DNA of 64,000 bases from Deltaproteobacteria bacterium (GTDB taxonomy: Bacteria; DRYD01), in the NCBI GenBank assembly GCA_028276365.1, contig JAPYWL010000001.1:44557-108556 (forward strand), written 5' to 3'. Shown here in pieces: positions 1 to 64,000 of the stretch. The notes below the pieces were generated by a model. It did no database searches. It had not been told where the DNA came from and was given only the letters and a program-made list of their open reading frames with translations. How positions within the stretch are numbered: position 1 is the stretch's first letter; every line of letters starts with the position of its first letter. A program made the translations under genes and the position numbers.

Positions 1-2
1 CT

Positions 3-674
3 ATTGAGAAAGCTAAACTGTATTCTGAAGTACAAAATTACGCTCAAAAATTAGAAGAAACTTATTTAAGTACTGTAGAATCATTAGCTAAAGCTTTTGA
101 GGCTAAGGATAGGTATAATAAAGGACATATGGAAAGAGTATTAGAATATGGTTTAGCTATTGCTTCTGAATTAGATCCTAATTTATTAAACGATGATGTA
201 CTAAAATTATCCTTATTATTTCATGATATTGGAAAAATAGAGGTACCTGATTATATTTTAAATAAACCAGCTAAATTAACTCCAGAAGAATATGAAATAA
301 TAAAAAGGCATCCGGTAGCTGGAGAGGAGATATTAAAACCTGTAAAATTCCTACAAGAGGTAGCTAAAGTTATTAGACAACATCAAGAAAGGTGGGATGG
401 TAAAGGTTATCCTGATGGTTTAAAAGGAGAAGAAATACATTTGTATGCGAGGATAGTGGCAGTTGCTGATGCCTTTGATGCTATGACTAGTGATAGGAGC
501 TATAGAAAAGCTATGAAAATAGAAGAGGCCGTAGAAGAAATTCTACGAAATAGTGGGACTCAGTTTGATCCTAAAGTGGTTGAAGCTTTTTATAGAGCTT
601 ATGAAAACGGATTAATAGTAGTTGAAAATACCTCAGAAAATATTGAAAATAATCAAAAAACTGAAAAAATTTAG
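3..674 (+). CDS. HD-GYP domain protein, C-terminal part (5' truncated by window edge)
   Basis: The reading frame is open from base 3, so the ATG at 129 is internal and the gene starts upstream of the window. The first about 20 visible residues look like a coiled-coil linker. The HD-GYP domain follows: an opening TVESLAKAFEAKDRYNKGHMERV segment in two parts, then HDIGK, and a HQERWDGKGYP signature. The usual second His of HHE reads Gln here. The family hydrolyses cyclic di-GMP using a two- or three-metal site. The linker before the domain suggests that a sensory region such as GAF lies upstream. A second, complete HD-GYP protein is encoded at 37527-39317. Family assignment is secure; signal and activity are unknown. 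Confidence 0.9.
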   Translation: MEKAKLYSEVQNYAQKLEETYLSTVESLAKAFEAKDRYNKGHMERVLEYGLAIASELDPNLLNDDVLKLSLLFHDIGKIEVPDYILNKPAKLTPEEYEIIKRHPVAGEEILKPVKFLQEVAKVIRQHQERWDGKGYPDGLKGEEIHLYARIVAVADAFDAMTSDRSYRKAMKIEEAVEEILRNSGTQFDPKVVEAFYRAYENGLIVVENTSENIENNQKTEKI

Positions 675-682
675 TATTTATT

Positions 683-1624
683 ATGGAAATTACTTTTGCG
701 TTTCCCCAAATTTTTTTATTAGGCTTTATTCTAATTCCCGCTGTTATTATTTTTTTAATTGTATATTATTATAACAGAAAAAAAAGTGTTATATTGTTTT
801 CAGAATATAGGACTTTAGAAAAAATAGCTGTAAGTAAAATATCTTTTAAAAGATTTTTTATAGTATTTTTGGATTTATTAGCAATGTTTATATTATTTTT
901 AGCATTAGGTAGGCCACAAGCACCTGTGACTTTACCTGCTAGTGGTTATGCTGTAGGTATTATTGTAGATATTTCTGGTAGTATGATGGCTACTGATTTC
1001 TGGCCTAGTAGAATTTCTGTTGCTAAAGATGCTGCAAAAATATTAATCAATAATTTAAAAGGTAATTTTGAGGCGTGTTTAGTTACTTTTAATAACAATG
1101 TTTTTGTTAATCAGGCATTAACTAATTCAAAAGAAGATTTATTATTAGCTTTATCATTAGTTAACGCTAATTATGGAGGTACTGCTATAGGGGATGCTAT
1201 TATTACTACTTTAGCTATCTTAGAGAATTCTTCTATGCCTCATAAAGTTATTGTTTTATTAACAGATGGAGAAAACAATGCTGGTATTGATCCCATTATT
1301 GCTGCTAAAAAAGCTAAAGATAAGAAAATTCCCATTTATACTATCGGTTTAGGTACTTCTACAGGTGCTTATATTCCAGGAATACCTTATCCTGTTAGAA
1401 TAGATGAAGCTACTTTAAAAGAAATTGCTAAATTAACTGGTGGAGAATATTATTATGGTAATAATGTAGAAAACTTAAAGAAAGCTTATAAAATTGTATC
1501 TGAGAAGGTAGGAAAAATAAAAAAGAACCAGGATATCTCTTCTGTATTTGCTGGTATAGCTTTTTTTATATTATTAGTAAAATTGATTTTAAATTCACTT
1601 TTAATTAGAACTATAGAAGTTTAA
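683..1624 (+). CDS. BatA-like membrane protein with von Willebrand factor A domain
   Basis: This 313-residue protein has two N-terminal membrane segments (about residues 8-28 and 57-75), a vWA domain and a C-terminal membrane segment near 285-305. The metal-ion adhesion site is intact: D96-x-S98-x-S100 in DISGS, a conserved GGTAIGDAI, and LLTDGENN. This is the architecture of BatA/BatB proteins, usually linked to MoxR ATPases and DUF58 proteins in envelope stress or metal-dependent folding systems. It starts 8 nt after the HD-GYP gene with no clear ribosome binding site, which suggests coupling. No MoxR ATPase is in the window, but DUF58 genes lie at 19905 and 23957. The family call is firm; the role is inferred. 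Confidence 0.85.
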   Translation: MEITFAFPQIFLLGFILIPAVIIFLIVYYYNRKKSVILFSEYRTLEKIAVSKISFKRFFIVFLDLLAMFILFLALGRPQAPVTLPASGYAVGIIVDISGSMMATDFWPSRISVAKDAAKILINNLKGNFEACLVTFNNNVFVNQALTNSKEDLLLALSLVNANYGGTAIGDAIITTLAILENSSMPHKVIVLLTDGENNAGIDPIIAAKKAKDKKIPIYTIGLGTSTGAYIPGIPYPVRIDEATLKEIAKLTGGEYYYGNNVENLKKAYKIVSEKVGKIKKNQDISSVFAGIAFFILLVKLILNSLLIRTIEV

Positions 1625-1645
1625 TAGAATGGAGGGATGGTAAAA

Positions 1646-2488
1646 TTGGAACCTTTAATAATAACGGTGGCTTTAACGGGAGCTGAGGTAAAAGTAAGTG
1701 ATAATCCTTATCTTCCTGTTACCCCTGAGCAGATTGCTAAAGATGCTATAGAGTGTTATTATGCAGGTGCTAGAATTGCTCATATTCATGTAAGAGATAA
1801 TGAAGGTAATCCTTCAGCTGATATTAATTTATTTAAAAAGGTAAAAGATTTAATAAATAAAGAGGTTCCTATGTTAGTTCAATTTACTACAGGTGGGGCT
1901 ATTGGGATGACGGAAGATGAAAGAGCTAAAGTATTAGAATTGTTACCTGATATGGCTACTTTAAATATGGGATCTATTAATTTTGGGAATGAAGTGTTTA
2001 TAAATTCTCTTAATTTTATTGAGAAATTAGCATTAAAAATGAAGGAATTAAATATAAAACCTGAGATTGAAATTTATGATTTTGGTATGTTAGAAACCTT
2101 AGTTTATTATGTAAAGAGGGGGTATATTGAAGAGCCTGTTTGGGTTGATTTTGTGTTGGGTATAAAAGGAGGTGCTCCTGCTGAAGCTAATATATTAATT
2201 AATATGATTGATTATCTAAAATTAAAGGGAATAAAATTTTACTGGTCAGTTGCTTCGGTAGGTAAAAACCAATTACCTATGAATATTTTAGCTATTGTAC
2301 TTGGTGGTAATGTAAGAACAGGATTAGAAGATAATATTTATTATCACAAAGGTATCTTTGCTACTAATTTATCTCTTACTCAAAGGATAGTTAGAATAGC
2401 TAATGAAGTTAATAGACCTATTGCTGATATTGATTACGTTATTAATACTTTGAATATAAAATCTAGATTAAAAAATAATTTACCTTAA
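1646..2488 (+). CDS. BKACE family beta-keto acid cleavage enzyme (Kce-like, DUF849)
   Basis: The protein matches the family that condenses a beta-keto acid with acetyl-CoA, typified by 3-keto-5-aminohexanoate cleavage enzyme. Visible family features are the opening PLIITVALTGAE, the metal-binding HIHVRD motif, and the C-terminal GGNVRTGLEDN. Start choice: GGAGGG at 1631-1636 directly abuts an ATG at 1637 and so cannot serve it. A TTG at 1646, nine bases further on, fits that site and gives the family's usual N-terminus; an ATG start would add three residues. No other lysine-fermentation genes are nearby, so the substrate cannot be assigned. It may form an operon with the vWA gene 12-21 nt upstream. 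Confidence 0.85.
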   Translation: MEPLIITVALTGAEVKVSDNPYLPVTPEQIAKDAIECYYAGARIAHIHVRDNEGNPSADINLFKKVKDLINKEVPMLVQFTTGGAIGMTEDERAKVLELLPDMATLNMGSINFGNEVFINSLNFIEKLALKMKELNIKPEIEIYDFGMLETLVYYVKRGYIEEPVWVDFVLGIKGGAPAEANILINMIDYLKLKGIKFYWSVASVGKNQLPMNILAIVLGGNVRTGLEDNIYYHKGIFATNLSLTQRIVRIANEVNRPIADIDYVINTLNIKSRLKNNLP

Positions 2489-2535
2489 ATTAAAGAGTCT
2501 TTATTAGAATTATCTAAAAAAGGAGGATGGTTTTA

Positions 2536-3078
2536 ATGAGTAGTGAATTTAAAGAAAATGTTAAACAAAAAATTATTGAAAAATTAAAGAAATTATCTCA
2601 GGAAGAACAAGATAAGCGTGAAAAAATTCAGGAAACTAAATTAGAAGGTGGCGATAGTATTGATAATCAAGATTATCAATTTAATTTGGAATCTTTATTA
2701 AGAATTCAACAGCAAAAAATGGAATTAAAAGAAAGATTAGAACAATTGGAACAATTGGAACAAAATCAAATTAGTACCAAATCCAAAACTAAGCAAAAAG
2801 AAGAAATTATATCTTTATTAGGTAAAAAATTTAAACTTGAGGTTAATTATAATAATAAAAGTGAAATAATTCAAGTTGAAATAGTATCATTATATGAAGA
2901 AATTGAGATAGATGAAAATAATAATATATATAAAATAACTACTGATTCTCCGTTAGCTAAAGCTATTAGAAAGTATCTCAATGAGGTTAAAGATATATCT
3001 AAATTAAAAAATTTAGAATTTACTTTAAATATAAAGGAAAATTTAATTAAATACAGAATATTAGAAAATTTGAATTAA
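2536..3078 (+). CDS. Coiled-coil protein with GreA/GreB-like C-terminal domain
   Basis: About 180 residues. Residues 1-85 are highly charged and predicted helical, with a short EQLEQLEQ repeat. The C-terminal half has a segment reading ITTDSPLAKAIRKYL, which resembles the GreA/GreB C-terminal domain hallmark in which a SPLAKAL-like stretch follows a short beta segment. The N-terminal part is not a recognisable GreA finger, because the acidic tip cannot be identified. Start: AGGAGG at 2521-2526 touches an ATG at 2527; the ATG at 2536 has ideal spacing and is preferred. It might bind RNA polymerase, but this rests on one motif. It is followed closely by a small acidic ORF. Confidence 0.6.
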   Translation: MSSEFKENVKQKIIEKLKKLSQEEQDKREKIQETKLEGGDSIDNQDYQFNLESLLRIQQQKMELKERLEQLEQLEQNQISTKSKTKQKEEIISLLGKKFKLEVNYNNKSEIIQVEIVSLYEEIEIDENNNIYKITTDSPLAKAIRKYLNEVKDISKLKNLEFTLNIKENLIKYRILENLN

Positions 3079-3100
3079 ATTAGAAGGGGTGTTTATTTAT

Positions 3101-3310
3101 ATGAGGACTATAGAAAAATTAGAAGAAATAGCTCATGAAGTTATGGAGATGCTTAGCGGTTATAAATTAGATGATGAAGAAGCTTTTTATATAATTGGTT
3201 ATATTGAAAGAAGTTTATATATTCAATTACTTGAAAAAACTTTAGAAGAGTATGGACTTATTGAAACTGAAGAAGATCTAGAAGATAATAATGATGAAAA
3301 TATAAAGTAG
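3101..3310 (+). CDS. Small acidic helical protein, function unknown
   Basis: A 69-residue protein that I do not recognise. It is rich in Glu and predicted fully helical, with a tail of Asp, Glu and Asn. It lies 22 nt after the GreA-like coiled-coil gene on the same strand and is probably co-transcribed. The ATG at 3101 follows a purine-rich AGAAGGGG site at a slightly long spacing. A GTG at 3089 in the same frame is possible but would overlap that site. Codon use matches its neighbours. Confidence 0.6.
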   Translation: MRTIEKLEEIAHEVMEMLSGYKLDDEEAFYIIGYIERSLYIQLLEKTLEEYGLIETEEDLEDNNDENIK

Positions 3311-3346
3311 TTTTTTTTATTTTGTTAATTTTTTTTATTTTGTTAA
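3311..3346. repeat. Perfect tandem duplication of an 18-nt T-rich unit
   Basis: An 18-base unit of eight T, then ATTTTGTTAA, occurs twice in exact tandem (3311-3328 and 3329-3346) directly after the stop codon of the small acidic gene. It has no hairpin. It looks like a slippage duplication in AT-rich spacer DNA. Confidence 0.9.
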
Positions 3347-3421
3347 ATTTAGGATTGAAATATCTAGTCTTTTAATTATTATTTGTTAGTGATTAAATTT
3401 ATTTAAGAAAAATTTCTAAAC

Positions 3422-3454
3422 AAAATTTATAAATAAAATTTATAAATAAAATTT
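3422..3454. repeat. Tandem repeat of a 13-nt AT-rich unit, 2.5 copies
   Basis: The unit AAAATTTATAAAT occurs twice exactly (3422-3434 and 3435-3447), followed by a partial copy AAAATTT. The array ends at the GGGAGAG ribosome binding site of the 3D-domain gene, so copy number would change the promoter-to-start distance without affecting the coding frame. Confidence 0.9.
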
Positions 3455-3467
3455 GGGAGAGATAGTT

Positions 3468-4733
3468 ATGAAAGGAGTGGCAATTAATTTCTTAAGTAAC
3501 CTAAAAATGAGAATATTGCTTTTATTAATCTTTTTTTTATTTATTTTTATTTTTTTATCTTCCTTTAAGTATTATGTTATAAATGTGTTTAATGAGAAAG
3601 AGTTAATTTCTCAAAAAATTTTATTTTCTAATAATACTTATAAAGTTATTAAAAATATCTTTGAAAGTTATAATACTAATGAATATGAAAATTCGATAAA
3701 TATTCAAAAAAAAGTTATTATTATTGATTTATATAAAAAGTCTTATAAAGAGGTTGTTATTGATAATAAATATAAATATATACTTCCTTTAAATTTTAGT
3801 ACTACTAAGTATCAGTTACTTTCTTATATTGATGATATCATATCTAAGGATTTTTATAATAATAATAAAAAGGTAAAATATAAGATTCATAAATTTAATT
3901 TTGTAAAAGATAAAGTTATTTATGTTTATTTACTTAATTCTATTGATTTTAATTTTGGTGATAAAAAAATTACTATTTATTATTACAAAGATCAACAAAA
4001 TTATAAATCTAAAATATACTCTAATTTAAGAAGCTATATCTATGAAAATTTTTATACACTAATTAATAATAAAAATATTAAACTTGAAAAAATTACTGAT
4101 ATTGATATATTAAACAGAAATGAATATCAATTAGTTTCATTGGAAAATAATAGCGAGGACAATTATAATTTAAATATAAAAGATTATCAATTAAATTTTA
4201 AGGCTCAAATAAGTTATAAAAAAAATATTCAATACAATGTAATTTATAAATATACTGATAAACTACCATTAGGAACTCAAAAGGTATTAATTAATGGTCA
4301 AAATGGTATTTGTATTGTTAAAGAATTAAGGAATTATAGATCTTGTGATGAATATGGAATTATTTATCAAAGTGAGATTATTTTAAGAAAACCTGTAAAT
4401 AAAATAGTTTTAGTAGGTATAAAAGAATTAAACTTAAAAGAGGATATGATTTTGAAAGTTTTAGAGATGGAAGCAAGTGGTTATACAGGTGGGGTTGGTA
4501 ATGTTGGGTATTTTACATCTACGGCTCATAGAGTTAGAAAGGGGGTAGTGGCTGTTGATCCTAATGTCATAAAATTAGGTACAAAATTATATGTTAAAGG
4601 TTATGGACATGCTCAAGCTTTGGATGTAGGATCTGCTATTAAAGGTAATAAAATAGATCTTTATTTTGAAACTTATCAAGAAGCTATTAAGTGGGGACGA
4701 AGAAAAGTTAAAGTTTTTATTCTTAAAGATTAA
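3468..4733 (+). CDS. G5 and 3D domain cell-wall protein (YabE-like putative peptidoglycan lyase)
   Basis: A membrane-anchored protein of about 421 residues. One transmembrane segment lies near residues 12-35, followed by a long region of unknown structure. A G5-like domain ends at PVNKIVLVGIKELN, and a C-terminal 3D domain follows. The three aspartates that name the domain are visible in VAVDPNVI, QALDVGSAI and KIDLYF, and the end WGRRKVKVFI is typical. The 3D domain shares the MltA-type catalytic fold that cuts peptidoglycan glycan strands. Start: the ATG at 3468 follows GGGAGAG at 3455, so an upstream TTG at 3453 is rejected. YabE-like proteins are best known from Firmicutes, which is notable in a genome with lipid A genes. 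Confidence 0.82.
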   Translation: MKGVAINFLSNLKMRILLLLIFFLFIFIFLSSFKYYVINVFNEKELISQKILFSNNTYKVIKNIFESYNTNEYENSINIQKKVIIIDLYKKSYKEVVIDNKYKYILPLNFSTTKYQLLSYIDDIISKDFYNNNKKVKYKIHKFNFVKDKVIYVYLLNSIDFNFGDKKITIYYYKDQQNYKSKIYSNLRSYIYENFYTLINNKNIKLEKITDIDILNRNEYQLVSLENNSEDNYNLNIKDYQLNFKAQISYKKNIQYNVIYKYTDKLPLGTQKVLINGQNGICIVKELRNYRSCDEYGIIYQSEIILRKPVNKIVLVGIKELNLKEDMILKVLEMEASGYTGGVGNVGYFTSTAHRVRKGVVAVDPNVIKLGTKLYVKGYGHAQALDVGSAIKGNKIDLYFETYQEAIKWGRRKVKVFILKD

Positions 4734-4769
4734 AAAAAACTAAACAGTATATAGGAAGGAGGTTTATAA

Positions 4770-5216
4770 ATGGAAAGAACATTAATTATACTTAAACCTG
4801 ATGCTATTCAAAGGAAATTAATTGGAAAGATTATAAGCCGTTTAGAAGATAAGGGTTTTAAAATTGTTGGTTTAAAAATGATTAAAATTAATGAAGATTT
4901 AGCTAAAAAACATTATGAAGCTCATGTAAATAAACCATTTTTCCCTTCTTTATTGAATTTTATTACCTCTACTCCAGTTATTGTTATGGTTTTAGAAGGT
5001 GTAGATGTAGTTAATCAGGTTAGAAAATTAGTAGGTGCTACTGATTGTAAAAAAGCTGAAGTCGGGACTATTAGATTTGATTTTGGTTTATCTATTCAAA
5101 ATAATTTAATTCATGCTAGTGAAACTATTCAGGATGCTAATAGGGAAATATCCATCTTTTTTAATCAAAATGAATTATTTGATTATAAATTATTACTTGA
5201 TGAAATAATATATTAG
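4770..5216 (+). CDS. ndk: Nucleoside-diphosphate kinase
   Basis: This 148-residue enzyme balances nucleoside triphosphates by a ping-pong phospho-histidine mechanism. The opening RTLIILKPDAIQR is diagnostic. The active-site histidine is H115 in NLIHASET, where most homologues have HGSD, so the loop is slightly divergent. Length is standard. A strong AAGGAGGT site lies eight bases before the ATG. It stands 36 nt after the 3D-domain gene. Confidence 0.97.
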   Translation: MERTLIILKPDAIQRKLIGKIISRLEDKGFKIVGLKMIKINEDLAKKHYEAHVNKPFFPSLLNFITSTPVIVMVLEGVDVVNQVRKLVGATDCKKAEVGTIRFDFGLSIQNNLIHASETIQDANREISIFFNQNELFDYKLLLDEIIY

Positions 5217-5268
5217 ATTTTTTATCTTTTATTTTTTATTAATTTTTTTAGTTTTTTTACCTAAAAGA

Positions 5269-6606
5269 ATGAAGTTATTAATAATAACTTATTTTTTTCC
5301 TCCTTTAAATTCTATTGCTTCTTTAAGATTATATTCTTTTGCTAAATATTTAACTGAATTTGGTTTGGATGTAACTGTTTTTACTGCTCCTAAAAAAGTT
5401 AATAATATGGATTATTCTAGTAATTTTTTTGTTAATAATGGTTATAAATTGATTGAATTACCTATTCCTAAAGTTTTTAAGATTATATCTATAAATAAGT
5501 TAGTTAATAAATTTGCGGTAATAACTGGAGCTTATTATAAAAATAGGTTTCCAGATGATAGTGATAGGTGGTTAAAACCAGCTTTTAATTACTTAAAAAA
5601 TTTTTATTTTGATATAGTTATAAGTAGTTATGGACCTTATGTATGTCATAATATTGCTTTATTATTAAAAAAAAAATTTAATGTAAGGTATTGGATAGCT
5701 GATTTTAGAGATCTTTTTACTGATAGCCCTATTTATACGGGGATTCCTATTTTTTATCCTATTGAGAAAAAAATGGAACAAGAGTTTTTTAATAATTCAG
5801 ACTTAATTACTGTTGTATCTCAAGCTATGAAAAAAGTTTTATCTAATAAAACTAATAATCCTATAGAGGTTATATATAATGGTTTTTTTGAAGAAAATTT
5901 TTCTTTTATTAATGTTAATGATTTTTCTTTTAATTCTATAAAAAATAGTTCTATTATTAATATATTTCATAATAAGAATATTTTTAAGATTGTATATACT
6001 GGTACTTTTTATAAATCTCAAAAAATTACAAATTTACTTTTAGCTATTAATCAATTAAAAAATGAAGGAATAATAAATGCTAATAATTTCAGATTAATTA
6101 TAGCTGGTAGTTATGATATAATCAGTGAGATTAAAAAATATAATTTAGGTGATATTTATATTTATTTGGGGTTAGTTAGTTTTAGTGATAGCTTAAAGAT
6201 ACAATATTTAAGTGATATATTATTACTTCCTTTAGAAGAAATTGATATTTCAAAATATAACAATACAAAAAACATTAATAAATACAAAGGGATATTAACT
6301 GGGAAACTTTTTGAATATTTGGGGTTGAATTTATATAAATTAACTCCTATATGGGTTATAAATAAAACTATTGATAGTGAGAAAATAGAGATACTAAATA
6401 AAAGCGGAGTAGCTACTATATTTTTTGATGATATTAATAAATTAAAATCCTATTTAGTTAAGGCTATTAAAAGTAAGGAAGAATTTTTAAGAGAATACAA
6501 TGTAAATACAGAATTCATAAAGCAATTTAATAGGAAAGATCAAGCTAAGAAACTTTATAATATAATCCTTGATTTAGTAAAAAACATTTACTTTAATATA
6601 ATATAA
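5269..6606 (+). CDS. GT4-type glycosyltransferase
   Basis: A 445-residue protein with the N-terminal signature MKLLIITYFFPPLNSIASLR, typical of GT4 sugar transferases with a GT-B fold. An acceptor-domain segment WIADFRDLFTDSPIY follows, then a switch to the donor-binding half at about residue 230 (FKIVYTGTFYKSQKI). A late segment FEYLGLN stands near the usual catalytic Glu region. It probably transfers a nucleotide-activated sugar to an envelope glycan, but donor and acceptor are unknown. No clear ribosome binding site precedes the ATG. It ends convergent with the minus-strand block. Confidence 0.8.
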   Translation: MKLLIITYFFPPLNSIASLRLYSFAKYLTEFGLDVTVFTAPKKVNNMDYSSNFFVNNGYKLIELPIPKVFKIISINKLVNKFAVITGAYYKNRFPDDSDRWLKPAFNYLKNFYFDIVISSYGPYVCHNIALLLKKKFNVRYWIADFRDLFTDSPIYTGIPIFYPIEKKMEQEFFNNSDLITVVSQAMKKVLSNKTNNPIEVIYNGFFEENFSFINVNDFSFNSIKNSSIINIFHNKNIFKIVYTGTFYKSQKITNLLLAINQLKNEGIINANNFRLIIAGSYDIISEIKKYNLGDIYIYLGLVSFSDSLKIQYLSDILLLPLEEIDISKYNNTKNINKYKGILTGKLFEYLGLNLYKLTPIWVINKTIDSEKIEILNKSGVATIFFDDINKLKSYLVKAIKSKEEFLREYNVNTEFIKQFNRKDQAKKLYNIILDLVKNIYFNII

Positions 6607-6789
6607 TTGATAGTGGGTAATAAATGATTTAAGTATGACGGATGATAAGAGTAAGTAATTAGAAGAGTAAGTTTATAATCTAGAAAGAGTATAGTAGAGT
6701 ATTTAAGCAGTGCTGTTGGTTTAGAGAATTTTTAGGTTAGAAGGACAAAATCCATAATAAAACATATAAATGCGTAAGTTCTATTATAA
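6607..6789. other. Convergent intergenic region, no recognisable gene
   Basis: About 183 bp lie between the 3' ends of the glycosyltransferase gene (+) and the Crp-like gene (-). This spacer looks richer in G and A on the plus strand than the other spacers here. I see no ORF above seven codons and no clear bidirectional terminator hairpin. SRP RNA and RNase P RNA signatures are absent. A decayed gene or an unrecognised RNA cannot be excluded. Confidence 0.5.
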
Positions 6790-7827
6790 TTAGAAATAAG
6801 AAAATAATTTATTTTCTAAATTGCTGAAACTATTTTTAAGTTCTTTTAAATTTACAATTAATTTGTTTTCTTTTTCAAGAATTATGTTATAATCTTTCAT
6901 TTTTTTGATACTTCTTATTATTACTTCATATGAAATCCCTAAGAAATTAGCAATTTTTTTAATAGGTAGATTTAATTGATAAATAAGATTATTTTCATTA
7001 TTATATTCAGGATAATCTTGAATATTTTTTAAATCTATTTTATAATAATTTTTTAAGTAAAAATAAATAAAAAATAAGAGTTTATTGTAGCTATCTAAGT
7101 TTCTTAAATTTAGTTCTGTTATAATGCTTTGTTGGTGTTTATTTAAGATATATTTATAAAATATTTTTTTTAAGATAAAATCTGATTTTGGAAGTAAAAA
7201 GATGGTTGATTTTTCCCTAAATAATATGTTTATTTTTAATTTTTCATTAAAAATAAGAGGGAAATAGATAATGTCATAGGGAAATATAAAATCTATTATT
7301 AAATCTTTATAAGGGTTATAATAATATCCAAAACCATTAATCAAGAAAACAATATTATTACTAAATATTTCATCATTTATACTAATTTCAAGTAATCTTT
7401 TTAATTTTTTTTTCTGTAAATTTTTATAAAAATAATCTTCTATCTCTTTTATATTTTTTGGATCCTTTTCATCTAAGAACGTTGCTATATTATCTATCAA
7501 TTTTTTTAGTAATTCTAAATCTTCTTGATTTGATTTATTTTTGTTTATTTTTTTATGTATTTTGGTTTCTTTGTATTTTTTAGGTTTATCTACTTTTTTG
7601 TTAATGGTTTCTTTTTTTAGCAATTTAGGAGTATCTATTTGGGGGGGTACGTTTATAGGTTTAGTTTCAATTGCTAATGAACTATTTTCAATATTTTCAT
7701 AATTTTCATTTGTTTTTGTGGAATTTAATTCAGGATTATCTTCTTCTAAATCTATATCTAAGTCAAAAATGAAATCAAGAATAGGATCTTGTTTTTTATT
7801 TTTATTTTTACTATTTCCTTTATTCAT
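6790..7827 (-). CDS. Crp/Fnr-like transcription regulator with long disordered N-terminus
   Basis: A 345-residue protein. Residues 1 to about 95 are Lys/Asn/Glu-rich and look disordered. The middle (FLINGFGYYYNPYKD, then IIDFIFPYDIIYFPL, then STIFLLPKSDF) matches the beta-roll layout of Crp/Fnr sensors. A dimerisation helix and a C-terminal winged helix follow, with IKKIANFLGISYEVIIRSI as the helix-turn-helix. No Fnr-type cysteine cluster is visible, and residues for cAMP phosphate binding are not evident. The N-terminal extension is unusual for the family. It is the promoter-distal gene of the minus-strand block. Regulator class is likely; ligand and targets are unknown. Confidence 0.65.
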   Translation of the reverse strand: MNKGNSKNKNKKQDPILDFIFDLDIDLEEDNPELNSTKTNENYENIENSSLAIETKPINVPPQIDTPKLLKKETINKKVDKPKKYKETKIHKKINKNKSNQEDLELLKKLIDNIATFLDEKDPKNIKEIEDYFYKNLQKKKLKRLLEISINDEIFSNNIVFLINGFGYYYNPYKDLIIDFIFPYDIIYFPLIFNEKLKINILFREKSTIFLLPKSDFILKKIFYKYILNKHQQSIITELNLRNLDSYNKLLFFIYFYLKNYYKIDLKNIQDYPEYNNENNLIYQLNLPIKKIANFLGISYEVIIRSIKKMKDYNIILEKENKLIVNLKELKNSFSNLENKLFSYF

Positions 7828-7856
7828 GCTTTTTAGCTTAAGTTTTTGTTTATATA

Positions 7857-8423
7857 CTAATCTTTTTTTATAAATAACAATTTTAATAAAATTTTCCTTA
7901 TATATATGTTATCCTTTAGCAAAATATCTCCTTGTAAATAAATAAAAAGGTAAATATAGTTTTTTTTTACTTCTATAAGATCTAATTTAAAATTCTCTAT
8001 ATTTTTTTCTTGAATTTTTTTTTCATTTATCTCTAGATTAATTATTTGGGATGTGTTTAAGTTATAGACTAATTTTAGCGTTATAAATTCATATGGGATT
8101 TTATATAGCTTCATATTAGGAATATAATTATTAGTTATAACTTTTCCTTCTAAATAAATAAGATTTTGAATTATTTTTATTTTACTTTCTGATCTTCCGT
8201 AAAATTGAGTGTTAATTTTATTTAAAGTTTTATCATAAAAATTAAACATTATAATTTGATTTTTAAATGATGGTAATTCAGTTAAAGAATAATAATTCCC
8301 ACTTTCTAAATTAATTATTTTTTTATCGTTATGAAAAAAATAATTGAAAACTAAAAAATATATTAATAAGATTATAAAAAAAATAAATATTAAAATTATT
8401 GAGCTATTGTTTTTGTTTTCCAT
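7857..8423 (-). CDS. Membrane-anchored protein, possibly LptC-like
   Basis: A 188-residue protein with one N-terminal transmembrane helix (about residues 7-29), followed by a beta-rich periplasmic domain. The short IYLEGKVITNN and YLQGDILLKDNIY segments resemble the repeating strands of LptC/LptA proteins that bridge lipopolysaccharide to the outer membrane. Size and topology also fit LptC. The similarity is weak. Lipid A and heptose genes elsewhere in the window make an LPS-transport role plausible. It lies 29 nt upstream of the Crp-like gene and 3 nt downstream of the WecA-like gene in transcription order. Confidence 0.4.
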   Translation of the reverse strand: MENKNNSSIILIFIFFIILLIYFLVFNYFFHNDKKIINLESGNYYSLTELPSFKNQIIMFNFYDKTLNKINTQFYGRSESKIKIIQNLIYLEGKVITNNYIPNMKLYKIPYEFITLKLVYNLNTSQIINLEINEKKIQEKNIENFKLDLIEVKKNYIYLFIYLQGDILLKDNIYIRKILLKLLFIKKD

Positions 8424-8426
8424 TAT

Positions 8427-9398
8427 TTACTTAGCAATTGATATAACTAAAATAGATAGTAATAATGTGATTAAATAAAATATAATAGCTGTTTGTTTTT
8501 GAGATAAACCAGATTTTAATAGTATATGATGTAAATGCTCTTTATCGGGTTTGAATATGGGTTGTTTTTTTATTAATCTTCTTATTATAGCCAATGTAGT
8601 GTCTAAAATAGGTAAAGCAAATATTAAGATTGGTATAATAAATGAAATAATAGTAGCTTTTTTGAAGTATCCTAATATGGATATAACTGCCATAAATAAA
8701 CCTATAAATAAGCTACCTGTGTCTCCTAAAAAAATCTTTGCAGGATTAAAATTATATCTTAAAAACGCTAATAAAGCTCCAGCTAAAGAAAAAATAATTA
8801 TAGCTAACACAGTTTGTCCATTTATTATAGCTAATATCCCCAGAGTTATAGATATTATAAATGCTACTCCACTTAATAATCCATCTAATCCATCTAATAA
8901 ATTTATAGCATTCATTAATCCTACTACCCATAAAATTGTAAATATATAACTAATTATTTCATTTAATGAAATTATTGTACTATTAAAAGTAAAAAATTCT
9001 ACTTTAGTGCCTGTAAAAAACAATATATTAGCTATAAGTATTTGAATAAGCAGCTTTTTTATAGCACTTAAATCTTTTATATCGTCTAATATACCTGTTA
9101 TTAATATTATTATAAAAGATAAAATTAAGCCTACTATTTGAGTAAATTTATATTTGAAATACTTTAGTACTAAAAAATTAGGATCAAATATATATAAAGA
9201 AGCTAAATAGAGTAAAGAAGTAAAAAGAACACTAATTATAATTGATAATCCACCTATTCTAGGAATAGGTTCTTTATGAATTTTCCTTATATCTGGTTTA
9301 TCTACTATATTATATTTATTTGCTAATTTTATTACAAATGGGGTAGTTATTAAACATATTACTAAAGATGTTAAAAAAACTAGAAAGTATATTGTCAT
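8427..9398 (-). CDS. WecA/TagO-like undecaprenyl-phosphate sugar-1-phosphate transferase
   Basis: A 323-residue polytopic membrane enzyme of the MraY/WecA family. It transfers a HexNAc-1-phosphate from UDP-sugar to undecaprenyl phosphate, starting O-antigen, teichoic or related glycans. Visible motifs, in order: DKPDIRKIHKEPIPRIGG, the DDIKDL aspartate pair, NAINLLDGLDG, FLGDTGSL, and a cytoplasmic HLHHILL loop. The HLHH loop points to WecA/TagO rather than MraY. About ten hydrophobic helices are visible. A WecG/TagA-type enzyme at 40622, which often acts on the product, is encoded far away. Confidence 0.88.
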   Translation of the reverse strand: MTIYFLVFLTSLVICLITTPFVIKLANKYNIVDKPDIRKIHKEPIPRIGGLSIIISVLFTSLLYLASLYIFDPNFLVLKYFKYKFTQIVGLILSFIIILITGILDDIKDLSAIKKLLIQILIANILFFTGTKVEFFTFNSTIISLNEIISYIFTILWVVGLMNAINLLDGLDGLLSGVAFIISITLGILAIINGQTVLAIIIFSLAGALLAFLRYNFNPAKIFLGDTGSLFIGLFMAVISILGYFKKATIISFIIPILIFALPILDTTLAIIRRLIKKQPIFKPDKEHLHHILLKSGLSQKQTAIIFYLITLLLSILVISIAK

Positions 9399-9404
9399 AA
9401 ATTA

Positions 9405-9869
9405 CTAATACTCTTCTTCTATTTGAGTTATTTTAATTATTCTATTTAAGTGTCTATTACCTTCAAATTCAGTTTTAATAAAGGTATCTACTATATCTTT
9501 AGCTAATTCAAAACCTATTATTCTTTGACCTAAGCACAAGATATTAGCGTTATTATGTTGTCTAGCTAGTTTAGCAGTAGTTGAATTATAACATAATGCT
9601 GCTCTTATCCCCTTTATTTTATTAGCAGCTATTGACATACCTATACCTGTACCACATATTAATATCCCTATTGAATCTTCTTCTTTTAAAACATTTAAAC
9701 TAACTTCTTTAGCATAATCAGGATAATCACAACTTTCATAACTATCTGTTCCTACATTTATAACTTCTATTTCCTGGTAATTATTTTTTAAAAAATTAAT
9801 TAAAAAATCCTTAAGATCCTTACCTGCATGATCGTTTCCTATAAATATTTTCTTTACTTTTTTATTCAT
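9405..9869 (-). CDS. rpiB: Ribose-5-phosphate isomerase B
   Basis: This 154-residue enzyme interconverts ribose 5-phosphate and ribulose 5-phosphate. Motifs: FIGNDHAGKDLK at the N-terminus, SCDYPDYA, ILICGTGIGMSIAANK with the catalytic cysteine, and RQHNNANILCLGQR. Length is standard for RpiB. Some relatives act on galactose or allose phosphates, but the sequence fits the ribose form. It sits 6 nt upstream of the WecA-like gene in the same operon. Confidence 0.93.
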   Translation of the reverse strand: MNKKVKKIFIGNDHAGKDLKDFLINFLKNNYQEIEVINVGTDSYESCDYPDYAKEVSLNVLKEEDSIGILICGTGIGMSIAANKIKGIRAALCYNSTTAKLARQHNNANILCLGQRIIGFELAKDIVDTFIKTEFEGNRHLNRIIKITQIEEEY

Positions 9870-9900
9870 ATTAACTACAAATTAATAGAATGTTATTTAA

Positions 9901-10446
9901 TTATAAGTAATCAGAAATGTTTTTAAGATAATCTTCTTTTGTGATTTTTAGGTAAAATTTTTGATTATCTTGATTATATATTTTAAATCCTGCTTTCTCA
10001 AAACATCTTTTAGCTGGAACATTAAAAATAGCAGTATCTAATATAATTTGAGTAACATATTTATATTCTTCAAAGATTAATTTAATTATTTTTTTCATAC
10101 TAATTGTACCAATGTTTTGGTTCCATAATTTTTTATCACCTATTACTATTCCTAATCTAATTGTATCATTACTCTCAAAAGCTAATTGTATAAACCCAAT
10201 TGTTTTATTATTATATTTAATAGCTTTAAAATTAGATTTATTTAAAAACATGGTTTTCTTAAGTTTTGATACGTTTTCTTGAACTTGTTTAGTAATTTCT
10301 ACTACCCCAAATGCTTTTTTTACTATTTCATCATCTTCTAAGTATTTAAAAAAAATAAAAATATCTACTATATTTGAATTTTTCAATTCTATTTCCTCGG
10401 GTAAAATTTTTTTTATTCTTTCTAACATATTAAAACTAAATAACAT
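9901..10446 (-). CDS. GNAT family N-acetyltransferase (RimJ/RimL-like)
   Basis: A 181-residue protein with the acetyl-CoA binding arrangement of RimJ/RimL-type GNAT enzymes. A strand reads RLGIVIGDKKLWNQNIGT, which includes the divergent pyrophosphate loop (Q-N-I-G-T). Helix 4 follows with NVPAKRCFEKAGFK. The substrate is unknown and could be a protein N-terminus or a nucleotide sugar. It lies 31 nt upstream of rpiB and 6 nt downstream of folD in transcription order. Confidence 0.75.
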   Translation of the reverse strand: MLFSFNMLERIKKILPEEIELKNSNIVDIFIFFKYLEDDEIVKKAFGVVEITKQVQENVSKLKKTMFLNKSNFKAIKYNNKTIGFIQLAFESNDTIRLGIVIGDKKLWNQNIGTISMKKIIKLIFEEYKYVTQIILDTAIFNVPAKRCFEKAGFKIYNQDNQKFYLKITKEDYLKNISDYL

Positions 10447-10452
10447 TGAAAT

Positions 10453-11361
10453 TTAGATAACATTTGCTCTAAGTAAGTTTTTATATAGATTAAGTAAAGC
10501 AGCGTAATTACAGATCCTACCTATCCCGTTTGGTACAATTGATACCCCTTGAGCTTTATTTATTAAATCATTTAAATTAACATCACCATATATTTTATTA
10601 TCATAAACTTCAAAACCTACATCAATAACATAAGCACCATTCTTTATATAATCTTTATTTACTAAATTAATTACTCCTGTTGAACTTATTAAAATATCTC
10701 CTATTTGACTTTTGTTTTTTATATCTTTGGTATATTTATTAAATAAGTAAATACTTGATCCAAATTTTAAAAACATTGCACCTATTGAAAAACCTGTATA
10801 TAAACTATTCCCTAATATAACTATATCTTTTTTAATATAGTCAATATTATAGTAATCCAACATTATTTTAACAGCATTTGCTACTGACGGAATTATAACT
10901 TCATCCAAATTATTACTATCCTTTGATAAAAATTCATAGTAATTTATAGGATTTAAACAATCAATATCTTGGTACCTATTTATTTTTAAAAATATTTCAA
11001 CTTGATATTCTTTATAACTTGGAGGTAATGGTAATTCTATATTTATACCTATTGTATCTTTTTCATTGCTTATTTTACTAATTAATTCTATAAAATCTTT
11101 TACTTTTATAATATTGGGATTTATTTCTATTAATTTGGAATTAATTAACGAATTTTTTGTTTTTATATTATGAAATATTCTTTGCTGATTTTTTGAAAAA
11201 TAATTATTTTTTGAAGTAGTAAAATAAATTATATAAACATACTTATCTTCATAATTGAAATTAACCTTCTCAAATTTTTTTAATAGCTCTTGTTTGTAAT
11301 TCTTTATAAAATCTGCATTTAATATTTTTGTTTCTATTTTATTGGTCATTAATTCATTCAT
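10453..11361 (-). CDS. folD: FolD-like methylenetetrahydrofolate dehydrogenase/cyclohydrolase, divergent
   Basis: A 302-residue protein aligned with FolD, which interconverts methylene-, methenyl- and formyl-tetrahydrofolate. Retained elements are IELPLPP, the DIDCLNP segment (DVDG in most), the NADP motif VILGNSLYTG, DILISSTG and AYVIDVGFE. Several conserved positions have drifted. The C-terminal PGGVGPMT motif reads PNGIGRIC. I cannot place the usual YVxxK catalytic lysine with confidence in the N-terminal SKNQQRIFHNIK stretch. It may keep only one activity or another substrate. GcvPB and a lipoate ligase nearby suggest a one-carbon context. Confidence 0.72.
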   Translation of the reverse strand: MNELMTNKIETKILNADFIKNYKQELLKKFEKVNFNYEDKYVYIIYFTTSKNNYFSKNQQRIFHNIKTKNSLINSKLIEINPNIIKVKDFIELISKISNEKDTIGINIELPLPPSYKEYQVEIFLKINRYQDIDCLNPINYYEFLSKDSNNLDEVIIPSVANAVKIMLDYYNIDYIKKDIVILGNSLYTGFSIGAMFLKFGSSIYLFNKYTKDIKNKSQIGDILISSTGVINLVNKDYIKNGAYVIDVGFEVYDNKIYGDVNLNDLINKAQGVSIVPNGIGRICNYAALLNLYKNLLRANVI

Positions 11362-11392
11362 TTTTTTTATTATTTTAATTTTTATTCAAATT

Positions 11393-12211
11393 TTAATTTT
11401 TATTCAAATCTATTTGTTTGTAATTTGAAGGTATTTCAAAATATTTTTTATTATATTCAATAAATTTTATTTCTTTTAGTAAGGTTGTAGATGATAATTT
11501 ATCATTTTCAAATAAATTATATTTTATAGGTATGTTTTCTTTAGAAACTTTAGAAGCTAATTTATTCCCTAAATCATTAAAATTATTAAATTTATTAAAT
11601 AAATTAGATTCCAAGTATAACTTTTTGAAATTTTCTTGATCTTTAGATGAAATTAATTTCTTATAATTTAGTGTATATAATTCTATTAATTTTTTATTAT
11701 TATAAAAAACAGAATATTTTTCACAAACTAAATTACCGACTTTTTCATTACCTTCTTTTTTTATAGTTGAATTATTTATTATTTCTTTTATTTGTTTTTC
11801 TGAACTTAGAAAAGTATCTATATTTTCTTGGGGAATTATAGCATAAACTTTTTGGATATTATCTATAATATAAATATTTAATTTGTTGCTATTATCATCT
11901 ATAATAATACTTGTATCTGTTACTATTTGATTATTTGATAATTCCATTGCATTAATTTTTATTTTATTTTCTGATATGTAAAAATCTACTGTATTTTTAA
12001 TATCTTGTTGATAGTTTTCAGTATTTTCAGGTAATTTTGTGTCTTGAGGTGATTTTAAATCTAAAGTGTCCATAATATAATTAGTTTCTAATTTATAATA
12101 TAACACTATATTGTTACTTTCAGAATAAATAAAAATAATTGAAAATATAATTGTAACTAAGAAAGAAAAAATAGCTAAAAAAGAAAGATGTAATTTATTT
12201 TTATTTTTCAT
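11393..12211 (-). CDS. Secreted DUF4412-like protein, LolA-fold type
   Basis: A 272-residue protein with an N-terminal signal anchor (about residues 9-28). The periplasmic part shows paired beta segments: IYIIDNIQKVYAIIP, then KVGNLVCEKYSVFYNNKKLIELY, and a terminal KYFEIPSNYKQID. This order resembles DUF4412 and LolA-like proteins. The closing FEIPSxYK element is characteristic of DUF4412. Its ligand and role are unknown; an envelope lipid or protein partner is plausible. It lies 3 nt from the ferrochelatase gene upstream. Confidence 0.45.
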   Translation of the reverse strand: MKNKNKLHLSFLAIFSFLVTIIFSIIFIYSESNNIVLYYKLETNYIMDTLDLKSPQDTKLPENTENYQQDIKNTVDFYISENKIKINAMELSNNQIVTDTSIIIDDNSNKLNIYIIDNIQKVYAIIPQENIDTFLSSEKQIKEIINNSTIKKEGNEKVGNLVCEKYSVFYNNKKLIELYTLNYKKLISSKDQENFKKLYLESNLFNKFNNFNDLGNKLASKVSKENIPIKYNLFENDKLSSTTLLKEIKFIEYNKKYFEIPSNYKQIDLNKN

Positions 12212-12214
12212 TTT

Positions 12215-13111
12215 TTATCCCCTTTTTTCTATTAAACTTATTAAACACTTTATAAAGATATCATTATCATTTAATAATTCTATTCTATAAAAATTAATTC
12301 CTTTTTTTAAGACGTTTTCTTTTAAAACTATATCAATGTCATATAAAACTTCCAAATGATCATTAATAAATCCAATTGGACAACTTATAACAGTTTCTAT
12401 TGAGCTGTCTAGTTCTTCTACTATTTCTAATATATCAGGACCTAACCACTTTTCCTTAGCATAACTGGGAATACTTTGATAACCTATAGCATATTTAATT
12501 ATACCTATTTCTTTCACTAATTTCTCTACTATTTCTTTTATTTGAATAATATAAATATCATTTTGTTCTAGTATTCTATAAGGCAGACTATGGAAACTGA
12601 ATAAAAATAAAACTTTATCATCTATTTTCAAATTGTTGCTTTTTAAGACTTTAAATATATTTTCTTTAAAACCATTAATTAAATATTCATTTAAGTGATA
12701 ACCATATATGTAATTAAATTTTATTTTTTCACTTTTTGTTCTTTCAAAATAATCTTTAATATTATAATTTGAATAATATGGAGATAAAATAATAGCATAA
12801 GATTCAGTAATATTATCTTGTTCCATTTGCTTTACAACTTCTTCTATATAAGGATTAATATGTTTAAAAGCTAGATAAACTTTATATAAATTAGGGTATT
12901 TTTTATCTAATTCAGTTTGAAGTTTTTTAGCTAATGATAAAGATATATCATTTAGAGGGCTTTTTCCCCCTATTTTTATATATTTTTCTTTTAATTCTTC
13001 AAGTAGTTCTTTAGTTAATTCTTTTCCTTTTAAGATATGTCTATAGTATCTTTCTACATCATCTAAAGTATAAATAGTTCCATAACTTAGTAATAAAATT
13101 CCTTTTTTCAT
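12215..13111 (-). CDS. hemH: Ferrochelatase family protein
   Basis: A 298-residue enzyme that inserts ferrous iron into a porphyrin. Motifs: the opening GILLLSYGT, GGKSPLND, the catalytic histidine in FSFHSLPYR, IGYQS, and CPIGFINDHLEVLYDID with the metal-site glutamate. The length matches the single-domain class, which includes protoporphyrin and coproporphyrin ferrochelatases; the sequence does not decide between them. No other haem genes are near. There is no [2Fe-2S] C-terminal extension. Confidence 0.88.
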   Translation of the reverse strand: MKKGILLLSYGTIYTLDDVERYYRHILKGKELTKELLEELKEKYIKIGGKSPLNDISLSLAKKLQTELDKKYPNLYKVYLAFKHINPYIEEVVKQMEQDNITESYAIILSPYYSNYNIKDYFERTKSEKIKFNYIYGYHLNEYLINGFKENIFKVLKSNNLKIDDKVLFLFSFHSLPYRILEQNDIYIIQIKEIVEKLVKEIGIIKYAIGYQSIPSYAKEKWLGPDILEIVEELDSSIETVISCPIGFINDHLEVLYDIDIVLKENVLKKGINFYRIELLNDNDIFIKCLISLIEKRG

Positions 13112-13121
13112 ATATAATTAA

Positions 13122-13715
13122 TTAAAAACTCCTTTCTTTAAACTCTCCTGTATTATAATCATAGTATCCTATTTTTTTTACTTGTATTTTAATAGGATAA
13201 TTATCTTGATAAAGATAATAAGGATCATAGTAATTATAATAATAAGTTGAATAACTTTGAGAATTAGAATAATAAAAATTGGAATAATTTGAGTAATTAG
13301 AATGTCTTGAAGAATTTGAAGATTTAAAGCTTATAGAATTTGAAGATTTGTAATAATCATTAAAAAAAAGATTATAATAAACATAGGAAGGATAGCAAAT
13401 TGTTTTATACTTTTGTATATAATTACTTGAAGTATTAGAATTATATATAGGATATAATTCAACTGCTCTTATAGGATAAAGAGCATTTGAATGATTATAA
13501 TTAGTATCGTTACTTTTATATTCTACATACTTATATGTAATGCATATGTTATTAGGATAGTAATTATTTAAACAATAGCTTCTTATATAATTACTATTTT
13601 TTGATTTAGCAAGAGAATAATCTTTTAAATAAAACATTATAAATGATAATATTAAAATAAATATATATAAATCAATTTTTAATTTTATTTTATTTACTTT
13701 ATTTATTTTACTCAT
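13122..13715 (-). CDS. Secreted Ser/Tyr/Asn-rich protein, unknown function
   Basis: A 197-residue protein with an N-terminal signal or anchor segment near residues 13-30. The centre, about residues 85-175, is low complexity and extremely rich in Ser, Asn and Tyr (SNSSRHSNYSNYSNFYYS). Four to five cysteines occur in the first two-thirds. The last 20 residues form a more regular basic segment, YPIKIQVKKIGYYDYNTG. Such composition is seen in surface or matrix proteins, but no family is recognised. It lies between gcvPB and hemH on the same strand. Confidence 0.5.
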   Translation of the reverse strand: MSKINKVNKIKLKIDLYIFILILSFIMFYLKDYSLAKSKNSNYIRSYCLNNYYPNNICITYKYVEYKSNDTNYNHSNALYPIRAVELYPIYNSNTSSNYIQKYKTICYPSYVYYNLFFNDYYKSSNSISFKSSNSSRHSNYSNYSNFYYSNSQSYSTYYYNYYDPYYLYQDNYPIKIQVKKIGYYDYNTGEFKERSF

Positions 13716-13807
13716 TTTTCCTACCCCTACTTCTTACTATTTACTTTATTTATTTAATTTTTTAAAGATATTGAATAAATAGTAAATAAATATTGGTTAA
13801 ATAATTG

Positions 13808-15304
13808 TTAATAAATAATGGATTTGATAGTAGGTTTAGGTTCTCTTGAAGCTAAAGCATCATTTATTCTTTTTACAGGAGTAGTTAATGGAGCTTCCTT
13901 TAATATTTCTGGATTTGTTTCTATTTCTTTGATTACATTTTCAAAAGATTTTACAAAATTATCTAAGCTTTCTAAACTTTCTGTTTCTGTAGGTTCTATC
14001 ATTAAACATTCCTCTACAATTAATGGGAAATAAACAGTTGGAGGATGTACATTATAATCTAATAACCTTTTAGCTATATCAAAAGCTTTTATTCCCTTTG
14101 ATTTATAGTTAGAAGCAGATAATACAAACTCATGACAACAGAAACCCTTATATAAATCTACAAAATAATTTTTTAATCTTAATTTTAAATAATTAGCATT
14201 TAATACACTATTTTCAGCTACTTTATTTATTTGATTCCCATAGCTTAATATATAATTCAGTGCTCTAATTAAAACTAAAATATTTCCCCAAAAATCCCTT
14301 ATCATTCCTATACTATCTGGGTAATCAAAATCTAAATTAAATACATTATTTTTTAGAGAAATTCTAGGGATAGGTAAAAAAGGAGCTAAAAACTCTTTTA
14401 CAGCAATGGGACCACTGCCTGGACCCCCTGAGCCATGCGGAGTAGAAAAAGTTTTGTGTAAATTAAGATGTAACATATCAAAACCCATATCCCCAGGTTT
14501 TAATTTACCTATTATTGCATTAAAATTTGCACCATCATAATACGTTAATATATCATTTTCTTTACATATTTTAGTAATTAATTCTATATTTTTTTCATAT
14601 ATTCCTAATGTATTTGGATTAGTTATCATAAATACAGCTATATTTTCTTTGTTTTGATTAATATAATCTGTTAAATCCTGTAAATCAATTTGTCCTAAGG
14701 TATTACTTTTTATAGTTTTTACTTCAAAATTAGCCATTGTAGCTGATGCGGGATTGGTACCATGTGCACTGTCTGGAATTAATACTATCTTTTTTCTATT
14801 TTTATCTCTGTATTTTTTTTCAAAATATTTTTTAGCAATTAATAAAGAAGCATACTCTCCATGTGCTCCTGCTGCTGGTAATAAACTAACTTCATCCATT
14901 CCTACTAATTCCTTTATGTAATTTTCTAATTCTTTTAATATTTTTAAAATCCCTTGGATATTTTCTTTATTTTCCAAAGGATGTAAATTTAATAACCTTT
15001 TATCCTTAGCTATATAATCATTTATTTTGGGATTATATTTCATTGTACAAGAACCTAATGGATAGATACCTACATCTATCGCCCAGTTTTTTCTACTTAA
15101 ATTAGTAAAGTGTCTAACAACTGTTAATTCATCTAAATTAGGATAAGTTAAATCATCTCTTACTTTATTTAATATTTTTGATTTATCATTTATATTAGCT
15201 TGTAAAAATTCTATTAGATTATCATTTATATAATTTGAAGCTAAATTATTGGTTTTAAAAAAATTAATTATTTCACTTAAGCCTTTTTCTTGATTTAGTA
15301 ACAT
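13808..15304 (-). CDS. gcvPB: Glycine dehydrogenase (decarboxylating) subunit 2
   Basis: This 498-residue protein is the C-terminal half of the two-subunit P-protein of the glycine cleavage system. It carries the pyridoxal phosphate lysine, in LNLHKTFSTPHGSGGPGSGP. Other supports are HPLENKENIQG, LLPAAGAHGEYASLL, PDSAHGTNPASA and PPTVYFPLIVEE. The partner GcvPA and the T, H and L proteins are not in this window. A lipoate ligase/transferase-like gene at 17707 and a FolD-like gene at 10453 lie in the same strand block, which fits one-carbon metabolism. Confidence 0.95.
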   Translation of the reverse strand: MLLNQEKGLSEIINFFKTNNLASNYINDNLIEFLQANINDKSKILNKVRDDLTYPNLDELTVVRHFTNLSRKNWAIDVGIYPLGSCTMKYNPKINDYIAKDKRLLNLHPLENKENIQGILKILKELENYIKELVGMDEVSLLPAAGAHGEYASLLIAKKYFEKKYRDKNRKKIVLIPDSAHGTNPASATMANFEVKTIKSNTLGQIDLQDLTDYINQNKENIAVFMITNPNTLGIYEKNIELITKICKENDILTYYDGANFNAIIGKLKPGDMGFDMLHLNLHKTFSTPHGSGGPGSGPIAVKEFLAPFLPIPRISLKNNVFNLDFDYPDSIGMIRDFWGNILVLIRALNYILSYGNQINKVAENSVLNANYLKLRLKNYFVDLYKGFCCHEFVLSASNYKSKGIKAFDIAKRLLDYNVHPPTVYFPLIVEECLMIEPTETESLESLDNFVKSFENVIKEIETNPEILKEAPLTTPVKRINDALASREPKPTIKSIIY

Positions 15305-15340
15305 TTTAAATCAACTCTTTCTCCCCCTTTTTAAATTTTC

Positions 15341-16783
15341 CTAAATTAAGCTAAATTCCTCTTTTTGGATTGTATCTATTAAATTAAAATTCTGATTAGT
15401 TAATAAATTTAAATATGGAATTTTTATCCTTTTTATAGTTGAGTTAGTATTATAAAAAATGAAATTGTTTAGTTTATCATTATAAATTCTTATTTTTGAA
15501 TAATTGTATATTTCTTCATCATAAAACAAGCTATAAACATAATCTTTATAAATAAACCGTATTTTTTTAAATAACGAATCTATAAAAAACAAAGTAGGTA
15601 TGCTATAATCTTTTAAAAAAGAAATAGATAAAATTTTACCTTTAATATTTTCATAACTGTTTAAACCTTTTAATTTAATATGATAGCTTTTAGCTGTATT
15701 TATATTTAAGTATCTTATAGCTGAGTATTGATTATCGCTTACAAATATGATATCTTCATTTATTGTAATATCTTTTATATTTCCCCATATAGTTTCTCTC
15801 CACTCACCATCTACTATTCTCTTCTCAAATGAAATATTAGATCCTGAAACATTATAAGGAAATAAATTAACATCTTCAAAAATATTAAATAATTGCATAT
15901 ATTCTGGAATTATTTTATAAAAGTAAATTCTATTAAATGAACTTAATATTATAAAGTTTTTAGCTAATCTTACATGGATTATATTATCTATTTTTAATTT
16001 ATACTCTTTTTCGTTTATTATTTGAATTTGGTTATTTTCTATTAGTAATTTATAAAAAATTAATTTTTTATTCAATAAAGAGTAGATTGCTAAGATAAAT
16101 TCTTTATTATCTAAATAAAAAATATCAAACGATATAAAATCATTTTTAAATTCTATTGTTTTTTTTAAATTAAAATCTAAATCAAAAAAAACTAAATAAC
16201 TACTTAAATTATTATAAAAACAAACTAAAATTAAATTTCCTTCTGGTTTAAATTCTACAATGTTTTTCCTACTTAATATATAATAATCTTTTTGATCATA
16301 TTCATTTATGATAAAATTATTAATCAAAAACGAGTTATTACAGATATTATTTTCAAAGTTTTCCTCTGTAAGAAAAAATACTTCCTTTTTATTAAAACCA
16401 AAAATTACTGGTTTTAAAGTTAAATTTAAATTAGTATCAATTACTTCTAAAGTAGAATTTTTATTTGTAAGAATATATTTTTTATTGTCTTTATAAAATT
16501 CAATTTCAAATATATCAAATAGAATATAACTAGGATAGTTTAAATCGTATACTAAATAATCTTCATAATTCTTTACTTTATGAAAAATTATTGGTATTAA
16601 ATTAACTTTTTTATTCAACTCCTCTAATTTTTTTTGAAACTTTAGTAATAATTGTATATTGTATAACTCTAAATTAAAAAATAAAAAAAGTTTAGAATTA
16701 TCTAATTGAAATAAGTAATTTGTATTTAAAGGTAAGAATTTTAGATTAAAAAAATCTTTTAAATCTTTTATTTTTTTTATCAT
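15341..16783 (-). CDS. Large uncharacterised beta-rich protein
   Basis: A protein of about 480 residues that I do not recognise. It is dominated by short aromatic/isoleucine beta strands separated by polar turns, at spacings that suggest a beta-propeller or repeated sheet. There is no signal peptide. Start: the longest frame would begin inside the end of nadK; the ATG at 16783 starts 11 nt after nadK ends and is preferred. A WRETIWGN stretch is the only strikingly unusual motif. Codon use matches its neighbours. It lies between nadK and gcvPB on one strand and is probably co-transcribed with them. Confidence 0.55.
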   Translation of the reverse strand: MIKKIKDLKDFFNLKFLPLNTNYLFQLDNSKLFLFFNLELYNIQLLLKFQKKLEELNKKVNLIPIIFHKVKNYEDYLVYDLNYPSYILFDIFEIEFYKDNKKYILTNKNSTLEVIDTNLNLTLKPVIFGFNKKEVFFLTEENFENNICNNSFLINNFIINEYDQKDYYILSRKNIVEFKPEGNLILVCFYNNLSSYLVFFDLDFNLKKTIEFKNDFISFDIFYLDNKEFILAIYSLLNKKLIFYKLLIENNQIQIINEKEYKLKIDNIIHVRLAKNFIILSSFNRIYFYKIIPEYMQLFNIFEDVNLFPYNVSGSNISFEKRIVDGEWRETIWGNIKDITINEDIIFVSDNQYSAIRYLNINTAKSYHIKLKGLNSYENIKGKILSISFLKDYSIPTLFFIDSLFKKIRFIYKDYVYSLFYDEEIYNYSKIRIYNDKLNNFIFYNTNSTIKRIKIPYLNLLTNQNFNLIDTIQKEEFSLI

Positions 16784-16794
16784 AACTAAGAATA

Positions 16795-17700
16795 TTATAT
16801 GTAAAATGTTTTGTACCATTTATCAAATATATTGGTTTTTCCCATTAAATAAAAATAAGAATTATCTAATTCGATTTTTATTGTTTCTTTAGGTTTAAGA
16901 ATTAAATTATTTAAAATTTGCCCATCTTTGATTATTATTAATTCATTATTATCCAAATTTTCTATATATATTTTTTTATCTTTAAAAATTTGGGGTTTAT
17001 ATTTAATAGAATGTGGTGCAATAAAAGTTATTCCTATTAAATTATCTATATCTAAATCTATAAATATCCCATTTAATGATAAGAAATATCCTGTAGTTCC
17101 AAATTTTGAGAAAACTAATAAACCATCTGATAACTCCTGTATATATATATCAGAATCATTTATATAATATCTTAATTTAACTGGTTTATAATAAATTTTA
17201 CTTTTTATAAATATGTCCCCTATAAAATACTCTTCTATATCCCTTATCGTTAGTTTCATAAAAAATCCTTTTAAATAAATAGAATTATTATAATCAATTA
17301 AAATTTTATTCACAAAATTATCAATATTATTTATATAGTCTTTATCATAGAAACAATAAAAACCTTTACTACCAAAATTTATTGGAAATACAAAGATATT
17401 TAAATTAGATTTAATTTTTTTTTTAACTAAAGATTTTTTTATTAAAGATAAAGAATTAAATAATGTTCCATCTCCACCAAGGGTAATTAAAAATATTTTT
17501 GAATCTTCTCTTAATGATAAATTGTCATTAAATTTTTCACTATCCTTTATAATATCATATATCCCTAATAAATCTATATTACTATTTTTATTCAATAAAC
17601 TATCATTTTGATTTATATACAAACTTAATTTATTGTAGAAATCTTGAGCTTTGTTATATTCAATATTAAGAGAATTATAAAATACTAAAAAATAAATCAT
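16795..17700 (-). CDS. nadK: NAD kinase, divergent
   Basis: A 301-residue protein that phosphorylates NAD to NADP. The catalytic GGDGT motif is present in TLGGDGTLFNSL. The usual NxGxLGF reads NFGSKGFYCF, and the TGSTAYSLSAGG region reads FGTTGYFLSLNG. A following FIAPHSI fits the family's P-H segment. These drifts are larger than in most NAD kinases, so activity is probable but not certain. It lies 6 nt after the lipoate ligase gene and 11 nt before the beta-rich protein. Confidence 0.82.
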   Translation of the reverse strand: MIYFLVFYNSLNIEYNKAQDFYNKLSLYINQNDSLLNKNSNIDLLGIYDIIKDSEKFNDNLSLREDSKIFLITLGGDGTLFNSLSLIKKSLVKKKIKSNLNIFVFPINFGSKGFYCFYDKDYINNIDNFVNKILIDYNNSIYLKGFFMKLTIRDIEEYFIGDIFIKSKIYYKPVKLRYYINDSDIYIQELSDGLLVFSKFGTTGYFLSLNGIFIDLDIDNLIGITFIAPHSIKYKPQIFKDKKIYIENLDNNELIIIKDGQILNNLILKPKETIKIELDNSYFYLMGKTNIFDKWYKTFYI

Positions 17701-17706
17701 ACATAA

Positions 17707-18552
17707 TTATGACCTTAAATTAAGATAAAGTAAATTAAAATTATTATTCAGATTTTCATAAAAATTAATATAAAATTTTTCAATAAATTTATTAATAAAA
17801 TCTGGATTTGCTAAAGAATTATTTACTAAGTATAATTTAATATTAGCTTGGAGAATAAATTTATTATTAGCTATTTTTATAGCACTACCAACTATTTTTT
17901 GATTGTTATAAGTTAATTCAAATGACATTGGATTGGCAAAACAGTCAAACTTTTTTAAGTTTTCATCTATTTTTCTGTTATTTCCTTCTATAATTAAGTT
18001 ATCTAATTTATTATATAATTTTATGTTTAATGAAGTTAAAGTATCTTTTACTGTTTTATTAAAAAATTGATGAATAAAATTTAAAATATTTTCTTTATTA
18101 AAATTAATTTTTCTAAATATAATAGTATTGCCTATTACGCTAAAAGTTAGATCTTTTTTAGGTAAATGATATACTGCTTTACCACCTGTTATTCTTCTAA
18201 CTATTAAATAATTTCTATTTTTATTAATTATTTCTTGATCAATTTTTTGTAGCTTACCTATTGTAATAGTGTTATTAGAAAATTGGTAAAACCTTATTAA
18301 TAAGACATTATTAACGTAATTGTTAATATAGTCTAAGTTTTTAAATAAAAATTCATCTATTTTCATATGTAAAAAACCACCTAATTTGCTAAATTCTAAT
18401 ATAAACAAATTGATATTTTCACTATCAACATTATATTCAAATAATTTTACTAATTTTTTTATATCTTTTAGATACAATAATTTAATTAATTCTTTTAAAT
18501 CTAATTTATTCTGAAATATAAAATTTGTTTTTGACAAAGAGACATTCGTCAT
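17707..18552 (-). CDS. Lipoate-protein ligase A / octanoyltransferase (LplA/LipM family)
   Basis: A 281-residue protein with the ligase fold. Visible motifs are RRITGGKAVYHLPKKDLTFS, a DCFANPMSFEL segment carrying a cysteine, and IVGSAIKIANNKFILQANI. The first motif (R-x-x-GG-x-x-V-x-H) binds the acyl chain. The cysteine in DCFANP sits where LipM has its thioester cysteine, so octanoyl transfer and lipoate ligation are both possible. The likely acceptor is the glycine cleavage H protein, which fits gcvPB in the same block. Upstream is a 133-bp spacer with no gene. Confidence 0.8.
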   Translation of the reverse strand: MTNVSLSKTNFIFQNKLDLKELIKLLYLKDIKKLVKLFEYNVDSENINLFILEFSKLGGFLHMKIDEFLFKNLDYINNYVNNVLLIRFYQFSNNTITIGKLQKIDQEIINKNRNYLIVRRITGGKAVYHLPKKDLTFSVIGNTIIFRKINFNKENILNFIHQFFNKTVKDTLTSLNIKLYNKLDNLIIEGNNRKIDENLKKFDCFANPMSFELTYNNQKIVGSAIKIANNKFILQANIKLYLVNNSLANPDFINKFIEKFYINFYENLNNNFNLLYLNLRS

Positions 18553-18685
18553 TTTTTTATGCTTACCCTCCTGATTTTAAAAATATACTCTTTAAAAAGC
18601 AAAATTTTATAAAAAGGATTTATAGGGTATTAAGTTATTTATATTTTTATTCTATATTAGTAATTTGCTATTTAGTGTAAAAAAA

Positions 18686-19753
18686 TTAGTAAAGAGTTAC
18701 ATAAGCTTCATCATCATAGTATAATTTTCTTTCTAATTTAACTTGTTTATTATAAGGGTAATATGGGTTAGGTTTATCTATTAGAATTAATCTATGGAAA
18801 GCAGAATTATACCAAGGTTTTTCTGGTTTATTTATATTAACTCCTAATTTATTAATAGCTTCGGTATATACTTTATAACCTTTACTTACTATATCTTCAG
18901 GATTTAAATCATATAATTGGAATTTATCTATTAAATCAGTTATTACTAAGTTCATTGAATATAAATTAGAGTGAATTTTATGCCACTTTTTATAAGAAGC
19001 TTCTAAATGAGTTAATCCAAAATATACCACTCCTTCTTCTTTTAACATGCTAACTCCACGAGATATAAATAGTGTTATCCCTTCTATTGTTTCAACGGGA
19101 TCAGTTAAGAATGTATCAAATTTGTTTAAAAATTCTTCTTTAACTGGATCTTCTACATTATACACTACTGCTTCTAAGTTATTTAGATTTTGCTCTTTTG
19201 CTTTTTGATTAATATAGTCTACTAATCTTTTATCAGCTTCTAAAACTAATATTTTATTAGGTAAATTAGATAAAGATAATACAATAGAAGTTAAATCATC
19301 ATCTCCTATTAATACTATATCTTTGTTTTCAATATCTCCTTTATAATACATGAAAATTACTCGGGAAATAAGGGTTTTTTCTTCAACTATTCCTTGATCA
19401 AATTCAGGTATTGCATTTGGTCTATCTTTTGTTATTTCTAAAAATCTTCTTAAAACATTTTCAAAATAATTAGTTATTTTAATTCCTTTGCCTTCACATT
19501 CTTTACATTTTACATCTTGATATTCTATTTTTAATGAATTTTTTATTAAGTTTTTCCCTTTTTCTGTTAAATAGAATAAATTATTTTCATACTTAATTAA
19601 ATCATCTTTAAGTAATTTTTGTAGGGAATTAATTGTATTTATATTATTTTCAAATGAAATAAGTAAAATATCCCAGTAGGATAGCGGATTTGCACTTAAT
19701 GCTCTTAATATTATATAATCTATTTTATTATATACTAAAGTTAATTCTTTCAT
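18686..19753 (-). CDS. bpsA: Branched-chain polyamine synthase (N4-bis(aminopropyl)spermidine synthase)
   Basis: About 355 residues. An N-terminal winged-helix segment is followed by a CxxC-type CKECEGKG element, then the catalytic core. Core motifs match BpsA: EFDQGIVEEKTLISR, VLIGDDDLTS, VLEADKRLVDYI and FLTDPVETIEGI. BpsA adds aminopropyl groups to spermidine to make branched polyamines, known from hyperthermophilic archaea and thermophilic bacteria. Start: the ATG at 19753 follows AAAGGGTGAT; an upstream GTG at 19762 overlaps that site. It is divergent from the DUF58 gene at 19905. This is the best single clue to a thermophilic lifestyle. Confidence 0.88.
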   Translation of the reverse strand: MKELTLVYNKIDYIILRALSANPLSYWDILLISFENNINTINSLQKLLKDDLIKYENNLFYLTEKGKNLIKNSLKIEYQDVKCKECEGKGIKITNYFENVLRRFLEITKDRPNAIPEFDQGIVEEKTLISRVIFMYYKGDIENKDIVLIGDDDLTSIVLSLSNLPNKILVLEADKRLVDYINQKAKEQNLNNLEAVVYNVEDPVKEEFLNKFDTFLTDPVETIEGITLFISRGVSMLKEEGVVYFGLTHLEASYKKWHKIHSNLYSMNLVITDLIDKFQLYDLNPEDIVSKGYKVYTEAINKLGVNINKPEKPWYNSAFHRLILIDKPNPYYPYNKQVKLERKLYYDDEAYVTLY

Positions 19754-19904
19754 AAATATCACCCTTTATTTTTTAATTTAACTAAAATTTAATTATCTAT
19801 TACTAATATTCTACATTCAGTTATTTTTAACCTTTTTTAAAGAAAATAATTTAAAAAGGAATTCTAAAAATTTAAGATAAATTAGTAAAAAGAGGTTACT
19901 TTTT
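19754..19904. promoter_or_regulatory. Divergent promoter region between bpsA and the DUF58 gene
   Basis: These 151 bp separate two oppositely transcribed genes and must hold both promoters. The region is almost pure A/T, so individual -35 and -10 boxes cannot be told from background. An AGAGGTTAC ribosome binding site precedes the DUF58 ATG at 19905. Confidence 0.5.
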
Positions 19905-20846
19905 ATGTTAAATAATTTTTCATTAAAATTCTTGGATAAATTACCTAATTTTTACTTAAAACTTACAAAAAAATACAGTAATAGATTAATATTTGGAAGT
20001 AATAGATCAATATTTAAGGGTAGTGGAATTGAATTTATTGATGTAAGGGAATATATACCAGGTGATGACCCAAGATATATAGATTGGAATGTAAGTGCTA
20101 GATATAATCAATTATTTGTAAGGAATTTTCAAGAGGAAAGAGAGATCCCCATATTTATTTGTATAGATTTAAGCTCTACCTTGTTTTTTGGTACTAAAGA
20201 TAAGTTGAAAATAGAGTTATTAATAGAATTGGTTGCATTTATTATTAATTTATCTTATTCTTTAAACGAGCGTTTAGGTGCTTTTATTTCTTTTAAAAAT
20301 GAATTTTCTTATTTTAAACCATCTAGAAATTTAGGAAATAGTTATAAAATATTACATTTTTTAACTAATATTTATAAAGATTTTATAAATAATAAAGAAA
20401 AATATTTAGGAGCAGGTAATAATATAATACAATTATTAACTAGAGTTAATCAATCTTTAAAAAGAACTTCTATTTTGTTTTTTATTTCTGATTTTATTGA
20501 TATCGATGATAATAGTCTTAATAAAATTACTTTGCTTTTAAATTATTTTGTAAAAAAGAATAATGAATTATTTTTAATAAAAATAGGGGATCCTATTGAA
20601 TTTGATTTACCCATAATAGGAACTATAACTTTATTAGACCCTATAACTAAAAAAGTTAGAACTTTTGAATTATCAAATGAAAAAATACGAGAAATTTTTA
20701 AACAAAAAGTATTAAGCAAATACGAAAAGCTTGAAAATATCGCAATTAAAAGTAATGCTTTGTATATAAGCTATTTAACTAATGAAAATCTTGAAACTAA
20801 AATAAAAGAATTCATTAAAAAAAATAGAGCTAAGAATAAGAGATAA
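19905..20846 (+). CDS. DUF58 domain protein
   Basis: A 313-residue soluble protein. It carries the DUF58 signature FIDVREYIPGDDPRYIDWN followed by SARYNQLFVRNFQEE, then a vWA-like Rossmann part (FICIDLSSTLFFG, RTSILFFISDFID). DUF58 proteins normally sit with MoxR AAA ATPases and BatA-type vWA proteins in a proposed chaperone-like system. A BatA-like protein is encoded at 683 and a second, split DUF58 gene at 23957; no MoxR gene is visible. An AGAGGTT site precedes the ATG. Confidence 0.9.
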   Translation: MLNNFSLKFLDKLPNFYLKLTKKYSNRLIFGSNRSIFKGSGIEFIDVREYIPGDDPRYIDWNVSARYNQLFVRNFQEEREIPIFICIDLSSTLFFGTKDKLKIELLIELVAFIINLSYSLNERLGAFISFKNEFSYFKPSRNLGNSYKILHFLTNIYKDFINNKEKYLGAGNNIIQLLTRVNQSLKRTSILFFISDFIDIDDNSLNKITLLLNYFVKKNNELFLIKIGDPIEFDLPIIGTITLLDPITKKVRTFELSNEKIREIFKQKVLSKYEKLENIAIKSNALYISYLTNENLETKIKEFIKKNRAKNKR

Positions 20847-20942
20847 TATATCATTATAAATACCTCTTATAAAAAAGGATATAAAATATTTTTATTGAAA
20901 TTAATATTGAGAAAGTTATATAAAAAGTTTTATTAATTTTTT

Positions 20943-21578
20943 ATGGAAAAATTATATATTCTTCCTTTAACAAATATAGTTTTGTTTCCGGGGAACGTAG
21001 TAGGATTAGTACTTAATGATGAAAAATTAGCTAATAATATAACTCATAATTGGAGATTTATTAGTTTATTGGTTAAGGATGAAAAGGATAAGTTTAGTTT
21101 TTATGATTATGGTTGTTTATGTGAGGTAATTAGTGTCCAAAAACTATATGCTAATACTTTTATTATACAATTGAAAGCTTTTAAAAGAGTCAAAGTTTTT
21201 GATGTTAATTTTGAAGATATTTATCCTTATTCTTCTAACTTTAAAATATTAGAAGAACAAAAACTACAAGAGAACGAAGACGAAATAAAACTAAACTTAT
21301 TAAATGTTGCCAAAAATTACATTGGGATATTAAATATAGGTTCCTATTATGAGAATCTATATAAAAAAGATTTATGTACTTTAACTGATTTATTAGCTTC
21401 TATAATAAGAATTAAACCTTCTATTAAGCAGGAATTCTTAGCTCAAGAAAATTGCTTTAAAAGAGCTACTAAATTAATACAATTAATAGAAGATATTTTA
21501 AAAAGATGGCCTGCTAAAAATATTATACTTACAAATTTTATTAATAAACCCCTTATTTTTACTTTCTACTTTAACTAA
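20943..21578 (+). CDS. Stand-alone Lon N-terminal domain protein
   Basis: A 211-residue protein. The opening LYILPLTNIVLFPGNVVGLVL matches the PLxxxVLFPG signature of the Lon protease substrate-binding domain. The rest follows that domain's beta and helical parts, and there is no ATPase or protease domain. Such short Lon-N (LON/PUA-like) proteins are widespread and largely uncharacterised. No ribosome binding site is clear. A 437-bp gene-free region follows. Confidence 0.8.
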   Translation: MEKLYILPLTNIVLFPGNVVGLVLNDEKLANNITHNWRFISLLVKDEKDKFSFYDYGCLCEVISVQKLYANTFIIQLKAFKRVKVFDVNFEDIYPYSSNFKILEEQKLQENEDEIKLNLLNVAKNYIGILNIGSYYENLYKKDLCTLTDLLASIIRIKPSIKQEFLAQENCFKRATKLIQLIEDILKRWPAKNIILTNFINKPLIFTFYFN

Positions 21579-22015
21579 CTTTCTTTCAATTCCCTTAGGG
21601 TTAAGCTAAACTAAGGAAGATGTATATTTACTCCAAATATAATAATTAGGTAGAAAAATAAAAAATCCTTCATAATAAAAAAAATCTGTTGATGTGAAAT
21701 AGGCTAATTTTTCTGGGGGGATTGAGAGATTCAATATTACCAAACAAAAAGCATAATTTATAAAATAAAAAGTTGATAAATATTTACTATAATAAAAAAG
21801 TAATGAATTAAAGGATTTCAACAAGTTTTAGAGAAATATCTATAGGGATTAAAGATGGTATTAGTTTGCTAAAGTGTGAATGATGTAAATGTAAATCTAT
21901 AGGCTTTGGATAGCCTAAAACTAAGCTTATAAAGGAGTGAAAATCTTTTAAAAAACAAGAAGTTCTACTTTTTATAAGCTTTCTATAAGGTGGAGTGGTT
22001 CACGGAGTTTTATAT
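21579..22015 (+). promoter_or_regulatory. 437-bp gene-free region with structured minC leader
   Basis: No convincing gene lies here. Near its 3' end are two inverted repeats. The first is a 6-bp hairpin, TAGGCT/AGCCTA, with a 6-nt loop (21900-21917). The second is an exact 11-bp repeat, AAGCTTATAAA (21923-21933) and TTTATAAGCTT (21971-21981), with a 37-nt interval. Both lie just upstream of the minC ribosome binding site GGAG at 22004-22007. They could be a structured 5' leader, a small RNA or a terminator/attenuator. An open frame on the minus strand here has a TTG start without a binding site and is not called. Confidence 0.55.
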
Positions 22016-22801
22016 ATGTCTATTAGTTTAAAACAGGAAAAGGGAAAAATTATATTTAAAGTATCTGATATTAATTTAGAATCTATTAGTTTAAAATTAA
22101 AAGAATTGTTTAATAAGGGACTTTTGGAAATTTTAGATGGTAATAGTGTAATATTAGATTTGGGAGATTTGGGAGTAAATGAATCAGAATTTAAGAATAT
22201 TATTTCTTCTTTTCACAATTTAGGTATTAATATAGATACTATTAGAAGTAATAATCCTATAACTAAGATGATTTCAGTTAGTTATGGGATTCCAATAGAT
22301 GCACCATCTATTATTAATACTAATAATAAATTAACTCCAAAAACTAAAGTAACTACTGTGGATAATATTAAAAATTTTAACAATTTTGAAAAAAATTTAC
22401 AAGAATTATCAAAAGTAAATAGTAAAAATTTAAATATAGATAGTTTAACTAATTTAAATGATTCGGATATTTTAATAATTAATAAAACATTAAGAAGTGG
22501 TAATTATATAGAAGATAGAAGAAGTATATTAATAATAGGAAATATAAATCCTGGATCTGAAGTAAGAAGTGGAAATAATATAATAGTATTAGGTAGGCTT
22601 ATGGGAATAGCACATGCTGGGTATCCTAATAATTACAATGCATGTATATTTGCTTTAAATTTTAATAGTTCTACTATTAGAATAGCTAACTTAGTTGGAG
22701 AATATAATGAGGAATTACTAAAAAACAAAAAGAAAGAATTAAAAAATGTATTGTTTAAGGTTGTTAATTCCTCAATTATTATGGAAATTATTAAAGATTA
22801 A
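22016..22801 (+). CDS. minC: Septum site-determining protein MinC
   Basis: About 261 residues. MinC inhibits FtsZ assembly away from mid-cell. The N-terminal FtsZ-interacting domain covers roughly residues 1-95. A Lys/Asn-rich linker follows, then the C-terminal beta-helix that binds MinD: TLRSGNYIEDRRSILIIG, GNINPGSEVRSG, IIVLGRLMGIAHAGYP and STIRIANLVGE. Start: the ATG at 22016 lies eight bases after GGAG at 22004, so the GTG at 21995 is rejected. It is first of a minC-minD-minE operon with 26- and 16-nt gaps. Confidence 0.95.
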   Translation: MSISLKQEKGKIIFKVSDINLESISLKLKELFNKGLLEILDGNSVILDLGDLGVNESEFKNIISSFHNLGINIDTIRSNNPITKMISVSYGIPIDAPSIINTNNKLTPKTKVTTVDNIKNFNNFEKNLQELSKVNSKNLNIDSLTNLNDSDILIINKTLRSGNYIEDRRSILIIGNINPGSEVRSGNNIIVLGRLMGIAHAGYPNNYNACIFALNFNSSTIRIANLVGEYNEELLKNKKKELKNVLFKVVNSSIIMEIIKD

Positions 22802-22827
22802 GAATATTAAAAGGAGTTGATAAAGGG

Positions 22828-23649
22828 ATGAAAGAAGAAGTTAAGGCTTATGTAGTTACTTCAGGTAAAGGGGGAGTAGGTAAGACTACTGTTACTGCAA
22901 ATATAGGAGCAGCTTTAGCTTTGTTAGGATATAAAGTGGTATTGGTTGATGCTGATGTAGGATTAAGAAATTTGGATTTAGTTTTAGGTTTAGAGAATAA
23001 AATAATATTCGATGTTTCAGATGTTATAGAGGGGCGTTGTAGAAGTTATAAACAAGCTCTTATTAAAGATAAAAGATTTAATCAAGGAAGTTTATACTTA
23101 TTACCTGCACCTCAAACTAAACAAAAGGAAGATATAGAACCTCAAGCTTTTAAAAATGTTATACAAGAAATAAAAAATGATTTTGATTTTATTTTTATAG
23201 ATTGCCCTGCAGGGATTGAACATGGTTTTAAGATGTCAGTTTATGCTGCTGATGAAGCTATTGTTGTTACTACTCCTGATTTATCTTCTATTAGAGATGC
23301 TGACAGAGTTATTGCTACTTTAGAATCTTTAGAAAGGTTTTCTCCTAAATTAGTTATTAATAGATTAAAGAAGCATATGCTAAAGAAATCTCAGATGTTG
23401 TCTGTTGAGGATATCTTAGAAACTTTAAAAATAGATTTATTAGGTATTATTCCTGATGATGAGTATATAACTATTTCTACTAATCATGGGGAACCTGTGG
23501 TTTTAAATAAATCTAAACCTTTAGCTAAATATTTTATTAATATTGCTAAAAGGTTAGTTGATCCTTCTGTTAGTATAGAAAATCCGTTTAATGATTCTAA
23601 TTTAATTGAAAAGATAGTTAGTTTAGTTGGGATAAGGAAAAAGTTGTAA
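22828..23649 (+). CDS. minD: Septum site-determining ATPase MinD
   Basis: A 273-residue ParA/MinD-family ATPase that binds the membrane as an ATP dimer and recruits MinC. The deviant Walker A motif SGKGGVGKTT spans residues 12-21. LVDADVGLRNLDLVLGLE and FIFIDCPAGIEHG follow, and VVTTPDLSSIRDADRVI matches switch II. The end, VGIRKKL, resembles the amphipathic membrane-targeting helix. An AAGGAGTTGA site precedes the ATG. It is flanked by minC and minE. Confidence 0.97.
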   Translation: MKEEVKAYVVTSGKGGVGKTTVTANIGAALALLGYKVVLVDADVGLRNLDLVLGLENKIIFDVSDVIEGRCRSYKQALIKDKRFNQGSLYLLPAPQTKQKEDIEPQAFKNVIQEIKNDFDFIFIDCPAGIEHGFKMSVYAADEAIVVTTPDLSSIRDADRVIATLESLERFSPKLVINRLKKHMLKKSQMLSVEDILETLKIDLLGIIPDDEYITISTNHGEPVVLNKSKPLAKYFINIAKRLVDPSVSIENPFNDSNLIEKIVSLVGIRKKL

Positions 23650-23665
23650 AATAGGGGGATATATT

Positions 23666-23950
23666 ATGGCATTACCTGAATGGCTACAGGAAATAATAAA
23701 TTTCTTTAAGAAGGATTATAAGGTAAGTTCTTCTAAAATAGCTAAAGAAAGATTACAATTAGTTATTGTACAAGATAGAAATCAAACTAACAATAAAACA
23801 ATTGAAAAATTGAAAGAAGATTTAATAAATGTTATATCTAAATATAATGATGTAGATGTAGAATCTATGGATTTCCAAATTAAAACACATGATAAGAAAA
23901 TAGCTCTGGTTGCTTCTATACCTTTCAAAGCCTCTAAAAAAAATAATTAA
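23666..23950 (+). CDS. minE: Cell division topological specificity factor MinE
   Basis: A 94-residue protein. MinE stimulates MinD ATPase and drives Min oscillation. An N-terminal amphipathic segment (PEWLQEIINFFKK) is followed by the conserved SKIAKERLQLVIVQDR, the anti-MinCD region, and then the C-terminal dimerisation part with VDVESMDFQI. The sequence is full length. Its presence alongside MinC and MinD indicates an oscillating Min system rather than a DivIVA-anchored one. Confidence 0.95.
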   Translation: MALPEWLQEIINFFKKDYKVSSSKIAKERLQLVIVQDRNQTNNKTIEKLKEDLINVISKYNDVDVESMDFQIKTHDKKIALVASIPFKASKKNN

Positions 23951-23956
23951 ATAATT

Positions 23957-24951
23957 ATGAAGAAAATAGATTATCTTTATTTATGGATTATAAATGTTGT
24001 TATTTTTATTATTGCTATTAATAGTGGATCTTTATTTACTTACTTGATTTTTGTTTTATTAACTTTGGTTTTAATTTTATCTTACCTTTATCCTAAGTTT
24101 GCTTTAAATAATTTAAAAATAATTAATTTATATTCAAATACTATTGATGTTTTTAAAAATGGTGAATTTAATATTAAATTTGTTATATATAATGATTCCA
24201 TTTTTCCTGTTTTTTTTTGAAAATTAATATAAATAATGATTATTTAGTTTTATTGAATGAAGATAATATAATTTATTATATTCCTCCTTATTCTAAAGTT
24301 GAAAAAGAATTAAATGTTAAAGCTATAAAAAGAGGATACTTAAATAATATATCTGTTTTATTAATTAATTCTTTCTTATTTGAATCACTAAATATTTATA
24401 AAGAGTTTAATTTACCTTTTGAATTTTATATTTATCCTAATTATACTAATATTGGTTATTATGATGTTATAGTTAATAATATTGGTAATATTTCTTCTAT
24501 ATTTTATAAATTATCTGAAGAAGGTGAATTTTTTTCTATAAGACCTTATTACTTAGATGATGTAAAAAAAATAGCCTGGAAACATTGGGCTAAAACTGGC
24601 AAATTGGTTGTTAAGCAAAAAGCTGTTTATGAAACTAATTATACTTTTTTCATTATAAATAATTATAAATTAACTGAAGAATTTGTAGAAAAAATTAATT
24701 CATTATTTAAATATTTATTGGCTAATGAAGTGAAATTTAAGGTAATAGATCTTGAAAAATTTTTAAAAAATGAAGAATTGATTGATATTACTAATTTAAA
24801 AAAATCTTTAATTTATTTAGCTAAAATTGATAACTTTGAGGATAATTTTAATTATAATTTATTAAAGGAAAAGATTTCAAATTTAGAAAACTATATATTG
24901 ATAAGTGATAGAAATAGTTCTATAAAAATTGAAAAAGAAATTAGAATTTAA
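23957..24951 (+). pseudogene. DUF58 membrane protein split by a frameshift at a run of nine T
   Basis: Two overlapping frames together form one DUF58 protein. The 5' frame (23957-24220, 87 residues) has two transmembrane helices and the start of an ectodomain, ending PVFF-stop. The 3' frame (24217-24951, from residues KININNDY) carries the DUF58 motif SIRPYYLDDVKKIAWKH. Nine T at 24210-24218 lie exactly at the join. One extra T would fuse the frames as PVFFLKININ. This can be a sequencing error, a real lesion, or a frame restored by polymerase slippage. The downstream frame shows no further decay, which favours a functional or very recent state. Confidence 0.75.
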
Positions 24952-24978
24952 TTAAAATCTATATAAAGAGGTGAAAAT

Positions 24979-25863
24979 ATGAAATTTTATAAACTAATAT
25001 TTTTAATTTTATTAGCTTTTTTTATACTAAATGAACTTTATTCTAAAAATGTAGAAGGAAATCAAAAATTTAGTAATATTTTGGATACTAATACTAAGGT
25101 TAGTTTTATTAATATCAATTATTATATTGAAAATTACTTTTATAACGAAAGAAAGAATATAATAGATATAAGGGATTTTAATAGTTATATTAAAAATCAT
25201 TTAGTTAATGCTTTATATTTTAATATTGATAATATTTTTTTTACTTATAATGGGATACCTAATAGATTAAGAAATATAGAAGATTTAATTTATGATTTAG
25301 AGAAAATGGGATTAAATAAATACAATAACTTTTTTATTTATTCTTATTCTAATGATTATTTAAATAGGGATTTTGACATTTTTGTGTTAGCTTCTCTGCT
25401 TTATATGCTTAGAGTTAATAATATATATATAATAGAAAATCCTTTTGAAAATATATCATCTAATTATATTTCTTCTAAAATAGATTATGTAAAAAATAAA
25501 GGATATTTATCTATTAATTTAACTAAAAATTATCTAAAGAATTATTTTATAAATTATCAAGAACTAGAAAAGAAATTAGATTCAGGATATAAATTGGTTT
25601 TTGTTTATAGAGATTTAATTTTTAATAAAGATGAATTAATACCTAATAGTATTAGTTTAAAAGTTAATTTTAATAAAGATAGATACGTATTGGGTAGTTA
25701 TTTAGCTGGATATAATTTAAATAAAACCGATAAAATAATTTTGTATTCTTATGATCTAAAAAATAGTTTATTTATGTTTTTTGTAATTAAAGTTTATATG
25801 GGATATAATGATGTGTTAATTTATGATGGGGGATTATTTGAATGGAAAGCATTAAAGAAATAA
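24979..25863 (+). CDS. Secreted tandem rhodanese-like protein lacking catalytic cysteines
   Basis: A 294-residue protein with an N-terminal signal segment (about residues 5-20). The N-terminal domain shows NIIDIRDFNSYIKNHLVNAL followed by the active-loop position FIYSYSND. The C-terminal domain shows KIILYSYDLKNS followed by VLIYDGGLFEWKAL. Both are the rhodanese fold's cysteine loop positions, yet no cysteine occurs in either, so sulfur transfer is unlikely. Inactive rhodanese domains often bind partners. An AGAGGTG site precedes the ATG. The 3' end overlaps rfaE1 by 22 nt. Confidence 0.7.
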   Translation: MKFYKLIFLILLAFFILNELYSKNVEGNQKFSNILDTNTKVSFININYYIENYFYNERKNIIDIRDFNSYIKNHLVNALYFNIDNIFFTYNGIPNRLRNIEDLIYDLEKMGLNKYNNFFIYSYSNDYLNRDFDIFVLASLLYMLRVNNIYIIENPFENISSNYISSKIDYVKNKGYLSINLTKNYLKNYFINYQELEKKLDSGYKLVFVYRDLIFNKDELIPNSISLKVNFNKDRYVLGSYLAGYNLNKTDKIILYSYDLKNSLFMFFVIKVYMGYNDVLIYDGGLFEWKALKK

Positions 25864-26996
25864 ATACTAAACAGCATACAGATACAAATCAAGGGGATAA
25901 TGATAAAGTTTTTCAATACTTTGATAAAAGTTTTTATAATGAAATTACAGGTGATTTTAAGGAATTTTTAAATTTTATAAAATTTAAGAAGATATTGGTT
26001 ATTGGGGATGTGATGTTAGATAGATGGATAAAAGGTGAAGTAGAAAGGATTTCTCCTGAAGCTCCGGTGCCTGTTGTTAAAGTATTTAAGGAATGGGTGG
26101 AATTGGGTGGTGCTGCTAATGTAGCTAAAATTTTATCTTATTATTCACGTTTTATTCATTTAATTGGATTTGTTGGCAATGATAATTTTTTTAAAAATTT
26201 AATATCTTTACTTAGAAAAAGAAGAATTACTTACAATCTTATTAAAACTAATAAAACTACTATTGTTAAAACCAGAATTATTGCTCATAATAATCAACAT
26301 ATTGTTAGAGTAGATAGAGAAGATACTAATTATAATTTTAGTGATTATTCAAATTTGTATAATGATTTAAAATCCTTAAATTTTAGTGATTTTGATATTA
26401 TTTTCTTTATAGATTATAATAAGAATTTATTTAATGAGGAGACTGTTGAGTTTTTTGCTAAATTGTTTAATGAAAATTTAGAAAATAAATTTGTAGTAGT
26501 TTGTCCTAAACCTAATAATTTTAAATATTTTACTATTTTCAATAAAATTGATTTTTTATCGGTTAATAAGAAAGAGGCAAGTGAGATTTTTAGTTTTTCT
26601 AGTTTTAATTTTAATGTTAAATTTAATAGTGATTTAATTACAAAATTTTTAAAAGATATTAAATTAAATAAAAATTTAAGTATTAAGGATATTATTATAA
26701 CATTGGGAAGCTTGGGATTAAGTGTTTTTAATCAAGATTATAATATATGGATAGATTCTATTAAGCAAGAGGTATTTGATGTAGTAGGGGCAGGGGATAA
26801 TGTAGCTTCTATTTATGGAGTATTTAAATATTATTCTAAAAGTGTTATAAAAAGTGCTTTTTTGGCTAATTTAGCGGGATCTATTGCTGTTTCTAAACCT
26901 TTTACTAATCCTGTTAAGCCTATTGATATTTCTCGTTCCCTTGAGTTCCTCTATAAAACTAATTATAAAAATAAATTTCTAAAAATAAAAAATTAG
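25842..26996 (+). CDS. rfaE1: D-glycero-beta-D-manno-heptose-7-phosphate kinase
   Basis: A 384-residue PfkB-family kinase that phosphorylates heptose 7-phosphate at C1 for lipopolysaccharide inner core. The first about 45 residues are an extension without known domain. The core begins ILVIGDVMLDRWIKGEVERISPEAP, shows WVELGGAANVA, and ends with the PfkB motif DVVGAGDN that holds the catalytic base. Gram-negative bacteria such as E. coli fuse this domain with the adenylyltransferase as HldE; here the two are separate, adjacent genes. GGGGG lies 9 nt before the ATG. Confidence 0.92.
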   Translation: MESIKEINTKQHTDTNQGDNDKVFQYFDKSFYNEITGDFKEFLNFIKFKKILVIGDVMLDRWIKGEVERISPEAPVPVVKVFKEWVELGGAANVAKILSYYSRFIHLIGFVGNDNFFKNLISLLRKRRITYNLIKTNKTTIVKTRIIAHNNQHIVRVDREDTNYNFSDYSNLYNDLKSLNFSDFDIIFFIDYNKNLFNEETVEFFAKLFNENLENKFVVVCPKPNNFKYFTIFNKIDFLSVNKKEASEIFSFSSFNFNVKFNSDLITKFLKDIKLNKNLSIKDIIITLGSLGLSVFNQDYNIWIDSIKQEVFDVVGAGDNVASIYGVFKYYSKSVIKSAFLANLAGSIAVSKPFTNPVKPIDISRSLEFLYKTNYKNKFLKIKN

Positions 26997-27035
26997 GGAT
27001 AAATGAATAAATATAAAAAATGGGGGAAATAGATT

Positions 27036-27533
27036 ATGAGAAATATAGAGGAAAAAATATATTTTAATTGGTATAATCTTAAGAAAGTAGTAGAGAAGTA
27101 TAGATCTTTTTCTAAAATAATAGGTTTTACTAATGGATGTTTTGATATATTACATAAAGGGCATGTATCTTATCTAAATGAGGCTAAAAAATATTGTGAT
27201 ATATTGATTGTTGCTTTAAATAGTGATGAAAGTGTTAAATTAATAAAAGGAGTTAATAAACCTGTCAATAGTTTGGAAGATAGGATGTATGTTGTAGCTT
27301 CTTTAGAAAGTGTAGACTTTGTTACTTTTTTCAATGAATCTACCCCTATTAATTTAATTGAGTATATTTTACCTGATATTGTATTTAAAGGTGGAGATTA
27401 TAAAGATAAAGAAATTCCTGAATTAGATGTTGTTTATAAATACAATATATCTTTTAAAACTTTGGTATTTGTTGAGAATATTTCTACTACAAAGATAATA
27501 AAAGATATATTAATAAAATTTGGGGGTGAATAA
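27036..27533 (+). CDS. rfaE2: D-glycero-beta-D-manno-heptose 1-phosphate adenylyltransferase
   Basis: A 165-residue nucleotidyltransferase that makes ADP-heptose precursors. The signature is GFTNGCFDILHKGHVSYL with the HKGH nucleotide motif. Further conserved parts are KPVNSLEDRMYVVASLESVD and PDIVFKGGDY. It corresponds to the C-terminal domain of HldE, encoded separately 39 nt after rfaE1. Together with the LpxB-like gene at 51473 it supports a lipopolysaccharide with heptose. Confidence 0.94.
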   Translation: MRNIEEKIYFNWYNLKKVVEKYRSFSKIIGFTNGCFDILHKGHVSYLNEAKKYCDILIVALNSDESVKLIKGVNKPVNSLEDRMYVVASLESVDFVTFFNESTPINLIEYILPDIVFKGGDYKDKEIPELDVVYKYNISFKTLVFVENISTTKIIKDILIKFGGE

Positions 27534-27535
27534 AG

Positions 27536-28222
27536 ATGTTTCTACCTTTTTCCAAACCGTCATTAAAATATTTAGAAGAAGACTTAGTTAAGTTAACAGT
27601 TATAGAAGGTGAAAAATGGGATTATATCTATGGGATTATTGTAAATAATTCTAAGCAGGATTTTAAAGTTTTTATTCCTAATTTATCTCAATTTTTAGCA
27701 AAGGATTTAGGTATTGTTAATGGTAAAAAATTAGAATGTTCTATATTAGAACCTATTAAAGATAATTTATATATTTTTAATTTTGAAACTGTTATTAAGG
27801 ATATTAATGAGCATAATAAAGAAATGGATTTAGAGAAACCTAAGAATATAAAAGAAAAAAATTTAGGAAAAATTGGCGAATTATTGAAAAATTTAGATAT
27901 TGAAGCTGAATTAGATATAGAATATAACGCTTTAGGAGTTCCTCATTCTCAAAAAGGAAAAACTTATAAAATATTGTCTAACGGTTTATCTTTGTTTACT
28001 GCTATTCCTATACCTAATGGTACTATCTTAGAAATTATTGTTAAAATACCTTATAAAGAGTACATTGATAGAAAGGGGGATAAATTTAGAGCTAAGGTAC
28101 TTAATTCTAAACAATTAGAGAAAAAGAAATTTGAAACTTTCCTAGAGTTTGAAACTATAGATGAAGAATTAAAAAAGCAGATTTTTGAATTCGCTTTAAT
28201 TAATTATAATATTGATAAATAA
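27536..28222 (+). CDS. PilZ-like protein, degenerate
   Basis: A 228-residue protein. The N-terminal half resembles YcgR-N-type beta domains (YIYGIIVNN, KVFIPNLSQFLAKDLG). The C-terminal half, from about residue 140, has the order of a PilZ domain: a strand, YKILSNGLSLFTAIPIPNGTILEIIVKIP, then FETFLEFETIDEELKKQI. The c-di-GMP residues RxxxR and DxSxxG are not recognisable, so ligand binding is doubtful. Neighbouring KaiC-like and PilT-like ATPases suggest surface motility control. It overlaps nothing and starts 2 nt after rfaE2, with the GGGGGTGA site inside that gene. Confidence 0.45.
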   Translation: MFLPFSKPSLKYLEEDLVKLTVIEGEKWDYIYGIIVNNSKQDFKVFIPNLSQFLAKDLGIVNGKKLECSILEPIKDNLYIFNFETVIKDINEHNKEMDLEKPKNIKEKNLGKIGELLKNLDIEAELDIEYNALGVPHSQKGKTYKILSNGLSLFTAIPIPNGTILEIIVKIPYKEYIDRKGDKFRAKVLNSKQLEKKKFETFLEFETIDEELKKQIFEFALINYNIDK

Positions 28223-28258
28223 ATTATTTAATTAATTTAATTAAAAGAATACATTAAT

Positions 28259-29128
28259 ATGCTAAATAATAAGACAAAAAATTATAATGATAGTAAATTC
28301 AATAAAGGGGAGAATTTATTAGAAGATCTTACTGATGAAAATATAATTATTCAGGGTATAGATAGTGGAAGTGAATATATTAATAAGTTATTTTATTATA
28401 CAATAATAGAAAATTCAAAGCCTGTGTTAAGATCTGTTAATGGGTATCCTAAGGGATCTGTTATAAATATAACAGGTGAAGCTGATACTGGGAAATCCTT
28501 ATTAGCTCAGACTGCTTTAGTTGTTAATGCATTTAAGAATATAAAAGGTGTATATATATCTACTGAAAATCCTTTAAAATATGTTTCATATTCCTTAAAA
28601 AGAATTTCTTTGTTATTAAATCTTGATTTTGAGAAAATAAAAGCTAATATTAAAGTAATTGATTTAACTTTTAAGTATAACTTAATAAATAATATTGATG
28701 AATTTTTAAAGAATTTATATTATGAATTAAGATCGGATTATAAAAATGGGGTGATAGTTTTTGATTCCTTAACGGGGTTTTATGAAAGTAAAGAGGTAAT
28801 GGCAAGGTATATTGTTAGAAGGATTTTTCAATTTTGTAAAAATTTAAATTTAACTGCTTTTTTGATTTCCCAAAAAAGGGAGGATAGTCCATTTAGCTCT
28901 AAATCTGCGGGCGGAATGGCTATTTCTCATATTGCTGATTGTAATATTGTTTTATCTAAGATTATTGTTTCTAGTCCTTACGAAAAGAAGATATATGAAA
29001 AAGAGGTAGGACAAGTTGTTAGAACTTTTAGGATAGATGGTTGTAGATTATGTGGGCATAGCTCTAAAACTCATATATTTGAAATAGATAAAATTGGCTT
29101 AATTAATTTTATTAAACCTTTAGGTTAA
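28259..29128 (+). CDS. KaiC/RecA-like ATPase
   Basis: A 289-residue single-domain ATPase. Walker A reads GEADTGKSLL and Walker B reads GVIVFDSLTGF. A KaiC-type segment, GVYISTENPLKYVSYSLKRI, lies between them. After the core, a CRLCGH motif could bind a metal. It resembles KaiC-like signalling ATPases rather than RecA, which is encoded at 32406. It stands between a PilZ-like protein and a PilT-like motor, so a regulatory role in surface structures is possible. No ribosome binding site is clear before the ATG. Confidence 0.75.
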   Translation: MLNNKTKNYNDSKFNKGENLLEDLTDENIIIQGIDSGSEYINKLFYYTIIENSKPVLRSVNGYPKGSVINITGEADTGKSLLAQTALVVNAFKNIKGVYISTENPLKYVSYSLKRISLLLNLDFEKIKANIKVIDLTFKYNLINNIDEFLKNLYYELRSDYKNGVIVFDSLTGFYESKEVMARYIVRRIFQFCKNLNLTAFLISQKREDSPFSSKSAGGMAISHIADCNIVLSKIIVSSPYEKKIYEKEVGQVVRTFRIDGCRLCGHSSKTHIFEIDKIGLINFIKPLG

Positions 29129-29174
29129 TAAAAATATTTGGTTCATAAAATAGGAAGGTATATTAAATTTAGTT

Positions 29175-29202
29175 GTAGAATAAAATAAGTAGAATAAAAT
29201 AA
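29175..29202. repeat. Perfect tandem duplication of a 14-nt unit
   Basis: GTAGAATAAAATAA is repeated exactly (29175-29188 and 29189-29202), followed by a partial GTAGTAGTAA. It lies just upstream of the tRNA-Thr gene in what should be promoter or leader DNA. Confidence 0.9.
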
Positions 29203-29224
29203 GTAGTAGTAAATAGTGGGTATT

Positions 29225-29296
29225 GCCGGTGTAGCTCAGCGGCAGAGCAGGTGATTTGTAATCACCAGGTCAGGGGTTCAAATCCCCTCACCGGCT
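29225..29296 (+). tRNA. tRNA-Thr (anticodon TGT)
   Basis: A complete cloverleaf. The 7-bp acceptor stem pairs GCCGGTG (29225-29231) with CACCGGC (29289-29295), with discriminator T at 29296. The D-arm starts GCTCAGCGGCAGAGC. The anticodon stem is GGTGA/TCACC with loop TTTGTAA, anticodon at 29257-29259. The T-arm carries GGTTCAAATCC. No CCA is encoded. The PilT-like gene starts 14 nt downstream. Confidence 0.97.
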
Positions 29297-29310
29297 TTTT
29301 AATATCTTAA

Positions 29311-30435
29311 ATGATCGAAACTATATTTAATGAATTGCTTAAATTGATGGTTACTAATAAAGCTTCTGATTTGTATATTAAACCTTTTAATAAACCTATT
29401 TTAAGAATAGAAGATAGTTTATATCCTGTTGAATTTGAGGATATAAAACCTGATTTTACTGAAAATATCTTTGAACTTATAACTACTGTTTCCCAAAAAA
29501 AACAATTTGAAGTAAATCCTGAATTGAATATAATTTATTCCATACCTAATGTTCAAATAAAAGATAGATTTAGGATTAACTTTTATAAAAATAAGGGTTA
29601 TATTGCTTTAGTTATAAGGAGAATAAGTGGTGATATTCCTGATCTTAAGGAACTTAATTTACCTTCTATTTTAAAAAAATTCATGCTAAAAAAGAAGGGA
29701 TTAATTATAGTTTGTGGACCTACAGGTACAGGTAAATCCACTACTTTAGCAAGTTTGATTAACTATATTAATAAAAATTTCAAAAAGCATATAGTTACTA
29801 TTGAGGATCCTATTGAATATGTTATAGAAGATATTAATTCTATAGTTTCTCAGAGGGAAGTAGGAATAGATACTAATAGTTTTGCTGATGCTTTAAAAAA
29901 TGTAGTTCGACAAACTCCCGATATAATAATGATTGGTGAAACTCGTGATAAAGAAACTGCTAATAGTATATTACAGCTTGCTGAAACAGGACATTTAATA
30001 TTAACTACCTTACATTCACCTAATACTGTTAATGCTATTATAAGAATCTTACAATTTTTTGAACAACAGCATCACAAAGAGATAGTTAATTATTTAGCTT
30101 CTAATTTAATAGCAATAATGAGTCAAAAATTGATACCTTCTTTAAAAGTAGGTAGATTGCCTGTAGTTGAGATACTTATAAATAATGCTCGGATGCAGGA
30201 ATTAATGATTGATTTTAATTTTAAGCAAATGAGAGCTGAGATAGATCAGTTTATTGGGGATGGAATGCAATCTTTTGATATTTCTTTAATTAAATTGTAT
30301 GCAAAAGGGTTAATTTCTTTAGAAACTGCTTTAGAGTATGCAGAAGTTCCCCATGATCTTAGTATAAAGATCAGATCTCTTGGAATTAAACCGGGACAAG
30401 AATTGCCATCTGAATTAGAAATAATAAGCGATTAA
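29311..30435 (+). CDS. PilT-like retraction ATPase
   Basis: A 374-residue hexameric ATPase of the type II/IV secretion family. Walker A is GPTGTGKSTT, the Asp box is IVTIEDPIEYV, and Walker B lies in PDIIMIGETRD; the His box is LILTTLHSPNT. Length and motif order match PilT/PilU rather than the larger PilB. The C-terminal PilT signature AIRNLIRE is not recognisable; a related segment would be SFDISLIKLYAKGLIS. No other pilus genes are in the window. The ATG has no ribosome binding site and lies 14 nt after tRNA-Thr. Confidence 0.88.
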   Translation: MIETIFNELLKLMVTNKASDLYIKPFNKPILRIEDSLYPVEFEDIKPDFTENIFELITTVSQKKQFEVNPELNIIYSIPNVQIKDRFRINFYKNKGYIALVIRRISGDIPDLKELNLPSILKKFMLKKKGLIIVCGPTGTGKSTTLASLINYINKNFKKHIVTIEDPIEYVIEDINSIVSQREVGIDTNSFADALKNVVRQTPDIIMIGETRDKETANSILQLAETGHLILTTLHSPNTVNAIIRILQFFEQQHHKEIVNYLASNLIAIMSQKLIPSLKVGRLPVVEILINNARMQELMIDFNFKQMRAEIDQFIGDGMQSFDISLIKLYAKGLISLETALEYAEVPHDLSIKIRSLGIKPGQELPSELEIISD

Positions 30436-30476
30436 TAAATTTAATAAAAATATAATGAAAAAGGAAGGTGTTTATA

Positions 30477-30668
30477 ATGTCTAGAGTATGTGAAATATGT
30501 TTAAAAGGTACTATTACTGGTTATAAAGTAAGTCATTCTAATAGACATACTAAAAGGAAATGGTTTCCTAATTTAAGAAGAGTAAAAATAAATGATAGTT
30601 ATATAAGAATTTGTTCTAGATGTTTTAAAAAATATGGAGTTCAGATTAAATTAGCTGCTGCTAAATAA
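30477..30668 (+). CDS. rpmB: 50S ribosomal protein L28
   Basis: A 63-residue ribosomal protein. The opening [20 protein letters not shown] and the [17 protein letters not shown] segment are diagnostic. Two CxxC pairs (CEIC and CSRC) suggest a zinc-binding form. Start: the ATG at 30477 follows AAGGAAGGTG, so the GTG at 30468 is not used. L21 follows 33 nt downstream. Confidence 0.97.
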
Positions 30669-30701
30669 AATAGAGAGTGATAAAAAGGAGGCAAAGATAA
30701 A

Positions 30702-30998
30702 ATGTTAGCTATAGTTGAAATTAAAGGTCATCAGTATAAAGTTAATAAAAATGATATTATAATAACTGAGAAAATAGATGCTAAAGAAGGAGATGAAATA
30801 GAATTAAATAATGTTTTGCTTTATTATGATAACAATGAATTGAAAGTAGGCAAACCTTATTTAGATATAAAATTAAAAGCAAGGGTTTTAGAACATTTTA
30901 AAGGAGATAAAGTTACTATTTTTAAATATACTCCTAAAAAAAGATATAGAAGAAAAAGAGGTCATAGACAATCATTAACTAAATTACAGATATTATAA
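30702..30998 (+). CDS. rplU: 50S ribosomal protein L21
   Basis: A 98-residue ribosomal protein. It opens LAIVEIKGHQYKV and ends in the basic KRYRRKRGHRQSLTKLQI typical of L21. Length is normal. An AAGGAGGC site precedes the ATG. In most bacteria L27 (rpmA) follows directly, but here tRNA-His and fabF follow, so rpmA is elsewhere. Confidence 0.97.
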   Translation: MLAIVEIKGHQYKVNKNDIIITEKIDAKEGDEIELNNVLLYYDNNELKVGKPYLDIKLKARVLEHFKGDKVTIFKYTPKKRYRRKRGHRQSLTKLQIL

Positions 30999-31015
30999 GA
31001 ATTTATTATAATAAT

Positions 31016-31089
31016 GGTGGGTGTAGCTCAGCGGTTAGAGCAGTGGACTGTGGATCCACGGGTCGGGGGTTCAAATCCCCTCACCCACC
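31016..31089 (+). tRNA. tRNA-His (anticodon GTG)
   Basis: The acceptor stem GTGGGTG (31017-31023) pairs with CACCCAC (31082-31088). A G at 31016 opposite C at 31089 is the extra G-1:C73 pair unique to tRNA-His. The anticodon stem is GTGGA/TCCAC with loop CTGTGGA, anticodon at 31050-31052. The T-arm carries GGTTCAAATCC. No CCA is encoded. fabF starts 11 nt downstream. Confidence 0.97.
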
Positions 31090-31100
31090 CCTAATTTATC

Positions 31101-32333
31101 ATGAACAATAGGGTAGTTATTACAGGGTTAGGTGTTATTTCTCCATTGGGACTAAATATAAATGAATTTTGGAATAATTTAATTAATGGAAAAAATGGGA
31201 TAACTATTAATACAAGGATTAACACTGATAATTTTAAAACAAAGATAGCAGGGTTAGTGCCTAATTCTTTTGATCCTTATAATTATATTGATAAAAAACA
31301 TATAAGAAAGATGGACAGGTATTGTCATTATGGTGTAGCTGCTGCTGAATTAGCTTTAAAAGATTCCGAAATTAATTTAAATAACTATGATCCTTTTAGA
31401 ATAGGTGTTTTCGTTGGTTCAGGGATTGGGGGGATTGAAACTTTTGAAGAGCAAACTTTTATTTATTTAAATAGTGGAAATTCAAAAGTTAGTCCATTTT
31501 TTGTGCCTAAAATGATAGTTAATATCTTAGCTGGTTGGATTGGAATTATTTATAATATTAAAGGACCTAATTTAACTTACGTTAGTGCATGTTCTAGTTC
31601 ATTACATGCTTTAGGAGAAGGGTTCTTAGCTGTTAAGAATGGCTTAGTAGATGTTGCTATAGTAGTAGGTTCAGAAGCTCCTATTACTAATATGGCTATT
31701 GCTGGATTTGAGAATATGGGAGCTTTATCAAAAAACCCTGATCCTAATACTGCTTCTAGACCTTTTGATTTAAATAGAGATGGATTTGTTATTTCTGAAG
31801 GGGCTGGGGCTTTAGTATTAGAAAATTTAAGTTCTGCTAATAAAAGAGATGCTAAAATATATGCTGAAATTATTGGGTATTCTCATACTTGTGATGCTTA
31901 TCATATAACTGCTCCTGATCCTGAAGCTACTTCTATTAAGCAAGCTATTAAATCAGCTATAAATGGTATAGATATTGAGCAAATAGATTATGTAAATGCT
32001 CATGGAACTTCTACTCCTTATAATGATAAAACAGAAACTAAAGCTATAAAAGAAGTTTTAGGAGATAGAGCTTATAAAATTAATATAAGTTCGATAAAAT
32101 CGATGATAGGTCATACTTTAGGTGCTGCTGGAGCTATTGAAAGTATTGCTACAGTTTTAGCTATCTATAATAAAGTTATTCCTCCTACTATTAATTATTC
32201 AACTCCTGATCCTGAATGTGATTTAAATTATACTCCTAATAAGGCAGTATCAAGAGAGATTAATATAGCTTTGAAAAATTCGTTTGGTTTTGGTGGGCAT
32301 AATGTAGTGGTAGCTTTTAAAAAATTTTCGTAA
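31101..32333 (+). CDS. fabF: Beta-ketoacyl-ACP synthase II
   Basis: A 410-residue condensing enzyme that elongates fatty acyl chains on acyl carrier protein. The Cys-His-His catalytic triad is visible: C164 in SACSSSLHA, H301 in NAHGTSTPYNDK and H338 in IGHTLGAAGA. The C-terminal FGFGGHN loop is intact. No other fab genes are adjacent. The ATG has no ribosome binding site and lies 11 nt after the tRNA-His 3' end. Confidence 0.97.
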   Translation: MNNRVVITGLGVISPLGLNINEFWNNLINGKNGITINTRINTDNFKTKIAGLVPNSFDPYNYIDKKHIRKMDRYCHYGVAAAELALKDSEINLNNYDPFRIGVFVGSGIGGIETFEEQTFIYLNSGNSKVSPFFVPKMIVNILAGWIGIIYNIKGPNLTYVSACSSSLHALGEGFLAVKNGLVDVAIVVGSEAPITNMAIAGFENMGALSKNPDPNTASRPFDLNRDGFVISEGAGALVLENLSSANKRDAKIYAEIIGYSHTCDAYHITAPDPEATSIKQAIKSAINGIDIEQIDYVNAHGTSTPYNDKTETKAIKEVLGDRAYKINISSIKSMIGHTLGAAGAIESIATVLAIYNKVIPPTINYSTPDPECDLNYTPNKAVSREINIALKNSFGFGGHNVVVAFKKFS

Positions 32334-32405
32334 TTTTTAGATATTAATTTCCGCTTGCTGAAGGAGCGGAATAAAAATACTTCAGCTAACTTCTATAAAA
32401 ATCTT

Positions 32406-33467
32406 ATGGATGAATTAAAAGAAAAAAATAAAGAATCTATTTTAAGAAGTGTTATTTCACAGATAGAGAAAGAATTTGGAAAAGGTAGTATAATGAAATT
32501 GGGTCAATATGAAAAATTACAAGTGGAATCTATATCTACGGGTAGTTTGACGTTAGATTTAGCTTTAGGTGTTGGGGGATTTCCAAGAGGAAGGATCTCA
32601 GAGATATTTGGGCAAGAGTCTTCGGGTAAAACAACATTAGCTTTATGTGCTATAGCTAATGCTCAAAGAAATGGGGGGATTGCGGCGTTTATTGATGCTG
32701 AGCATGCTCTTGATCCTGTTTATGCTAAGAATTTGGGAGTTGATATTGATAATTTGTATATAAGTCAACCGGATAGTGGAGAGCAAGCTTTAGCTATTGT
32801 TGATATGTTATCTAGATCTAATGTAGTAGATATTATTGTAGTGGATTCGGTAGCTGCATTGGTGCCTCAAGCTGAATTAGAAGGTCAAATAGGTGATCAA
32901 TTTATAGGATTACAAGCAAGATTAATGTCTCAAGCTCTTAGAAAATTAACTGCTTTAATTTCTAAATCTAAAACTGCCGTTATTTTTATAAATCAAATAA
33001 GAGAGAAAGTAGGAGTTATGTTTGGAAATCCTGAAACTACTCCAGGTGGTAGAGCACTTAAGTTTTATGCCAGTGTTAGGATTGAATTAAAAAAGATAGA
33101 GAATATTAAGAAAGGGGATTTAAATATAGGGGCTAAGATAAAAGCTAAGGTAGTTAAAAATAAAGTAGCTCCTCCATTTAGAGAAGCAGTTTTTAATATT
33201 ATTTTTGGACAAGGTATAGATAAGTTATCTGAAATTGCTGATCTTGCAATTGAATTAAATATTATTACTAAAACAGGATCTTGGTACTCTTATAATAATG
33301 AAAAAATTGGACAGGGTAAAGATAAGGTATTAGAATTTCTTAATTCTAATCCCTCTATTTTAGAGCAAATTGAAAAGACTATTATTCAAAATTATTCTAT
33401 TAATAATTTATTAACAAGATCTAATCAAGGTAATAATTCTGTAGAGGAAGAATTAATTGAAAAATAG
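32406..33467 (+). CDS. recA: Recombinase RecA
   Basis: About 353 residues. It opens [16 protein letters not shown] and has Walker [10 protein letters not shown], where the second residue is Gln instead of the common Pro. Other RecA marks are [24 protein letters not shown] and the L2 loop [13 protein letters not shown]. It drives homologous recombination and the SOS response. The start is uncertain: a TTG at 32355 would add 17 residues, with an AAGGAG inside that extension that fits no nearby start codon. The ATG at 32406 gives the normal family length but lacks a clear ribosome binding site. Confidence 0.97.
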
Positions 33468-33517
33468 TTAAAAAATAATCAAGGAATATTAAAAGTAATT
33501 AATGGGTGATATTGTTT

Positions 33518-36187
33518 ATGTTAAATAAAAATTATAATCATAAGGAAATAGAAGAAGTTTTATTAAAAGAATTTTATGAAGTAAATAAAATAGAACCTAA
33601 ATTTAAGAATCCTTCTTATTCTATTGTAATCCCACCTCCTAATGTTACAGGATCTTTACATATGGGACATGCTTTAAATAATACCATTCAGGATTTTTTA
33701 GTTAGATATCATTTATTAAAAGGATATGATAGTGTCTGGTTTATAGGTACTGATCATGCGGGGATTGCTACTCAGAATGTTGTTGAAAAAAAATTATTAA
33801 AAGAGGGGATTAAGAGAAAAGATTTATCAAAAGAAGAGTTTTTGAAATATATTTGGGATTGGAAAGAGGAATATGGAAATATTATATTAGAGCAGTTTAA
33901 AAAATTAGGTATCTATGCTTATTTTGATAAAGCTAGATTTACTATGGATGAAGAATATACAAAAGCTGTTAAAAAAGCTTTTGTTCATTTATTTAATAAG
34001 GGTTATATTTATAAGGGGAAGCGAGTTATAAATTGGTGTAGCAGATGTTTAACTAGTTTATCTGATTTAGAAGTAGTTCATAAAGAGAAAGAAAATAATT
34101 TATATTATGTTAAATATAAATTAGAAGATGAGGAAGATTATTTAATTATAGCAACTACCAGGCCTGAAACTATATTAGCTGATACAGCTGTAGCTGTTAA
34201 TCCCAAAGATCAAAGATATATTAAATATATTAATAAAAGGGTTTTTGTGCCTATTGTTAATAGATTAGTTCCAATTGTAGGGGTTGAAGAAGTAGATATA
34301 TCTTTTGGTACAGGGGTTTTAAAAATAACTCCTGCTCATGATTTTAATGATTATAAAATTTATAAAAAGTTAAAAGAGAGAGGAATTGACATAGATATTA
34401 TAAATATATTTACAAAAGAAGCTTGTATTAATCTTGAAGATAGTAAATATTATGGATTAGATAGGTTTAAGGCAAGAGAGGAAATAGTAAAAGATTTGGA
34501 ACAGATGGGATTATTAGTAAAAGTTGAGTCTCATAGGAGTAATATAGGACATTGTTATAGATGTGATAATATTATTGAACCTTATTATTCTGATCAGTGG
34601 TTTATTAGAATGGATAAAAATGATCCTTTAATAGGTAGAGCTATTGAGGTAGTTAAAAGTGATAAAATTAAGTTTTATCCAAGTGTATTTAAGAAGGTGG
34701 TTTTAGATTGGTATGAGAATATCGAGGATTGGTGTGTATCTAGGCAAATAGTATGGGGTCATAGGATTCCTGTTTTTTATTGTAAAGATTGTTTAAATAT
34801 ATGGGCTGATGAAAGAGATGAAGTTAAAAATTGTATTAAATGTAATTCAGATAATATTTATCAAGAAGAAGATGTATTGGATACGTGGTTTAGTTCTGCT
34901 TTATGGCCGTTTGCTGTTATGTTTTGGCCTGATATTGATAAATTTAATAAATATAAAACCTTTTATTATCCTACTAATGTCTTAACTACTGCAAGAGAAA
35001 TATTGTTTTTATGGGTTAGTAGAATGATATTTATGTCTTTAGAATTTATTAATGATATTCCTTTTAAGGATGTTATTATACATGCAGTTATATTAGCTCC
35101 TAGTGGTAAAAGAATGAGTAAATCTTTAGGAACTGGTATTGATCCACTGGAATTAATTGAAAAATATGGTGCTGATTCTACTAGAATGGGATTAATTTTA
35201 CAAGTGGGTGAATCGCAAGATGTTAAATTTAATTATGAAAAAATAGAGATGGCTAAAAACTTTATAAATAAAATCTGGAATTCCATTAGATATTACCAAT
35301 TTAGATTATCTAGTAATTATGATTTTAAATATAAGCTTAAAGATAAAGATTTAGTTAATTTAATTAATTCTTGGATATTAATTAAAACTTTATATTTAAT
35401 TGAAAATTTGGAAAGATATGTAAAAGAATATAAATTCTTTGATTATGTAATGAGTTTATATCATTTTGTTTGGAATGTATTTTGTGATTGGTATTTGGAA
35501 TTTACAAAATTTATTGAATTAGAAGAATTTAAGGATACTATAGAAATAATTATTAAGGTAATTTTAGTTTATTTACATCCAATTGTTCCTTTTGTTAGTT
35601 ATTATATTTATAAGAATTTGTTTAATGAAATTATTTTAGATATTAATATAAATGATTTAGTTGATAATTTAAATAAAAGAATTGATGATATGGAAAATGT
35701 AAAAGCTATAGATAATTTAATAGAATTAATAAAATTTATAAGGCCGTATGTTAATGATTTATTATTTGTTTCAAAACAAAATAATATAAAGTTAGAGAAT
35801 GTTTTTATACATTTACAAGGTTTGGAGAAATTATTTAAAGATAATTATATTTCAGATTTATTAAATATTATATCAATTTTTACTAAATCAAAAATTACTG
35901 AATTATCAGATGATCAAAGTTTTAATAAATATTATGATTTATACTATAATGATGTTTTAATAAGAATTTTTATTGAAAAAGATCTAATTGATTTTTATAG
36001 AAATTATATCCTAAAAGAATTGAATAATAAAATTCAGCAAAAAGAAAAAATAGAGAAGTTATTGAGTAATAATGAATTTATAAATAAAGCAAATTTAGAT
36101 GTTATAGAAAATTATAAAAAGGAATTATCTCAAATAAATGAAATTATAACTAAAAATAATCAGATACTAAATTTATTGAGAAATTAA
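33518..36187 (+). CDS. valS: Valyl-tRNA synthetase
   Basis: About 889 residues, class I. The HIGH motif reads HMGH in [16 protein letters not shown] and the KMSKS motif reads RMSKS in [14 protein letters not shown]. An editing (CP1) domain with [15 protein letters not shown] lies between them. Zinc-finger-like CxxC pairs occur in HCYRCDN and again in FYCKDC and NCIKC. A C-terminal coiled-coil arm (about the last 60 residues) is present. Start: the ATG at 33518 follows GGGTGAT at a long spacing; GTG and TTG codons slightly upstream are alternatives. Confidence 0.97.
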
Positions 36188-36216
36188 GGGAAAAGAAGGG
36201 TGGGATTGATTTTGTA

Positions 36217-37509
36217 ATGAAGTGTAGTTTTTGTTTAAAGAATATTAATATTGATAAAAAGATAGTATTACAAGGGAAAGAGGCGTATATATGTGAGGAT
36301 TGTTTGTTAGCGGGTTTTTCTACTTTAGTTAGTTTAAAACCTGATTTAAATAATAATTTAACTAATAGTGTTTTAGCTAATAATAAAGAATTAATTCAAA
36401 ATGATAATAAAAATCAGAAAAAGATTAATTTATTAACTCCTAGTCAAATAAAGAAACATTTAGATGATTATGTAATTGGTCAAGAGGAAGCTAAGAAAAT
36501 ACTTTCAGTAGCTGTTTATAATCATTATAAAAGAGTATTTGTTAGTTCTAATGAATTAGTGAATGAATTATCTTTAAATGATGTAGAATTACCTAAGTCT
36601 AATATTCTATTGATAGGTCCTACGGGATCTGGTAAAACTTATTTAGCAAGTATATTAGCTAAGATACTAAATGTTCCATTTTCTATTTCAGATGCTACTT
36701 CTATAACTGAAGCTGGGTATGTAGGAGAGGATGTAGAGAATATATTATTGAGATTGATTCAGGCTGCTGATTTTGATCTTACTAGAGCTCAAGTAGGGAT
36801 ATGTTATATAGATGAGATAGATAAGATAGCTAGAAAAAGTGCAGATAATCCATCTATAACGAGAGATGTGTCTGGTGAAGGTGTTCAACAAGCTTTACTT
36901 AAAATCTTAGAAGGTACGATTGCTAATGTACCTCCTGGAGGAGGTAGGAAACATCCTCATCAACAATATATTCAATTAAACACTACTAATATTCTATTTA
37001 TAGCAGGGGGGGCTTTTAGTGGATTAGAAGATATTATAAAACAAAGATTGAAGTCTTCTACTTTAGGCTTTAGAGTCAGTCCTTCTAAATATCAAGATAA
37101 TGAAAATATATTTAGTTATGTAATTAGTGATGATTTATTAAAGTTTGGGTTTATACCTGAGTTTATTGGTAGATTTCCTGTTATTGCTCCTTTAAGTAAA
37201 TTATCTTTACAACAGTTAGAGGATATTTTAATTAAACCTAAGAATGCAATTATAAAGCAGTATCAAAAATTATTTGCATTAGATAATATAAAATTGGAGT
37301 TTGAACAAGAAGTTATTAAATATATAGCAAAAAAAGCTTATGAATCTAAAACTGGTGCTAGAGCTTTAAAATCTATTTTAGAAGATATTTTATTAGATCT
37401 TATGTTTGAATTACCTTCTAATAATAAAAAACTAAAGACCATTATTATAAATATGGAATATATAAAAGAACTAGAACAAAAAGAACTAAAATTACCTAAA
37501 AGTGCTTAA
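36217..37509 (+). CDS. clpX: ATP-dependent Clp protease ATP-binding subunit ClpX
   Basis: A 430-residue AAA+ unfoldase. The N-terminal zinc-binding domain has two CxxC pairs (CSFC, CEDC) within 25 residues. Walker A is GPTGSGKT, Walker B is [11 protein letters not shown], and the pore loop [11 protein letters not shown] is intact, as are the PEFIGRFPV sensor region and GARALKSIL sensor II. ClpP is not adjacent in this window. A GAAGGGTGGG site precedes the ATG. ValS lies 29 nt upstream. Confidence 0.97.
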
Positions 37510-37526
37510 AATAAAAATTAACTACT

Positions 37527-39317
37527 ATGTTAGAAATTGATTTAATAAAGTTAAGAAAGAATCTATTTAATATTAATATAATATTTAGTGCTTTTATTTT
37601 ATTAACATTGATTTTCTTTGTTTTTTTTAATTCTTTTAAACTTGATTATTTTCTAATTATTAGTGCTATAATTTTGATTTTTATTGTATTTATTCCCTAT
37701 TTTAGGGATTTTAGTATAGATAATTTTAAATTGACTTTTTTATTACAAGCTATTTCTATTATTGTTTTATCGTTTTTAATGATAAAAACGAATCCGCTTT
37801 TTGTTTTTTATTCATTTTTTTCTATTATTCCTTTTTCTATTTTAAATATTTTTAATAAAGTAGAAGTCTATAATTTTATATTTTTTACCTTATTTTTAGG
37901 TTTAAATTTAATTTCAGTATTGATTAATATTAAGTTGTTTAAGGTTGTAAAAAATGTAGAAAATATTATTGTAGGATTAATTGTGTTTGTATTAATTTTA
38001 ATGGCTTTTTCTTTAATTATATTTAAAGCTTTTAGGAATTTTGTTTTAGATTATTATAAATCACAAGTAATGGATTATGCTCATAAGAAAATAGATGAAG
38101 CTCAAAAAGTGGCTTATGCTAAAGCTAAAGAAGCAATGGAAAAAAATAGATTTGCTGTACTCCTTAAAGAGAAACAAGAAAAAATATTTGAAATTAATAA
38201 ATTATTAGCTTCTAAGGTTAGAAATATAAGGGAGCAATTGGAATTGTTAGGAAGCGAAATTAGAAATGTTGTATTTGCTCATAGTGTGGTAGTATTATTA
38301 GAAAGGAATAAAATAATTAATCCTGAGTTTGTACACGAAGTTCCTAAGCCTATTGTTGCTAAAATGAAAACTTTAGCAGATCAACCTTCTAATAATATTA
38401 TTAGTAAATTCATTAGAGAAGTTTTTGTAAAAAAAGTAACTATCCATATTAATAAAAGAAAAGATATTTATTATGAAGGTTTTGAAGAATCTAAATTAAT
38501 GAGTTATAAATTTTTAGAAGAATTAAGCTTAATGACATATGAGGTTTATGAAGTGTTAATGGTTCCTATTGTAGATAGTTTAGGTAATAGTATAGGAGTT
38601 ATAGTAGCTTTTAATAATAAAGAGGATATGTTTAGTGAAGTAGATAAAATGTTTTTGGAGCTTTTGGGAGTACAAGGAGGTATATTGATACATAATGCGA
38701 TTTTACTAAAGAAAATAGAGGATGCATTTCATGAAACAATAGTGGCATTTAGTAGTGCTATAGAGGCTAAAGATAAATATACTCCAGTTTTACATACGAC
38801 TAGGGTAGGAGAATTAGCTGCTGAGGTAGCAAAAGAAATGAATTTACCTCCTGAAGAAATAGAAAAGATAAGGATAGCAGGGATTTTACATGATATAGGA
38901 AAATTAGCTATTCCTGATAGTATTTTAGCAAAGCAAGGACCTTTAACTGTTGAAGAAAGAGAGGTGATTAAGACACACTCTGAAGAAGGATATAAGATTT
39001 TATCTAAGATTTCTTTATTTAGAGAACGTGGGATTCCGGTTTATGTTTTATATCATCATGAGAGATTAGATGGTAAAGGTTATCCTAGAGGTATATCAGG
39101 AAGAGATTTACCTTTAGGAGCTAATATTATTTCTATAGCTGATACTTATGATGCTATTTCTACTCCAAGACCTTATAATAAGCATTATGCTTCTGAACAA
39201 AAAGCTATAGAGATAATTAAAAATGAAAGAGGAAAACAATTTTATCCAGAGGTTGTTGATGCTTTTTTTAGAGTATTTGAAAAAAGGAAAAATAAAAATT
39301 TAAAACCTGATCAATAA
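37527..39317 (+). CDS. Membrane HD-GYP protein with GAF domain (c-di-GMP phosphodiesterase)
   Basis: A 596-residue protein. Residues 1-170 contain about six transmembrane helices, and a coiled-coil segment follows. A GAF-like domain spans about 240-390 (ending LELLGVQGGILIHNAILLKK). The C-terminal HD-GYP domain has FSSAIEAKDKYTPVLHTTRVG, LHDIGKLAIPDS and HHERLDGKGYPRG. All metal residues look conserved, unlike the first gene in the window. It probably hydrolyses cyclic di-GMP in response to a membrane or ligand signal. Its relation to the PilZ-like protein is plausible but unproved. Confidence 0.92.
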   Translation: MLEIDLIKLRKNLFNINIIFSAFILLTLIFFVFFNSFKLDYFLIISAIILIFIVFIPYFRDFSIDNFKLTFLLQAISIIVLSFLMIKTNPLFVFYSFFSIIPFSILNIFNKVEVYNFIFFTLFLGLNLISVLINIKLFKVVKNVENIIVGLIVFVLILMAFSLIIFKAFRNFVLDYYKSQVMDYAHKKIDEAQKVAYAKAKEAMEKNRFAVLLKEKQEKIFEINKLLASKVRNIREQLELLGSEIRNVVFAHSVVVLLERNKIINPEFVHEVPKPIVAKMKTLADQPSNNIISKFIREVFVKKVTIHINKRKDIYYEGFEESKLMSYKFLEELSLMTYEVYEVLMVPIVDSLGNSIGVIVAFNNKEDMFSEVDKMFLELLGVQGGILIHNAILLKKIEDAFHETIVAFSSAIEAKDKYTPVLHTTRVGELAAEVAKEMNLPPEEIEKIRIAGILHDIGKLAIPDSILAKQGPLTVEEREVIKTHSEEGYKILSKISLFRERGIPVYVLYHHERLDGKGYPRGISGRDLPLGANIISIADTYDAISTPRPYNKHYASEQKAIEIIKNERGKQFYPEVVDAFFRVFEKRKNKNLKPDQ

Positions 39318-39347
39318 AAAATATTTTTATGAAAGGAGGTTAATTAT

Positions 39348-39911
39348 ATGAAAATAATTTTTTATTCTAGAGGGATTAATTTAGATGATAATATAAGAAA
39401 AAATATATCCCAAAAATTTGAAAGATTAGATAGATATTTTTCTAAAATAGAAAAATACTCGAATAATGAAGATAGTATTTATCTAGATTTGTATATAGAT
39501 TATCAAAGAGGATTTTATAATATTAAAGCTATTTTAAATCTGGATGGGGAAGAAATTGTTATTAAAGATAATGCAAATGATTTAAGTGATGTAATAAATT
39601 CAATTGTTGATTCTTTAGAAGTTAAATTATCAAAATATAAAGACAAAGTTGTTGTTGGTTCTAGACATAAAATTAAATTAAATCAAATAGAGAGTAAAGA
39701 AAATACAGAAAGTAATATAAAAACTAAGGAGATTGAAATTATTAGAAAGCGCTTATCTGTTCCTGTTATTTCCGAAAATAAGGCAATTAATTCTCTTTTA
39801 GCTGATAATGAATTAAAATATATGGTATTTTATAATAGAGATACTGATAAACTTACTTTAATTGAAAAAATAGATAATAATGCTGTTGCTATATCCGAAA
39901 TAATTATATAG
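39348..39911 (+). CDS. hpf: Ribosome hibernation promoting factor, long form
   Basis: A 187-residue protein. The N-terminal RaiA/YfiA domain (about residues 1-95) is followed by a linker and a C-terminal dimerisation domain ending IEIIRKRLSVPVISENKAINSLLADNE, split here for length, and LKYMVFYNRDTDKLTLI. Long-form HPF dimerises ribosomes into inactive 100S particles in stationary phase. A perfect AAAGGAGGT site lies 9 nt before the ATG, stronger than at neighbouring genes. Confidence 0.93.
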   Translation: MKIIFYSRGINLDDNIRKNISQKFERLDRYFSKIEKYSNNEDSIYLDLYIDYQRGFYNIKAILNLDGEEIVIKDNANDLSDVINSIVDSLEVKLSKYKDKVVVGSRHKIKLNQIESKENTESNIKTKEIEIIRKRLSVPVISENKAINSLLADNELKYMVFYNRDTDKLTLIEKIDNNAVAISEIII

Positions 39912-39925
39912 ATATTAAATAGCTT

Positions 39926-40588
39926 ATGAATGATTTAATTTTAGTTATTATAATAATATTGTTATTTTTTATAAAATTAGGGATTAGTAATAATTGGTTT
40001 AGTTTTCCAAGAATTTGGTTACCTAATTTTTTAAAAAAAATTAGTAAAGAATCTATAAAGGAGTGGGTTGATAGTGCGTTTTATGCTTCTTTATTAGCTT
40101 TTTTTGTTATAACATTTATTGGAAGGCTTTATATTATTCCTTCTTCTTCTATGGTCACTACTTTAAAACCTGGTGATATTATTTTTGGAATAAATAAAAT
40201 TTGGTTTAGTTCTAAGAATGGATTAAAGGTTAGTAGAGGTGATATTTTAATTTTTAAACCACCTATTCCTAATGAAAATAGATTATATATTAAAAGGCTT
40301 ATAGGGTTACCTAATGAAAAAGTATTTATTAATCAAGGAAATTTATATATTAATGATAATTTAATAAAAGAGGATTACTTAGTTTATAGGGATTATTATA
40401 ATTATGGGCCTGTTAAAGTTCCTAAGGATAAATACTTTTTTTTAGGGGATAATAGGCCTAACAGTTATGATAGTCATTTATGGGATGATCCATTTGTTCA
40501 TAAAAATGATATTAAAGCTAAGGCTTTGATTATTGTTTTCCCTTTTAATAGAATTAAAATATTAATTAACCCCTTTAAAGAAAAATAA
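39926..40588 (+). CDS. lepB: Signal peptidase I
   Basis: A 220-residue membrane protease that removes signal peptides. A transmembrane helix lies near residues 2-20 and a second at about 50-70. The catalytic serine is in IIPSSSMVTTLKPGD, the lysine base in RLYIKRLIGLP, and the third box is FFLGDNRPNSYDSHLW. Length is typical. It starts 14 nt after hpf. Confidence 0.95.
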   Translation: MNDLILVIIIILLFFIKLGISNNWFSFPRIWLPNFLKKISKESIKEWVDSAFYASLLAFFVITFIGRLYIIPSSSMVTTLKPGDIIFGINKIWFSSKNGLKVSRGDILIFKPPIPNENRLYIKRLIGLPNEKVFINQGNLYINDNLIKEDYLVYRDYYNYGPVKVPKDKYFFLGDNRPNSYDSHLWDDPFVHKNDIKAKALIIVFPFNRIKILINPFKEK

Positions 40589-40621
40589 TTTAAGATATTA
40601 AATAATTTAATTATAAATGAA

Positions 40622-41329
40622 ATGTTTTATGTAAGGATAGCTAATATATATGTTAAAAATCTTTATTTTTCATTAGATCAGGTATTATCTAAAATAGAAG
40701 AAGTGGTAAAAAATAATAGTAAATTACAAATAGTTACTTTAAATACAGAGATGGTTATTGATTCTTTAAGTGATCAAAAGTTTTTAGATATTTTAAATAA
40801 GTCAGAAATTATTTTGGAATCTAATGGAGTTTGTTTTTATGCTAATAAAAAATATAATTTAAAAATTAATCCTATTAATGGGATAGATTTAGCAGAAAAA
40901 ATAATTTCAAATGGATATAGAGTTTTTATTTTAGGTACTAAACAGGAAGTTTTAGAAAATGCAGTTAATAATTTAGTTAAAAAGTATCCTACTTGTAATA
41001 TTGTGGGTTTTTATAATGGATATTTTAAAGATACTAATGAAGTAATAGATTTAATTAATAAATCTAAAGCTGAGGTTTTATTAGTAGGTTTAGGTAGTCC
41101 TAAGCAGGAGTTTTGGATTCATGATAATATGGATAAGCTAAATGTAAATGTATTTATGGGGGTTGGTGGGAGTATAGACGTATGGGGAGGATATTTTAAA
41201 AGGGCTCCTTATTTTATTAAAAAATTAAAATTAGAATGGCTTTATAGAACTTTACAAGATCCTAAGCGTATTAAAAGAAACCTTAAATTAGTAAAATTTC
41301 TTTTCTATTTCTTTACTAATAAGATATAG
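40622..41329 (+). CDS. WecG/TagA/CpsF family glycosyltransferase
   Basis: A 235-residue GT26-family protein. Motifs: VTLNTEMV, then ESNGVCFYANKK, PINGIDLAEKII, VLLVGLGSPKQEFWI, FMGVGGSIDVWGGYFKRAP and LEWLYRTLQDPKRIKR. In TagA the second motif contains a PDG with a catalytic aspartate; here the residue is Asn (SNG). That substitution may weaken or change activity. It probably adds a HexNAc-type sugar to a lipid-linked glycan, following the WecA-like step encoded at 8427. Confidence 0.88.
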   Translation: MFYVRIANIYVKNLYFSLDQVLSKIEEVVKNNSKLQIVTLNTEMVIDSLSDQKFLDILNKSEIILESNGVCFYANKKYNLKINPINGIDLAEKIISNGYRVFILGTKQEVLENAVNNLVKKYPTCNIVGFYNGYFKDTNEVIDLINKSKAEVLLVGLGSPKQEFWIHDNMDKLNVNVFMGVGGSIDVWGGYFKRAPYFIKKLKLEWLYRTLQDPKRIKRNLKLVKFLFYFFTNKI

Positions 41330-41387
41330 GATTTAATTATAAAATTTAATATTAATAAAAAATAAAAAAAAATAAACCTAAAGGAAT

Positions 41388-42833
41388 ATGGAATATTCAA
41401 GGAATGTTTTATTAAGGGTAGGTTTATTGTTTTTGATGTTTATTCTATCTATTTTCATTGTTTTATTTTATTTAGGGAAATTTAAAAATAAAGGGGATTA
41501 TTATTATATTTACTTAGTTTTTAGGGATGTTTCGGGATTAGGTAGGGATTCGAAGGTTTTTATGGCAGGTGTGGAAATAGGAAAAATAGAAGATATCTCT
41601 TTTAATCCTAATTATACTGTTAAGGTTAAAGCTAAAATTTTAAAGAATTATAAAATCCCTTATAATTCTATTTTTTATATTGGTGGTAGTTTAATGGGTG
41701 AAAGATATCTAAATATAGAACCTGTTAATAATTCTAAATTCTATCAACCTAATGAATTTATTTATAATAATACTTATCCTATGGTTGATTGGTATCAAGT
41801 TTTAAAACAAAGTTATTTAGCTTTTCAAGAATTAGAACAAACTTCTAGATATTTTAGAGAACTTGTAGCTTCACTTAATTTACCAAATAAAATAAATCAA
41901 ATTACTTATAATGTAAATTCTTTATTGTATGATACTAAAAAAGATATTAATTTACTAACTTATATTTTAAGTAAGAATATTGAATTGATTTCAAATAATA
42001 CTAATTTATTGTTATTAAATGCTAATCAGACGGTTTTAAATATTAATTCTAAGGTTGATAGAATAGGTAATAGTTTATATAATGCTTCTTCTAATTTAAA
42101 TGACATTATATCTTCTAATAAGCAAGATATTAGGGTTATTGTTTCTAATATTAAATCCACTAGTGAAAACTTAAATGAGATTACTTATAGCATAAGGGAT
42201 TTACTAAATAATACCACTTTAAAAGAGGATTTATTACAAACTTTGAAGCACTTAAGGAATATGGCAAAGAGTTTAGAGGTTAGTGCTTCTAATGTTGAAA
42301 ATATTGTTAAAGATGAAAAATTAAAAGAGGATTTAAGGGTTTCTATTAGTAAATTAAGGGAAGTGGTTGAAGTTAGTGATTTCCTATTAACTCCTGCTAA
42401 GAAACTAAAAGAGCAAACGATGAATCAACAAGATTTTAGATTTGCTTCTGTTAGTCCTTCTATTTTATCTATAGAGGATTATAGACATAATCCTGTTACT
42501 TCGTTAAATATAGATATATTTCCTAATTCAAGACAAGGCTTTAGAATTGGACTCTTTGATTTAGGTTATGAAAATTTATTGGATTTACAGATAACTTATA
42601 ATCAAGGGGATATAAGATATAGAGCGGGATTAATGTATTCTGAGTTAGGGGTAGCTATAGATAAGAGATTTTCAAAGAATTTTAGTTTTACTGCTGAATT
42701 GCTAAGACCTTCTAAAGTACAATTAAATACTTTCTTTGATTATAATTTTAAGAATATTTATCTTAGAGCTGGTTATATGGATGTACTTACTAAAGATAGG
42801 AAATTTACTGTTGGAACCTACTTTAAATTTTAG
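41388..42833 (+). CDS. MCE/MlaD protein with long coiled coil and barrel-like C-terminus
   Basis: A 481-residue protein with an N-terminal transmembrane helix (about residues 8-28). The MCE domain follows: YIYLVFRDVSGLGRDSKVFMAG, then GVEIGKIEDI, and GGSLMGERYLNIEPV. Residues about 145-345 form a helical, coiled-coil stretch rich in Asn and Leu. The last 130 residues show alternating amphipathic strands and end in an aromatic residue (GTYFKF), which recalls an outer-membrane beta-barrel C-terminus. MCE proteins move lipids across the periplasm. No MlaE permease or MlaF ATPase is adjacent. Confidence 0.82.
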   Translation: MEYSRNVLLRVGLLFLMFILSIFIVLFYLGKFKNKGDYYYIYLVFRDVSGLGRDSKVFMAGVEIGKIEDISFNPNYTVKVKAKILKNYKIPYNSIFYIGGSLMGERYLNIEPVNNSKFYQPNEFIYNNTYPMVDWYQVLKQSYLAFQELEQTSRYFRELVASLNLPNKINQITYNVNSLLYDTKKDINLLTYILSKNIELISNNTNLLLLNANQTVLNINSKVDRIGNSLYNASSNLNDIISSNKQDIRVIVSNIKSTSENLNEITYSIRDLLNNTTLKEDLLQTLKHLRNMAKSLEVSASNVENIVKDEKLKEDLRVSISKLREVVEVSDFLLTPAKKLKEQTMNQQDFRFASVSPSILSIEDYRHNPVTSLNIDIFPNSRQGFRIGLFDLGYENLLDLQITYNQGDIRYRAGLMYSELGVAIDKRFSKNFSFTAELLRPSKVQLNTFFDYNFKNIYLRAGYMDVLTKDRKFTVGTYFKF

Positions 42834-42954
42834 ATCCTATTTATTTTAATAAAATGATAAAAGTCAATAAAAGTGGTTAATATTGGGTTAAAATTTTTTT
42901 ATAATTTTTTTATAAAAAAGAGGGAAGAATAAAAGAATATAGAAATATATAAAT

Positions 42955-43073
42955 GGGTGGTGCCAATAGCGGTGGGGAAACACCCGGTTTCCATTCCGAA
43001 CCCGGAAGTTAAGCCCACCAGCGCCGATGGTACTAATGGGGCGACCCTGTGGGAGAGTAGGTCGGTGCCACCC
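42955..43073 (+). rRNA. 5S ribosomal RNA
   Basis: About 119 nt. The end stem pairs GGGTGG at 42955-42960 with CCACCC at 43068-43073. Internal consensus segments are visible: CCATTCCGAACCCGGAAG, TTAAGCCCACCAGCGCC, and GAGAGTAGGTCG. A run of seven T follows immediately, which suits a terminator. No 16S or 23S sequence flanks it; mlaD-like and rsmG genes do. An ORF overlapping it is a by-product. Confidence 0.95.
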
Positions 43074-43260
43074 TTTTTTTATTTATTTCTAACTAGATTC
43101 AAGCTGGATTCAAAAAAGACAAAAATTATAAAATATAAAAAATTAATAATATTTTTTATTAGCACTTTTTAAGTGTTTAAAAAATAATACCTTTAAAATA
43201 ATACCTCTAATTTATTGTAGTTTATTGTAATTTCTTCTAATTTAGTGTAAAGCGTTTGAT
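43074..43260. terminator. Gene-free spacer with T run after 5S rRNA and weak hairpin
   Basis: A T-rich run follows the 5S 3' end directly and probably ends its transcript. A short hairpin, CACTT/AAGTG (43163-43175), occurs further on. Near-duplicate units AAAATAATACCT occur around 43180-43206 and TTTATTGTA is repeated around 43211-43229. The spacer separates the 5S gene from the convergent rsmG gene. Confidence 0.55.
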
Positions 43261-43968
43261 TTAACGGAAATCATTATGTTTTCTTAATAAAACTATTGTG
43301 TAATAATTATTATCATTTATTTCATATTCATAAATTCTATATATTTCAAAGTATTGATTAATTTTGTTTTCGTATTTTTTTAGTAACTCTTTGTAATTTT
43401 TAGAATATAACCAAAAGGAGAATAAGTTAGAATATTTTTTATATATATCAATTATATTGGGCATTTTAAAAACTGCTCTTGAAATAACTAATTCAAATTT
43501 TTTAGGTTCCTTTTTTATATATTCTTTACAATCCATATTTATTATTTCTATACCTAAGTTTAATTCTTTTTTGATATTATTTAAAAAATTAGTTTTCTTT
43601 TGATTACTTTCTATTAAGTAGATTTTTAGGTTATATGTAATTAAATTTTTAAGTTTATAATTTTTATATAGGATAGAAATTATAATTCCAGGAAATCCAA
43701 AACCTGTTCCTATATCCACTAAATTTAAGGTATTGTTTAAATTGTTTCCCTTAAAGTTAATATTTTTTATATCATTTTCAATAAGATTAAAAATGATATA
43801 GAACTGGTAAATACTATCTATTACTAAGGTATTATAGAGTTTTTGATATTTTTCTTTTTCTATATTGTTAATATTTAGATAGTTTTGAAAAAAAATGTTT
43901 AGGTAATAATAATTTTCTTTTTCTATTTGAATTATTGTGTTTTTATCTATTTTATGTAGTGAATCCAT
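43261..43968 (-). CDS. rsmG: 16S rRNA (guanine527-N7)-methyltransferase RsmG
   Basis: A 235-residue Rossmann methyltransferase. The S-adenosylmethionine motif is VDIGTGFGFPGIIISI, followed by IYLIESNQKKTNFLNNIKKEL and the VISRAVFKMPNII segment. It methylates N7 of G527 in 16S rRNA. Length is standard. It is often linked with mnmG or parAB, but not here. It runs convergent to the lone 5S gene and divergent from the radical SAM locus. Confidence 0.92.
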   Translation of the reverse strand: MDSLHKIDKNTIIQIEKENYYYLNIFFQNYLNINNIEKEKYQKLYNTLVIDSIYQFYIIFNLIENDIKNINFKGNNLNNTLNLVDIGTGFGFPGIIISILYKNYKLKNLITYNLKIYLIESNQKKTNFLNNIKKELNLGIEIINMDCKEYIKKEPKKFELVISRAVFKMPNIIDIYKKYSNLFSFWLYSKNYKELLKKYENKINQYFEIYRIYEYEINDNNYYTIVLLRKHNDFR

Positions 43969-44196
43969 TTATATAATAAGTAATAATTTTATTGATTTTA
44001 TATTTTTTTAGAGCTATATTTATAATTGTTAATAAACTTTGACAAATATTTATTAAAACCTTCTTTAGTTGTTAGAAAATCGTGGAAAAATTTTTAATTT
44101 TTTCTTTGGAAAGGTTTTATTTAGATAAAAAAGAAAATAATAAAAGAAAATAATAAAAATAATATATGTAAAATGTTTTATGAAGGAGATAATAAA
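43969..44196 (+). promoter_or_regulatory. Divergent spacer upstream of putative precursor peptide
   Basis: These 228 bp lie between rsmG (-) and the small peptide ORF (+). A perfect TTGACA stands at 44039-44044 on the plus strand, with only a weak -10 match (TCTTTA at 44062). A 9-bp inverted repeat, TAAAACCTT (44054-44062) and AAGGTTTTA (44111-44119), follows and could be an operator or hairpin. GAAGGAGAT at 44182-44190 is the ribosome binding site of the small ORF. Confidence 0.4.
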
Positions 44197-44277
44197 ATGC
44201 TTCAATTAATTCCCATGGAAATTTTATGTAGTTATTCTGCTAAGAGAGCTGTGTTAAGAATAAGTTATAATTTGTAA
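44197..44277 (+). CDS. Candidate RiPP precursor peptide (26 residues)
   Basis: A very short ORF with one of the best ribosome binding sites in its neighbourhood: GAAGGAGAT ends 6 nt before the ATG. The peptide begins MLQLIPMEIL, has its only cysteine at residue 11, then SYSAKRAVLR, and ends ISYNL. It stops 17 nt before a radical SAM/SPASM enzyme with an N-terminal PqqD-like domain. That layout (tiny ORF, then maturase) is the standard signature of a peptide modified by a radical SAM enzyme, such as PqqA/PqqE. It does not match any precursor family I know. It could also be a leader peptide for translation coupling. Confidence 0.55.
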   Translation: MLQLIPMEILCSYSAKRAVLRISYNL

Positions 44278-44294
44278 GTTTAAGAATTTATAGT

Positions 44295-45605
44295 ATGAAA
44301 AAAAGGTTTATTGGAAGATTAGAATATTTTGGATCTTTACTTTTTGATTTAGAGAGGAAAGAGTATATTCCTTTTGATAAAGATGCAACTTCTATTTTAT
44401 TTAATATCTCAAATTTTAAGGATATAGATGAAATATATTATAGATATTTTTCTAATAAATTTAATTACTTAAGTTATAAGAGTTTTATACAATTAGCACA
44501 GTATTTAGGGATAATAAATGATGATTATTCATTAAATGTTGAGTTTTTGGTAAATGAAGAATTAGAGTTATTAAATGAATATAAGATATTAAGTGCTCCA
44601 TTGAAGGTATATTTTGCATTAACTTATAGCTGCCCTTTAAGATGTAAGCATTGTTTTTCTAATTCTGGAGATATAGAAGATTCTCTTAAAAAAAATGAAT
44701 TATCTTTTGAAAAAATTAAGGAGATTTTAAAAGAATTAAAAGAATTAGGAGTATATTATATTTCATTTGGTGGTGGGGAACCCTTTGATAAAGATAACTT
44801 TATTCAAATATTAAAATATTCTAATGATTTAAATTTAGTTGTATTTATTTCTACTTCTTTAATTACTTTTGATAAATATTATCAAGAAATTATAGATAAT
44901 AATATAAAAATAAAGGAGTTTAAAATTAGTATTGATGCAGTTAGTTCTAGGGATTATTTAAATATAAAGGGTAGAAGTTATTTTGATAAACTTAAAAATA
45001 ATTTAAAATTATTAAAAATGTATAAAGAATTTAACAATGAAGTAAGTATTAGGTTTCATTTTGTTTTAAATAAGTTAAATTATAATGATTTGCCTGCTTT
45101 TTTGAATTTTGCTGAGCAGTATGAAGCTGATAAATTATCATTTAGTCCTATATTTATAACGGGTCGTGCTACTAAAGATTTAGCTCTATCTAATGAAATA
45201 CTTAAAAAAATTGATACTGTTATAAATAATATGAAAGAAAGAACGAGGATAGAGATAGAATTTTTTAATGTTCCTTTAGAAGTTGGGAAAACAGGATTAT
45301 ATACAGGGTTTGGCTGTGGATGTGGTAAAACTGTATGTTATATTTCTCCTTATGGAGATGTTTTACCATCTGGAATGTTTATAAATTACAAAGAAAAATT
45401 TTCTTATGGAAATCTTAAAAACTCTTCATTTAAACAAATATGGCTTAATACTTATCTAAAAGAGATAAATAATATAAGTGAATATGATACTAGATGTAAG
45501 GAATGTGAATATTTTGATAATTGTAGAGGAGGATGTAGATTTAGGAGTTTTAATGAATTTAATTCATTAATTTATAAAGATCCTACTTGCTATATAAAAA
45601 AATAA
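44295..45605 (+). CDS. Radical SAM/SPASM peptide maturase with PqqD-like domain
   Basis: A 436-residue protein. Residues 1 to about 95 (RLEYFGSLLFDLERKEYI, then DKDATSILFNI) resemble the PqqD/RRE domain that binds precursor peptides. The radical SAM core has CPLRCKHC with C113, C117 and C120, and GGGEP at 159-163. The C-terminal SPASM domain has eight cysteines: C341, C343, C348, C401, C404, C410, C414 and C432, enough for two auxiliary clusters. Such proteins form C-C or thioether crosslinks in peptides, or mature quinohemoprotein-type cofactors. The candidate substrate is the 26-residue peptide just upstream. No ribosome binding site is obvious, suggesting translational coupling. Confidence 0.88.
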   Translation: MKKRFIGRLEYFGSLLFDLERKEYIPFDKDATSILFNISNFKDIDEIYYRYFSNKFNYLSYKSFIQLAQYLGIINDDYSLNVEFLVNEELELLNEYKILSAPLKVYFALTYSCPLRCKHCFSNSGDIEDSLKKNELSFEKIKEILKELKELGVYYISFGGGEPFDKDNFIQILKYSNDLNLVVFISTSLITFDKYYQEIIDNNIKIKEFKISIDAVSSRDYLNIKGRSYFDKLKNNLKLLKMYKEFNNEVSIRFHFVLNKLNYNDLPAFLNFAEQYEADKLSFSPIFITGRATKDLALSNEILKKIDTVINNMKERTRIEIEFFNVPLEVGKTGLYTGFGCGCGKTVCYISPYGDVLPSGMFINYKEKFSYGNLKNSSFKQIWLNTYLKEINNISEYDTRCKECEYFDNCRGGCRFRSFNEFNSLIYKDPTCYIKK

Positions 45606-45632
45606 AAATTATAAAAAATAAAAATTATAAAA
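45601..45632. repeat. Perfect tandem duplication of a 16-nt unit at a gene junction
   Basis: AATAAAAATTATAAAA occurs twice in exact tandem (45601-45616 and 45617-45632). It spans the stop codon of the radical SAM gene and runs to the base before the next ATG at 45633. It therefore replaces any normal ribosome binding site for that gene. Confidence 0.92.
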
Positions 45633-46253
45633 ATGGATAACTTAACTTCTGAAACTCTATATTATATTTTAAAAGATATTAACACTTTTATTCTTAATTT
45701 AAAAGAAAATTTCAAAAATAATGAGAATACAAAGATAAATAATACTATTAATGAAATAGAGCAAGTTTTTTCTGAACTTGTTAAAGCAGTAGAAAATCAA
45801 GATAATACTAATATCTATAAATATTTATTAAAGTTAAAATCCTTGGAGCTAAAGATATTAATAAATGAAGCTAAAGGTAATCAACTTTATTTATTTTGGG
45901 AAGAATTAATTAAAAATATTAAAGCTAAAAAAATAACTAATGAAGAATTAAAGGAATTTTATGAATCAGAGCTTTCAAAACTATTTATGAATGCTGAGAT
46001 AGTTGCTAATATAATAATCTTAGAAGATGATGAATTTTTTAAAAATTTTTTAGATATTATTTTTGGTGAAGCTTTCAGAAATTATTACTATGCTTTAGAA
46101 AAAATAAAAGAATTTATTGTAACTCAAAATGCCTCTGTTTTAGAAAATGTATTGGATAACATACTTATTAGCTCATTTTTTTTTGTTCAGATTTATAAAA
46201 TAATTCCTGAAGAGTACTCTAAAAACATAGAAGATATTATAAAAGGTCAATAA
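45633..46253 (+). CDS. Helical protein of unknown function, downstream of the radical SAM gene
   Basis: A 206-residue, largely alpha-helical, acidic protein that I do not recognise. The first half looks like a helical bundle or coiled coil; the second half has a hydrophobic FFKNFLDIIFGEAFRNYYYAL stretch, split here, as in TetR- or chaperone-like bundles. No signal peptide. It is likely co-transcribed with the radical SAM gene, 27 nt away, and could be a partner or target. It lacks a ribosome binding site. Confidence 0.5.
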   Translation: MDNLTSETLYYILKDINTFILNLKENFKNNENTKINNTINEIEQVFSELVKAVENQDNTNIYKYLLKLKSLELKILINEAKGNQLYLFWEELIKNIKAKKITNEELKEFYESELSKLFMNAEIVANIIILEDDEFFKNFLDIIFGEAFRNYYYALEKIKEFIVTQNASVLENVLDNILISSFFFVQIYKIIPEEYSKNIEDIIKGQ

Positions 46254-46294
46254 AAATATTTATAAATTCTTAGGTAACAAATAGATTTAGTAAA

Positions 46295-47146
46295 TTATTT
46301 ATGTTTTATTAATTTGTTGTATTTAGTTATTATGTCTTTTGTTTTATTGTAAAATTCATTAAACAAATTTAAAGGTATATTGGTTAGGATTTCGGGTTTA
46401 GATTTTGTAACTAAGACAGTATATTCAAAATGAGCTGAAGGGAGATGATCTTGTGTTATAATAGTCCATTTATCGTTTAGTAATTTTATTTTACCATTGC
46501 CTGAAGTTATCATCGGTTCAATTGCTATTGTCATTTTGTTATATAGCTTTTGTTTGTAATTAGGGTCATAGAAATTGGGGATTTCTGGTTCTTCATGGAG
46601 TTTTTTACCTACCCCATGCCCAGATAATTCTTTTATAACTTTAAAACCATTATTTACTACATAGTCTTCAATAGCTTTTGAAACTGAATTAACAAAAGAA
46701 TTATGATGAACATATTCTAAGCAATTGTCTAGTGCTTCTTTACAAGTTTTTATTAATTTTAATTTTAAATTATTGCTATCATCCAATAGAAAGGTTATTG
46801 CACTGTCAGCATAAAACCCTTTATAAAACGTTCCACAATCTAAACTAACAATATCCCCTTTTTTAAAGATCTTGGATTCTAAAGGTAATCCATGTACTAT
46901 TTCTTCGTTTAGTGATAGGGTTATACTGTATATATAAGTTTCGTTACTAAATGGTGGTTTATAGTTTTTGAAAGCAGGATATCCCCCTAAATTTGTTATT
47001 ATTTCAAAGGCTAAGTCATCTACTATTTTCCCGTTTATACTTTCGTAATTATTCTCAATAAAATCTTTAAGGATTTTTAAAGTAAAATCGTTTATATATG
47101 AAGCTATCCTTATTTTTTCTATATCTCTTTCACTTTTTATTAACAT
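46295..47146 (-). CDS. map: Methionine aminopeptidase type I
   Basis: A 283-residue metalloprotease that removes N-terminal methionine. Metal-binding segments are visible: SLDCGTFYKGFYADSAIT with two aspartates, the histidine in SGHGVGKKLHEEP, the glutamate in IEPMI, and EYTVLV at the end. Slightly longer than the E. coli form. It commonly sits with ribosomal protein genes, but here it is alone between the radical SAM locus and a TonB receptor. An AAGGGG-like site is seen before its start. Confidence 0.93.
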   Translation of the reverse strand: MLIKSERDIEKIRIASYINDFTLKILKDFIENNYESINGKIVDDLAFEIITNLGGYPAFKNYKPPFSNETYIYSITLSLNEEIVHGLPLESKIFKKGDIVSLDCGTFYKGFYADSAITFLLDDSNNLKLKLIKTCKEALDNCLEYVHHNSFVNSVSKAIEDYVVNNGFKVIKELSGHGVGKKLHEEPEIPNFYDPNYKQKLYNKMTIAIEPMITSGNGKIKLLNDKWTIITQDHLPSAHFEYTVLVTKSKPEILTNIPLNLFNEFYNKTKDIITKYNKLIKHK

Positions 47147-47159
47147 AAAACCCCTTATT

Positions 47160-49238
47160 TTAAAATGTATAATTTACCCCTAAGTATATGTTTCTTTTTT
47201 TAGATGGATAAGAATATATTGGAAAATTATTAGCATAACTTATTACGCTATAATACCTTGTATTAAATATATTTTCAATATTTATAAAAAAGTAATTATC
47301 TTTTGATAAATAGTATGAAATAGTTAAATTAGAGAGTAGATAGTCTTTTATTTTGATATTATTTTCTGATATAACTGATGAGGTATATTTGGTTTCAAAG
47401 CCGATTAATATGTTATCATTTAAGTTAAATCCATATTTGAATAAAACTAATAATTTAGGGGAATTTGGTAAAAAATTAAATAAATCTGATTTTATTTTAG
47501 AATTATTATAACTTACACTAAATCTTACTAAGTTTTTATTATTATATTGTTTAAAGTAATCTAATAAAATTCCTGTAGAATATATATTTCCTATGTTTTG
47601 AAATTGACTTATATTATTTATATCATCTACAATTACATTATTAATTAAGTTTGATATTTTCATATTATAAAAGGAGATATTTAAATAACCTTTTTGATTT
47701 AATTCATGAAATTCTTTGTAATATATTAGTTCTAAGGTATTATGTTTTTCTGGTGTTAAATTTAAGTTATTTAGGGTTGAAATGCCTCCGTCGTTATAAT
47801 AACTTTCACTGATGGTTGGTGCTCTGTAATTTGTTGAATAAATTAATTTAATAGCACTATTTTCACCTAATAGTTTTATTAATCCTGCTTTAGGTAATAG
47901 AATATCTCTAAAGTTATTATATAAATTTGAGTAATTATCATATCTTAAGCTTGTAGTTAATATTAAATCATCTTCTAAAGAGTATTCCATATTAGTATAT
48001 ATTGAATACAGGAATATTGATTTTTTTTCTAAGTTAAGATATTCATTTATTAAGTATCTATTAGTATAATTTACGTCAAAATTATTTAATTTAAAAGAAA
48101 GATTTTTTAATTCTGTGCCTATTAAAAATTTATATTTATTTTTTGAAAGATTCATATTTATATCGAACGAAATTAGATTTGATTTAAGATTGTCTATATT
48201 TAAATAGTTTATTGGATTATCATAAAAATAATTTCCAAATTCCTTATATTTTTGATTATAAAATGTTAAATTTATTGTTTTGTTTGTATCTAATTTTATC
48301 TTTTTTCTATATAAGAGGTTATAATAGTTATCTGATATATTGGTTTCAAAAGAATTAAATACTGTATTATATGCTCCTGTTGGAAAATGAAATTTATGTT
48401 CATATGAATTAAAATGGAATTCGCTATCTTCACTAAATAATGAAATATAAAAATAATTTTGGTAAGATTTATCTATATAATAAGCAGTTGAATCTAAAGC
48501 TAATTCTTCTCTTTCTTTAAAAAATACCTTTGAACCTTTATAATTTAATAAACTAATACCTAAGGATAATTTTAGATAGTTATCATATTTTTTAGTTAGC
48601 GTTTTGCTAAAAGTAAAGTTATTTAAAGTATTTATTTTATTATCCTTAAAGTTAATAAAGCTATTAAAGTAAAATTGGTTGTTTAAATTTTTATAATTGG
48701 GAACTATATTAATTGTAGCTAATAGGGAATTGCTGCCAAAATAAACGTTAGAAAATCCGAAGACTATTTCTATGTTATTAACTAAATAGGGGGGTATATT
48801 TACGGGGGTTCCAAATAAGGGCTCATTTAAAGTTATTCCATTAAATAGGAAAAGTGCTCTTGAATTGTAACTCCCTGGTATTTGAACTCCTTTACTCCCT
48901 AAATACCAGTATGCACCATCTTCTACTATATATAAACCAGGACTAAAATTTAGTAATCTTTTTATATCTGGATAAAAAAAATACCTTATTTCTTGAGGTT
49001 GGATTATACTTATACTTGCTGCTGATTTCAATACACTTTGACTATACTTATTTAATGACTCTATTTCATTTACAAAGTTTAGTTCAGATTTTAGAAATAT
49101 TTCTTCTTCCATTAGTTCTTTATTATTTTCATTTGTTGAAAATCCAAATTTAGAAAAAGATAATAAACTAAGTAATAAAACTAATAAAATAACTAAATAT
49201 TTTATTTTGTTTTTAAGTTTATTTAGAAGTATATACAT
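47160..49238 (-). CDS. TonB-dependent outer membrane receptor
   Basis: A 692-residue protein. A signal segment lies near residues 14-33. The plug domain spans about 60-180 (SAASISIIQPQEIRYF, DIKRLLNFSPGLYIVEDG, ITLNEPLFGTPVN, NNIEIVFG). The rest has the alternating strands of a 22-strand barrel and ends in an aromatic residue (NYTF). The substrate is unknown. It overlaps the 3' end of a substrate-binding protein gene by 20 nt, so the two are co-expressed. Confidence 0.87.
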   Translation of the reverse strand: MYILLNKLKNKIKYLVILLVLLLSLLSFSKFGFSTNENNKELMEEEIFLKSELNFVNEIESLNKYSQSVLKSAASISIIQPQEIRYFFYPDIKRLLNFSPGLYIVEDGAYWYLGSKGVQIPGSYNSRALFLFNGITLNEPLFGTPVNIPPYLVNNIEIVFGFSNVYFGSNSLLATINIVPNYKNLNNQFYFNSFINFKDNKINTLNNFTFSKTLTKKYDNYLKLSLGISLLNYKGSKVFFKEREELALDSTAYYIDKSYQNYFYISLFSEDSEFHFNSYEHKFHFPTGAYNTVFNSFETNISDNYYNLLYRKKIKLDTNKTINLTFYNQKYKEFGNYFYDNPINYLNIDNLKSNLISFDINMNLSKNKYKFLIGTELKNLSFKLNNFDVNYTNRYLINEYLNLEKKSIFLYSIYTNMEYSLEDDLILTTSLRYDNYSNLYNNFRDILLPKAGLIKLLGENSAIKLIYSTNYRAPTISESYYNDGGISTLNNLNLTPEKHNTLELIYYKEFHELNQKGYLNISFYNMKISNLINNVIVDDINNISQFQNIGNIYSTGILLDYFKQYNNKNLVRFSVSYNNSKIKSDLFNFLPNSPKLLVLFKYGFNLNDNILIGFETKYTSSVISENNIKIKDYLLSNLTISYYLSKDNYFFINIENIFNTRYYSVISYANNFPIYSYPSKKRNIYLGVNYTF

Positions 49239-50043
49239 AGGGGTAAGGGAAATATATTTTATAGGTATTATCGTAATTTAGGGAATCATTTTTTTTAATG
49301 ATATTAGCTATGTTAGTTCCTAAAGAGAAATAATCAATAGAATAAGCTGCGTCTATTCCATATTTTAGCAGTATTTTATGGGCGGAAATTAATGGCTTAT
49401 TCATTGATTTAATAGAGCTAATTAAAAATAATAAATTATTTTCTTCTAATATTATTGAATCTGAGAATAAATATACTATATCGACTTTTTCTATTTGTTT
49501 TAGAGCATTTTTGTAATTGTAATTATCTATTGGAATTAAGATATAATTAAGGTTTAAGTTTTTAGCAGCTTTAGCAGCTTCCTCTATTGCATAATTCTTC
49601 TCGTTAAAAATAAATCCAATTGTTTTTATATTATTATATCTATTTTTTATATCTTTAAATACTTCTTGAAATGGAGGGTATATGGAGAAACCTATAAATT
49701 TTCCTAAAACTCCTATTTTTTCTGGAGATAATACCAAAGCATATATTATTAATTTATTTTTAAGATTAGTATTTTTAAGGTAATAAGTTGCTTCACTTGT
49801 TAATGCTATTATTATATCATATTTATTTAAATTTATTTTTTCTACGTCTTTTAAATTATATATATCACATTTAGGATATTGAGATAGGAAACCTTGAATA
49901 ACTAAATTAACTGGTTCTATATTTTTATCTTTTATTATTAGTATATTTTCTAAATTACTAGTATTTCCTTTTAGTATTAAAATTTTTATCAAAATGTATA
50001 TAGCAAGAGTTATTAAATATATTTTTTTTACAATTTTGTACAT
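49219..50043 (-). CDS. ABC-type substrate-binding protein (ABC_sub_bind family)
   Basis: A 274-residue protein with an N-terminal hydrophobic segment (about residues 8-25). The fold follows periplasmic binding proteins of the ABC_sub_bind family: DIIIALTSEATYYLK, GVLGKFIGFSIYPPFQEVFK, IKTIGFIFNEKNYAIEEAAKAAK, and a C-terminal AAYSIDYFSLGTNIANII. No permease or ATPase gene is adjacent. It is first in a two-gene unit with the TonB receptor, so it may act as a periplasmic relay for an imported ligand. Confidence 0.7.
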   Translation of the reverse strand: MYKIVKKIYLITLAIYILIKILILKGNTSNLENILIIKDKNIEPVNLVIQGFLSQYPKCDIYNLKDVEKINLNKYDIIIALTSEATYYLKNTNLKNKLIIYALVLSPEKIGVLGKFIGFSIYPPFQEVFKDIKNRYNNIKTIGFIFNEKNYAIEEAAKAAKNLNLNYILIPIDNYNYKNALKQIEKVDIVYLFSDSIILEENNLLFLISSIKSMNKPLISAHKILLKYGIDAAYSIDYFSLGTNIANIIKKNDSLNYDNTYKIYFPYPYVYTSK

Positions 50044-50221
50044 ATTTTTTATGAATTTTTTAATTCTTTGGCTATAGATTTTATTCTACATTTTTTATTA
50101 TTTTCCTTATTTTTGCTTTCTTTTTTATTCTTATTTTTTTATAAAAGGAGTTGAAAAGATAAAAATTAAATAATATATAAAGTGTTTTCAATTAATGATA
50201 ATTTTTTTAATTTAAAAATTT
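50044..50221. promoter_or_regulatory. Divergent spacer between the TonB-receptor unit and hutI
   Basis: About 178 bp of almost pure A/T hold promoters for both directions. An AAAGGAGTTGA site at about 50144 is followed by a stop-rich stretch and serves no gene that I can see; the hutI ATG at 50222 is 70 nt further on. No riboswitch consensus is recognised. Confidence 0.45.
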
Positions 50222-51418
50222 ATGAAGGGTTATAATCTAGTAGTAAATGCTAATATTATAACTTATGTTAGTGATAAACCGATTATAAAAAATTCAGAAG
50301 ATTCTCTAATAAAACTAAAAAATTCTTCTATTTTATTTAATAATAATGAGATAATAGATATTGGGAGTTATAAAGAAATAAAAAGTAAATATGATTTAAA
50401 TAAGCTTGATAATATAATTGATGTAAATAATAATTGGGTTTTTCCTTCATTGATAGATTGTCATACTCATTTATTATTTGCTGGTAGTAGGGTAGAGGAA
50501 TTTATTTTAAGACAAAAAGGTTATTCTTATCAGGATATAGCTAAAGCTGGGGGAGGAATAAAATATACTGTTAATAAAACCATAAATGAAAACTATAATA
50601 GCCTCAAAAAAATATTAATTGATAAAATAAGATTATTTAAAGAATCAAATACAAAGGTAATAGAAATAAAGAACGGATATGCTATTGATATACAAAAAGA
50701 AATAGAACATTTAGAGTTAATTATTGATGTTTCTAAGTATTTAGATATGGTTATTGTCCCGACTTTTTTAGCACATATCCCTCCTTCTGATTTTGAGAAT
50801 TATCTAAAACAATTAGAATCTAATGCTAAAAAAATAAGGGAATTAACCCAATTCTTTGATATATTTATAGATAAGACTGCTTTTACTATTGAACAAACAC
50901 TTAAAATATTAAAAATACTTGAACATTATAATTTTAAGTTTAGGTTTCATGTTAATGAATTTGAGGATGATGGTTTTATTAATAAGGCAGTTGAATTAAT
51001 TAAAGATTACGATATAATTAGTTTTGATCATTTGTTGGTATTAACTAAGGAGAATATAGAGAGTTTAAAAAAGATGAATGAAGTAAAAGATGTGTTTGGG
51101 GTTATTATGCCTGCTACTTCGTGGTTTTTAGGTAAGAATTATGCTAATGCTAAATTGCTTCAGGATAATGGGATTCCTATTTGTTTAGCTACTGATTATA
51201 ATGCGGGTAGTAGTAATGTTTTTTCTTTACAGTTTATAGCTAATTTAGCTGCTATTTATCTTAAATTGGATATTCATGATATATTAGCTTATTTAACTAT
51301 TAATCCTGCTTTTTTATTAAACTTAAGAGCTGGGCAAATTAGAAAAGGATTCTTACCTATATTCTCTTTTATTAATCTAAAAGACTATAGAGAGTTTTTC
51401 TTTAGTTTAACTTTTTAG
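50222..51418 (+). CDS. hutI: Imidazolonepropionase-like amidohydrolase
   Basis: A 398-residue metal-dependent amidohydrolase. Motifs are DCHTHLLFAGSRVEEF, then AGGGIKYTVNKT, FRFHVNEFEDDG, SFDHLLVL, PATSWFLG and ATDYNAGSS, all close to HutI of histidine degradation. Deviations: the HADE-type motif reads HVNEF, and the C-terminal end is shortened, with no AADL-type module. No hutH, hutU or hutG gene is in the window, so the role may differ from histidine breakdown. The ATG at 50222 has no ribosome binding site. Confidence 0.82.
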   Translation: MKGYNLVVNANIITYVSDKPIIKNSEDSLIKLKNSSILFNNNEIIDIGSYKEIKSKYDLNKLDNIIDVNNNWVFPSLIDCHTHLLFAGSRVEEFILRQKGYSYQDIAKAGGGIKYTVNKTINENYNSLKKILIDKIRLFKESNTKVIEIKNGYAIDIQKEIEHLELIIDVSKYLDMVIVPTFLAHIPPSDFENYLKQLESNAKKIRELTQFFDIFIDKTAFTIEQTLKILKILEHYNFKFRFHVNEFEDDGFINKAVELIKDYDIISFDHLLVLTKENIESLKKMNEVKDVFGVIMPATSWFLGKNYANAKLLQDNGIPICLATDYNAGSSNVFSLQFIANLAAIYLKLDIHDILAYLTINPAFLLNLRAGQIRKGFLPIFSFINLKDYREFFFSLTF

Positions 51419-51472
51419 AATCTTTATTGGAATTTTTACTATTGATTTTTTTTATAAAATTTTTAAATAAAA

Positions 51473-52711
51473 GTGGGAACTAATAAAAAATTATTTATAT
51501 CTTTAGCTGATTTGTCTGCTGAAAAGTATGCTTATTATATCATTAAAGAAATAGTTACTAAAGATGAAAATATAGAAATATTAGTAGTAGCTGGAGATAA
51601 AATTAAAGAATTAGCTGATCAAATTAATAGCAAATACTCTTTTAATAGGATTAAATTTATAAGTAATTCAATAAAATACAGTTCAGTTGGTTTTTTTGAG
51701 AATTTTAGTTATGTTCCTTTTGCTTATATAGAGTATATTAAATTAAAGGAGATATTAAAGAAAGAAAAACCGAATTATGTTTTATTAATAGATGCTCCTT
51801 TTTTAAATACTAAATTAATAAAGTATTTAAGAAGTTTATATGATCCAGTTATAATTTATTTAATTCCTCCTAAAACTTGGTTAAACAAAAGGAATAAAGT
51901 TCATAATTTTATTGAAGAAACTTGTGATTATATTATATTACCTTTTAGATTTAATTTAAGTTTATATAAAAAGTCTTATTTTTTGGGACATCCTTTGTTG
52001 GATATAGTTAATTTAGAGAGGAATAAATATATTCAGGAAAATAAATTAGCTGATAAAGGAAAAAATAATTTAGGGATATTTCCAGGTAGTAGAAAATTTG
52101 AATTATTCTTTATTTCTAAAAATGCCTTAAATATTATTAAAGATAGGGATATATATACTATTTTTGATAAATTTTTGATTTCTAGTTTAATTCAAAATAA
52201 TAAAATTTTAATTAATTCTTTAAAAAAAGGAAATATAGATAAAATAAATAATATAAAAATAGAAATAGTTAAGGACAATATGGAGATTTACCAAAATAGT
52301 TTATTAGCTTTAAGTAAGTCAGGTACTATTGTTTTCGAAAATATTTTAAATAATCTACCAACTATAGCTTATTATAAAGTTTTTAAGATAAGTGAGATAA
52401 CTTTTAAATTATTAAAAAAAATAGAAGTAAAATATATTTCAATCCCGAATTTATTAATTGAATACGAATTTAAAGATGAAATGATTTCTAATTTACCTAG
52501 TTATTTAAAAGATGATTATTTAGTAGTAGAAGAACTAATTCAAGAGCAATATAATTTACATAGTTTAAAATCAAAGATATTTAGAGTTTATAATGAAATT
52601 GAATCTTATGATATTAAAATAAGGGTTTTTAATGAAATTCTAGGGGCTTATTATCCTAAGGATTCTTTAAAAAAAATAAGTGATTTTATTTTGAACATAA
52701 TAAATAAATAA
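51473..52711 (+). CDS. lpxB: Lipid-A-disaccharide synthase-like protein
   Basis: A 412-residue GT19-type protein. Motifs match LpxB: LFISLADLSAEKYA, NYVLLIDAPFLN, PPKTWLNKRNKV, YFLGHPLLD, GIFPGSRKFEL and SLLALSKSGTIVFENI. LpxB condenses UDP-diacylglucosamine with lipid X to form the lipid A disaccharide. A GTG start at 51473 is taken because no in-frame ATG opens the domain. The SGT loop and GHP/PGSR motifs are intact. The rest is divergent, so another glycolipid is possible. Confidence 0.78.
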   Translation: MGTNKKLFISLADLSAEKYAYYIIKEIVTKDENIEILVVAGDKIKELADQINSKYSFNRIKFISNSIKYSSVGFFENFSYVPFAYIEYIKLKEILKKEKPNYVLLIDAPFLNTKLIKYLRSLYDPVIIYLIPPKTWLNKRNKVHNFIEETCDYIILPFRFNLSLYKKSYFLGHPLLDIVNLERNKYIQENKLADKGKNNLGIFPGSRKFELFFISKNALNIIKDRDIYTIFDKFLISSLIQNNKILINSLKKGNIDKINNIKIEIVKDNMEIYQNSLLALSKSGTIVFENILNNLPTIAYYKVFKISEITFKLLKKIEVKYISIPNLLIEYEFKDEMISNLPSYLKDDYLVVEELIQEQYNLHSLKSKIFRVYNEIESYDIKIRVFNEILGAYYPKDSLKKISDFILNIINK

Positions 52712-52744
52712 AATGTAATTGATGATTTAAGGTGCAGTTTTTTA

Positions 52745-53785
52745 ATGGATAAAAAAGCTTTAAAAATAGATAATAAAATTTCTTTTATTAGTGATTTTTT
52801 AAAAAGTATAAATAAGTTTTATTTAGTTATAAAAGAAGACGAGTTAAGGGTTTTTAATAATTTTATTAACAGTGCTTTTTTACCAGCTAATTTTAATAAC
52901 GAGATAGTTAATAATGTTAAGGAAATATATAATGAGCTACTTAAATCCAATTTACAGGAATTTTGCTTTGTAAACAAAAAATTAAAACTTAATTTTTATA
53001 ATAAAGATATAGATTTTGAGTTTTTAGTTTTTAAAGTGGGTAATGAATTTTACTTTGTTTTAGTTAATGATGGATTTATTAGGGATGAATTTTTTAGAAT
53101 TGCTATATTAAATACTTTATCACATGAATTGAAGACTCCTTTAACTATTATCAAAGGTTATATTCAATATCTATTAAAATTGAAAGATACTGAAAGTTTT
53201 TATAATACTTTAAATATTGTACTTTCTAATGTTTATAGATTGGAAGAATTAGTGAGTGAGTTAATAGAAGTTTCTAAATTTATTTCTGGTAATGTTTTAT
53301 TAAAGGATGATATATTTTCTTTAAAGAAGTTAATAGATTTTGTTATCTCTAAATTTAGGTCTAAAATTAGTAATAAGGATATAAAATTAGTATTAGATAT
53401 TAATTTAGATGATTATGATGAAATTATAGGTGATTTTGAGAAAATAAGGTATGCTCTTCAAGAGATTATAGAAAATGCTTATAAATATGGTAAAGATAAA
53501 ATTATCATTAAAGCTTATAAAGATAATAAGGGATTTTATATTCAGGTTAAAGATAATGGGGTAGGTATTAGAAAAGAGATAATTAATGAGATATTTCATT
53601 TATTTAGTAGAACTAATAATGAGCTTAATAGGAATGTTTATGGACTTGGAGTTGGGTTATTTTTAGTTAAGAAAATAATAGACTCTCATAACGGTAAAAT
53701 TATTATTAAGAGTAAGGAAAATAAAGGTACTACTGTAACTATTTTTATCCCTTTTAAACTAAAAAAATCTGATAGTAAGTTTTAG
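52745..53785 (+). CDS. Sensor histidine kinase, soluble, orphan
   Basis: A 346-residue kinase without transmembrane segments. Residues 1 to about 115 form a small alpha/beta region that could be a PAS-like sensor. HisKA has the phosphoacceptor in LSHELKTPLTIIKGYI. The ATPase domain shows the N box EIIENAYKYGKD, G1 DNGVGI and G2 GLGVGLFLVKKII. No response regulator is adjacent; a WYL regulator follows 31 nt later. A phosphorelay with a distant regulator is likely. Confidence 0.9.
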   Translation: MDKKALKIDNKISFISDFLKSINKFYLVIKEDELRVFNNFINSAFLPANFNNEIVNNVKEIYNELLKSNLQEFCFVNKKLKLNFYNKDIDFEFLVFKVGNEFYFVLVNDGFIRDEFFRIAILNTLSHELKTPLTIIKGYIQYLLKLKDTESFYNTLNIVLSNVYRLEELVSELIEVSKFISGNVLLKDDIFSLKKLIDFVISKFRSKISNKDIKLVLDINLDDYDEIIGDFEKIRYALQEIIENAYKYGKDKIIIKAYKDNKGFYIQVKDNGVGIRKEIINEIFHLFSRTNNELNRNVYGLGVGLFLVKKIIDSHNGKIIIKSKENKGTTVTIFIPFKLKKSDSKF

Positions 53786-53816
53786 CTAATATTTTATTAA
53801 TGGAGGGAGAGAAAAA

Positions 53817-54917
53817 TTGATTACTAAATATATTCATTTAGTTCCATCTATTTTAAAGAAAACTACTTTTACTATTAAAGGATTAGCTGATGAACTAAAG
53901 GTATCTACTAATGTAATTAAAAAAATTATTAATACTTTAAGTAATCAATTTGGAATTAATTTCATATATGATAGAAAAAATAGAAAGTATATATTAGCAG
54001 ATAATGAGGTTTTTAATTTATTGAATAATAATAATAATATAACATTAAATGACGTTTTTTTGTATATTTTAGGTAATGTTATGAATTCTTCAGATTTAAA
54101 AAATAAAAAGAAAGCATTATTATTTTATTATTTTATTATCAATAATTTTAATTCTTTAAAAAGTTTTACTGATAGGAATTATATTTTAGGTGAATATGTT
54201 TCAGATTTTAGGAAAGATATATTATTTACTGATACTCCTATTGATTTTAATCTTTTTACTAAAATTAGGGATGCTATTAATAATAAAAAAGAATTAAGAG
54301 TTTTAGTTGATAATTTTGGGATTATCACTTATATTAATTTAGTGCCTTTGTATATAGCTTTTTTAAAGGGGGATTGGTTTTTAATTTATATTTCTGAAAA
54401 TATCAATGAAAATATTAATGAAAATACTGATAAAAATACTGATGATGAAAAACTTTTAGAAAATAATAAAGACATAGAAGAAAAAATAGAAAATGAAATT
54501 AAAAAAATTTTACATACTAATTATCCTAAAATTGATTTTATAAAGATCAGTGATATAAAGGAAATATTTTATACGGGTAGGATTTTTGAAGGTGATATTG
54601 ACAGTTTTATAGAGGATGCTTTACCTGAATTAGCTTTTTATTTAAAACCTAATCCTAAATATAAGGTTAAAATTGAATTTAGTAATATTTTTATATATGA
54701 TATTTTAAAGGTTTGGCATCCTTCTCAAACTATAGAAATAATTAATAAAGATAGTATTAATTCTAAAATAATATTAACTTTGGAAATAACTGATTTAAAT
54801 AATTTGTTTATGTGGATAGCTTCTTTTGGAAAAAATGCTAAAATAATTGAACCTGAATTAATCAAAATCAAATATATAGAGTACCTTAATTCTATTATAG
54901 ATATTAACAAAGATTAA
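53817..54917 (+). CDS. WYL domain transcription regulator
   Basis: A 366-residue protein. The N-terminal winged helix (FTIKGLADELKVSTNVIKKII) is followed by a WYL domain with VPLYIAFLKGDWFLIYISE, in which the W-Y-L signature is relaxed to W-F-L. A low-complexity insertion (NENINENTDKNTDDEK) interrupts it. The C-terminal WCX-type extension reads EITDLNNLFMWIASFGK. A TTG start at 53817 is chosen because GGAGGG lies 9 nt upstream. WYL proteins often sense nucleotides or DNA damage. It may be co-transcribed with the kinase. Confidence 0.82.
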   Translation: MITKYIHLVPSILKKTTFTIKGLADELKVSTNVIKKIINTLSNQFGINFIYDRKNRKYILADNEVFNLLNNNNNITLNDVFLYILGNVMNSSDLKNKKKALLFYYFIINNFNSLKSFTDRNYILGEYVSDFRKDILFTDTPIDFNLFTKIRDAINNKKELRVLVDNFGIITYINLVPLYIAFLKGDWFLIYISENINENINENTDKNTDDEKLLENNKDIEEKIENEIKKILHTNYPKIDFIKISDIKEIFYTGRIFEGDIDSFIEDALPELAFYLKPNPKYKVKIEFSNIFIYDILKVWHPSQTIEIINKDSINSKIILTLEITDLNNLFMWIASFGKNAKIIEPELIKIKYIEYLNSIIDINKD

Positions 54918-54944
54918 AAAATGTAAATTAATATTTATGTTTTT

Positions 54945-55586
54945 ATGAAAATTTATACACGTTTTGGGGATAAAGGGAAAACTAAGTTAATAAGTGGGGA
55001 AATTGTTGATAAAAATGATAAATTAGTTATTGCTTATGGGAGTATTGATAAACTTATATCTTTTTTAGCTTTTATTATCTCATTTTATAAAGAATTTTAT
55101 TCATTTAATATTAAAAATGAGTCAAAACTGAGAAAAATTGATATTATAATTGATTTATTAAGTGATATTCAATTACTTTTATTTGATTTAGCTACTGATT
55201 TAGCCTCTACTAATTTAAATCAGGAGTTATCTGATAAATTTAAAATAAAACGAATTACAAAGGAGAATATAAAAGATTTAGAAAAAATTATTGATAAAAT
55301 CTTAAAAAAGGTTCCTGAGTTGAATAGTTTTATTATTCCTGCTAATAATGTATTAGCTTCTATGGTTCATTACTTAAGGACTTTAGTAAGAGAATCTGAA
55401 AGTAAAATTATTGATTGCTTACCTTATTATAAGATTAATGAAAATATATTACCATTTATTAATAGACTATCTGATTTATTTTTTGCTATAGCTCTGTACT
55501 TAGAAGTTATTGTGAATAATGATATAAAATTGTTAAATAAATTTAAAGAGAAGGAAATTTTTAAAGATTTTTTTGAAAATTTTTAG
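54945..55586 (+). CDS. PduO-type cob(I)alamin adenosyltransferase-like protein
   Basis: A 213-residue protein. The opening KIYTRFGDKGKTKLISGE matches the ATP-binding N-terminus (TRxGDxGxT). The C-terminal motif, usually GGxxAAxLHxxR, reads PANNVLASMVHYLRTLVRE, so the ATP and cobalamin site is partly altered. The family transfers adenosyl to cobalamin. No cobalamin-dependent enzyme is adjacent. Family membership is clear; full activity is less so. Confidence 0.8.
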   Translation: MKIYTRFGDKGKTKLISGEIVDKNDKLVIAYGSIDKLISFLAFIISFYKEFYSFNIKNESKLRKIDIIIDLLSDIQLLLFDLATDLASTNLNQELSDKFKIKRITKENIKDLEKIIDKILKKVPELNSFIIPANNVLASMVHYLRTLVRESESKIIDCLPYYKINENILPFINRLSDLFFAIALYLEVIVNNDIKLLNKFKEKEIFKDFFENF

Positions 55587-55626
55587 TTTTTTTATTTTTT
55601 AATATAATAAAAAGGGGAGTGGATTT

Positions 55627-56514
55627 ATGTCAAAAGAGCTAATAGATATAGAATTATGGAATAGGTTTAATAGTTTATTTAAAGACTATATTCAAGTAGA
55701 GCTAAAGAGGTTATTGAAAAGTAAGAAAGTTTTATATTATGATGAGTTAATAGAAGGGGTTTTATATCCATTAATTAATAGTGGGAAGTTTTTTAGACCT
55801 TATTTACTTTATCAAGTAGCTAATTTTATTATTAGTAATTCAGGTTTAAAGTTAAGTACTTATTTAGATGATTTTTTCCCTTTTGCTTTATCTGTAGAAT
55901 TAATTCATAATTATTCGTTAGTACATGATGATTTACCTGCTATGGACAATTCTGATTATAGGAGAGGTATTCCTACTGTTCATAAAAGGTATGGAGAAGC
56001 TGAAGCTATATTAATTGGAGATTTATTATTAACTTTGGCTTTTCAAGTATTAACTGATCCTAAAAATATTAAATCTTTTAACCCAGATAAATTAATTAAA
56101 GTAATAAATGAGCTTACTTATTATGTAGGTCAAGATTTTTTAATTATTGGACAGTATTTAGATATAAAGTATCAAAAAAAATTAATACCAGCTAATTTAG
56201 AAAATATTAAACTAATTAATTATTATAAAACAGCAGGTTTAATTCTGTTATCTATTAAGATTCCCTTAATTCTTCTTAACCCTGAATACTCTATAAAGTA
56301 TTCTTTAATTAAGTATGGATTTAATTTAGGATATTTGTTTCAATATACTGATGATTATTTAGATAAAGATGGAATTTATAATATCTTATCTGAAAAAGAG
56401 TTAAAAAAAATAATAGATATTCATTATTTCAAAGCACTAAAAGCTATTAAAAAGTTTAATAACTTTAATGAATTAAAAGAAATCTTAGATTTTATTTACT
56501 ATAGAGTGAATTAA
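55627..56514 (+). CDS. ispA: Polyprenyl diphosphate synthase (farnesyl/geranylgeranyl type)
   Basis: A 295-residue isoprenoid chain-elongating enzyme. The first aspartate-rich motif is DDLPAMDNSDYRRG and the second is YTDDYLDKDG (DDxxD). Other supports are GGKxFRP-like SGKFFRPYLL and ELIHNYSLVHDD. The inserted PA in the first motif is typical of bacterial farnesyl diphosphate synthases, but chain length cannot be read with certainty. GGGGAGTGG precedes the ATG. Confidence 0.9.
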   Translation: MSKELIDIELWNRFNSLFKDYIQVELKRLLKSKKVLYYDELIEGVLYPLINSGKFFRPYLLYQVANFIISNSGLKLSTYLDDFFPFALSVELIHNYSLVHDDLPAMDNSDYRRGIPTVHKRYGEAEAILIGDLLLTLAFQVLTDPKNIKSFNPDKLIKVINELTYYVGQDFLIIGQYLDIKYQKKLIPANLENIKLINYYKTAGLILLSIKIPLILLNPEYSIKYSLIKYGFNLGYLFQYTDDYLDKDGIYNILSEKELKKIIDIHYFKALKAIKKFNNFNELKEILDFIYYRVN

Positions 56515-56554
56515 AAACAAATTATAAAGAATTTATAAAAAATTATTTAAGATT

Positions 56555-56878
56555 ATGTATAAATATGTTGAGTTACTGGAATTTTTTAAGGAAAATTTAG
56601 AAGATTATAAAAGATTATTAAATGAGAAATTAGATAAATTTAAAGCTCCTTTGATTTTTCAGTATAGAAGTGAAATTCAAGATATTATTGATTATTTTGA
56701 AGAAAAAAAAGAAGAAATACCTTATAGTGTTTATAATGAATTCAAGGAGGTATTGAAAGATTTAGAAGAGTTAGATAATGTAATGTTAAATCTTTTTCAA
56801 GATATTAAAAGATTAATAGGAAATATAGGGAACTATAGATCAAAATATTCTAAGCATCATTGGTGGTGGTATTCTTAA
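56555..56878 (+). CDS. Small helical protein with His/Trp-rich tail, unknown
   Basis: A 107-residue charged, helical, probably coiled-coil protein. Its last residues are SKHHWWWYS, three consecutive tryptophans beside two histidines, a striking end for such a polar protein. No family is recognised. It lies 40 nt after ispA and 31 nt before a metallophosphatase on the same strand. No clear ribosome binding site. The tail could bind a metal, a membrane surface or a partner. Confidence 0.55.
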   Translation: MYKYVELLEFFKENLEDYKRLLNEKLDKFKAPLIFQYRSEIQDIIDYFEEKKEEIPYSVYNEFKEVLKDLEELDNVMLNLFQDIKRLIGNIGNYRSKYSKHHWWWYS

Positions 56879-56909
56879 TTTATTTATTATTTATTTTTAG
56901 TATTTTGTA

Positions 56910-57680
56910 ATGAAAACTAAAAAAGTTTTAACTATATTCCATACTACAGATATTCATAATAAGCTTAATGGTAATAAATTAAGAAAAATAAAGGATTTAT
57001 TAAGTAGTTGTGATACTGAATTTTTGTTATTAGATAGTGGGGATTTTTTATTAGGTGGAAATATTATATTTTCTCCTTTTGAACCAGTTATTAATAAAAT
57101 AAATGAACTTAATTATACTGCTATAGCTATTGGCAATAGAGAGTTCAATTACTTTAGGTCTGTATTTTATAATAGATTAAAAAAAATTAATACTTATTTA
57201 TTAGCTTCTAATTTAATTGATTTAAGGTTTAAAAAAAATAATGAAAAGATAAAAAAAAATCTTTATTTAGTTTGTAATGATATTAGGATTTGTATAATTG
57301 GTTTAACTAAACCACAATATAATGAAAAACATTTTTGGGAATTTGTTACAGGATTTAGATTCCTTAATTTTTATGATTCTGTTAGTAAAATTGTTAAGGA
57401 TTATTATAAGATAACGGATATTTTTATTATTTTGTCTCATTTAGGAATAACAGATGATATTAATTTAGCTAAATTTTTAAAAGAAAATTATTATAACATT
57501 GTAAATAGGTTTTTGATATTAGGAGGTCATGATCATAAGGAATTTTTTGATGATACTTTTATTCCTATTATCCATAGTGAACCTTATTTAAAGAAAATAA
57601 CAAAAATAGAACTATTTTTTATTGACAATAAGAATCATTATGATTTAGATAGTATTTTCATAAGTAGACTAGATTTATAA
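56910..57680 (+). CDS. Calcineurin-like metallophosphatase (5'-nucleotidase type)
   Basis: A 256-residue protein resembling the N-terminal catalytic domain of 5'-nucleotidases. Metal motifs: FHTTDIHNKLNG, LLLDSGDFLLGG, IAIGNREFN, FIILSHLG and LILGGHDH. The GNHE motif reads GNRE, so a catalytic histidine is replaced by arginine. No signal peptide and no C-terminal nucleotide-binding domain. The activity is uncertain. A spacer of 131 bp without gene separates it from porG. Confidence 0.75.
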   Translation: MKTKKVLTIFHTTDIHNKLNGNKLRKIKDLLSSCDTEFLLLDSGDFLLGGNIIFSPFEPVINKINELNYTAIAIGNREFNYFRSVFYNRLKKINTYLLASNLIDLRFKKNNEKIKKNLYLVCNDIRICIIGLTKPQYNEKHFWEFVTGFRFLNFYDSVSKIVKDYYKITDIFIILSHLGITDDINLAKFLKENYYNIVNRFLILGGHDHKEFFDDTFIPIIHSEPYLKKITKIELFFIDNKNHYDLDSIFISRLDL

Positions 57681-57811
57681 GAACCTTTTGAAAAGTAAGG
57701 GTAATGTTAATTTAAAAATATTGATTTTTATAAATTTTGTTTAAATTTATTTAATTTCATTAGAGGTATTTTAGTTTATTTTGTATAAGAATAAAAAAGG
57801 GGGAGAATAGT

Positions 57812-58387
57812 ATGAAAGAGATAATATTTTATGGTAGAGGTGGACAGGGGGCTGTTACAGCAGCTAATTTGATAGTACAAGCTGCTTTTTTAGAAGGTAA
57901 ATATGGTTCAGCTTACCCTTCTTTTGGAGCAGAAAGAAGAGGAGCCGTTGTTAATGGTTATGCCAGAATAGATGATAAACCTATTAATATTCACCACCAA
58001 ATATACGAGCCTGATATAGTAGTAGTTTTAGATAAAAAAATTTTACAAATGACAAATGTATTAGCTGGTTTAAAAGATAATGGATTTGTGATTTTAAATA
58101 CCGATAAAGTAATTGAGGATTTTATAGTACCAAATGGTAGATTATTTATAGTAGATGCTACTAAAATATGCCAAGAATTGGGATTAATTATTTCTGGTTG
58201 GGCAGTTGTTAATACAGCTATATTGGGTGCTTTGTCTAAAGCTACTAATATTGTATCAATCGATTCTATTGTTAAAGCTATTAAAGAGAATTGGAAGGAA
58301 TCTATTGCTAAAAAAAACATTGAAGCTACTATTAGAGCATATAATGAAACATATGAAGTTATTCAAAAGCAATTGATTAAAAGTTAA
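57812..58387 (+). CDS. porG: Pyruvate:ferredoxin oxidoreductase gamma subunit
   Basis: A 191-residue subunit. It opens EIIFYGRGGQGAVTAANLIVQAAFL and has PSFGAERRGAVVNGYARID, both diagnostic of the gamma domain. It closes the CoA-binding region of the four-subunit enzyme that oxidises pyruvate to acetyl-CoA with reduction of ferredoxin. First of the por operon, in the order G-D-A-(X)-B. An AAAGGGGGAG site precedes the ATG. A 2-oxoisovalerate substrate cannot be excluded. Confidence 0.95.
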   Translation: MKEIIFYGRGGQGAVTAANLIVQAAFLEGKYGSAYPSFGAERRGAVVNGYARIDDKPINIHHQIYEPDIVVVLDKKILQMTNVLAGLKDNGFVILNTDKVIEDFIVPNGRLFIVDATKICQELGLIISGWAVVNTAILGALSKATNIVSIDSIVKAIKENWKESIAKKNIEATIRAYNETYEVIQKQLIKS

Positions 58388-58414
58388 ATGAAATAATTTT
58401 AAGGAGTTGATTAT

Positions 58415-58666
58415 ATGAAAGTTTTAATACCAAAATCTAAGCCAGCAAAAGGTGCAGTTGGTAAGACAGGGTTATGGAGAACTAGTAAACCTGTGGTTAA
58501 TGAAAGTAAGTGTATAAAATGTGTTATTTGTTGGGCTTTTTGTCCCGAAACTACTATAATAAGACATGAAGATAATAGTGTTTCAATTGATTATGAATAT
58601 TGTAAAGGTTGTGGGGTTTGTGCTAATGAATGCCCTACTAAAGCTATTGATATGGTTGATGATTAA
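58415..58666 (+). CDS. porD: Pyruvate:ferredoxin oxidoreductase delta subunit (2[4Fe-4S] ferredoxin)
   Basis: An 83-residue ferredoxin-like subunit. Two cluster motifs are visible: CIKCVICWAFCPE and CKGCGVCANECP, each with four cysteines. It carries electrons from the thiamine site to external ferredoxin. It opens KSKPAKGAVGKTGLWRT, typical of PorD. It follows porG by 27 nt with an AAGGAGTTGA site. Confidence 0.96.
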   Translation: MKVLIPKSKPAKGAVGKTGLWRTSKPVVNESKCIKCVICWAFCPETTIIRHEDNSVSIDYEYCKGCGVCANECPTKAIDMVDD

Positions 58667-58704
58667 TTAAATTTTGTTTAAATAAATTTAAAAGGGGGTA
58701 TTAA

Positions 58705-59955
58705 ATGAGTATAATAGAGGATAGAAGAGAAACTAATTTAAAGAAGAATGTAAAAGTAGTTACTGCGAATGAAGCGGTGGCGTTAGCTGTAAAATATGCT
58801 AAGGTTGATGTAGTAGGTGCTTATCCTATTAGTCCTCAAACAAGTATAATGGAATATTTAACTAAGTATCAGGAAACAGAGAGTTTAGATTTACAGATAG
58901 TAAGAGTAGAGTCTGAACATAGTGCAATGGCAGTAGCTATGGGTGCTGCTGCTGTAGGTGCTCGTGCTTTTACTGCTACTGCTTCCCAAGGATTACTTTA
59001 TATGGCTGAGATGGTTTATTGGGTTGCAGGTTCGAGATTACCTGTTGTTATGGTTGTTACTTCCAGAGCTATGGGTGCTCCCTGGGTTTTAGGTAATGAA
59101 CATACTGATATGCTATTACCTCGAGAGTGGGGATGGATGGTGTTAGCACCTGAACATAATCAAGAGGTATTTGATACTATTATACAAGCCTATAAGTTAG
59201 CAGATTCTACATTTATTCCTGTTATTGTAGGATTAGATGGTTATATTTTAAGTCATACAACTATGCCTATTGAATTACCTAATCAGGAGTTAGTGGATAG
59301 TTTCATTCCTAAAAATACTCCTAAACCATATGCATTAGATACTAAAGATCCTTCTACTCATGGGAATGCTGTTTATCAACAGTTGTATCAGGAAATGAGA
59401 TGGGATATTTTTAGAACTATTCAAGAAGCGGAAGATTTAGTAGATGAAATTAATAGAGCTTGGGCTAAATTAACGGGTAGGGATTATGGAGGAGTTATAG
59501 AGGAATATATGCTTGAAGATGCTGAAGTGGCATTAATTGTTATGGGGGCATCAAGTGGGGATGCTAAAGAAGCTGCTAAATTAGTTAGAGAAAAATATAA
59601 TATTAAAGCAGGAGTAATGAGATTAAGAAGTATTAGACCTTTCCCTATTAAAAGATTACATAAGATTTTTAATAACTATAATATAAAAGCAATAGGAGTT
59701 ATTGATAGGAATATGTCTCCTGGATTAGGTGGTATGATTGCCACTGAAGTTAAATTTACTTTATATGAGTTACCAAAAAGACCAAAAATCCAATCTTATA
59801 TAGGTGGGCTTGGGGGTAGAGATATTAAATTAAAGGATTTTGAAAATATATATCTTGAACTTGATGACATTGCTAATGGTAAAAAAGATGTTGAAATTTG
59901 CAAGTGGATAAACTTAGATTTAGAAGCTTATAATAAATTTGCTATTGAGGTTTAA
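58705..59955 (+). CDS. porA: Pyruvate:ferredoxin oxidoreductase alpha subunit
   Basis: A 416-residue subunit. It opens with TANEAVALAVKYAKVDVVGAYPISPQT in two parts, and has VESEHSAMAVAMGAAAVGAR, ATASQGLLYMAEMVYW and GNEHTDMLLPREWGW. These build the pyrimidine half of the thiamine diphosphate site and the pyruvate pocket. Position and length fit PorA. It follows porD by 38 nt with an AAAAGGGGG site and is separated from porB by a small repeat-protein gene. Confidence 0.96.
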   Translation: MSIIEDRRETNLKKNVKVVTANEAVALAVKYAKVDVVGAYPISPQTSIMEYLTKYQETESLDLQIVRVESEHSAMAVAMGAAAVGARAFTATASQGLLYMAEMVYWVAGSRLPVVMVVTSRAMGAPWVLGNEHTDMLLPREWGWMVLAPEHNQEVFDTIIQAYKLADSTFIPVIVGLDGYILSHTTMPIELPNQELVDSFIPKNTPKPYALDTKDPSTHGNAVYQQLYQEMRWDIFRTIQEAEDLVDEINRAWAKLTGRDYGGVIEEYMLEDAEVALIVMGASSGDAKEAAKLVREKYNIKAGVMRLRSIRPFPIKRLHKIFNNYNIKAIGVIDRNMSPGLGGMIATEVKFTLYELPKRPKIQSYIGGLGGRDIKLKDFENIYLELDDIANGKKDVEICKWINLDLEAYNKFAIEV

Positions 59956-59993
59956 AGATAATTAATAAAAAAATAAAAAAAGGAGTGATGTTT

Positions 59994-60314
59994 ATGGATA
60001 AGATAAATAAGAAACCAGATGAAATGCCATTTTTCCCATTTCCTCCAAATAAACAAGCAAATGAATTAAATAAAAAACCAGATGAGAATCCATTTTTCCC
60101 ATTTCCTCCAAAAAAAGAAACAAATGAATTAAATAAAAAACCAGATGAAATGCCATTTTTCCCGTTTCCTCCAAATAAGGAAACAGATAAAAAACAATTA
60201 GTAAATGAATCTTTAATTCAAGATAAGGTTACATTATCTACAGATAATATTAGAGATGGTATAGATTTAAGTGAAATAAAGGATGTGTTTATAAAGAGTC
60301 AGTCTGTTATGTAG
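59994..60314 (+). CDS. Small protein with three Phe/Pro-rich 21-residue repeats, within the por operon
   Basis: A 106-residue protein. Three tandem 21-residue repeats span 60006-60068, 60069-60131 and 60132-60194, each containing KKPDExPFFPFPPxK followed by a polar spacer. The remaining about 40 residues are charged and end KSQSVM. It begins after AGGAGTG and lies 38 nt after porA and 23 nt before porB, so it should be translated in step with the enzyme. The repeats are disordered in composition and look like linear binding motifs. I know no family. It may be an assembly factor, scaffold or extra subunit. It is predicted to be real because of the binding site, operon position and protein-level repeat. 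Confidence 0.7.
   Translation: MDKINKKPDEMPFFPFPPNKQANELNKKPDENPFFPFPPKKETNELNKKPDEMPFFPFPPNKETDKKQLVNESLIQDKVTLSTDNIRDGIDLSEIKDVFIKSQSVM
60006..60194 (+). repeat. Three tandem 63-nt coding repeats
   Basis: Three adjacent 63-bp units, in frame with the small por-operon protein, encode 21-residue repeats. Units one and three are closest; unit two differs by an Asn for Met and a Lys for Asn at the end. Third-codon changes between units are few, so the array is young or is homogenised. Confidence 0.9.
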
Positions 60315-60337
60315 GGTATATATAAAGAGGTGATTTT

Positions 60338-61240
60338 ATGGCTACTTCAATTAAGAGTATTCCATATGAGGAATATTTTTTAGCAGGTAATGGTAGTTGT
60401 CCGGGTTGTGGTTTAACTATTGGTTTAAGGAATGTGTTAAAAGCTTTGGGTAGTGAAGTTTATATGGTAGTACCTGCGTCGTGTTCAAGTGTAGTTCAAA
60501 GTCCATTTCCTAATTCTTCGGCTACTGTTCCTTTACTTAATACTCCATTTGCTGCTGCGGCTTCTGCTGCAACTGGTATGGTAAGGGCTTTAAGGAAGAA
60601 TGGAAAAGATGCAGTAGTTATGGTGTGGGCAGGGGATGGAGGAACCTTTGATATTGGATTAGCTACTGTTAGTGGTGCTGCTGAAAGGAATGAGGATATA
60701 CTATATATTTGTTATGATAATGAAGCGTATATGAATACTGGAGGTCATAGATCTAGTGCTACTCCTATTGGTACTTTTACTGGTACTACTCCGACCGGTA
60801 AAAGAGAGAACAAAAAAAATGTACCTTTTATTATTGCTGCTCATAATGTACCTTATGTAGCTACTGCTAGTGTAGCTTATGTAACTGATTTATATGACAA
60901 AATCTTAAAAGCTAAGTCTATAAAAGGGTTTAAATATATTCAAGTATTAGCTCCGTGTACCCCTGGGTGGTTGTTACCTACTGAAAAGAGTGTAGAATCA
61001 GCGAGATTAGGGGTTCAAACTGGGATGTATCATCTATTTGAAATAGAAAATGGTATATTTAAAGTTAGTCCTCCAAGTAAGGCTTATTTAAAGAAGGAAA
61101 AACGAAAACCTGTAATAGAGTATCTTCAAATTCAAGGTAGATTTAAACATTTAAAAGAAGAAGATATCAAAAGAATAGAAGAATGGATAGATACTATATC
61201 AGAAGAATATGCTCAATTAGATGGTAAAAGAGTATTTTAA
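60338..61240 (+). CDS. porB: Pyruvate:ferredoxin oxidoreductase beta subunit
   Basis: A 300-residue subunit carrying the thiamine diphosphate motif GDGGTFDIGLATVSGAAERN, followed by YDNEAYMNTGGHRSSATPIG. Cysteines in the opening GSCPGCGLTIGLR and in VVPASCSSVV can hold the proximal [4Fe-4S] cluster, with another at APCTPGW. It completes the four-subunit enzyme. An AGAGGTGA site precedes the ATG. A strong hairpin follows its stop. Confidence 0.96.
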   Translation: MATSIKSIPYEEYFLAGNGSCPGCGLTIGLRNVLKALGSEVYMVVPASCSSVVQSPFPNSSATVPLLNTPFAAAASAATGMVRALRKNGKDAVVMVWAGDGGTFDIGLATVSGAAERNEDILYICYDNEAYMNTGGHRSSATPIGTFTGTTPTGKRENKKNVPFIIAAHNVPYVATASVAYVTDLYDKILKAKSIKGFKYIQVLAPCTPGWLLPTEKSVESARLGVQTGMYHLFEIENGIFKVSPPSKAYLKKEKRKPVIEYLQIQGRFKHLKEEDIKRIEEWIDTISEEYAQLDGKRVF

Positions 61241-61260
61241 AAATTGTTTTTTATTAATTT

Positions 61261-61297
61261 AATCTTAAATCTTAATAATATTTAAGAATTTAAGATT
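61261..61297 (+). terminator. Long hairpin downstream of porB
   Basis: AATCTTAAATCTTAA (61261-61275) pairs with TTAAGaATTTAAGATT (61282-61297) as a 15-bp stem with one bulged A and a 6-nt loop. It starts 20 nt after the porB stop. It is A/T-only apart from three G/C pairs and is not followed by a long T run, so it may protect the por mRNA 3' end or end transcription. Confidence 0.7.
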
Positions 61298-61378
61298 TGT
61301 TTAGTATTAATAATCCAAAGAATTAAGTTGCTTTATTTGATGATTTGGATGATTTTATAATATTGACTTAAAGTGTAG

Positions 61379-62410
61379 ATGTTATATTTAATTTTGGGAA
61401 ATAATTATATAAATTTTTTTAATAGTGAGCATAATTTTTTGATTCCAGGTTATTATACTATTTCTAAAGATCAATTAACTTATTTTGGCTCTTATTCTTT
61501 TTTACAATATATCTTATTTAATCAGTATTTGAGAAATTCAATTTTTAGTAATTCAGTTTCTTTAAATGGGGTAGTTATAAAAAAGATTATTGATAATAAT
61601 ATTTTGGATAATGAAAAAATTTTTTTTAAGATTATCAATTCTATTTTTATCAAGGATGATCTTTTTAGGAGTTTAGTTGAAATAGATTCTGAATATAAAA
61701 AAGACTATGAAGAATATAGAATTTATTATCCCGATTGGGAGTTATTAAATTATTATATAAAGTTTAGTCAAGAATTTTTTTTTATTAAAAGATTTGATTT
61801 TGATAATTTTCAAACTAAAATTATTATTGACATTTTTAATTATTTTAATAAAAAGATAAAAATTATTAATTCTTGGGAATATTATTTTAAATTATTTAAA
61901 AATGAGATAAAGTATAATAAAGCTTATTTATTTTTTTATTTTGGGTTTTATAGTATTGAGTTATTTATTATATCCTTTGGAAATTTGTTATATTTTTTAA
62001 CCAATAGATATTATAATGTAAGTTATAAAAGTTTACTTAATAAATTATATTCTTATTTACATCAAAAAGGGATTTTTGTAAAATATATTGATTTAGTTAA
62101 TTTATGTAATTTTTTGTTAAAAAATATTGTTTATATTGTACATAATGAGTTCGATAATAGAGTTTTAGAATTAATGTCAAAGGATGGTGATAATTTTATT
62201 AAAAAGAGTTTATTTATTAATCAATTTAAACCGATTTTATTTGAATTTTATAAATCATTAAGAGATATGTTTATTAATATTTTTACTAATATAGATTTGC
62301 AGGTTATGGAGGATATATATGATGGGAATTTTAGGATTATTTCTAATTATGAAGTTAGAGATCTTTTTTTAGGTTTATTAAATGATATAATTTTGGAAAT
62401 AAAGGTATAG
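61379..62410 (+). CDS. Uncharacterised protein, possible actin-like (ASKHA) fold
   Basis: A 343-residue protein rich in Phe, Tyr and Ile. No family is recognised with confidence. The N-terminal HNFLIPGYYTISKDQLTYFG recalls the opening strands of actin/MreB-type ATPases. The segment LFFYFGFYSIELFIISFGNLLYF, split here, recalls the phosphate-2 and following region (DIGxxxTxxxxxxxGxLL), but the catalytic Asp and Gly are altered. A degenerate actin fold is possible and speculative. It lies 12 nt before suhB and 138 nt after porB. Confidence 0.5.
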   Translation: MLYLILGNNYINFFNSEHNFLIPGYYTISKDQLTYFGSYSFLQYILFNQYLRNSIFSNSVSLNGVVIKKIIDNNILDNEKIFFKIINSIFIKDDLFRSLVEIDSEYKKDYEEYRIYYPDWELLNYYIKFSQEFFFIKRFDFDNFQTKIIIDIFNYFNKKIKIINSWEYYFKLFKNEIKYNKAYLFFYFGFYSIELFIISFGNLLYFLTNRYYNVSYKSLLNKLYSYLHQKGIFVKYIDLVNLCNFLLKNIVYIVHNEFDNRVLELMSKDGDNFIKKSLFINQFKPILFEFYKSLRDMFINIFTNIDLQVMEDIYDGNFRIISNYEVRDLFLGLLNDIILEIKV

Positions 62411-62422
62411 GGGGAGATCTTT

Positions 62423-63229
62423 ATGAAAGTAGGATATTTTACTACAGTTGCTATTGAAGCTGCTTTAGCTGCGGGGGAATTTCTAAAAAATCTTTATAGA
62501 AAAGATATTGCTGTTGATTATAAAGGGGATCGGAATCCTGTGACATTTGCTGATATTGAATCTCAAAGGATAATAAAAGAAATAATATTAAAAAATTTTA
62601 AAAATAGTGTTTTTTTAGCTGAAGAAGATTTCAATGAATTAGATATAGAGTATTATAGGAATTATGAGGATTATTTGTGGATAATAGATCCTTTAGATGG
62701 TACGGTTAATTTTAGGAAGGGGTTTCCATTTTTTTGTGTTTCTATTGCTTTACAGTATAAAAAAGAGATAGTTTTAGGGGTTATTTATAGTCCTGTATTG
62801 AATGAGTTATTTATAGCGGAAAAAGGTAGTGGTGCTTATTTAAATGATGAAAGGATTTATGTATCAAAGATTAGTGAGTTAAAGAAGAGTGTATTAGCTA
62901 CGGGGTTTTCTTATGCTTTAGCAACTAATCCTGAACCACATATCACTTTTTTTAAGGAATTATCTGTAAAAACAGAGGCTGTAAGGAGAGCAGGAAGTGC
63001 TGCCATTGATTTAGCTTATGTAGCTTCTGGTATCTTTGAAGGGTTTTGGGAATTTGATTTAAAACCTTGGGATACTGCAGCTGGTTACTTATTGGTTTTG
63101 GAAGCTAATGGTAAAGTAACTACTTATCAAAATAAAAATTACTCTGTATATGATAAAACTATAGTAGCTTCTAATGGGTTAATTCATGATTATATTATAA
63201 ATATTGTTAAAAATTACGAATATCAATAA
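62423..63229 (+). CDS. suhB: Inositol monophosphatase family protein
   Basis: A 268-residue metal-dependent phosphatase. Metal sites: EEDF, DPLDGTVNFRKGFPFF and KPWDTAAGYLLVLEANG. A conserved GDRNPVTFADIESQRII segment opens the active site. The family dephosphorylates inositol phosphates, fructose bisphosphate, NADP or 3'-phosphoadenosine phosphate; the sequence does not decide which. A GGGGGAGA site precedes the ATG. Confidence 0.92.
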   Translation: MKVGYFTTVAIEAALAAGEFLKNLYRKDIAVDYKGDRNPVTFADIESQRIIKEIILKNFKNSVFLAEEDFNELDIEYYRNYEDYLWIIDPLDGTVNFRKGFPFFCVSIALQYKKEIVLGVIYSPVLNELFIAEKGSGAYLNDERIYVSKISELKKSVLATGFSYALATNPEPHITFFKELSVKTEAVRRAGSAAIDLAYVASGIFEGFWEFDLKPWDTAAGYLLVLEANGKVTTYQNKNYSVYDKTIVASNGLIHDYIINIVKNYEYQ

Positions 63230-63275
63230 GGTTACATAAATTACAGGATTTATTCTAATTAGCTATGATTTTTAT

Positions 63276-64000
63276 TTATATAGTTTTTTTAAATAGTTGG
63301 TTTAGGTTTTTTATTTCTTGGGTTTTATCTACTTCTTCTTTTCTGGTAGCCCAAGAGGGGTAAGGGAATCTTATAACTATTGGTAGAGGGCAGTCAGGTT
63401 GAGAAAGTATCATATTACCAGGTTTTAGTATTATTGCTCGTTTTTTTAGTGCTTCATTTAAGAAAGAATAATAACTTTTAGAAATTTCAAATGAATCGGA
63501 TCTACCTAATACTTTTATAGCACAGTTAGATAGGATTCTATTTTCTACTAAGGAAGCGGTTTGTTGAGCACTTAGTAATATTATTCCTAAGCTTCTACCA
63601 CGCTCTGAGATATCTATTAATACATCTTTTATAGGGGTATCCGCATTTGCTGGTGCATACTTGTTTAACTCATCTATTACAAAAAAGTATTTATTTAAAT
63701 CTTGTTCTTCTTCCTTTTTTTGATATATTAAATAAAGTATAGCAGATACTACAAAATTTTTAGCTTTTTCTGGTAGGTTATGAACATCTATTACCGTTAA
63801 GCTACTATTACTTATTTTTTCCATTATGTTAACTTTATTTTCAATAGATTTAGATACCAAGAAATTACAATCTTCTTTTATTTTTCTAAATCTTCTTAAA
63901 AAAGCAAATATAGTTCCTGTTGATTCATTTATTTCCCCTTTGTTTATTTTAAAATATTCTTCTAAATAATTATAAAGATCTTCTAAATTTTCTAATTGAA
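63276..64000 (-). CDS. HerA-type ATPase, C-terminal part (5' truncated by window edge)
   Basis: The frame stays open to the window edge, so the TTG at 63860 is internal and about 240 C-terminal residues are seen. Walker B is FFVIDELNKYAP. Then come ISERGRSLGIILLSAQQTASLVENRILSNCAIKVLGR and a final PLPIVIRFPYPSW, as in HerA/DUF87 hexameric translocases. HerA often works with the nuclease NurA on DNA ends. Walker A lies outside the window. Confidence 0.85.
   Translation of the reverse strand, partial: QLENLEDLYNYLEEYFKINKGEINESTGTIFAFLRRFRKIKEDCNFLVSKSIENKVNIMEKISNSSLTVIDVHNLPEKAKNFVVSAILYLIYQKKEEEQDLNKYFFVIDELNKYAPANADTPIKDVLIDISERGRSLGIILLSAQQTASLVENRILSNCAIKVLGRSDSFEISKSYYSFLNEALKKRAIILKPGNMILSQPDCPLPIVIRFPYPSWATRKEEVDKTQEIKNLNQLFKKTI

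Follow-up and report, generated by a model that had tools for sequence, protein, structure and literature searches.

In the window, which is the whole analysed stretch of 64,000 nucleotides, two neighbouring genes on the plus strand encode a 436-aa radical SAM (rSAM)/SPASM enzyme (44295-45605) and an all-helical protein of 206 aa that contains neither Cys nor His (45633-46253) and is the probable dedicated partner of the enzyme. They are preceded on the same strand by a 26-codon ORF with a strong ribosome binding site (44197-44277), which occurs in the window's genome only and is no conserved part of the rSAM-helical unit. Further upstream, a block at 44110-44137 (plus strand), 93% identical to the sister species by blastn, is the probable promoter or 5' region of the rSAM gene in both species of the genus. 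The two species also share their flanking genes, namely RsmG before the rSAM gene, and the helical protein, methionine aminopeptidase (MAP) and a TonB receptor after it. The TonB receptor and a PF04392 binding protein occupy 47160-50043 on the minus strand, within a few kb of the unit; both are found near the unit in the two genomes of the genus and in one of the neighbouring genus (G002), with a TonB fragment also present in another (G003), and a functional link to uptake is possible. In addition, a 5S rRNA gene (42956-43073, plus strand, 104.7 bits) is located, apparently alone, between an MlaD-like gene and rsmG, and a 71-aa ORF lying over it (42957-43172) is spurious.

The window's genome (G000) was compared with its sister species (G001; together genus g1, two genomes), with a neighbouring genus (g2, G002-G005) that completes a family of six genomes (f1), and with a member of another family of the same order (G006). 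The order is represented by seven MAGs only, apparently all drafts of 71-90% completeness; the locus of the sister species lies on contig CAKZQG010000028.1 of an uncultured-bacterium MAG. Reverse gyrase is encoded in the window's genome (contig C23:7-2967, minus strand), its score exceeding the family cut-off once the frame pieces were joined, which supports the thermophilic life style that had been thought probable for this organism.

Sequence features and distribution of the two genes

The enzyme comprises a putative RRE-like region of ~95 residues at its N-terminus, a CxxxCxxC motif at residues 113-120 (CPLRCKHC, with C113, C117 and C120) and a C-terminal SPASM domain, and it exceeds the Pfam cut-offs for both Radical_SAM (72.8 against 29.5 bits) and SPASM (29.4 against 21.5 bits). 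Orthologs were identified in every one of the order's seven genomes, where the rSAM profile scores at least 591 bits as against at most 146 bits elsewhere, and an omega of 0.08 between G000 and G001 points to purifying selection. By score, the closest named rSAM family is mycofactocin MftC (TIGR03962, TIGR03969; 135.3 bits, cut-off 265), followed by NirJ (116 bits, cut-off 515) and PqqE (97.6 bits, cut-off 381); the NCBIfam matches further include AhbD and AhbC. As all scores fall short of the equivalog cut-offs, the enzyme reaches no named family, in agreement with the original prediction. In a 30-sequence tree, the rSAMs of the order form one group (89/96), apart from the MftC, GeoRSP, NirJ2-like and AhbD-like groups. 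The best matches among solved structures in a profile search were CteB, PqqE and SuiB, all of which are peptide-acting rSAM/SPASM enzymes.

The canonical SPASM motif contains seven Cys in the arrangement CX9-15GX4C..CX2CX5CX3C..C (PMC6231123); six of the seven positions are kept in the enzyme, and Ser359 takes the GX4C position in each of the six orthologs of the family. The incomplete motif does not exclude the enzyme from the superfamily, since known members vary. Thus, of the eight SPASM cysteines that had been reported, all eight exist in the C-terminal part, but the canonical set is broken at one position, and Ser359 suggests a probable non-Cys ligand or open site in one of the auxiliary clusters. 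The PqqD-like character proposed for the N-terminus is weakly suggested by an hhalign comparison (score 20.9, probability 15%, against a maximum of 14.0 among 30 shuffled controls) and by the match to SuiB, whose alignment of about 60 bits spans residues 7-434 and includes its RRE, but the Pfam PqqD domain gave no hit on this region. A structure model of the enzyme from a two-sequence alignment was poor (mean pLDDT 42.6) and was set aside. An N-terminal match in a further genome (G014) was discarded, since it proved to be an enzyme of the TIGR04053 type whose gene neighbours a protoporphyrinogen-oxidase-like one.

The helical protein has no family in Pfam or NCBIfam, as had been anticipated. 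Its profile detects it in the order's seven genomes (E<=8.4e-85) and yields chance-level matches only in 379 other genomes (E of 1e-3 or worse); no relatives were found in viral contigs. The protein is also under purifying selection (omega of 0.11 between G000 and G001, with 0.06 for the essential neighbour MAP for comparison) and is conserved over its whole length, the invariant residues including Y10, W89, E90, F109, E113, Y151, Y152, P192 and Y195, and the conserved aromatic ones being Y10, Y86, W89, Y151, Y152 and Y195. All five AlphaFold models from a two-sequence alignment were entirely helical, the best with a mean pLDDT of 78 and the other four at 58 or less. Foldseek searches with the helical model returned nothing at E<=0.001, the best hit (0.1) being a designed protein and many others vinculin/catenin-type bundles, and the best VIA-align Z of 11.7 lies under the level that is informative for helical bundles.

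Throughout the family of six genomes, the helical gene directly follows the rSAM gene and often overlaps it (27 and 51 nt apart in g1; an overlap, 3 or 20 nt in g2). The earlier suggestion that the helical protein could be a partner of the enzyme therefore holds, given this constant position and the same order-level distribution of both proteins, and both subfamilies are confined to the order. A two-gene operon at 44295-46253, without the 26-codon ORF, is the best explanation of the functional unit. In g2 the operon also contains an NfeD-like gene, directly before the rSAM gene, and closes behind the helical gene with a gene for a KamB-like P-loop protein (L061:11329-12171). Each of the seven genomes of the order encodes this KamB-like protein (NF052386, 126.7 bits, cut-off 210), and its g1 gene is located behind a FeoB-type GTPase-domain gene (contig C19 of G000, L083:1444-2271). 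It was left out of the unit, being unlinked to the rSAM-helical pair in g1 and G006.

In G006 the rSAM homolog and the helical gene are on different contigs. The homolog (P0004, 453 aa; contig C56, L059:406-1767, minus strand) has a continuous frame except for a 4-residue assembly gap distant from the motif, and it lacks all three CxxxCxxC Cys as well as GGGEP while keeping the C-terminal SPASM Cys; its Pfam Radical_SAM score of 22.7 bits is below the cut-off. It is a pseudo-rSAM/SPASM protein, and its very long tree branch (2.67) is as expected from a loss of constraint or a change of role. The helical protein persists in this genome despite the missing radical cluster. Pseudo-SAM/SPASM proteins of the TIGR04347 type have likewise lost CxxxCxxC and kept the SPASM Cys, but the score against that family (30, cut-off 525) is far below its threshold, and the copy in the window is itself intact. 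Such a natural pseudo-enzyme offers a way to ask what a protein of this kind does without radical chemistry.

The 26-codon ORF

The ORF encodes the 26-aa peptide MLQLIPMEILCSYSAKRAVLRISYNL, with a single Cys at residue 11, and carries the upstream Shine-Dalgarno (SD) sequence GAAGGAGAT; 17 nt separate its end from the rSAM ATG at 44295, and in these respects the initial description was accurate. An alternative in-frame ATG at 44173 would give a 34-aa product, the start at 44197 being favoured because of the SD placement. Among the 55 starts examined in the window, 17 have an SD, of which that of the ORF is among the strongest, and both the rSAM and helical genes are without an SD of their own. 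The ORF is the sole one in the window's intergenic DNA with an ATG start, at least 26 codons and an SD; in simulated sets of such DNA the chance of one or more was ~3%, so that the ORF may well be translated, though translation would not make it a conserved precursor. Its GC content by codon position (0.26/0.33/0.22) is unlike that of the rSAM gene (0.30/0.26/0.12).

The peptide had been proposed as a RiPP precursor on which the rSAM enzyme acts, a view that comparison with related genomes does not support. The rSAM of G001 is 88% identical to that of G000, and a small ORF comparable to the 26-mer was looked for upstream of its gene and not found. The 28-nt conserved block lies 25 nt from the rSAM start in G001 as against about 158 nt in G000, and the 26-codon ORF therefore sits in ~130 nt of extra DNA that is present in G000 only. 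A repeat or mobile origin of this region was rejected, as a 48-nt stretch on contig C23 with 90% similarity proved to be the AT-rich beginning of a different gene rather than a second copy. In g2 the rSAM gene is directly behind the NfeD-like gene, with a spacing of 3 nt (G002), an overlap (G003) or 33 nt (G004), and 1-28 nt separate the helical gene from the next one; this tight packing leaves no room for a precursor gene. The contig of G005 starts within its rSAM gene, and the upstream regions were checked in G001-G004, from all of which the ORF is absent.

A tblastn-like search of 20 related genomes for relatives of the 26-mer matched only the query itself, and a tblastn search of plasmids found none. 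As a positive control, MftA adjoining true MftC was recovered by the same genome search in G315 and G378; within the order (G000-G006) this search gave no MftA above the cut-off. The original prediction had itself named the lack of the small ORF at orthologous rSAM loci as grounds for giving up the peptide, and since the loci of the sister species and the neighbouring genus do lack it, the claim fails by its own standard. The 26-mer was thus rejected as a RiPP precursor, with no co-conservation with the maturase. A RiPP claim from this locus alone would have been wrong, as the comparative data remove the peptide.

Possible roles of the rSAM-helical pair

Several known systems share features with the pair. 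The enzyme resembles MftC in its SPASM domain and in the motif context around CxxxCxxC and GGGEP, but its score falls short of the family cut-off, MftA is lacking in the order, and its tree branch is separate. The likeness to PqqE, PqqA and PqqD consists of an rSAM/SPASM enzyme and the layout, noted at first reading, of a peptide gene upstream; it is offset by the low PqqE score, the unconserved peptide and the missing PqqD domain hit. The predicted three-part architecture is the same as in SuiB (streptide) and CteB, rSAM/SPASM enzymes with a fused N-terminal RRE; however, the match amounts to about 60 bits only, there is no cognate small peptide gene, Ser occupies the GX4C position and a helical partner is found instead.

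The best reading is that of an uncharacterised rSAM/SPASM maturase that is restricted to the order and paired with a helical adaptor. The rSAM/SPASM protein would be a cytosolic maturation enzyme whose intact CxxxCxxC cluster would cleave SAM, and the two sites for auxiliary clusters, at one of which a ligand position is not Cys, may handle electrons or substrate. The N-terminal RRE-like domain would dock a protein or peptide substrate, presumably encoded outside the unit, and the helical protein may serve as an adaptor or scaffold that binds the rSAM and presents or stabilises this substrate. The 26-codon ORF would be a recent, species-level feature, either arisen by chance or serving as a short translated leader before the SD-less rSAM gene. 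This scheme, with a dedicated adaptor, a substrate encoded elsewhere and no part for the ORF at 44197-44277, is advanced tentatively, as quite possible rather than probable. An adaptor is preferred because the helical protein has no Cys, shows conservation along all of its sequence and has been retained in a family whose rSAM homolog lost the radical cluster. What remains is an uncharacterised rSAM/SPASM subfamily with an undescribed, probably dedicated helical partner in an uncultured order of thermophiles.

It is also conceivable, though somewhat unlikely, that the helical protein is itself the substrate, with the rSAM modifying, for instance, one of its conserved Tyr or Trp residues in the manner of rSAM/SPASM enzymes that act on proteins; this explanation ranks second to the adaptor, close behind. 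The tight coupling and co-distribution of the two genes and the conserved aromatic residues listed above are consistent with it, but a protein without Cys whose conservation is spread over the full length, and which persists in G006 where radical catalysis is lost, argues against it. In the six genomes that have an intact rSAM, Y62 and Y110 do not vary, and both are replaced in G006, a pattern of little weight because the G006 copy is 33% identical and many residues differ anyway. Decidedly unlikely is a small-molecule substrate with no peptide involved, for instance a tetrapyrrole or some metal complex with a link to the uptake genes nearby. NirJ as the second-best NCBIfam match, along with AhbD and AhbC, would fit this explanation, as would the TonB receptor (a weak B12-receptor match) and the ABC-type binding protein PF04392 near the unit in g1 and at least G002, and the FecB/IsdE-like binding protein that adjoins the G006 helical gene. 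However, the heme-enzyme scores are far under their cut-offs, the receptor genes are loosely spaced from the operon and on the opposite strand, and an RRE-like N-terminus would be unexpected.

Genes can be adjacent without any functional interaction, and the two products may be merely co-transcribed members of unrelated pathways; the separate contigs in G006 and the presence of NfeD and KamB-like genes of no obvious relation in the g2 operon agree with this. Such an explanation has little chance, considering that both genes share the same narrow phylogenetic distribution and stay adjacent in two genera with different surrounding genes. The least credible explanation, and a very improbable one, is that the 26-mer is a true RiPP precursor, specific to the lineage, that the rSAM modifies. 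In its favour are the position 17 nt upstream, the strong SD, the low chance of such an ORF per window by composition, and the presence of one Cys, as some enzymes, e.g. CteB, bind a substrate Cys at an open Aux I site (PMC6231123). Against it stand the absence from the sister species despite a highly similar enzyme, the absence and lack of room in g2, and the deviating codon-position GC.

A broader scenario, unlikely when taken as a whole, would be a new protein-maturation system that arose in one order of thermophiles, in which an rSAM/SPASM enzyme with atypical auxiliary ligands acts on or through the helical protein, the catalytic cluster having later been lost in one family where the pair was kept in a non-catalytic role.

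Apart from the unit discussed here, contig C186 of G006 encodes a different rSAM/SPASM enzyme of 468 aa that belongs to no named family (L087:4908-6314, minus strand), followed after 21 nt by a gene for a 68-aa peptide (L087:4680-4886, minus strand). The peptide was not found in other genomes (290 searched); it combines a leader-like helical part with the C-terminal sequence GMGVVVCCNAE, and is a better RiPP candidate than the 26-codon ORF of the window.
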